The notes beneath the pieces are model-generated. The model was not told the origin of the DNA. It searched no databases and saw nothing but the letters and a program-made list of their open reading frames with translations. A DNA stretch of 41,973 nucleotides from Gammaproteobacteria bacterium F7. Its GTDB lineage: Bacteria > Pseudomonadota > Gammaproteobacteria > Pseudomonadales > IMCC2047. The position numbers were made by a program, and so were the translations under genes. The stretch is from assembly GCA_001593685.1 (NCBI GenBank), contig LUKI01000018.1, positions 1 to 41,973 of the forward strand, read 5' to 3'. Of this stretch, positions 1 through 41,973 are shown one piece after another (position 1 is the stretch's first letter; every line of letters begins with the position of its first letter).

Positions 1-580
1 CTTTAGCAACAAACACCTCGCCATCGGTTAACTTACTGATAATTTCCAAGCCCTGCGTGAACTCATTGCTGTGTTCAGCAATAATCAATGCGGGATCAGC
101 AGCTAATGGGTTTGTATCAATAGCCGCGACAAAAATTGCCTCCGGCTGGGAAGCCGGCGCAGGCACCTTACTAAACGGGCGAGTTCTCAGCGCAGTCCAA
201 AGACCGGAATTAACCAGGTTTTCAACTACCTGTTCTCGCTTGAGTGCAGAGAGATCGGCAGCGGCGTACTGCGCAAAGCTTTCCGCCTCATCACCTTCCA
301 CATCAATAACAACGGATTGCAAAGCGCGTTTTTCGCCACGATTAATGGCTGCAATGCTACCTGCAGCGGGTGCCGTGTAACGAACACCTTCGGTTTTCTT
401 ATCCGTAAAAAGCAGCTGCCCTTTTTTAACCTTATCGCCAACCTGAATCGCCATAGTGGGTTTCATGCCCACATAGTCGCGACCTACAACAGCGACCGTG
501 CGTACTGTTGGGCCATCGTGAATAGCCTGCTCAGGTGCTCCGGTTATCGGCAGATCCAAACCTCTTTTGATTTTGATCAT
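1..580 (-). CDS. nqrA: Na+-translocating NADH:quinone reductase subunit A (partial, N-terminal part)
   Basis: The reverse strand reads from an ATG at 580 and runs off the left edge, so about 193 N-terminal residues are present. The N-terminus begins [14 protein letters not shown], followed by [10 protein letters not shown] and FSKVPAP, which I recognise as NqrA. The early segment with [11 protein letters not shown] resembles a lipoyl/biotinyl-like (barrel-sandwich) fold. NqrA is a subunit of the six-subunit Na+-pumping NADH:ubiquinone oxidoreductase in the inner membrane. It has no membrane helices and contacts the membrane subunits NqrB to NqrF, whose genes would lie to the left. The Shine-Dalgarno sequence before the ATG is weak. 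The gap gene lies upstream on the same strand, separated by a 156-nt spacer with a hairpin. Confidence 0.93.
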
Positions 581-620
581 ATGCGTTGCCAAATTTATTA
601 AATGTAAAAACATAGCAAAG

Positions 621-644
621 CCGTTCAATTAACTTGTTGAACGG
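621..644 (-). terminator. Hairpin between gap and nqrA, possible terminator
   Basis: This is a perfect 8-bp inverted repeat (CCGTTCAA / TTGAACGG) with an 8-nt loop. It lies in the spacer downstream of gap and upstream of nqrA, both on the minus strand. The nearest T-rich run on the minus strand starts several bases past the stem, so the terminator is not classical. It could separate gap transcripts from the nqr operon. Confidence 0.4.
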
Positions 645-736
645 CCTGCAAATTTTATTTTTTATATTGGCGAGTTGCTCGTCACTATTTCACTCGCCTC
701 GCTTACATACAGCAAGTACTAACACACGTTAAAGCG

Positions 737-2191
737 TTAGCTCTCCTCACTTGGAAAAACAGGCAGTGTGGCATTAGTAATCTGACGCAGAATACGTACC
801 ACCTGACAGGCATAACCAAACTCATTGTCATACCAAACATACAAAATACAGCGTTTATCATTAGCAATGGTCGCCAGTGAATCAAAAATACCGGCGGAAC
901 GTGAGCCGACAAAGTCGGTTGAAACCGCTTCTGGCGAGTTGCTGTAATCAATCTGCTTTTGCAGGTTCGAGTGCAATGCCATGTGACGCATGTACTCGTT
1001 AATTTCTTCTTTGTTGGTGGCTGTCTCAAGATTCAGCGACAAAATAGCAATCGAAACGTTTGGCGTTGGTACACGTACTGAATTCCCAGTCAACTTACCC
1101 GCCATCTCAGGCAGCGCCTTGGCAACCGCTTTCGCAGCACCGGTTTCTGTTAATACCATGTTTAACGCTGCACTGCGGCCACGGCGATCACCCTTATGGT
1201 AATTATCGATCAGGTTCTGATCGTTCGTGTAGGAGTGAATCGTTTCAACGTGACCATCAACAATACCGAATTTATCACCCATCGCCTTCAGAATTGGCGT
1301 GATCGCGTTAGTGGTACAGGAAGCCGCCGACAGGATATTATCGTCGTCGCTGATCATGTTGTTGTTGATGCCGTGCACAATATTTTTAACGTCACCTTTA
1401 GCCGGTGCCGTCAGCAGAACCTGAGAAACGCCCTTAGACTTGAGGTGCAGAGACAGGCCTTCCTGATCACGCCAGATACCGGTGTTATCTACAACAACTG
1501 CGTTATCAATACCGTAGGCGGTGTAATCCACTTCGTCCGGAGAGTTAGAGTAAATCACGTGAATTTTCTGGCCGTTGATGATCAGCGCATTACTGTCTCT
1601 ATCAACTTTAACCACACCCTTGAAAGACCCGTGTACCGAATCCTGACGCAGCAGGTTGGCACGTTTTACCAGATCATCGCCTTTACCTTGACGAACAACG
1701 ATAGCGCGCAGACGAATACCCATGCCGCTACCCGTGCCATCACACAACAAACGAGCCAGCAGTCGGCCAATACGACCAAAGCCGTAAAGAACCACACCTT
1801 TCTGCTGCCCTTTATCAGCGGCAGCCGATGTCAATGCACCCGCTAACTCAGCCTTTAAAAAATCAGCCAAAGACTGGCCGTTACCATTTTCGCGGAAACT
1901 TACCGTCAGCTTACCAACGTCAATATGAGACGGAGCCAGAGGCAAAGCATTCAACACCTCTAATGCCGCCAGGGTATCAGCGGGCGACAACTCACGCCCT
2001 TCAACACTGGCGGCAAAATCGTGGGCTTTCAAAATTTCGTTAACTGTACGTTTTACAACCAGACGACCAAAGATAGAAGTTTCAACAGATTTATCTCGAT
2101 ACAAACCACCGATAATAGGCACCATCGCCTCTGCCGCACGTTCCCCTTCTTCCCAACTCTGCAAGTTCGAATCAAGCATCTTTTCAGTCAC
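737..2191 (-). CDS. gap: Glyceraldehyde-3-phosphate dehydrogenase, long form
   Basis: The protein oxidatively phosphorylates glyceraldehyde-3-phosphate with NAD(P)+. The Rossmann motif GFGRIGR is near residue 137 and the catalytic-cysteine motif SCTTNA near residue 292. At about 484 residues it is well above the usual 330. The extra ~130 residues at the N-terminus (beginning around the AEAMVPIIGGLYR segment) are typical of the long GAPDH beside mfd in pseudomonads. The open frame extends upstream to 2257, but a GTG at 2191 is preceded by AAGG at good spacing and gives VTEKMLDSN; an ATG at 2179 is the alternative. Which direction the enzyme favours (glycolytic or gluconeogenic) and its cofactor cannot be read from the sequence. 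Confidence 0.92.
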   Translation of the reverse strand: MTEKMLDSNLQSWEEGERAAEAMVPIIGGLYRDKSVETSIFGRLVVKRTVNEILKAHDFAASVEGRELSPADTLAALEVLNALPLAPSHIDVGKLTVSFRENGNGQSLADFLKAELAGALTSAAADKGQQKGVVLYGFGRIGRLLARLLCDGTGSGMGIRLRAIVVRQGKGDDLVKRANLLRQDSVHGSFKGVVKVDRDSNALIINGQKIHVIYSNSPDEVDYTAYGIDNAVVVDNTGIWRDQEGLSLHLKSKGVSQVLLTAPAKGDVKNIVHGINNNMISDDDNILSAASCTTNAITPILKAMGDKFGIVDGHVETIHSYTNDQNLIDNYHKGDRRGRSAALNMVLTETGAAKAVAKALPEMAGKLTGNSVRVPTPNVSIAILSLNLETATNKEEINEYMRHMALHSNLQKQIDYSNSPEAVSTDFVGSRSAGIFDSLATIANDKRCILYVWYDNEFGYACQVVRILRQITNATLPVFPSEES

Positions 2192-2537
2192 TGATAGCAC
2201 CTTCAAATTAATGATTTTTAGTCTCTTACTGGGCCAAATCGCTACAAGGCCAGACAAGAGTAGTCAATTGTTTATTAGGCCGACATTGACATCAGTCAAT
2301 TCGCCAGCACAAAGCGGCGACATTCTCTCATAATCACCTACATATCTCTAGGCCATATTGGCACTATTTCGAACACTCAAATCGTCAAAAAACCTCTCCG
2401 CAAAAGCACCGCTGTCCGCAAATTTAGCCCCGCATAGCGTATAAATAATTCACCTGTTATACATATTCACGCCGTCCATTTATGCGTAAACTAAGGCGCT
2501 TTATTTTTGCCTGTTTTTAATCGTTACCAAGAGCCCC
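2192..2537. promoter_or_regulatory. Divergent gap/mfd intergenic region
   Basis: This is 346 nt without a gene, between the divergent gap and mfd starts. It contains the inverted repeat ATTGAC-N4-GTCAAT at 2285-2300. On the minus strand the TTGACT of this dyad has a TAATAA 16 nt downstream, a plausible sigma70 promoter for gap. If so, a regulator bound to the dyad would cover the -35. I see no confident promoter for mfd and no RNA gene. Confidence 0.35.
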
Positions 2538-5500
2538 ATGTCGAGCCTTATCTGTAATCACTTTAAAGCCAATCAACCAATTCGCGGTGCCATAGCTGCA
2601 GCCTCCAGTCTGGCTATTTATGAAGCCAGTCAACAACACCAGGGGCTAAGCGTCGTTATTACGCCCGACTCCTTGAGCGCCGATCAACTGGTTGCCGAAT
2701 TGGGCTTTTTCAGCAAGGGCGAAGAAAGCTCAACCAATACGCTACTAACCTTTCCAGACTGGGAAACGCTACCGTACGATTCTTTTTCACCTCACCAGGA
2801 TATCGTCTCGCAACGCCTGTTAACGCTTTATCAACTTCCAAAGTCAACTCAAGGCATACTGGTGATCCCTGTCACCACCCTGATGCAGCGTACACCACCG
2901 ATCGAATTTGTTATGGCTAACAGCCTGGTGCTACAACCAGGCGCAAGCTTTGACATCCAGACAACCCGCGAACGATTAACCCATGCCGGCTACAACTCAG
3001 TCGACACCGTTTACGAGCACGGCGAATTTGCGGTACGAGGGTCGATCATGGATATCTTTCCGATGGGCAGCAATACGCCCTATCGCATTGACCTGTTTGA
3101 CGATGAAATTGACCAGCTGCGCACCTTTGAACCCGAAACCCAGCGCACTCTGGAAAAAGTTAACGAAGTCCGCATCTTGCCTGCGCGCGAGTTCCCGATG
3201 AACTCGGAGGCTATCGCACTGTTTCGCCAAAACTGGCGTGGTCGTTTTGAGAGCGACCCCAAAAGTAGTTATATCTATCAGGAAGTTTCTCAGGGCATCA
3301 CACCGGCCGGTGTTGAGTACTACCTGCCGCTGTTTTTCAATCAAAGCGCTAGCCTGTTCGACTATTTACCAGCCAATACTCAGCTGTTCACGCTCAGCAA
3401 ACTGGATCAAGCCGCTGACAACTTCTGGCAGGAAATCAGCAACCGCTATGAAGAACGCCGCTACGATGTCACACGGCCACTATTAGAACCGGCGGAAATA
3501 TACCTGCCTGTCAACGAGTTATTTGCCGCCATCAAGCCGTTGCCACGCATCAAACTTGAAGATGCGGATCCGATCGACAGTAAAAATAACATCCGCAGTC
3601 AGGTTCCACCGAGCTTTAGTATTGACCATCATGCCGACAACCCGCTGCTGGAGCTAAAAGCCTATCTACAGGAAAACGCTCAACGCACCCTGTTTTGTGC
3701 AGAATCAGCAGGTCGCCGGGAAGTATTACTCGACCTGCTGAAACGCATTCAAATCACACCCGCCGAGTACCCCGACTGGCATAGCTTTGTTGAAGACGAT
3801 GCCAGCATCGGTATTACTATCGGTGCCATTGATCGCGGCTTAACGCTGACCGACCCAGAAGGCAGCCCAACACTGGTCATTATCAGTGAATCACAACTGT
3901 TTGGCCGCCAGGTTTTACAACGTCGCCGCCGAGGTAAGTCACGAGATTTCAGCGATCAAATTATTCGCAACCTGGCTGAATTGAAAATAGATGCCCCTGT
4001 CGTACACATCGACCACGGTGTGGGCCGTTACCGCGGCCTGGAAACGCTTGAGGTAGGCGACCAATCCGAAGAGTTTCTGGCGCTCGAATACGCCAATGAA
4101 GCAAAACTGTTTGTTCCCATTGCATCACTTCACTTAATCGCGCGCTACACAGGCGCTAATGACGAAACCGCACCACTGCATAAACTGGGTACCGACAAGT
4201 GGGAAAAAGCCAAGCGCAAAGCCGCCGAGCAAGTACGTGATACCGCTGCTGAACTGTTAAAAATTCACGCCCACCGCGCCGCTCGCCAAGGTTTTGAATT
4301 CGACATCAACGAAAGCGACTATCACCGCTTTAGTGCCGGTTTCGCCTTTGAAGAAACGCCAGACCAACTGGCGGCCATTGAAGCAACGCTAAAAGATATG
4401 GCGTCCACGCAACCGATGGACCGTCTGGTGTGTGGTGATGTCGGCTTCGGTAAAACGGAAGTGGCCATGCGCGCGGCCTTTGTTGCAGCGAACTCAGGTA
4501 AGCAGGTGGCCATATTAGTACCCACCACCCTGCTCGCTCAACAGCACTACGAATCTTTCAAGGATCGTTTTGCCGACTGGCCCATAAACGTGGAAGTGAT
4601 TTCACGTTTCCGTTCCGGCAAGGAAATGTCAGGCGTGGAGAAAAAAGTCACCAGCGGTGAGGTCGATATTATTATTGGCACCCACAAGCTGCTCGGCGGC
4701 TCAATGAACTTTAAAAACCTTGGCCTGCTGATTATTGACGAAGAACACCGTTTTGGCGTGACGCAAAAGGAAAAACTTAAGGCTCTGCGCGCCGAAGTAG
4801 ACATTCTCAACCTGACGGCCACACCCATTCCGCGCACCCTGAATATGGCCATGGCCGGCATTCGCGACATCTCTATCATCGCCTCACCACCCGCCAAACG
4901 CCTGTCGATCAAAACCTTTGTGCATCGCCAGGATAATAGCATTCGCAAGGAGGCTATCAACCGTGAGCTACTACGCGGTGGCCAGGTTTACCTGCTACAC
5001 AACGACGTCAGCAGCATCGAACGTAAAGCCAAGGAGATTGAAGAGCTGATCCCAGAAGCCCGTGTTGGCATTGGCCACGGCCAGCTACGAGAGCGCGATT
5101 TAGAAAAGGTGATGACGGATTTCTACCATAAACGTTTCAACGTACTGGTGTGCTCCACGATTATTGAAACAGGTATCGATATCCCCACAGCCAACACCAT
5201 CATTATTGAGCGTGCGGATAAATTTGGCCTGGCCCAGTTACACCAACTGCGTGGCCGTGTTGGCCGCTCGCACCACCAGGCCTACGCCTACCTGCTGACA
5301 CCACCACCGAAAAACATGACCAGTGACGCCCAGAAACGCCTGGACGCCATCGCCAATGCTCAGGAACTAGGAGCAGGCTTTACATTGGCGACCCATGACC
5401 TAGAGATTCGCGGTGCCGGCGAACTACTGGGCGACAACCAAAGCGGTAACATTCACACCATCGGTTTTGCACTATATTCCGAGTTGCTCGACCAGGCCGT

Positions 5501-5987
5501 TAACACCCTCAAACAGGGCAAGTCGATAGACCTTGAAAAGCCGCTGCAACATGGTGCTGAAGTCAATCTACGCTTACCTGCGCTGATCCCGGAAGATTAT
5601 TTACCCGACGTACATGCCCGTCTGGTAATGTATAAACGCATTTCCGAAGCTAAAAATGATCAGGAGTTACGTGAGCTTCAGGTTGAAATGATCGACCGCT
5701 TCGGGCTGCTGGTTGACCCCATTCGGCACCTGTTTGAAGTCACCTCCATCAAAATCAAAGCCCAGCAACTGGGTCTGCGTAAAATTGATGCCAACGACCA
5801 GATGGTGCGTGTCGAATTTGACTCGGACACCAATGTCAGCCCCGAACTATTGGTTTCGCTGATTCAAACTCAACCTGCTCAATATCGACTGGAGGGCATG
5901 GATAAGTTGCGCGCCAGTCACGTCATGCCAACCCCCGAGTCACGTATTGATGGTGTGAACCAGCTGCTCGCTCAGTTGTCGACTTAA
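2538..5987 (+). CDS. mfd: Transcription-repair coupling factor Mfd
   Basis: Mfd displaces RNA polymerase stalled at DNA lesions and recruits UvrA for strand-specific excision repair. At 1149 residues it has the expected length. In order: a UvrB-like N-terminal module, the RNA-polymerase-interaction region with DHGVGRY near residue 491, Walker A GDVGFGKT near 632, Walker B DEEH near 733, TATPIPRT near 760, LRGRVGRS near 904, and a C-terminal TRCF domain. No catalytic motif is missing. The csiV-like gene follows after 15 nt and is probably cotranscribed. Confidence 0.98.
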   Translation: MSSLICNHFKANQPIRGAIAAASSLAIYEASQQHQGLSVVITPDSLSADQLVAELGFFSKGEESSTNTLLTFPDWETLPYDSFSPHQDIVSQRLLTLYQLPKSTQGILVIPVTTLMQRTPPIEFVMANSLVLQPGASFDIQTTRERLTHAGYNSVDTVYEHGEFAVRGSIMDIFPMGSNTPYRIDLFDDEIDQLRTFEPETQRTLEKVNEVRILPAREFPMNSEAIALFRQNWRGRFESDPKSSYIYQEVSQGITPAGVEYYLPLFFNQSASLFDYLPANTQLFTLSKLDQAADNFWQEISNRYEERRYDVTRPLLEPAEIYLPVNELFAAIKPLPRIKLEDADPIDSKNNIRSQVPPSFSIDHHADNPLLELKAYLQENAQRTLFCAESAGRREVLLDLLKRIQITPAEYPDWHSFVEDDASIGITIGAIDRGLTLTDPEGSPTLVIISESQLFGRQVLQRRRRGKSRDFSDQIIRNLAELKIDAPVVHIDHGVGRYRGLETLEVGDQSEEFLALEYANEAKLFVPIASLHLIARYTGANDETAPLHKLGTDKWEKAKRKAAEQVRDTAAELLKIHAHRAARQGFEFDINESDYHRFSAGFAFEETPDQLAAIEATLKDMASTQPMDRLVCGDVGFGKTEVAMRAAFVAANSGKQVAILVPTTLLAQQHYESFKDRFADWPINVEVISRFRSGKEMSGVEKKVTSGEVDIIIGTHKLLGGSMNFKNLGLLIIDEEHRFGVTQKEKLKALRAEVDILNLTATPIPRTLNMAMAGIRDISIIASPPAKRLSIKTFVHRQDNSIRKEAINRELLRGGQVYLLHNDVSSIERKAKEIEELIPEARVGIGHGQLRERDLEKVMTDFYHKRFNVLVCSTIIETGIDIPTANTIIIERADKFGLAQLHQLRGRVGRSHHQAYAYLLTPPPKNMTSDAQKRLDAIANAQELGAGFTLATHDLEIRGAGELLGDNQSGNIHTIGFALYSELLDQAVNTLKQGKSIDLEKPLQHGAEVNLRLPALIPEDYLPDVHARLVMYKRISEAKNDQELRELQVEMIDRFGLLVDPIRHLFEVTSIKIKAQQLGLRKIDANDQMVRVEFDSDTNVSPELLVSLIQTQPAQYRLEGMDKLRASHVMPTPESRIDGVNQLLAQLST

Positions 5988-6002
5988 ATCTTAACGACCG
6001 AT

Positions 6003-6845
6003 ATGATTAGCCCCATGAAAAAATGCGCCCTTTTACTACTGTCTGTATTACTACCACTATCAGCTGTGCTCAATATTGCGCAGGCAAGACCAGCCGATTG
6101 GTATCAAATCGAAGTGGTTATTTTTGCACAGAGCAACAACCCATCGGTTACCGAGCTTTGGCGAGACACCTTCTCACCTGACTACACCTCAAACCCGTTA
6201 GTTCTGGGTCATGATAACCAAGTAGCCTCCCCCTTAAACCCCAAGGCCGAAACAAATATCAGCGACGGTGCATTTCAACTGCTGCCTGACACAGAACGAA
6301 CACTTAATTTTGCCGCAAGACGTATTAAAAACTCAGCAGATCTGCGTTTTTTAAGTCACCTGGCATGGCGCCAACCGGTTCCAAGGGGAGCTAGCCCACA
6401 GTCTGTTTTGATTAAAGCTGGTCAACAGTTTAATGATGAGTTTGAACTGGAGGGCACACTGTCTATTCGCCGTAACCGCTACCTGCATGCCCGCAGCGAG
6501 CTATTCTTTTCACGTTTCGAGCAAATGAAGAGCGTACAGGAACTGGATTGGACTGTTTTCAGCGGCGATGATCTTGAATTTGGGCAACGTGACTGGAACC
6601 CCAGTTTCAATGAAACCGAGTCAGGCAACCCTCAATATGTCCGCGCCAGCACCGCTAAATCAAAACAATCCAGGCGGATGCGTTCAGGCGAACTGCATTA
6701 TATCGACCACCCGTTGTTTGGTCTGCTGGTACAAATCACGCCCTATAAAATGCCTGACCCCGCCATGGACTTAAGGCCTATCCCCCTGGAAAATCTGCCC
6801 GCTCAGCGCCCACTACCCGATTCGGCAATCAGCCCAAACCTCTAA
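6003..6845 (+). CDS. csiV: CsiV-family periplasmic protein
   Basis: This is a 280-residue exported protein. A signal peptide (KKCALLLLSVLLPLSA then AQA) is followed by ADWYQIEVVIFAQ, the hallmark start of the CsiV family (PF10972), and the body ends in a conserved segment with ELHYIDHPLFGLLVQITPY. CsiV was described in Vibrio as a periplasmic peptidoglycan-binding protein needed for cell-shape integrity under D-amino acid stress. The gene directly follows mfd, as in pseudomonads. A second in-frame ATG at 6015 gives a more typical signal peptide and could be the true start. Neither start has a clear ribosome binding site, which suggests coupling to mfd translation. Confidence 0.82.
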   Translation: MISPMKKCALLLLSVLLPLSAVLNIAQARPADWYQIEVVIFAQSNNPSVTELWRDTFSPDYTSNPLVLGHDNQVASPLNPKAETNISDGAFQLLPDTERTLNFAARRIKNSADLRFLSHLAWRQPVPRGASPQSVLIKAGQQFNDEFELEGTLSIRRNRYLHARSELFFSRFEQMKSVQELDWTVFSGDDLEFGQRDWNPSFNETESGNPQYVRASTAKSKQSRRMRSGELHYIDHPLFGLLVQITPYKMPDPAMDLRPIPLENLPAQRPLPDSAISPNL

Positions 6846-6851
6846 GCTAAG

Positions 6852-7631
6852 CTAGGAGGATTCAGAATCGCGTAGCGCGACTAAATTCTGCACTGTCTGA
6901 CGCAGCAGTTTTTCAACCTTAGGCATAGCCTGGGCTTGCAAAACCCGAATGTCCGACAGTGACAAAGGTTTGTCACTTCGACCCGAAGCACGATTAACCA
7001 CCAGGTTAATTGAGGCATATTCCAACCCAAGCTCCATCGCTAACACCGCCTCTGGCATCGCTGTCATACCAACGATGTCACAACCGTCACGCTCCATGCG
7101 ATTGATTTCCGCGACTGTCTCCAAACGCGGCCCCTGGGTACAACCATAGACACCGCCATCAACCACAGGCAACGCCAAGGTCTCAGCAGCCATCAATATT
7201 TGCTGTCGAATACCGGCATTAAAAGGCTCAGCAAAATCAACGTACTTAATCGGTTTATTGTTTGAACCATCAAAAAAAGTATCGGCACGCCCAAAGGTAT
7301 AATCAATCAATTGATCAGGTATACAAATAGCCCCCGCCTGCATCTGTTCGGTGATACCACCCACCACGTTGACAGCGATCACCTGCTCAATACCCGCTTG
7401 CTTAAGCACTGAAATATTAGCGCGATAATTCACCAAATGCGGGGCAAAGGCTCCTCCTTCACCGTGACGGGCAAAAAAAGTCAGCATTTCACCACCCACA
7501 CGAGTATGTTGTAACGGCGCATTTGGTTCGCCGTAGGGCGTACTAGGCCACTCACTATCGTAAACCTGCATGGCAGTCAGCGTCGGCAAACCGGTGCCAC
7601 CGATAATGGCGATGCGTGGATACTCAATCAT
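6852..7631 (-). CDS. MTAP/PNP-family phosphorylase, probably S-methyl-5'-thioinosine phosphorylase
   Basis: The 259-residue protein has the N-terminal phosphate-binding IGGTGLP loop and GMTAMPEAVLAMELGLEYASI, which place it in the MTAP branch of nucleoside phosphorylases. In 6-aminopurine-specific MTAPs the base-binding motif contains Asp (TDYD type). Here the equivalent segment near residue 217 reads VVNRASG, with Asn. Asn at this site favours 6-oxopurines, as in the P. aeruginosa methylthioinosine phosphorylase encoded at the same place beside nagZ. The ATG at 7631 has AGGA at good spacing. The mscS stop lies 12 nt upstream, so the two are probably cotranscribed. Confidence 0.85.
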   Translation of the reverse strand: MIEYPRIAIIGGTGLPTLTAMQVYDSEWPSTPYGEPNAPLQHTRVGGEMLTFFARHGEGGAFAPHLVNYRANISVLKQAGIEQVIAVNVVGGITEQMQAGAICIPDQLIDYTFGRADTFFDGSNNKPIKYVDFAEPFNAGIRQQILMAAETLALPVVDGGVYGCTQGPRLETVAEINRMERDGCDIVGMTAMPEAVLAMELGLEYASINLVVNRASGRSDKPLSLSDIRVLQAQAMPKVEKLLRQTVQNLVALRDSESS

Positions 7632-7643
7632 ATCATATTCCTA

Positions 7644-8783
7644 TCAGGACTCTGGCTGGGGTTCTTTAGCGCTAGCATCGCTGTCTTTGCGGGACAATTG
7701 ATCCAGGTGCAAGGTATCCGGCAAGTGAATGGTCGACGTTGGGTACGCAACATCAGCGCCATGCTCATCAATAATTTCGAGAATCTTAATCAGTACATCC
7801 TGCTTCACCTCGTGAAAATGAATCCAGTCGGTGGTTTTAGTGAAGGTGTAAATAAAGAAATCTAACGACGAGTCACCGTAGCCATTGAAGTTGACGATCA
7901 ACGTTTTGCTGGTATCTATTTCCGGGTGCTCCTGCAGCATTGTTTTTACTTCCGCAACAATCGAGGAGAGCTGTTTGGCATCGTCATACCGCAAACCAAT
8001 GGTTTCATAGATACGACGGTTGGTCATGCGTGACGGGTTTTCCACGGTAATATTGGTAAAAGTGGAGTTTGGCACGTATAACGGACGCTTATCGAAGGTC
8101 CGAATGCTGGTCAGTCGCCAGCCAATTTTTTCGACCGTGCCTTCGATTTCCCTGTCCGGCGAACGAACCCAGTCACCGATAGTAAAAGGACGATCCAGGT
8201 AGATCATTAACCCACCAAAAAAGTTAGCCAGCAAATCCTTAGCGGCAAAACCCACCGCAATACCACCAACCCCGCCGAAGGCAAGAATGCCAGAAATGCT
8301 GTAACCCAACGTCTGCATCATCACTAATACAGCGGTAATCACCACCGAAATACGCAGTAGCTTGCCAATCGCCAATACCGTTGTTTCATCCATCGGTTCA
8401 TCAACTTTGTCCGGCGAAACCAGCGCCTTTTCAGCTCGGCTAATAAAGCCGACCACAAACCAGGCTAGCAAAATAATGACAGAGACTTCACGAATCGGGC
8501 CAACAACTCCAAAAATTTCAGCATCGGTCTGTGCCGCAACAATGTCTGCTGCCCAACTGATACCCAGTAACCAAATCAAAATACTCAGCGGTTTCCGGGC
8601 AGCAAAAATCAGCGCATCATCCCAGTAATTTTTGGTTTTTTTAATGTGCCGCACAACGCGACGCAATAGCAATAAAGCAACAAAATTAGTTATCGCGGTT
8701 AACAAAACAACGGTAAAAACTTGAGCAAACAGCGCACTCTGCCCTTCCAGGCCCGTTTGCGCGATCAGTGCATTTATTTCCAT
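7644..8783 (-). CDS. MscS-family mechanosensitive channel
   Basis: The 379-residue membrane protein has several N-terminal hydrophobic helices. These lead into the pore-helix region with AFGGVGGIAVGFAAKDLLAN and FFGGLMIYLDRPFTIGDWV, the signature of the MscS beta domain. A C-terminal alpha/beta domain covers the last ~120 residues. Such channels open on membrane tension and release solutes during hypo-osmotic shock. The frame opens with TTG at 8786, but the ATG at 8783 has AGGA seven bases upstream and is preferred. It lies between nagZ (82 nt upstream) and the phosphorylase gene (12 nt downstream) on the same strand. Confidence 0.9.
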   Translation of the reverse strand: MEINALIAQTGLEGQSALFAQVFTVVLLTAITNFVALLLLRRVVRHIKKTKNYWDDALIFAARKPLSILIWLLGISWAADIVAAQTDAEIFGVVGPIREVSVIILLAWFVVGFISRAEKALVSPDKVDEPMDETTVLAIGKLLRISVVITAVLVMMQTLGYSISGILAFGGVGGIAVGFAAKDLLANFFGGLMIYLDRPFTIGDWVRSPDREIEGTVEKIGWRLTSIRTFDKRPLYVPNSTFTNITVENPSRMTNRRIYETIGLRYDDAKQLSSIVAEVKTMLQEHPEIDTSKTLIVNFNGYGDSSLDFFIYTFTKTTDWIHFHEVKQDVLIKILEIIDEHGADVAYPTSTIHLPDTLHLDQLSRKDSDASAKEPQPES

Positions 8784-8865
8784 CAATCAATCCTGAAAAT
8801 CGTTATGTTTCAATCATTGATAACCGTCTGGATTATCGTTTGGATACAGCATGTTTGTTCGTTAA

Positions 8866-9885
8866 CTATGATTCGTCAGTCAGCGGCGCTATCGCGGCAA
8901 CGGCATCGTGCCACTGCTGCGAAGCTCTAAGTTTTTCACGGCTAAAAACGCCTTTACCCGCAAGCCGAGCTAACCGCTGGCTTGGTTGAATGGGCGTTTG
9001 ATTCAAATAATCAAGCACCTCTAACGCTGCGTCACGATTATTACAAACCAACACCATATCGCAACCCGCCTCTAACGCAGCCTCCGCGCGCTCGGCAAAA
9101 CTGCCCGCCACACTGGCCCCCTCCATACTGAGATCATCGCTAAAGATCACACCATCAAAAGCCATTTCTTCACGTAGTAAAGTTTGAAGCCAGTAACGTG
9201 AAAAGCCAGCCGGTTTTTCATCCACAGCACGATATATCACATGGGCAGGCATCACTGCATCATAGAGCGATGACAACGCTCGAAAAGGCTGCAAGTCCTG
9301 AGCATCAATATCAGCAAACGGGCGCTCATCAACCGGAATAGCAATATGTGAGTCTGCCTTCACACTGCCATGGCCGGGATAATGTTTAGCCGTCGCAACC
9401 ATACCGGCCTTGTGCATCCCCTCAATAAAGGCGCCGCTCAGCGTTGTTAAAACCTGTGGGCACTGTGCAAAGGCTCGATCACCAATGACATCACTCAAAC
9501 CGCAATCGACATCCAGCACCGGGGCAAAACTTAAATCAATCCCTTCGGCGAGCACCTCGGCCGCCATCAACCAACCAGCCTGATAAGCCAACTTTTTAGC
9601 CTTCGCTGGGTCTGTTTCATAGAGCTTTCCGAAAACAGCCATCGGAGGTAGTCGCGTGAAGCCCTCCCTCAAACGCTGAACACGGCCACCCTCTTGATCA
9701 ACAGCAATCACAATTTCGGGCCGAACCGCTCTAATCTCAGCGATTAATTCGGCCAGCTGGGCAGGTGATTGATAGTTGCGTGCGAAAAGGATAATTCCAC
9801 CCACCTGAGGTTGAGCGAGTAGCTGACGGTCATCGGGGGTAGTGCTCAAACCATCGATGTCGAGCATTAAAGGACCAAGAGACAT
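8866..9885 (-). CDS. nagZ: Beta-N-acetylhexosaminidase NagZ
   Basis: NagZ is a cytoplasmic GH3 enzyme that removes N-acetylglucosamine from anhydromuropeptides during peptidoglycan recycling. The 339-residue protein carries the family motif KHYPGHGSVKADSH at residues 167-180, which holds the mobile catalytic His/Asp dyad, and FSDDLSMEGA near residue 250 with the nucleophilic Asp. There is no signal peptide, as expected. The ATG at 9885 has AGGA about 9 nt upstream. Confidence 0.95.
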   Translation of the reverse strand: MSLGPLMLDIDGLSTTPDDRQLLAQPQVGGIILFARNYQSPAQLAELIAEIRAVRPEIVIAVDQEGGRVQRLREGFTRLPPMAVFGKLYETDPAKAKKLAYQAGWLMAAEVLAEGIDLSFAPVLDVDCGLSDVIGDRAFAQCPQVLTTLSGAFIEGMHKAGMVATAKHYPGHGSVKADSHIAIPVDERPFADIDAQDLQPFRALSSLYDAVMPAHVIYRAVDEKPAGFSRYWLQTLLREEMAFDGVIFSDDLSMEGASVAGSFAERAEAALEAGCDMVLVCNNRDAALEVLDYLNQTPIQPSQRLARLAGKGVFSREKLRASQQWHDAVAAIAPLTDES

Positions 9886-10000
9886 AGAGACGTTTCCTAA
9901 AATTAAGGGCGTATTCTAGGGCCTGTTAAAACGAATTGAAATGCCGCGGCCGGTTGAAGTTTTGCGAGACAAAGAACTAAATGTGTTTGCGTAAGCGCCC

Positions 10001-10507
10001 CTACTCAAGGATATCAACACGACAGCCTGGCTCGACATGATCAAATAATTCAACCAGCTCAGCATTGCGCATGCGAATACAGCCATGAGATTTAGCAATT
10101 CCCATCAGCTCGGTGTCAGGCGTGCCATGAATGTAAATAAAGCGGCGCATGGAGTCGACATCACCCAAGCGGTTTTTCCCCACCTCACAACCGCACAGCC
10201 AAAGGATACGACCTAAAATCCAGTCTCGATCCGGCGCAGAACAGGCCAGCTCCGGCCCATAGATTTCACCCGTAAAACGACGCCCGACAAACACCGCATT
10301 TTCTGGCAAGCCTGCACCAATTTTAGCGCGAATGTAATGTCGTCCACGTGGTGTTTTTTCGCTCCCCATCAGCTCGCCCACACCTTTTGCCGCAGTTGAT
10401 ACAAAGTAACTGGCCACCACCTGATCCCCCTGATAAAGATTGAGGACCTGCTGACTAACGGATACTTCAATGCGCATAGTGGGTGTTGTTTTTAAATCTT
10501 CAGACAT
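10001..10507 (-). CDS. L,D-transpeptidase (YkuD) domain protein without signal peptide
   Basis: The 168-residue protein is essentially a single YkuD domain. The motif YIHGT (His127) is followed by SHGCIRM with catalytic Cys143. YkuD enzymes normally form 3-3 crosslinks or attach proteins to peptidoglycan in the periplasm. Starting from ATG 10507, which has AGGGAT just upstream, there is no signal peptide or membrane segment. The longer frame to 10585 does not add one either. It may act in the cytoplasm on recycled muropeptides, which would suit its position next to nagZ, or be exported by another route. Confidence 0.85.
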   Translation of the reverse strand: MSEDLKTTPTMRIEVSVSQQVLNLYQGDQVVASYFVSTAAKGVGELMGSEKTPRGRHYIRAKIGAGLPENAVFVGRRFTGEIYGPELACSAPDRDWILGRILWLCGCEVGKNRLGDVDSMRRFIYIHGTPDTELMGIAKSHGCIRMRNAELVELFDHVEPGCRVDILE

Positions 10508-10680
10508 AACATCCCTGATATGAGTTGTGATGAATTTAAAGGTGAGTCGAGCATGGTAGTCACCGTTGTTATTCTCGAGACCCACTATTTTCTGGAACTA
10601 CCTTAGATACAAATATCGCCAAATAGTCGTAATTTTATCGAAAAAAACCACATAAATACTGGTTTCCGGCACCGCCCAAG

Positions 10681-10713
10681 CTGTATATAATCACAGACTG
10701 TAGAAATAAACAG
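10681..10713 (+). promoter_or_regulatory. Two tandem LexA (SOS) boxes in the lexA promoter
   Basis: CTGTATATAATCACAG at 10681-10696 and CTGTAGAAATAAACAG at 10698-10713 both fit CTGT-N8-ACAG exactly. The first overlaps a TATAAT -10 element at 10686-10691. The second ends 8 nt before the lexA ATG. Double boxes are known for lexA autoregulation in E. coli, and occupancy here would block both polymerase and the start region. Confidence 0.93.
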
Positions 10714-10721
10714 GCCTTATT

Positions 10722-11333
10722 ATGATTAAGCTAACCGCTCGTCAGCAGGAAGTACTTGAATGCATACGCAACGCCATCGCCACCACCGGCTTCCCGCCCA
10801 CTCGCAAAGACATCGCACAGGAACTGGGCTTCCGTTCCGCCAACGCCGCTGAAGACCACCTTAAAGCGCTGGCTAAAAAAGGCGTGATTGAAATTGTCAG
10901 CGGCACTTCGCGCGGCATTCGCTTGCTCAATCAAGAAGAGCCGGAACCCGAAGGCTTGCCGATTATCGGCCGTGTTGCCGCTGGCTCCCCGATTCTTGCC
11001 GAACAACACATCGAGCAATACGCTAATGTGCAGGCCCAGCTGTTTTCACCTCAAGCAGACTTTCTACTCAGGGTCTGCGGTGACAGCATGATTGATGCCG
11101 GTATTTTTGATGATGATTTGGTAGCAGTTAAGAACACCCAAACCGCTAATAACGGTGAAATCGTTGTCGCCCGCATTGAAGAGGAAGTCACCGTCAAACG
11201 CTTCCAGAAAACCAAAGGTGAAGTCCTGTTAATTGCCGAAAACGAGAACTATGAGCCGATCCATGTTGACCAGAGCAGCGGCGACTTTGCAATCGAAGGG
11301 CTAGTGGTTGGAGTGATCCGAAACAGGATGTAG
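10722..11333 (+). CDS. lexA: LexA repressor
   Basis: The 203-residue SOS repressor has a winged-helix DNA-binding domain (residues 1-65, with [17 protein letters not shown]) and an S24 autoprotease domain. The self-cleavage site is Ala87-Gly88 (RVAAGSP), the nucleophile Ser122 (CGDSMIDAG) and the general base Lys159 (EEVTVKRF). It represses the DNA-damage regulon and cleaves itself on contact with RecA filaments. The gene stands alone: two LexA boxes lie upstream and a strong terminator follows, with no sulA downstream. Confidence 0.98.
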
Positions 11334-11365
11334 CAGCGATTTACAACGTCATAAATGGATCGATG

Positions 11366-11393
11366 AAAAACCACATGCGCTAATGTGGTTTTT
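11366..11393 (+). terminator. Rho-independent terminator of lexA
   Basis: AAAAACCACAT / ATGTGGTTTTT forms an 11-bp perfect stem with a 6-nt loop and ends in a T run, 33 nt after the lexA stop. The symmetric A and T tracts would let it work in both directions. Confidence 0.85.
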
Positions 11394-11659
11394 CAATTGA
11401 TACAAGCATCGAAGACAACATCAGGCTGCGAAACGAGCCAGGTTTTAAAGCTACTCAACCTGATGAAAAACATCGATTTCTAGAAGACTAAAAGCCCGTA
11501 CACCTTTTAAAAATCATTGGCCGGGACAACGATTGTTGCCTTGAGAAAATTACAGATTACAAAACAGAAGAAATTGTTCTTCACTGTAATGAGCCAATTT
11601 CAGAGCGCCACGCCACCGAAGCGCAAAAAATAAAAAAACAGCTCAATACAAATAAAAAA
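11394..11659. other. Intergenic region with no intact gene (position of sulA in relatives)
   Basis: Pseudomonads carry the division inhibitor gene sulA directly after lexA. Here no SulA-like frame is visible and no SOS box precedes the region. One forward frame from about 11490 is open (IIGRDNDCCLEKITDYKTEE and beyond) but has no start codon or ribosome binding site and runs across the 3' end of the opposite-strand gene. It may be a decayed gene. No RNA gene is recognised. Confidence 0.35.
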
Positions 11660-11914
11660 TTAATGCACCGTCCGCGAAGCCATCTCGTCTTCATCCGACT
11701 CGATATCTTCGCCGTCCTGCAACTGACCGACCACACGGATACCCGTGTTGATCATCGCCTTGGCAACATCTACGTACTGCTCTTGCAGGAAAAATTTCAC
11801 TTCTTCAGAAAAGGTAATGCGTACCAGCGGTTCGCTTTCGGCATCAGCATCTGCGCGTTGCAGGGCGATTTCGCCATCGGACAATTGCACAATTTCGTAA
11901 TAGGGACTGCTCAT
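11660..11914 (-). CDS. Small acidic conserved hypothetical protein
   Basis: The 84-residue protein starts MSSPYYEIVQLSDGEIALQR and contains EPLVRITFSEEVKFFLQE. It ends in a very acidic tail (DGEDIESDEDE). I recall a similar small protein next to topA in pseudomonads but know no function. A GTG at 11923 is an alternative start; the ATG at 11914 matches the conserved beginning better. There is no signal peptide or membrane segment. A hairpin sits only about 25 nt upstream, between this gene and topA. Confidence 0.75.
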   Translation of the reverse strand: MSSPYYEIVQLSDGEIALQRADADAESEPLVRITFSEEVKFFLQEQYVDVAKAMINTGIRVVGQLQDGEDIESDEDEMASRTVH

Positions 11915-11938
11915 GCGGGACACTCACAAGAATAATAT

Positions 11939-11972
11939 AAACAAAGGGCAGGCATTCTAGCACCCTTTGTTT
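11939..11972 (-). terminator. Terminator-like hairpin between topA and the 84-aa gene
   Basis: A 10-bp stem (AAACAAAGGG / CCCTTTGTTT) with a 14-nt loop is followed on the minus strand by TTTATATTATTCTT. It lies about 75 nt past the topA stop and ends 25 nt before the next start codon on the same strand. It therefore either terminates topA or acts as an attenuator for the small gene. Confidence 0.65.
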
Positions 11973-12047
11973 AAAATAAGAACAGACCAGCCAAGCACTG
12001 TCGTCGGCGTTAAAGCTCAACGGATGATTTTATAGGTCAGCGGCCGA

Positions 12048-14738
12048 TTACTCGGCTGCTTTTTTAGTCTTTGCCTTAGGCTTCGCTTTAGCTTTCGTCT
12101 TGGCTTTAGGTTTCGCTTTTGGCTTAGGCTGCTCCTCTTCCCACTTACCATTGACATAGAACGCGCGCCAGCCAGTGGCTTTTTTATCCACTTCGGTCAT
12201 CACATACTGTTCTTTGGTTTTACGGCTAAAGCGCACCATGGCTTTGTTGCCATCGGCATCTTCTGTAGGCGCATCAAGTAAGAAGTGATATTTCGGGTCA
12301 ATTTCTGCTTTGTGCGGAATTAACTCCTCAACCAGCGGTGCACGTGTTTCCCGGTTACGCGGAAACTTACTGGCTGCCAGGAACATCCCCGCTGCACCAT
12401 CACGTAACACATAGGTATCCTCAACGTTTTCACAGGCCAGTTCCGGCATCGGCACCGGATCCATTTTCGGTGGCGCAGCTTCACCATTGCGTAACAGTTT
12501 ACGGGTATTTTTACACTCACTATTAGTGCAACCAAAGTACTTACCAAAACGCCCTGATTTAAGCTGCATTTCAGCTGAACATTTATCACATTCCAGTACA
12601 GGCCCATCATAGCCTTTAATTTTAAACGTACCCTTCTCGACCTCAAAACCTGGACAGTCGGGGTTGTTACCGCACACATGTAACTTGCGCTCGGTGTCGA
12701 GCAGGTAGCTATCCATGGCCGTATCACAAAGCTTGCAACGCCGCTTGGTGCGCAACAGACGAGATTCAGCCTCTTCATCCTTATCCGCATCCACGGCCTC
12801 ATCGCCGGGCGTAAGGTTCATGGTTTCCTTGCAGCGCTCCTTAGGTGGCAACGCATAACCAGAGCAACCCAGAAAAACACCCGTGCTACCGGTACGAATC
12901 TGCATGTGGCGTCCGCAGGCTGGACAGCTGATGTCCGTTTCCGTCGGGTTATTACCGCGCATGCCGTAATCATCGTCATTAGCGGCATCAAGTCGCTTAA
13001 CAAATTCGCCGTAGAAGCTATCCAACAGGAATTTCCAATCCATCTCACCGTTTGCCACTTGATCGAGGTATTTCTCCATCGAGGCGGTAAAACTGTAATC
13101 CATCAACTCAGCAAAATTTTCGGTCAAACGATCGGTTACAATATCGCCAATTTTTCCGGCATAAAAACGCTTGTTCTGAACCGACACATATCCGCGATCC
13201 TGGATCGTGCCAATAATCGCTGCGTAGGTGGATGGGCGACCAATACCACGCTTTTCAAGCTCTTTAACCAACGATGCTTCGCTGTAACGCGCAGGCGGTT
13301 TGGTGAAGTGCTGCTTAGGTAAAAGTTCGGCTAAATTAAGCTTTTCATTCAACTTAAGGTCAGGCAAAACCACATCATCGTCCTTACCGGACATGACTTT
13401 CAGGTAGCCATCAAACTTCAGAATACGGCCCTTAGCCTTCAACTCAAAGTCAGCGGCATTCACCTGAATAGTAGAACTGATAAATTGCGCGTTAGGCATC
13501 TGACACGCCACAAACTGACGCCAGATTAACTCATACAAACGTTCGGCATCGCGCTCCATATTGCTAAGCTGGGTGGAGCGTAGCTTCACATCAGAGGGGC
13601 GAATCGCTTCGTGAGCTTCCTGCGCCCCTTCTTTCGAAGAGTAAGACAGCGGCGTATCAGGCAGGTATTTTTTACCGTATTCATCAAGGATAAAATCGCG
13701 ACAGGTGGCAACGGCATCTGCACTTAAATTGGTTGAATCTGTACGCATATAGGTGATGTAACCCGCCTCATAAAGACGCTGAGCCATCATCATGGTTTTC
13801 TTCACACCAAAGCCCAGACGCGTACTGGCCGCTTGCTGCAAAGTGGAGGTAATAAAAGGCGCACCCGGTTTTGAAGAGGTGGGACGGTCCTGACGGTTAA
13901 CCACTTCAAAATCAGATTTTTTCAGTGTTTCCAGAGCAACGTTAGTTTGCTCCTCACTGGTTGGTCGGAAAGCTTCACCGGCCTGCTTAATCACTTCAAA
14001 ACGCACTTTTTCTTTGTCTGCTGTTTGCAAGTCAGCATGCACATCCCAGTATTCTTCGGGATTGAAGGCACGGATTTCACGCTCGCGCTCAACAATCAAA
14101 CGCACAGCTACAGACTGAACACGGCCCGCTGACAGGCCTCGGGCAACCTTCGCCCACAGCAGAGGGGACACCATAAAGCCCACCACACGATCAAGATAAC
14201 GACGTGCGTGCTGAGCGTTGACGCGACTAATATCAAGCTCACCAGGTTCCTTAAATGACTCCTGAATCGCTTTCTTGGTAATTTCGTTAAAAGTCACCCG
14301 CTTATAGCGTGAGCTATCGCCACCGATCACTTCCTGCAAGTGCCAGGCAATCGCCTCCCCCTCTCTATCCAAATCGGTCGCGAGATAGATAGTATCGGCA
14401 TCTTTAGCAAGGCGTTTCAGCTCGTTAACAACCTTTTCTTTACCCGGCAAAATTTCATAGTGCGCCTGCCAACCATTTTCAGGATCAATGCCCATACGGC
14501 TAATCAACTGTTGCTTGGCTTTTTTCTTTTTATGTTCGGCTTTTTTTTCGGGGCTCATTTTACGGGTTTTTGCCGCTTCCTGAGCACGAGCTTTAGGATC
14601 TGATTTCGCGCCTGAGCCACTCACAGGCAAATCACGAATATGACCAACACTGGACTTAACGACATAGTCGCTTCCCAGGTATTTATTAATCGTTTTTGCT
14701 TTTGCAGGTGACTCAACAATAACTAAAGACTTACCCAT
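12048..14738 (-). CDS. topA: DNA topoisomerase I
   Basis: This type IA topoisomerase relaxes negative supercoils through a 5'-phosphotyrosine intermediate. At 896 residues it has a TOPRIM domain starting at [17 protein letters not shown], with [10 protein letters not shown] further on. The active-site Tyr is in [13 protein letters not shown] near residue 330. Three C-terminal zinc ribbons follow: CPAC...C, CKLC...C and CDKC...C, near residues 600, 667 and 714. The C-terminus is a Lys/Ala/Pro-rich tail of about 25 residues. A Lys-rich insert lies near residues 55-75. GGAG precedes the ATG. Confidence 0.97.
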
Positions 14739-15070
14739 GATACTCCGTCTATATCCCTAAGCGATCTAACCGCTGCGTTAAGGTCGGCGCCTAAATTAGC
14801 GAACCGCCACATACTTTGCACTATACGAAAGCCTCTATAGCTGGGATCAGTTAAAAACCCTCAACCTATTGAATTCACAAATAAAAACTTGAAAATCGCG
14901 CGGCGAGACCAGCCATTAAACCGATAAATAGCGCCACAAGTGCTTTTTTAGCTTATGCCACTATTTATAAAAGACACAATAGTCTGGCGTAAATTTTACC
15001 GGCAAGATGTTTAATTCGTAGCAATCCCGTATAATCGCCGCCCAACCTAACCGCGATGGATTTCAAAATA
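14739..15070. promoter_or_regulatory. Divergent topA / oxidoreductase intergenic region with TATAAT
   Basis: This is about 330 nt without a gene. A perfect TATAAT lies at 15030-15035, about 20 nt before the first candidate start and 35 nt before the second start of the downstream oxidoreductase gene. No good -35 pairs with it. For topA I see no confident promoter. Nothing else is recognised. Confidence 0.45.
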
Positions 15071-16027
15071 ATGACAAACCCTGATTCAATTCGTACTGCC
15101 GTCATCGGCGTTGGTTATTTGGGAAAATTTCATGCCCAGAAATATGCCGCTCTTGAAGGTAGCCAGTTGGTTGGAGTTGTTGATAACAACGCAGAAAACG
15201 CCAAGGCGATTGCCGACGAGCACGGCGTCGAAGCATTCACCAACCACCAGGATTTATTTGGCAAGGTTGATGCGGTCAGCATTGTCACACCAACGACGCT
15301 GCACCACCAAATTGCCAAAGATTTTTTGCAACAGGGTATTCATGTTCTGGTTGAAAAACCTATTACCGTCACCCCTGACGAAGCACGCGACCTCATCCAA
15401 ACAGCCAAAGATCACAACTGCATTTTGCAAGTGGGCCACCTTGAACGTTTTAACGCCGCCATGCTGGATTTGGATACCGTTCTGCACAACCCGCGCTTTA
15501 TCGAAGCACACCGCCTAGCCCCCTACAAGCCACGAGCCACCGATGTGGATGTCGTGCTGGATCTAATGATTCACGATATCGATATTATTTTATCAACGGT
15601 GCGTTCCGAACTGGTTGGTATTGATGTCAGCGGCACCAAGGTGCTGTCCAGCGCAACCGATATTGCCAATGCTCGCCTGACCTTTGCTAACGGCTGTGTT
15701 GCCAACGTAACCGCTAGCCGTATCAGCCTGAAATCTGAACGCAAGATGCGCATCTTTCAGCCTGATGCTTACCTATCAATTGATTTCCAAAATCGTATTT
15801 TCAGCTACCACCGTAAAGGTGAAGGCGAAATGTTTCCAGGTGTCCCCGATATCAACAGTACTGAAAACATTTATGAAGACGGCGATGCATTGCAAACGGA
15901 AATTGCTGCATTTATAGAGTGTGTTAAAAACGGCTCCAAACCGCTCGTCTCAGGGGAAGATGGCCTGCGCGCATTGGAAGCTGCCACCCGTATAACACAG
16001 ATGCTAAAAGAACAGGCGCAGGATTAA
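15071..16027 (+). CDS. Gfo/Idh/MocA-family oxidoreductase
   Basis: The 318-residue NAD(P)-dependent dehydrogenase starts with a Rossmann fold (AVIGVGYLGKFHAQKYAAL). It has the family motif VEKPIT and the catalytic-lysine region, then GHLERFN and DLMIHDIDIIL of the substrate domain. Members act on sugars, nucleotide sugars or cyclitols; the substrate cannot be told here. The frame opens at ATG 15056, only 20 nt past a TATAAT, so the ATG at 15071 leaves more room for a leader and GGA lies upstream of it. The gene stands alone, divergent from topA and convergent with the pagL-like gene. Confidence 0.88.
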   Translation: MTNPDSIRTAVIGVGYLGKFHAQKYAALEGSQLVGVVDNNAENAKAIADEHGVEAFTNHQDLFGKVDAVSIVTPTTLHHQIAKDFLQQGIHVLVEKPITVTPDEARDLIQTAKDHNCILQVGHLERFNAAMLDLDTVLHNPRFIEAHRLAPYKPRATDVDVVLDLMIHDIDIILSTVRSELVGIDVSGTKVLSSATDIANARLTFANGCVANVTASRISLKSERKMRIFQPDAYLSIDFQNRIFSYHRKGEGEMFPGVPDINSTENIYEDGDALQTEIAAFIECVKNGSKPLVSGEDGLRALEAATRITQMLKEQAQD

Positions 16028-16061
16028 TCCGAATTCTGCGCTAAACATCAATCAGGAAGCG

Positions 16062-16592
16062 TTAAAAGCGATAACTGTACGATGCCCTGACCACGTCAAA
16101 GCCATCGTTATCACTATCCAACCCAGCATTTGAAACATGCCGCACGCCAATCGCTAAATCATGACGCTCGCGGCTACCAAAGCGCATCCCAACATCCAGC
16201 TTATTATCAAATTGGAAATGCATGCCAAGGTTTTTGTCCGCGACCCGGGTTTCACTCAAATACGCTAGCCCAATACTATAGCTGACATAGGGCACACAGC
16301 CGTGCTCAGTGTTACTGAAATCATAGCGAAACACCGGACTGATATTTATTGCGTCAACCTGCTTTTCCGGCCCCTTGCTAGACGACCAATGGCTATAACT
16401 AACCTCCCAGTACAGGGCTACGCGGTTCTGAAAAAGTCGTTGCCCGAAATCCGACAACAGGCTGACTTGATAAGCATCGGTGGAGCGTTCTCCACTGCCG
16501 ATTGAGACCTTTACGCCGTACAAGGTTTCCGCCGATACGGAGTAACTAAGCCCCACAATACAAAAAATGACTACTCGAATAAGCGCTTTCAT
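16062..16592 (-). CDS. pagL: PagL-family lipid A 3-O-deacylase (acyloxyacyl hydrolase)
   Basis: The 176-residue protein has a signal peptide ending SVSA and the short beta-barrel pattern of PagL, ending in a C-terminal Phe (YSYRF). PagL enzymes remove the 3-O-acyl chain of lipid A in the outer membrane. The catalytic motif reads RHVSNAG, with His152 and Ser154. The acidic third residue falls at Asp166 (NDGFD), where P. aeruginosa PagL has Glu. The ATG has a strong GAGGAGG site. It is a single gene with 222 nt of upstream spacer. Confidence 0.85.
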   Translation of the reverse strand: MKALIRVVIFCIVGLSYSVSAETLYGVKVSIGSGERSTDAYQVSLLSDFGQRLFQNRVALYWEVSYSHWSSSKGPEKQVDAINISPVFRYDFSNTEHGCVPYVSYSIGLAYLSETRVADKNLGMHFQFDNKLDVGMRFGSRERHDLAIGVRHVSNAGLDSDNDGFDVVRASYSYRF

Positions 16593-16814
16593 AACCGCCT
16601 CCTCGATTGTTATTTTTATCTCAATTTATTACGACCTCACCCGCTAGTATGCGCCTGCCATTATTTTAAATCCAATAGCCGCTATTTATGACGCATATCG
16701 CTGATAGATAACAAAAATTAATCCCTTCCACTACTGTTGATAACCCGTTATAAGGATTATAATTCCGCTCGATTTTAAGACCATCCAATCTCATTTTTAC
16801 CGGGGAATATCGCC

Positions 16815-18095
16815 TTGCAACTTAATCAAGCCAGCAAAGAACAGCTACAGCAATGGGAAGCCGACCTGACCGCCCGTTACACTGAACTTAAAGACCAAAA
16901 GCTGAACCTGGATTTAACACGTGGTAAGCCTTCCCCGCAGCAGCTGGATCTGTCTAATTCACTCGATGGTATTCTAAAGGGCGATTACAAGTCCCTGAAC
17001 GGCACCGACACGCGTAATTACGGTGGCCTTGAGGGCATTGAAGAAGCTCGCCAACTCGGAGCCGATCTACTGGGTGTGTCCCTTGAAGAAATCATTGCCG
17101 GTGGTAACAGCAGCCTGACCATGATGCGCCAGGCCATGACCTTCGCGTTTCTGTTTGGTCCAGATGGCCCCGGCACAGCCTGGCAGAACGAAGGCCAGAT
17201 AAAATGTCTTTGCCCTTCCCCGGGCTATGACCGCCACTTCACTATTTGTGAAGATTTGGGTATCGAAATGATTCCAGTCCGCATGACGGCCGAAGGCCCC
17301 GACATGGATCAGGTCGAAGATCTGCTACGCAATGACCGTAATATTAAAGCCATCTGGTGTGTGCCTCGTTTCTCCAACCCTACCGGCATCGTATACAGCG
17401 ATGAGGTGGTTGACCGCATCGCTCAATTGGGCAAATTAGCGAGCAATAATTTCCGTATTTTTTGGGATAACGCCTACGCGGTTCATGAGCTGTCAGACAA
17501 CCCGCCCAAACTTGCCAACATCATGGAGTTGTGTAAAAAACACAACACCGAAAGCACCATTTTACAGTTTGCTTCCACCTCGAAAATCACTTTCGCAGGC
17601 GCAGGCATCGCCTTTATGGCTGCTTCAGGTAACAACCTGAAAGAATTCAAAAAACGTCTTGGTGCCTCACTCATCGGTCCAGACAAAGTAAACCAGTTAC
17701 GCCACATGCGTTTCCTGCCAAATATCGACGCCCTTAAAAGCCACATGGACAAACATGCGGAGTTACTTAAGCCACGCTTTGCTGCCGTGCTGGATAGCCT
17801 ACAAAACGAATTTGGTGATAACGATCTGCTGAGTTGGGAAACACCTGAAGGTGGCTATTTTGTATCGGTTGATACACGTCCCGGTTTGGCCAAAGAAGTG
17901 GTGAAACTGGCCGATGATATTGGCGTAAAACTGACACCGGCTGGTGCCACCTTCCCCTACGGAAACGATCCAAAGGACAGCAACATTCGTCTGGCGCCAT
18001 CATTCCCAAGCCTTGAAGATGTCAGCGCCACTATGGATGTCTTCAGCACCTGCGTAAAACTGGCCTCTGTACGTCAGGCATTAGCAAACAGCTAA
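16815..18095 (+). CDS. PLP-dependent aminotransferase, PF12897 (MocR-like aminotransferase) type
   Basis: The 426-residue fold-type I aminotransferase has LDLTRGKPSPQQLDLS near the N-terminus, distinctive of the PF12897 group. The cofactor-binding segment is FWDNAYAVH (Asp218, Tyr221). The Schiff-base Lys257 lies in FASTSKITFAGAG. Substrate is probably an acidic or small amino acid, but this is not settled by sequence. The start is TTG at 16815, with GGGGA 8-9 nt upstream. Unlike MocR regulators it has no N-terminal GntR domain. A bidirectional terminator follows. Confidence 0.9.
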   Translation: MQLNQASKEQLQQWEADLTARYTELKDQKLNLDLTRGKPSPQQLDLSNSLDGILKGDYKSLNGTDTRNYGGLEGIEEARQLGADLLGVSLEEIIAGGNSSLTMMRQAMTFAFLFGPDGPGTAWQNEGQIKCLCPSPGYDRHFTICEDLGIEMIPVRMTAEGPDMDQVEDLLRNDRNIKAIWCVPRFSNPTGIVYSDEVVDRIAQLGKLASNNFRIFWDNAYAVHELSDNPPKLANIMELCKKHNTESTILQFASTSKITFAGAGIAFMAASGNNLKEFKKRLGASLIGPDKVNQLRHMRFLPNIDALKSHMDKHAELLKPRFAAVLDSLQNEFGDNDLLSWETPEGGYFVSVDTRPGLAKEVVKLADDIGVKLTPAGATFPYGNDPKDSNIRLAPSFPSLEDVSATMDVFSTCVKLASVRQALANS

Positions 18096-18124
18096 GCGAA
18101 TAATTGCATAAGCGCAATAAAACC

Positions 18125-18163
18125 AAAAAGGCCGCAGTTTCATTAGAAGCTGCGGCCTTTTTT
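18125..18163. terminator. Bidirectional rho-independent terminator
   Basis: AAAAAGGCCGCAG / CTGCGGCCTTTTTT forms a 13-bp stem with a 12-nt loop and A/T tracts on both sides. It lies between the convergent aminotransferase and permease genes and can serve both. Confidence 0.93.
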
Positions 18164-18187
18164 ATGCAACCAATAAACCCTCGCCGA

Positions 18188-18943
18188 CTAGATCATCATA
18201 GCCGCACCACAGGCAAACAACGTCATTACAAATAAGAACCACTTAAGCGTTTTCTGGCTCACCTTAATCGCCATTTTTACCGCATAATGCGCGCCTATCA
18301 TCGTGCCACAGGCCAACACCAACCCCGGCAACCACTCCACCTGCCCACGGACAATAAACACCGCCAGAGCCACAAAGGTAAAACCGATTGTGCAAAGCAT
18401 CTTTAAGGCGTTAGTGCGTACCAGGTCATAACGCAATGAGCCGGCAATGGCCGCGATCAGCATGAAACCAACGCCGGCCTGAACAAAACCACCGTAAATA
18501 CCCGCCACAAACAAAATCCACTTTGCCTGTGGTCGATTGCTCAAGCGCTGTATAGGTTCCCCCTCCTCTGCCATCACGACGGAAGGCTTGATCAAAATAA
18601 TCAGCGCCATCGTCACCATCGACCCAAGAAGTACCGGCTTAAGGTAAGTATTCGGCAAATAGGAGGCCGCCAACGCACCCACCAGGCCGCCACCCAGCGT
18701 CATGCCAACAATAGGAAGCGCGTCAGTCAAATCCAGCTTATCGTGCCGCTTAAAACCACGCACACCCACAACACTCTGCAAACCAACACCAAGGCGATTG
18801 GTAGCATTCGCCACATCGGCTGGCATACCCATCATCATCAAAGCGGGCACGGTCAGATTCGAGCCACCCCCGGCCAGGGTATTAATTACCCCCGCAATCA
18901 ACCCCGTAATAACTAAAATGATGTAATAAAAAATGGGATCCAT
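18188..18943 (-). CDS. TauE/SafE-family sulfite/anion exporter-like permease
   Basis: The 251-residue integral membrane protein has about eight hydrophobic segments. The N-terminal repeat contains AGVINTLAGGGSNLTVPALMMMGMP and the second repeat GIYGGFVQAGVGFML, the paired motifs of TauE/SafE (PF01925). The family moves sulfite, sulfoacetate or other small anions across the inner membrane; the substrate here is unknown. It is a single gene, divergent from the ybfF-like esterase. Confidence 0.9.
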   Translation of the reverse strand: MDPIFYYIILVITGLIAGVINTLAGGGSNLTVPALMMMGMPADVANATNRLGVGLQSVVGVRGFKRHDKLDLTDALPIVGMTLGGGLVGALAASYLPNTYLKPVLLGSMVTMALIILIKPSVVMAEEGEPIQRLSNRPQAKWILFVAGIYGGFVQAGVGFMLIAAIAGSLRYDLVRTNALKMLCTIGFTFVALAVFIVRGQVEWLPGLVLACGTMIGAHYAVKMAIKVSQKTLKWFLFVMTLFACGAAMMI

Positions 18944-19049
18944 GGCCGCTTACTTTTTGATATGGTGTGAAAAATGTTGCTGATTTTACCGCTCAAGCAC
19001 TCAGACGGACAGCATTAAGGGCCGCGATCATAACAATGGGCTTTCATGA

Positions 19050-19823
19050 ATGAAATTAAATTTTACGCAGCAGGGGCAACCCGCTGGCTCAGCACCAGCC
19101 GTCATTCTGTTACACGGCCTGTTTGGCTCGCTCAGCAACTTATCTCTCGCCGCCAAAGCTCTCAGTCATGACTGTACCTGCTATCAGCTTGACCTGCGCA
19201 ATCACGGCTTATCTCCTCACAGCCCGGAAATGAGCTATTCAGCTATGGCTGAGGATGTCATTGAATTTATGGATGACCAGAAGCTTGCGCAGGCACACCT
19301 GCTCGGCCACTCAATGGGCGGCAAAGTCGCCATGCAAATCGCCCTGAGTTACCCAGAACGTGTCAATAAACTCGTTGTTGCAGACATCGCCCCCGTGAAT
19401 TACCCCAAACGCCGCAACCCGGCCATCGAAGGCCTAAAGGCACTGTCCAAAAATACGTTGGAATCACGCCAGCAGGCTGACCAAATACTGGCTCGCTTCA
19501 TCGAAGAAAAACAGGTTCGTGCTTTTTTATTGAAAAACCTCTACCGCGACACGTCCGGTCACTACCGCTTGCGCCTGAATCTGTCCGCCATCGACACACA
19601 CTATCAAAGCATTTCTGAAACCTTAACAGGCACGCCCTTCAGTGGCCCCACCCTATTTCTCAAGGGCAGTCATTCCTCCTATATTCAACAACAGCACAAA
19701 GAAGCCATCCTTACCCTATTCCCAAACGCCAAGGTTAAAGTCATCAGCGGCACCGGCCATTGGTTACACAGTGAAAAACCGGACACCTTTAACCGTCTGG
19801 TAAAGCAATTTATCAATAACTGA
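19050..19823 (+). CDS. ybfF: YbfF-like alpha/beta-hydrolase esterase
   Basis: The 257-residue alpha/beta hydrolase follows E. coli YbfF closely: VILLHGLFGSLSNL (oxyanion hole), QLDLRNHGLSPH, the nucleophile elbow GHSMGGK and a C-terminal GTGHWLHSEKP with the catalytic His. YbfF hydrolyses short acyl esters and acyl-CoA in vitro; its physiological substrate is unclear. The N-terminus MKLNF matches the family and there is no signal peptide. The tRNA operon begins about 100 nt downstream. Confidence 0.88.
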   Translation: MKLNFTQQGQPAGSAPAVILLHGLFGSLSNLSLAAKALSHDCTCYQLDLRNHGLSPHSPEMSYSAMAEDVIEFMDDQKLAQAHLLGHSMGGKVAMQIALSYPERVNKLVVADIAPVNYPKRRNPAIEGLKALSKNTLESRQQADQILARFIEEKQVRAFLLKNLYRDTSGHYRLRLNLSAIDTHYQSISETLTGTPFSGPTLFLKGSHSSYIQQQHKEAILTLFPNAKVKVISGTGHWLHSEKPDTFNRLVKQFINN

Positions 19824-19843
19824 CAATCTCTAGCGAAAGCTCC

Positions 19844-19871
19844 TTGACTCTCCTAAACAGATCGCTAAAAT
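19844..19871 (+). promoter_or_regulatory. Promoter of the tRNA operon
   Basis: TTGACT at 19844-19849 and TAAAAT at 19866-19871 are separated by 16 nt. A GC-rich discriminator (AGCGC) follows, typical of stringently controlled stable-RNA promoters. The first tRNA starts about 50 nt downstream. Confidence 0.75.
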
Positions 19872-19924
19872 AGCGCTTCTTCAAATCGAGCAGCAACTGC
19901 CTGATCTGAAAATGTAGTTGAAGT

Positions 19925-20000
19925 GCGGGAATAGCTCAGTTGGTAGAGCGCAACCTTGCCAAGGTTGAGGTCGCCGGTTCGAACCCGGTTTCCCGCTCCA
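19925..20000 (+). tRNA. glyW: tRNA-Gly(GCC)
   Basis: The 76-nt cloverleaf has acceptor stem GCGGGAA / TTCCCGC, anticodon stem CAACC / GGTTG, loop TTGCCAA (anticodon GCC) and T-loop TTCGAAC. Discriminator T and CCA are encoded. It is first of three tRNAs in the order Gly-Cys-Leu, as in the E. coli glyW-cysT-leuZ operon. Confidence 0.98.
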
Positions 20001-20043
20001 GTTACAGTTTTACTAGCACGACAGTAAGTAGTTTTAGGTTTAA

Positions 20044-20117
20044 GGCGCGGTAGCAAAGTGGTTATGCAGCTGACTGCAACTCAGTCTACGCCGGTTCGAT
20101 TCCGACCCGCGCCTCCA
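20044..20117 (+). tRNA. cysT: tRNA-Cys(GCA)
   Basis: The 74-nt cloverleaf has acceptor GGCGCGG / CCGCGCC, anticodon loop CTGCAAC (GCA), T-loop TTCGATT and an encoded CCA. It is the middle gene of the tRNA operon. Confidence 0.97.
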
Positions 20118-20122
20118 TCCTA

Positions 20123-20209
20123 GCCCGGGTGGTGAAATTGGTAGACACACAAGACTTAAAATCTTGCGACTTAACGGTCGTGCCGGTTCGATTCCGGCCC
20201 CGGGCACCA
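20123..20209 (+). tRNA. leuZ: tRNA-Leu(TAA), integration site
   Basis: The 87-nt class II tRNA has acceptor GCCCGGG / CCCGGGC, anticodon stem CAAGA / TCTTG with loop CTTAAAA (anticodon TAA), a long variable arm, T-loop TTCGATT and CCA. The gene is intact. Its 3' half from the anticodon stem onward is duplicated at 28744-28803, which marks it as the attachment site of the adjoining element. Confidence 0.98.
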
Positions 20210-20211
20210 TT
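20151..20211 (+). repeat. attL: tRNA-Leu 3' half direct repeat
   Basis: The 61 nt from AAGACTTAAAATCTTGCGAC to CACCATT match 28744-28803 with a single one-base indel: the acceptor stem has CCCCGGG here and CCCCGG on the right. The core contains the anticodon stem-loop dyad CAAGACTTAAAATCTTG, a typical crossover region for tRNA-targeting tyrosine integrases. Confidence 0.95.
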
Positions 20212-20263
20212 TATATCAAGCATTCCAGCGTTAGTAGCCACTAACAACAAAACTCAAAACCAT

Positions 20264-20293
20264 AAAAAATAGACCAAAAAATAGACCAGTCAC
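20264..20293 (+). repeat. Left integrase arm-type site candidate
   Basis: A 30-nt segment made of two copies of AAAAAATAGACC plus a short tail (AGTCAC) recurs at 28594-28623 with one mismatch. One copy lies inside each end of the element, and the right copy is immediately upstream of the integrase gene. Duplicated short direct repeats near both att sites are the usual form of integrase arm-binding sites. Confidence 0.75.
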
Positions 20294-20331
20294 TGCGACT
20301 AAAATATTTTTTATTTATTTTCCCCTGGCAT

Positions 20332-20357
20332 AAAAAAAGCGACTCGAAAGCCGCTTT
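20332..20357 (-). terminator. Terminator of the 158-aa cargo gene
   Basis: On the minus strand AAAGCGGC pairs with GTCGCTTT (one G-T pair) around a 6-nt loop and runs into a T tract. It lies 40 nt after the stop of the 20397-20873 gene. Confidence 0.75.
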
Positions 20358-20396
20358 AATCTCAAGACGATCTAGCTTTAAGATTTAAAATCCATT

Positions 20397-20873
20397 TTAT
20401 TCTACCGACAAATGTGTTGCCCTCCGCACTGCATTTAGCAGGGCCGTTTGCAGACACATAACATCGTTAACATCGGAACCCTCTCGCCAACCATTAGTAT
20501 GAAGCCCTATTTCGCTTATCAAACTGCCAATGTGAGAATGACTTTCAATATCCGTATCTAACATGAGTTCGATTTTTAGAATTAAGCGGGCAATTTTTTG
20601 ACTATCCAAGGTAGGACTTGCCTCAAAATCGGTTAACGCCAAAAGCTCTGCAACAGCTCCTTGAAGTCCTGCCCGCCAGGTTTCAAATTGCCTTAAGTTA
20701 AATTCTGATTTTAATTGGAGTTTTACCCGATCAGCTTCAGAGCTAATCAAGCGTTTAGTAACACTCCATTGAACCAAACCGGAACAGGCAGCAACAAAGA
20801 CCATCCCAACAACTGTAATCATTGATGCAATAACGACAGGGTCTGTAGCACTTACATTTCCTTCATCCAACAT
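20397..20873 (-). CDS. Hypothetical single-pass membrane protein (cargo)
   Basis: The 158-residue protein has one clear transmembrane segment near residues 13-38 (ASMITVVGMVFVAACSGLV). A basic, probably helical stretch follows (KRLISSEADRVKLQLKSEFNLRQFE) and then a soluble alpha-helical domain. I recognise no family. It lies in the cargo slot beside attL, on the opposite strand to the kinase operon, with its own terminator. N-terminally anchored helical proteins are common among phage-defence effectors, but nothing in the sequence proves that role. Confidence 0.6.
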   Translation of the reverse strand: MLDEGNVSATDPVVIASMITVVGMVFVAACSGLVQWSVTKRLISSEADRVKLQLKSEFNLRQFETWRAGLQGAVAELLALTDFEASPTLDSQKIARLILKIELMLDTDIESHSHIGSLISEIGLHTNGWREGSDVNDVMCLQTALLNAVRRATHLSVE

Positions 20874-21075
20874 AACACCCTCCTTGTGCTCTAAAAGTCA
20901 TATACTTTGCTTCAAAGTAGCCCCACTTATCAACACTCCTATTAAAGCAAATACCAAGACACTCCTTTCCAGAGTCTAGCTTAAATGCTTTAATTTGGGC
21001 TTCCCTCGTTAACTACCATGTAATGAATGCCCAAATAAAATTTACGGAATAACGAATACTAAACGGATCTATAAA

Positions 21076-21789
21076 ATGGCGCTTACACCTGACGAGCAGA
21101 AAGTAGCAAATAAAGCTATCGAGTTCGCAAATAAAAACAAAAAACAAATAGCTAAAGAGCTAATCGAAGCCGGCTCTTATGAGTCTGAAGATAACCCTGT
21201 ATCTGTATTTATGGCTGGCTCTCCTGGTGCCGGAAAAACTGAAACATCAAAAGCACTAATTGATACATTTGATGGCGGCATTATTCGCATTGATGCGGAC
21301 GACCTCAGAGACCGCTTTGAAGATTACAACGGCAACAACTCTTATCTCTTCCAAGCTTCAGCTTCAATTTTAGTTGAAAAAATTCATGATCTAGTGCTAA
21401 AAAAAAATCAAAGCTTCATATTGGATGGCACTCTAACTAATTACAATAAAGCTGTTACTAATATAGATAGATCCATTAAGCGCGGCAGACCCGTTTACAT
21501 TCTTTATGTGTACCAAAACCCTGAACTAGCATGGGAATTCGTTCAGGCTCGTGAAATTGTGGAAGGGCGTCGCGTTTTAAAAAGCACGTTTTTAGACCAA
21601 TATTTTTTAGCTAGAGACGTTGTAAACAACCTTAAAGCACACTACAAAGATAAGATTCAAGTAGAGCTCCTAATTAAAGACAGCACTAACTCTACAAGGG
21701 AATATAAGGCAAACATCGACGTTATTGACAACCATATCCCCGAATCCTATACTCGCGCGCAACTTGAAGAACGCCTCGACATAAGCTAG
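21076..21789 (+). CDS. Zeta-toxin-like kinase (cargo)
   Basis: The 237-residue P-loop kinase has Walker A GSPGAGKT at residues 48-55, the zeta-type IDADDLR near 72-78 and FILDGTL near 114-120. Arg-containing motifs (QAREIVEGRR) lie near 157. Zeta toxins (PF06414) phosphorylate UDP-N-acetylglucosamine and poison peptidoglycan synthesis; relatives phosphorylate other small molecules or nucleotides. No epsilon-type antitoxin lies upstream. A 54-aa basic protein follows after 10 nt. The codons are noticeably more AT-rich than the core genes, consistent with cargo. Confidence 0.85.
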   Translation: MALTPDEQKVANKAIEFANKNKKQIAKELIEAGSYESEDNPVSVFMAGSPGAGKTETSKALIDTFDGGIIRIDADDLRDRFEDYNGNNSYLFQASASILVEKIHDLVLKKNQSFILDGTLTNYNKAVTNIDRSIKRGRPVYILYVYQNPELAWEFVQAREIVEGRRVLKSTFLDQYFLARDVVNNLKAHYKDKIQVELLIKDSTNSTREYKANIDVIDNHIPESYTRAQLEERLDIS

Positions 21790-21799
21790 GGTGACATTT

Positions 21800-21964
21800 A
21801 TGAAATTTATTACTCGCAAAAAAACGGGCACAACAACTACTTTCTCAGACTTCATGAGAACAGCGTCTTCTAGTGATAGGAAGAAAGTGTATACAGCCGT
21901 TTTAAAGACCGCTTCTGACAGCCAAAAAAGAGTTATTGAGCAAGCACGCTGCGCACAAGCATAA
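21800..21964 (+). CDS. 54-aa basic protein, putative partner/antitoxin of the zeta-like kinase
   Basis: The short frame starts MKFITRKKTGTTTTFSDFMR and continues with SSSDRKKVYTAVLKTASDSQ. It begins 10 nt after the kinase stop with AGGGTGA as a good ribosome binding site, and a strong terminator follows 27 nt after its stop, so the two genes form a closed operon. It is basic and predicted largely helical. Size, coupling and position suggest an antitoxin or activity regulator, but its order (toxin first) differs from epsilon/zeta. Confidence 0.75.
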   Translation: MKFITRKKTGTTTTFSDFMRTASSSDRKKVYTAVLKTASDSQKRVIEQARCAQA

Positions 21965-21990
21965 CTCGAGAATGCAAGAATACCATATAG

Positions 21991-22017
21991 AAACCCCGCC
22001 ACTGTGCGGGGTTTTTT
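21991..22017 (+). terminator. Rho-independent terminator of the kinase operon
   Basis: AAACCCCGC / GCGGGGTTT with a 6-nt loop is followed by a T run. It lies just before repeat copy A. Confidence 0.93.
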
Positions 22018-22024
22018 GTGCCTA

Positions 22025-22115
22025 CTAACTTTTAATTTTATTTTTTGTCCATGTAAAAATTGACCTAAGGTGGCGGTCTACGGCTCTCAGCTCCCAGAGA
22101 TTAGACCCGCCCCAC
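22025..22115. repeat. Element-specific repeat, copy A
   Basis: CTAACTTTTAATTTT at 22025 leads to a conserved core from 22053. The first 34 nt of the core match copy B (24780 on) at 33 positions, including GACCTAAGG and GGCGGTCTACGGCTC. The core ends with CAGAGATTAGACCCGCCCC, shared in close form with copy C. It lies between the cargo operon and the 3' end of the capsid gene. It is a candidate packaging or regulatory site. Confidence 0.8.
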
Positions 22116-22361
22116 CCCTACTGTCGTTCTGTCGCTGTCTTGTGCTTGTGGCACTCTACACAGAGCGTTAAAACTACAGACTCTTGGCCTGGAAGATTTC
22201 ATATTGGAAAGAATGTCAGCGCACTTCACGGTAAATTGTGAAGCCGCTGACTGTCGGGGTTTTCGTAATGACACCGGGCACTCGCCGACTAATCCCAGCA
22301 CGTTAGGGTGCGCCATCCCCTGCGGGAACAGGAGCCGCATGGCGGCCCCCGCTCATTTCGG

Positions 22362-23681
22362 TTAAGGCGTGATGCCAGTGATTTGGCAGAATGCCGTAGG
22401 TTGAGCAACTGCCACGTCGGCACGCATATGCGCCACGAACGCATACTGGTGGTTATCAGCGAACTTCTCTCGCAACAGCTCAATACGCAACCCGGATCGA
22501 ATACCAATCATCAACTGACTAAAGTCGCCCATAATTACTCGACTAGCATCAGTAGCCGTTCCGTGCGTTTCATCTACAGGAATTTGCGTAGTGTCTAGCT
22601 TCGGAAGGTTTGCCAATACGTCTGGCTGCCTTAGTGGCTGCCCATCTGTTGCAGTTAGACCAGCTAGACCGAACTTCGTACGTGGGGCCATAATCGCCGC
22701 TGTAGGCTCACTGGAATTAGCGTCTGCAATGTTTTGCATCGCTGTTAAGAACGGGCTGTAGTTAGCCAAAGCCGCACCATTAGCGCCCATATCCACCTCC
22801 AGCACCCCAACGGTGTTTGATAAACCCAGCGGCTCAGGAGCCGTACCCGATCCAAGCAACGCTACACGGTCAATTTCAAGTGCGAGCGATTGAGCTAACG
22901 AATGCAATAACGCCTGGTCGATGTTAACGCTATCCTCTAACAGCTCTCGGCTAACTTTTACCAGCACTGCCAAACTGCGCGCCTGGAATGCCACACTTCC
23001 AAAGGTTGGCTCAGAGTTTGCGATGGCCGCGTCCTCTAGTCGCCAAGCCGGAATAGGGTCGGAAGCTAACCGAGCTATGTTTGTTTTCTCGGTGTTTAGC
23101 TCAACAGTCATAGCGCCTGCCTGTACTGCCCTCGCCTTTTTCCGCATTAAGTCTACAAGTTGACGGCTTAGGGTCTCAGGAACAGTAAAACCGCCCGCAG
23201 TATCGGTGCCCTCGCTCAACGCCTGAACCTCAAGCGATGTTTTCGGCCCCATAACCATCGCTCGCATAATCGAGCCAGCATTTACGTCTTTCAGGTCACC
23301 CGCTTTAGCCGGGTTATACAATAAATCATCAGGCTTATAGACATTCACCTGTTTCCCGTCTGTGTCTGACCATTCTGTATCAGCAGACTTTGAAGATGAA
23401 ACACCTAAACCTTCGTGCTCTGCCAGGAAATCAATTCTGGCCTGGAGATCGTCGCCTACAGCCATTAGCCCATCAAAAGCCAGCTGCTCAGTATTAGTAA
23501 TATGGCGGTTTTCTAATTTGGCCGCATCTAAGATGCGTTCCGCCGAAGCCACGACTTTCTTCTTATCTCGGTTCAAGTCTGCAATATGCGGAATTTTTGG
23601 AGCTGGTTTTTTTAAATGATTTGCCACCAGAGGATCAACAGCAGCAAGCGCTAGTTTTTGTTCTTCGGTCATACCTTTCAT
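22362..23681 (-). CDS. HK97-fold major capsid protein
   Basis: The 439-residue protein of the HK97 capsid family (PF05065) has an N-terminal charged, partly coiled-coil region (about residues 1-120, a delta/scaffold-like domain). The capsid fold then begins near ALSEGTDTAGGFTVPETLSRQLVDLMR. Typical family features follow: NIARLASDPIPAWRLEDAAI, VKVSRELLEDS, LALEIDRVALLGSGTAPEPLGL (E-loop/P-domain) and a C-terminal strand region. A capsid shell is its only plausible role. No separate prohead protease gene and no portal gene neighbour it, although N-domain cleavage is usual in the family. Confidence 0.95.
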   Translation of the reverse strand: MKGMTEEQKLALAAVDPLVANHLKKPAPKIPHIADLNRDKKKVVASAERILDAAKLENRHITNTEQLAFDGLMAVGDDLQARIDFLAEHEGLGVSSSKSADTEWSDTDGKQVNVYKPDDLLYNPAKAGDLKDVNAGSIMRAMVMGPKTSLEVQALSEGTDTAGGFTVPETLSRQLVDLMRKKARAVQAGAMTVELNTEKTNIARLASDPIPAWRLEDAAIANSEPTFGSVAFQARSLAVLVKVSRELLEDSVNIDQALLHSLAQSLALEIDRVALLGSGTAPEPLGLSNTVGVLEVDMGANGAALANYSPFLTAMQNIADANSSEPTAAIMAPRTKFGLAGLTATDGQPLRQPDVLANLPKLDTTQIPVDETHGTATDASRVIMGDFSQLMIGIRSGLRIELLREKFADNHQYAFVAHMRADVAVAQPTAFCQITGITP

Positions 23682-23753
23682 AAGTAGTTACCTATAAAGT
23701 TTTGGTGACCGGGCTGGAGTTGTTTGATACGCAGCGCCGGACACCAGATAAAT

Positions 23754-23972
23754 TTAATTAACTGGTTTGCCGACAACTGTGTCCAAACGCTGTTGGAGGG
23801 CGGTTGTCTTTAGCTGGTACAAGGGATGCCTTGTTACCTCGCCAAGCCTACGGTTTTTAAGAAGCCTGCAATCAACAAAACCGTTGAAAATGTAATTGCA
23901 GTTAGTAGCGCTTTGCCGAAGGTGTCCGGCTAAAGGCCTTTCGATATTTACAAGTGTAATTGTACCACCCAT
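23754..23972 (-). CDS. Small hypothetical protein upstream of capsid
   Basis: The 72-residue frame begins MGGTITLVNIERPLAGHLRQ and is basic overall. It fills the space between the capsid gene and the 140-aa phage-type gene on the same strand. The ribosome binding site is weak (AGGA, about 10 nt away) and I recognise no family. Its position suggests an element protein, but it could be a spurious frame. Confidence 0.4.
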   Translation of the reverse strand: MGGTITLVNIERPLAGHLRQSATNCNYIFNGFVDCRLLKNRRLGEVTRHPLYQLKTTALQQRLDTVVGKPVN

Positions 23973-23993
23973 ATCTTAGCTATCCTATTGTTT

Positions 23994-24416
23994 TTAATAT
24001 GTTTTATTTAAATTTAAAGCAACTTTTTCCACTTCAGTTAACAGGTTTAAGCGCACCAAATAATCCTTTTCAGACTCTCTGGGGTCTATCTTATCCATCC
24101 AGCAAGTAGGGGTAATTTTGCGACGCTCTTCTGAAGCCTCAAAAGCCCACCAAGCCCAAGGACGACGAAACAGGCCTATTGGCTCAAGCAATGGCTGACC
24201 CCTCTTTTCAACGTGGTCACGCTGACAATATTCCATCACCTCGCGCTTATACCTTTGCCAATACTCGTAAGCACGCTGCTTGCCTTCTTCAGATTCTTGG
24301 AGCCGCCCAGCTGACGAACTTAGTTCACCAAGCCAGTCGTCACCGCTCATTAGGGCAATCAAAATGCCCTCTGTCATTTTCAGCTCTGTTTTCTTAGCTC
24401 TTACACGTTTAACCAT
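23994..24416 (-). CDS. Phage-type hypothetical protein next to the small terminase
   Basis: The 140-residue protein contains RRPWAWWAFEASEERR and ESEKDYLVRLNLLTEVE. I recognise this pattern from uncharacterised proteins encoded beside P27-type small terminases. The start overlaps the end of the terminase gene by 8 nt, with GAGG just upstream of its ATG, so translation is probably coupled. The function is unknown; a role in packaging or capsid assembly is inferred only from the pairing. Confidence 0.7.
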   Translation of the reverse strand: MVKRVRAKKTELKMTEGILIALMSGDDWLGELSSSAGRLQESEEGKQRAYEYWQRYKREVMEYCQRDHVEKRGQPLLEPIGLFRRPWAWWAFEASEERRKITPTCWMDKIDPRESEKDYLVRLNLLTEVEKVALNLNKTY

Positions 24417-24741
24417 GCTTGCCTCGCATACAGTCTGGTAGGTCGTTATTGGTTTCTAAATCTTCCAGGTAAAGCTCTCGCATCAGTCGCGCATAACTAA
24501 TCCGCGAATCACGCTCGATGGCGATTTCTGGCCGGGGCTTTTCCTGTTCAAATCGGTCTAACAAGGTCATACCCTTTTCGTTAATGATTTCGCGCGCCTG
24601 GGTTGCTCTATCCAGCGCCTCACAAGCTAGGCGTAAAGTTTTCAATTGGTGCTGTTGCAGGTCATAACTGCCGACAACGTGCTTAAACAGCTTTTTGCTC
24701 TCTGTCGTTAAATGTCTTGGTACTCTTTCGTTGGTGCTCAT
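24409..24741 (-). CDS. terS: P27-family small terminase subunit
   Basis: The 110-residue protein resembles PF05119 small terminases: an N-terminal PRHLTTESKKLFKHVV segment, a central helix with TLRLACEALDRATQAREII, then KPRPEIAIERDSRISYARLMRELYL, the conserved C-terminal part. Small terminases recognise phage packaging sites and recruit the large ATPase/nuclease subunit, which is absent here. The ATG at 24741 (GGA upstream) is preferred over the TTG at 24747. Repeat copy B lies about 40 nt upstream of the start. Confidence 0.83.
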   Translation of the reverse strand: MSTNERVPRHLTTESKKLFKHVVGSYDLQQHQLKTLRLACEALDRATQAREIINEKGMTLLDRFEQEKPRPEIAIERDSRISYARLMRELYLEDLETNNDLPDCMRGKHG

Positions 24742-24779
24742 AATCAATCCAAATTTTTATTTCGTTTCAGTTAGCGCTC

Positions 24780-24862
24780 GTAAAAATTGACCTAAGGCGG
24801 CGGTCTACGGCTCGAAGGCTGTAGAGATTTGACCCCCTATACCCCTTTGTGACCCGCCCGCT
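24780..24862. repeat. Element-specific repeat, copy B (upstream of terS)
   Basis: The core begins GTAAAAATTGACCTAAGG and matches copy A at 33 of the first 34 positions, then continues with GTAGAGATTTGACCCC and a GACCCGCCCGC end. It lies in the 217-nt gap between the replication-type gene and the small terminase gene. Small terminases often act on sites close to their own gene, which makes this a candidate cos or pac site. A late promoter or operator is the alternative. Confidence 0.8.
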
Positions 24863-24920
24863 ATTAACACCCTTAAATGAACCTGAATAACTAGATACAC
24901 ATGGTAGATATATAAAGGTC

Positions 24921-25048
24921 CCCACCTGTGGGCCATAAAGGATGCGAAAACGGCTAATTCACCCATTTAATTGACCCACCTGTGGGCTAATAGGCGAATC
25001 AGGGCGGTTTATTGACCCATCCGTGGGATAGGCTCCCCCACCCGTGGG
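24921..25048. repeat. Iteron cluster: four CCCAYCYGTGGG palindromes
   Basis: CCCACCTGTGGG lies at 24921-24932 and 24975-24986, CCCATCCGTGGG at 25016-25027 and CCCACCCGTGGG at 25037-25048. Centre-to-centre distances are 54, 41 and 21 nt, close to 5, 4 and 2 helical turns. Three lie inside the 3' end of the replication-type gene and one just beyond its stop. This is a candidate replication origin or a multi-site operator. Confidence 0.8.
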
Positions 25049-25510
25049 GTAAGCGTTCTGTTGCGGCCCCCTTTTCGGGTTCCACTTTTTCTTCGTAAGC
25101 TTGTAGTTGTGATTTGCCGCCGTCGTCGCGCTCAAGTCATGCTTTCCTTTGCATTCGTCGATTGGGTAGCAGGTCATTGCCAGTAGCGTTGGCTGCTTTC
25201 GCCCACCTTGGCGCGACACAATTACAAACTCGTAATACAGTAGCTCTTTAAGGGCTAAGCCTAGGTTCGACTTCGACGACCAACCGCGCTTTTCCATAAG
25301 CGCCATACACGCTGACAAATCCCCGTTATTACTTCCGTTGTATTGCGACAGAAGATCGTTAAACAGCTTTACAGCTCTTGGGGTTAGCTTGATGTAATTA
25401 GGATGGTCTAGAACGTCCCGGAAAAGCTGAACAAACAGCCTTCCGTTACGCCTTGCCTTCGACCGCTCAAGCGAAGCCATTAGCCCTTCCCGAGTGTAAC
25501 TGCCTGCCAT
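24959..25510 (-). CDS. Probable replication protein (helix-turn-helix type)
   Basis: The 183-residue protein has a central winged-helix-like domain (FVQLFRDVLDHPNYIKLT to MEKRGWSSKSNLGLALKELL). This resembles uncharacterised replication or regulatory proteins of phages and islands. The C-terminal ~50 residues are low-complexity and Gly/Pro-rich (YPTGGGAYPTDGS) because the DNA there carries the iterons. Origins nested in initiator genes are common, which supports a replication role. The start overlaps the upstream gene by 31 nt. No primase or helicase motif is seen. Confidence 0.6.
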   Translation of the reverse strand: MAGSYTREGLMASLERSKARRNGRLFVQLFRDVLDHPNYIKLTPRAVKLFNDLLSQYNGSNNGDLSACMALMEKRGWSSKSNLGLALKELLYYEFVIVSRQGGRKQPTLLAMTCYPIDECKGKHDLSATTAANHNYKLTKKKWNPKRGPQQNAYPTGGGAYPTDGSINRPDSPISPQVGQLNG

Positions 25511-25842
25511 CGGTGAGCGCGGCTTTCCTCACCGAACCGGTTTTGAAGGCGGCCATCACGTTTAGGCAAGTAGCAAAAGACACGAATACCTGCCTGATCC
25601 AACTCTGGTCGCATTCGCATCACCGCGTCAGATACATTTGAACAGGCGCACTCACGTGCTATTTGATGCGTCCAGGCTCCGTTATGGGAAGCAAGGAACG
25701 CAAGCACCCGTTTAGATGCTGGCCTGCTAATCCGTGGCAATACTTCTGCAATCCGGCCTTCTAGCGTTGGTTGTTTTGGAGTAGAATTGTCTGTGTTGGA
25801 TTTGGAGTGAGCGGCCGCCACAGCCGCTTGTTCTAACTTCAT
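25480..25842 (-). CDS. Hypothetical winged-helix-like protein
   Basis: The 120-residue protein has a disordered N-terminus and a helix-turn-helix-like segment (RPASKRVLAFLASHNGAWTH, then QIARECACSNVSDAVMRMRPELDQ) with a Cys pair. Its layout suits DNA binding in replication control or regulation. It lies 2 nt after the AlpA-like gene stop and overlaps the next gene by 31 nt, so the early genes form one operon. The family is not recognised. Confidence 0.6.
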   Translation of the reverse strand: MKLEQAAVAAAHSKSNTDNSTPKQPTLEGRIAEVLPRISRPASKRVLAFLASHNGAWTHQIARECACSNVSDAVMRMRPELDQAGIRVFCYLPKRDGRLQNRFGEESRAHRWQAVTLGKG

Positions 25843-25844
25843 TT

Positions 25845-26048
25845 CTACCCCTCCTGCTCTGGCTGAACAAGTCGGCTACTAATAAAGCTTGTAACCCCTG
25901 ACTTGGGGTAATAAATATCAGCCCCAATTTTCACATACTCAGGGCCTTTACCGAGGCACCGCCAGTTTGCGAGAGTTTTAGGAGCCTTTCCCAGCATAAC
26001 GGCTAACATAGCCGCCGGAATTAATTCGTCTAACGTAATGTTTTTCAT
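25845..26048 (-). CDS. AlpA/excisionase-like HTH protein
   Basis: The 67-residue protein starts MKNITLDELIPAAMLAVMLG and has a MerR-like helix-turn-helix (APKTLANWRCLGKGPEYVKI) followed by the wing IYYPKSGVTSFISSR, the pattern of AlpA/Xis-type proteins. In satellites such proteins switch on excision and the early operon. The frame is open to 26090, but the ATG at 26048 with GGGATGGGA upstream fits the family. It is the first gene of the operon that runs to the capsid. A perfect dyad lies about 100 nt upstream. Confidence 0.8.
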   Translation of the reverse strand: MKNITLDELIPAAMLAVMLGKAPKTLANWRCLGKGPEYVKIGADIYYPKSGVTSFISSRLVQPEQEG

Positions 26049-26146
26049 TGTCCCATCCCATGCTAAAAAAACGACATAGGCACTAATCACTTCCTGGGAT
26101 TAATGCCTCTCTTTTGTTCACAGTTGGGATATTACGGGAGGGCATT

Positions 26147-41835: not shown

Positions 41836-41973
41836 TTAATCCGTTACCCTGCCGCAGGCGCGGTTAGCCGGAACAGCGACATCCATCATCTTCGGGCTTG
41901 GCAGTTTTAGGTTATCCATGAGACGAATAAAGGCCTGTTCGTTCTCAACCTGTAACCGCGGATTATGCGCTTT
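41836..41973 (-). CDS. MBL-fold metallo-hydrolase, C-terminal fragment (persulfide dioxygenase-like)
   Basis: On the minus strand a frame enters from the right edge and stops at 41836. It encodes 45 residues including NPRLQVENEQAFIRLMDNL and KMMDVAVPANRACG. This ending (LP-P-K--D-AVPAN--CG) is familiar from MBL-fold proteins of the persulfide dioxygenase/GloB-like group. The metal-binding motifs lie outside the window, so the substrate cannot be assigned. It is about 60 nt from pqiA, on the same strand. Confidence 0.75.
   Translation of the reverse strand, partial: KAHNPRLQVENEQAFIRLMDNLKLPSPKMMDVAVPANRACGRVTD

What the first reader, a model, noticed from the sequence alone, without database searches (positions are those of the whole stretch)
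21076..21964. Zeta-like kinase followed by a 54-aa partner: unusual order toxin-antitoxin or defence operon
The kinase has all P-loop and zeta motifs but no upstream epsilon-like antitoxin. A small basic helical protein follows 10 nt later in the same closed operon. Placement in a satellite cargo slot suggests anti-phage abortive infection.
Basis: partly seen in the sequence, partly recalled or inferred. Interest (0 to 1): 0.6.

Follow-up and report, generated by a model that had tools for sequence, protein, structure and literature searches.

The report
Toxin-first zeta kinase–antitoxin pair
A virus-satellite in a bacterial genome carries a gene pair, a kinase related to known bacterial toxins and a tiny partner protein, that recurs in many phages and bacteria and looks like a toxin with its own antidote; it has not been tested in the laboratory.

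Summary
Window 21076-21789(+) encodes a 237-aa zeta-superfamily kinase (PF06414, E 4e-40). A 54-aa (or 57-aa, GTG start) protein follows, then a hairpin terminator. No epsilon gene precedes it.

The small gene is a conserved partner. All 46 phage-contig kinases of at least 41% identity, found by kinase alone, have it directly downstream; 9 remote kinases (26-32%) and 5 plasmid ones (24-39%) do not.

New here: the kinase gene carries a sigma-70-like promoter (TTGACA-17-TATACT) just before the small gene, fixed by codon choice across 25 diverged kinases: aspartate is GAC at the -35 (19 of 20) and GAT at the -10 (8 of 8). A toxin-first module needs such a promoter for its antitoxin. AlphaFold packs the small protein on the kinase (read as one chain, pTM 0.87). 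Kinases decay while the small gene stays.

Best reading: a toxin-first zeta-type toxin-antitoxin module with an antitoxin unlike epsilon or Arc1, carried by satellites and phages; phage defence is plausible, untested. UNAG-binding residues are mostly not kept, so the substrate probably differs. The small gene also follows Fic, AbiE and truncated HigBA genes and stands alone on a podovirus-like contig.

The parts
21076..21789 (+). Zeta-superfamily kinase, 237 aa, proposed toxin (P-loop GSPGAGKT residues 48-55, K54, D75, R78)
21800..21964 (+). 54-aa basic two-helix protein, proposed antitoxin; alternative GTG start at 21791 (57 aa)
21725..21753 (+). Internal sigma-70-like promoter TTGACA-17-TATACT inside the kinase gene, upstream of the small gene
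21984..22020 (+). Hairpin followed by U-run, terminator of the pair
20123..20209 (+). tRNA-Leu(UAA), integration site of the satellite
20151..20203 (+). Left copy of the 53-nt attachment repeat
28744..28796 (+). Right copy of the 53-nt attachment repeat
27316..28581 (-). Tyrosine integrase of the satellite (context)
25845..26090 (-). AlpA-like HTH protein (context)
   Evidence: HTH_17 below Pfam cut-off; AlpA name is recall
24409..24747 (-). P27-type small terminase subunit (context)
22362..23681 (-). HK97-type major capsid protein (context)

Best explanation
The two genes form a toxin-first, protein-protein (type II-like) toxin-antitoxin module. The first gene encodes a zeta-superfamily P-loop kinase that, when free, phosphorylates an essential small molecule or nucleic-acid substrate, probably not UDP-GlcNAc, and stops growth (inferred). 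The second encodes a small basic helical antitoxin, without a match in Pfam, NCBIfam, PADLOC or the PDB, that binds the kinase on or near its active-site and lid face (predicted complex; the face is inferred). The antitoxin is made in two ways: by translational coupling on the operon transcript, and from its own promoter inside the 3' end of the kinase gene (codon-level conservation shown; promoter activity inferred), which keeps it in excess. When a phage upsets transcription or the labile antitoxin is lost, the kinase is freed and aborts the infection, or punishes loss of the element (inferred from cargo context).
For: (1) Pair conservation: of 55 viral-contig kinases, all 46 with >=41% identity carry the partner on the same strand just downstream; the other 9 (26-32%) do not. 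These loci were found with kinase patterns only. Over all deduplicated contigs, 62 of 68 good kinase hits have it; the six without are L016 (kinase cut at its 3' end) and five plasmid loci L022-L026 of 24-39% identity. (2) Coupling: ATGA overlap (-4) in 16 of 45 loci; the others have a start codon within about 45 nt of the stop. (3) Internal promoter: in 25 kinases under 80% identical, Asp218 is GAC in 19 of 20 (other Asp columns 0.19-0.62 GAC, overall 169 of 378) and Asp226 is GAT in 8 of 8; Ile/Val codon ending TT plus GAC in 16 of 20 against null mean 3.7 (0 of 5000 shuffles reach it); TAT plus GAT/ACT in 10 of 15, p 0.0004. (4) Joint AlphaFold model pLDDT 90, pTM 0.87, small part 91-95. 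(5) Co-inheritance: 26 pairs, Mantel r 0.73, 0 of 5000 permutations as high. (6) One-sided decay: 11 loci with frameshifted or cut kinase and 3 with remnants keep an intact small gene; no intact kinase of the close group lost it. (7) Catalytic residues kept.
Against: No toxicity, binding or phage data exist here. The joint model ties both proteins in one chain, which favours packing, and no unrelated-partner control was run. Orphan small genes evolve less constrained (omega about 0.3-0.45 against the nearest paired copy, versus 0.03-0.07 among paired ones), so keeping them may be passive. Kinase genes are four times longer, so target size alone favours kinase lesions. No PADLOC defence model fits well (best DolB 23.5 bits over residues 13-72). 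The system is rare: 3 of 369 class genomes at E<=1e-30, own included, and only the own genome of 56 relatives at E<=1e-10. Some diverged loci lack the promoter.
Confidence: 0.68

Rival explanations
1. Split kinase: the small protein is a needed second subunit that completes the kinase fold (like a detached C-terminal helix of zeta) and activates it; the pair together is the effector and there is no antitoxin in the operon, or the small piece both completes and restrains it as HipS does for HipT.
For: The joint model aligns to zeta 1gvn_B over 224 residues reaching chain residue 251, the kinase alone over 212 reaching 232. PezT lacking 11 C-terminal residues is less toxic (PMC3062530, passages). 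HipBST shows a kinase split in two genes (PMC6581861, abstract and passages).
Against: Only 12 more residues are aligned, and Z falls from 19.3 to 18.1. Kinase loss with small retained, orphan small genes on other elements, and a separate promoter for the small gene fit an antitoxin better than an obligate subunit.
Confidence: 0.17
2. Addiction only: a true toxin-antitoxin module whose role is to hold satellites, prophages and plasmids in the cell, with no effect on phage infection.
For: Found on integrated satellites, prophage-like contigs next to integrase- or repressor-like genes, and plasmids.
Against: In three genome loci the pair or the small gene sits beside type I restriction or Abi genes, and an orphan copy lies on a podovirus-like contig, which suggests conflict with phages.
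Confidence: 0.3
3. Metabolic or nucleic-acid repair kinase (polynucleotide- or nucleotide-kinase-like) with a small chaperone, not toxic; a fitness gene of phages.
For: The fold also resembles polynucleotide kinase 4gp7 (Z 15.4) and tRNA kinase 3a4l (Z 13.9); substrate residues of zeta are mostly not kept.
Against: Best matches are zeta and PezT (Z 19); one-sided decay and the second promoter are not expected for a metabolic gene.
Confidence: 0.1

Closest known systems
Epsilon/zeta (pSM19035) and PezAT
   Same: Kinase belongs to PF06414; same fold (1gvn_B Z 19.3, 212 residues; 2p5t_F Z 19.0); K54, T55, D75, R78 match the catalytic set.
   Different: No epsilon/PezA gene; partner downstream, 54 aa, unrelated by profile search; UNAG-binding residues mostly not conserved; own promoter for the second gene.
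AvrRxo1:Arc1 (zeta superfamily, toxin first; PMC4938570)
   Same: Zeta-like kinase followed by a small antitoxin gene that stays intact when the kinase is broken; UNAG residues not kept; similar fold (4z8v_A Z 15.1).
   Different: Kinase 237 aa instead of 414-421; partner 48-70 aa instead of 81-98; Arc1 motif absent in 32 of 32 partners.
HipBST (split HipA; PMC6581861)
   Same: Kinase toxin with a small protein partner in a coupled operon; precedent that a piece of a toxin can be the antitoxin.
   Different: Unrelated kinase family, three genes, antitoxin gene before the toxin.
MqsRA (PMC6918082)
   Same: Toxin gene first; internal promoters drive the antitoxin.
   Different: Toxin is an RNase and the antitoxin is larger than the toxin (PMC4803016, passages).
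Panacea-type promiscuous antitoxins (PMC8832971, listing only; PMC10440598, passages)
   Same: One antitoxin domain beside several unrelated toxins.
   Different: Different protein; here promiscuity rests on a few loci and may be leftover genes.

Membership tests
Epsilon/zeta and PezAT | Zeta_toxin domain PF06414 | tested here: met
   137.8 bits, cut-off 22.3
Epsilon/zeta and PezAT | Zeta fold | tested here: met
   kinase-alone model, 1gvn_B Z 19.3, rmsd 3.2, 212 aligned
Epsilon/zeta and PezAT | Phosphoryl-transfer residues (zeta K46, T47, D67, K70, R158; list from PMC4938570) | tested here: met
   K54, T55 (S in L081), D75, R78 by alignment to PezT; R159 or R165 by position only
Epsilon/zeta and PezAT | UDP-GlcNAc-binding residues (zeta E100, T118, R120, T121, T128) | tested here: not met
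   only T118 has an invariant counterpart (T119); E101 present in the window but variable in the family; R120, T121, T128 fall on T121, N122, N129
Epsilon/zeta and PezAT | Epsilon/PezA antitoxin gene upstream | tested here: not met
   no ORF of note upstream in the window, no PF08998 match in the genome held
Epsilon/zeta and PezAT | Toxicity by UNAG phosphorylation | not testable with these tools
   needs enzyme assay
AvrRxo1:Arc1 | Toxin gene first, small partner downstream | tested here: met
AvrRxo1:Arc1 | Arc1 motif KExFD(x25-27)(Y/L)ExxYY and 81-98 aa (81-121 in distant homologues) | tested here: not met
   0 of 32 partners have the motif; lengths 48-70 (motif)
Type II toxin-antitoxin | Antitoxin protein binds the toxin | tested here: inconclusive
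   joint AlphaFold model pTM 0.87, tethered chain, no negative control
Type II toxin-antitoxin | Toxin arrests growth and antitoxin relieves it | not testable with these tools
   bench test
Split-toxin pair (HipST-like) | Small protein corresponds to a missing part of the toxin fold | tested here: inconclusive
   12 further aligned residues with the small protein present
Known anti-phage systems (PADLOC-DB 2.0.0) | Match to a defence model over its length | tested here: not met
   kinase: only partial matches (best DolB 23.5 bits, residues 13-72); small protein: none

The most novel reading that the evidence does not exclude
The small protein is a promiscuous, mobile antitoxin: besides zeta-type kinases it neutralises other nucleotide-transferring toxins such as Fic and AbiEii enzymes, and phages carry free copies as an antidote against host modules of this kind.
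Probability: 0.13. Interest if true: 0.78.

Novelty: new variant of a known kind. Interest (0 to 1): 0.58.

Why it matters
Zeta-type kinases are common in bacteria and phages, and many sit in databases with no known antitoxin. This gives a whole subfamily, from Proteobacteria to a Patescibacteria-labelled contig and an Enterococcus phage record, a definite partner and a testable control circuit. The codon-fixed promoter inside the toxin gene is direct evolutionary evidence that the partner must be made on its own, and can be tested with synonymous changes. If confirmed, the small protein is a handle to find the kinase's substrate and to ask whether satellites use it against phages.

Tried and rejected
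Close relatives: the kinase alone as query in viral contigs found none; the kinase profile did. The small protein as single query found none there; a profile of close ones did. No relative in complete E. coli genomes by DNA. The small profile has no PDB match (best E 2).

Idea that the ~210-aa downstream partners of Enterobacterales plasmid kinases (L023, L024, L026) carry the same small domain at their N-terminus: not supported by profile comparison (probability 0.2%).

Idea that orphan small genes stay under full selection: not supported; omega rises to about 0.3-0.45 for the L113/L118/L119 lineage. Frameshifted copies in metagenome contigs may include sequencing errors.

Promiscuity: AbiEi-AbiEii-small (L032), Fic-small (L033; a degraded fused form in L035), truncated HigB-HigA-small (L100). 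No kinase remnant was seen before the small gene in these; but L012 has the N-terminal part of a RhuM-like gene before its kinase (named from recall), and L036/L128 keeps what reads like the kinase N-terminus before an orphan small gene, so leftover genes are at least as likely as true pairing. HigA in L100 is named from recall; Pfam gave no hit for it.

Promoter: the plain consensus scan alone would be weak (2 found, 2.5 expected; 7 of 32 loci p<=0.05 by codon permutation); diverged loci such as L017, L019, L039, L047, L052, L058 and L081 lack a good match. The column-wise codon test is what carries the claim.

Literature searches for this pair: (open-licence PubMed Central only); none of the listed titles or the passages read describes it. 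Subscription papers were not searchable.

Full report
What is there. The window holds a satellite element between two copies of the 3' part of a tRNA-Leu gene (53 identical nt at 20151-20203 and 28744-28796). Its left end carries the kinase gene 21076-21789(+) and the 54-aa gene 21800-21964(+). A hairpin with a U-run follows at 21984-22020. The rest is on the other strand: HK97 capsid, P27 terminase small subunit, small unknown genes, an AlpA-like protein, an int-alpA RNA match and a tyrosine integrase.

The kinase. PF06414 matches residues 35-213. An AlphaFold model of the kinase alone (31 sequences, pLDDT 90.7, pTM 0.87) is closest to zeta (1gvn_B Z 19.3, 212 aligned, rmsd 3.2; 3q8x_D Z 19.4) and PezT (2p5t_F Z 19.0), then Neisseria zeta_1 (16.7), bacterial polynucleotide kinase (15.4) and AvrRxo1 (15.1). 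The PezT alignment puts the Walker lysine on K54 and the catalytic aspartate on D75; K54, D73, D75, R78, D117, T119, R159 and R165 are invariant in 31 of 31 aligned kinases. Of the five UNAG-binding residues listed in PMC4938570 (section 5 read) only T118 has an invariant counterpart. So the phosphoryl-transfer machinery is intact and the substrate pocket differs; the same is said of AvrRxo1 there and of a mycobacterial PezT-like toxin in PMC6362051 (passages).

The partner is real and specific. A kinase search of genome contigs gave 7 relatives; 6 have the small ORF just downstream and the seventh, L016, has a kinase with a truncated 3' end. Plasmid relatives from Shewanella and Polaromonas and an Enterococcus phage record also have it. 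A profile of ten such small proteins (A1) was then run on viral contigs that had been found by kinase patterns alone: 46 of 55 loci have it on the same strand directly downstream, the 9 without being 26-32% identical kinases. Over all deduplicated loci, 62 of 68 with a good kinase score have it (many contigs are near copies, 25 of 31 aligned kinases are under 80% identical; the 'intact' flag wrongly includes L064 and L065, which are frameshifted). Five plasmid loci of 24-39% identity (L022-L026) have none; three of these have a ~210-aa protein instead. Small proteins are 48-70 aa with net charge +2 to +10 in 32 of 32 rows. Kinase and partner distances agree (26 pairs, Mantel r 0.73). Paired small genes of the group L042/L043/L047/L051/L052 are under strong purifying selection (omega 0.03-0.07 in the 5 of 10 pairs that could be computed).

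A promoter inside the toxin gene. The scan showed TTGACA-17-TATACT at 21725-21753. It lies on the codons of the motif I-D-x-H-x-P-E-x-Y-[T/D]. Across the 32 loci examined, the same place reads TTGACA or TTGACG, 17 nt, TATGAT or TATACT in many. Protein conservation cannot explain the codons: among 25 kinases under 80% identity, Asp218 is GAC in 19 of 20 while other aspartate columns are 19-62% GAC, and Asp226, the one in the -10 box, is GAT in 8 of 8. Shuffling synonymous codons within each gene gave the -35 pattern in 3.7 of 20 on average and never more than 10, against 16 observed; the -10 pattern in 3.7 of 15 against 10 observed, p 0.0004. Some diverged loci lack it. The nearest gene it can serve is the small one. 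MqsRA, another toxin-first module, has internal promoters for its antitoxin (PMC6918082, abstract and passages).

A predicted complex. Kinase and small protein of the window, read as one chain, with 61 aligned rows, gave pLDDT 90.2 and pTM 0.87; the link is disordered (237-251) and the small protein folds as helices 255-262 and 265-294 at pLDDT 91-95. Compared with the kinase alone, confidence rises most at residues 161-170 (80 to 90) and by about 5 at 1-10, 61-70, 111-120 and 151-160, that is around the DGT strand and the arginine-bearing lid; I infer contact there. The joint model reaches zeta residue 251 with 224 aligned instead of 232 with 212, so the long helix may sit where zeta has its own C-terminal helix; the gain is small and I do not build on it.

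Decay is one-sided. Frameshifted or cut kinases with intact partner: L018, L020, L021, L050, L064, L065, L080, L083, L084, L096, L099; remnants: L027, L038, L109; no kinase: L113, L118, L119, L123. L036/L128 keeps what reads like a kinase N-terminus directly before an orphan small gene. No intact close kinase lacks the partner. The same was reported for arc1 beside broken avrRxo1 (PMC4938570, passages). Target size (711 against 165 nt) weakens this argument, and some lesions are shared or may be sequencing errors.

Other neighbours. Small genes also follow AbiEi-AbiEii (L032: PF09952 4e-36, PF08843 1e-10), a Fic protein (L033: PF02661 7e-12) and a truncated HigB (L100: PF05015 2e-10) with a HigA-like ORF. 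One stands alone on a contig with ribonucleotide reductase (L101); that it is a podovirus is my reading of its gene content. Near these loci are Abi_2 and HsdM (L126), HsdM and an HsdR-type protein (L129, with the full kinase pair), and an EcoEI-type R protein (L127). In phage contigs the pair lies next to integrase-, recombinase- or repressor-like genes (names by reading, not by profile).

Frequency. In the class sample 3 of 369 genomes, own included, hold a close kinase at E<=1e-30 and 6 of 369 the small protein at E<=1e-4; in the phylum sample 4 of 398 hold the small protein; of 56 relatives only the own genome has the kinase.

Judgement. The pair is a conserved, toxin-first, zeta-superfamily toxin-antitoxin candidate with an antitoxin family of its own. 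It is not a member of epsilon/zeta (antitoxin and substrate residues differ) nor of AvrRxo1:Arc1 (motif and sizes differ), though it probably works like both. Defence is a reasonable guess from context. I found no description in the open library by the searches.

Noticed in passing
window 28744-30934: Beyond the right attachment repeat the satellite's left-end sequence recurs (54 nt at 83%, 32 nt at 88%), followed by an AAA_15/AAA_21 (OLD-like, by recall) ATPase gene 29042-30799 and a third copy of the 67-nt repeat: it looks like the cargo slot of a second, decayed satellite in tandem, with a different cargo gene.
   Followed up: partly
window 22053-22119, 24780-24846, 30868-30934: A 67-nt direct repeat (81% and 69% to the first copy), found nowhere else in the genome held, brackets the terminase-capsid segment and ends both cargo slots; possibly a packaging or recombination site.
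   Followed up: partly
window 20151-28796: The satellite encodes a capsid protein and small terminase, but no portal or large terminase was recognised among the ORFs scanned; an unusual minimal capsid-bearing satellite.
   Followed up: no
L023:2896-4264, L024:2884-4288, L026:2866-4295: More distant zeta-like kinases on Enterobacter and Kosakonia plasmids are each followed by a ~210-aa protein with a shared N-terminal motif: possibly another toxin-first pair.
   Followed up: partly
L101:3956-4177: Orphan small gene on a phage contig with ribonucleotide reductase: candidate phage-borne antidote.
   Followed up: partly
L100:1100-1805: Truncated HigB, HigA-like ORF and the small gene in one tight row; the truncation seems to lie near a duplicated terminator-like sequence.
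   Followed up: no
L126:4056-11825: AbiEi, AbiEii, small gene, then Abi_2 and HsdM: a compact defence island.
   Followed up: no
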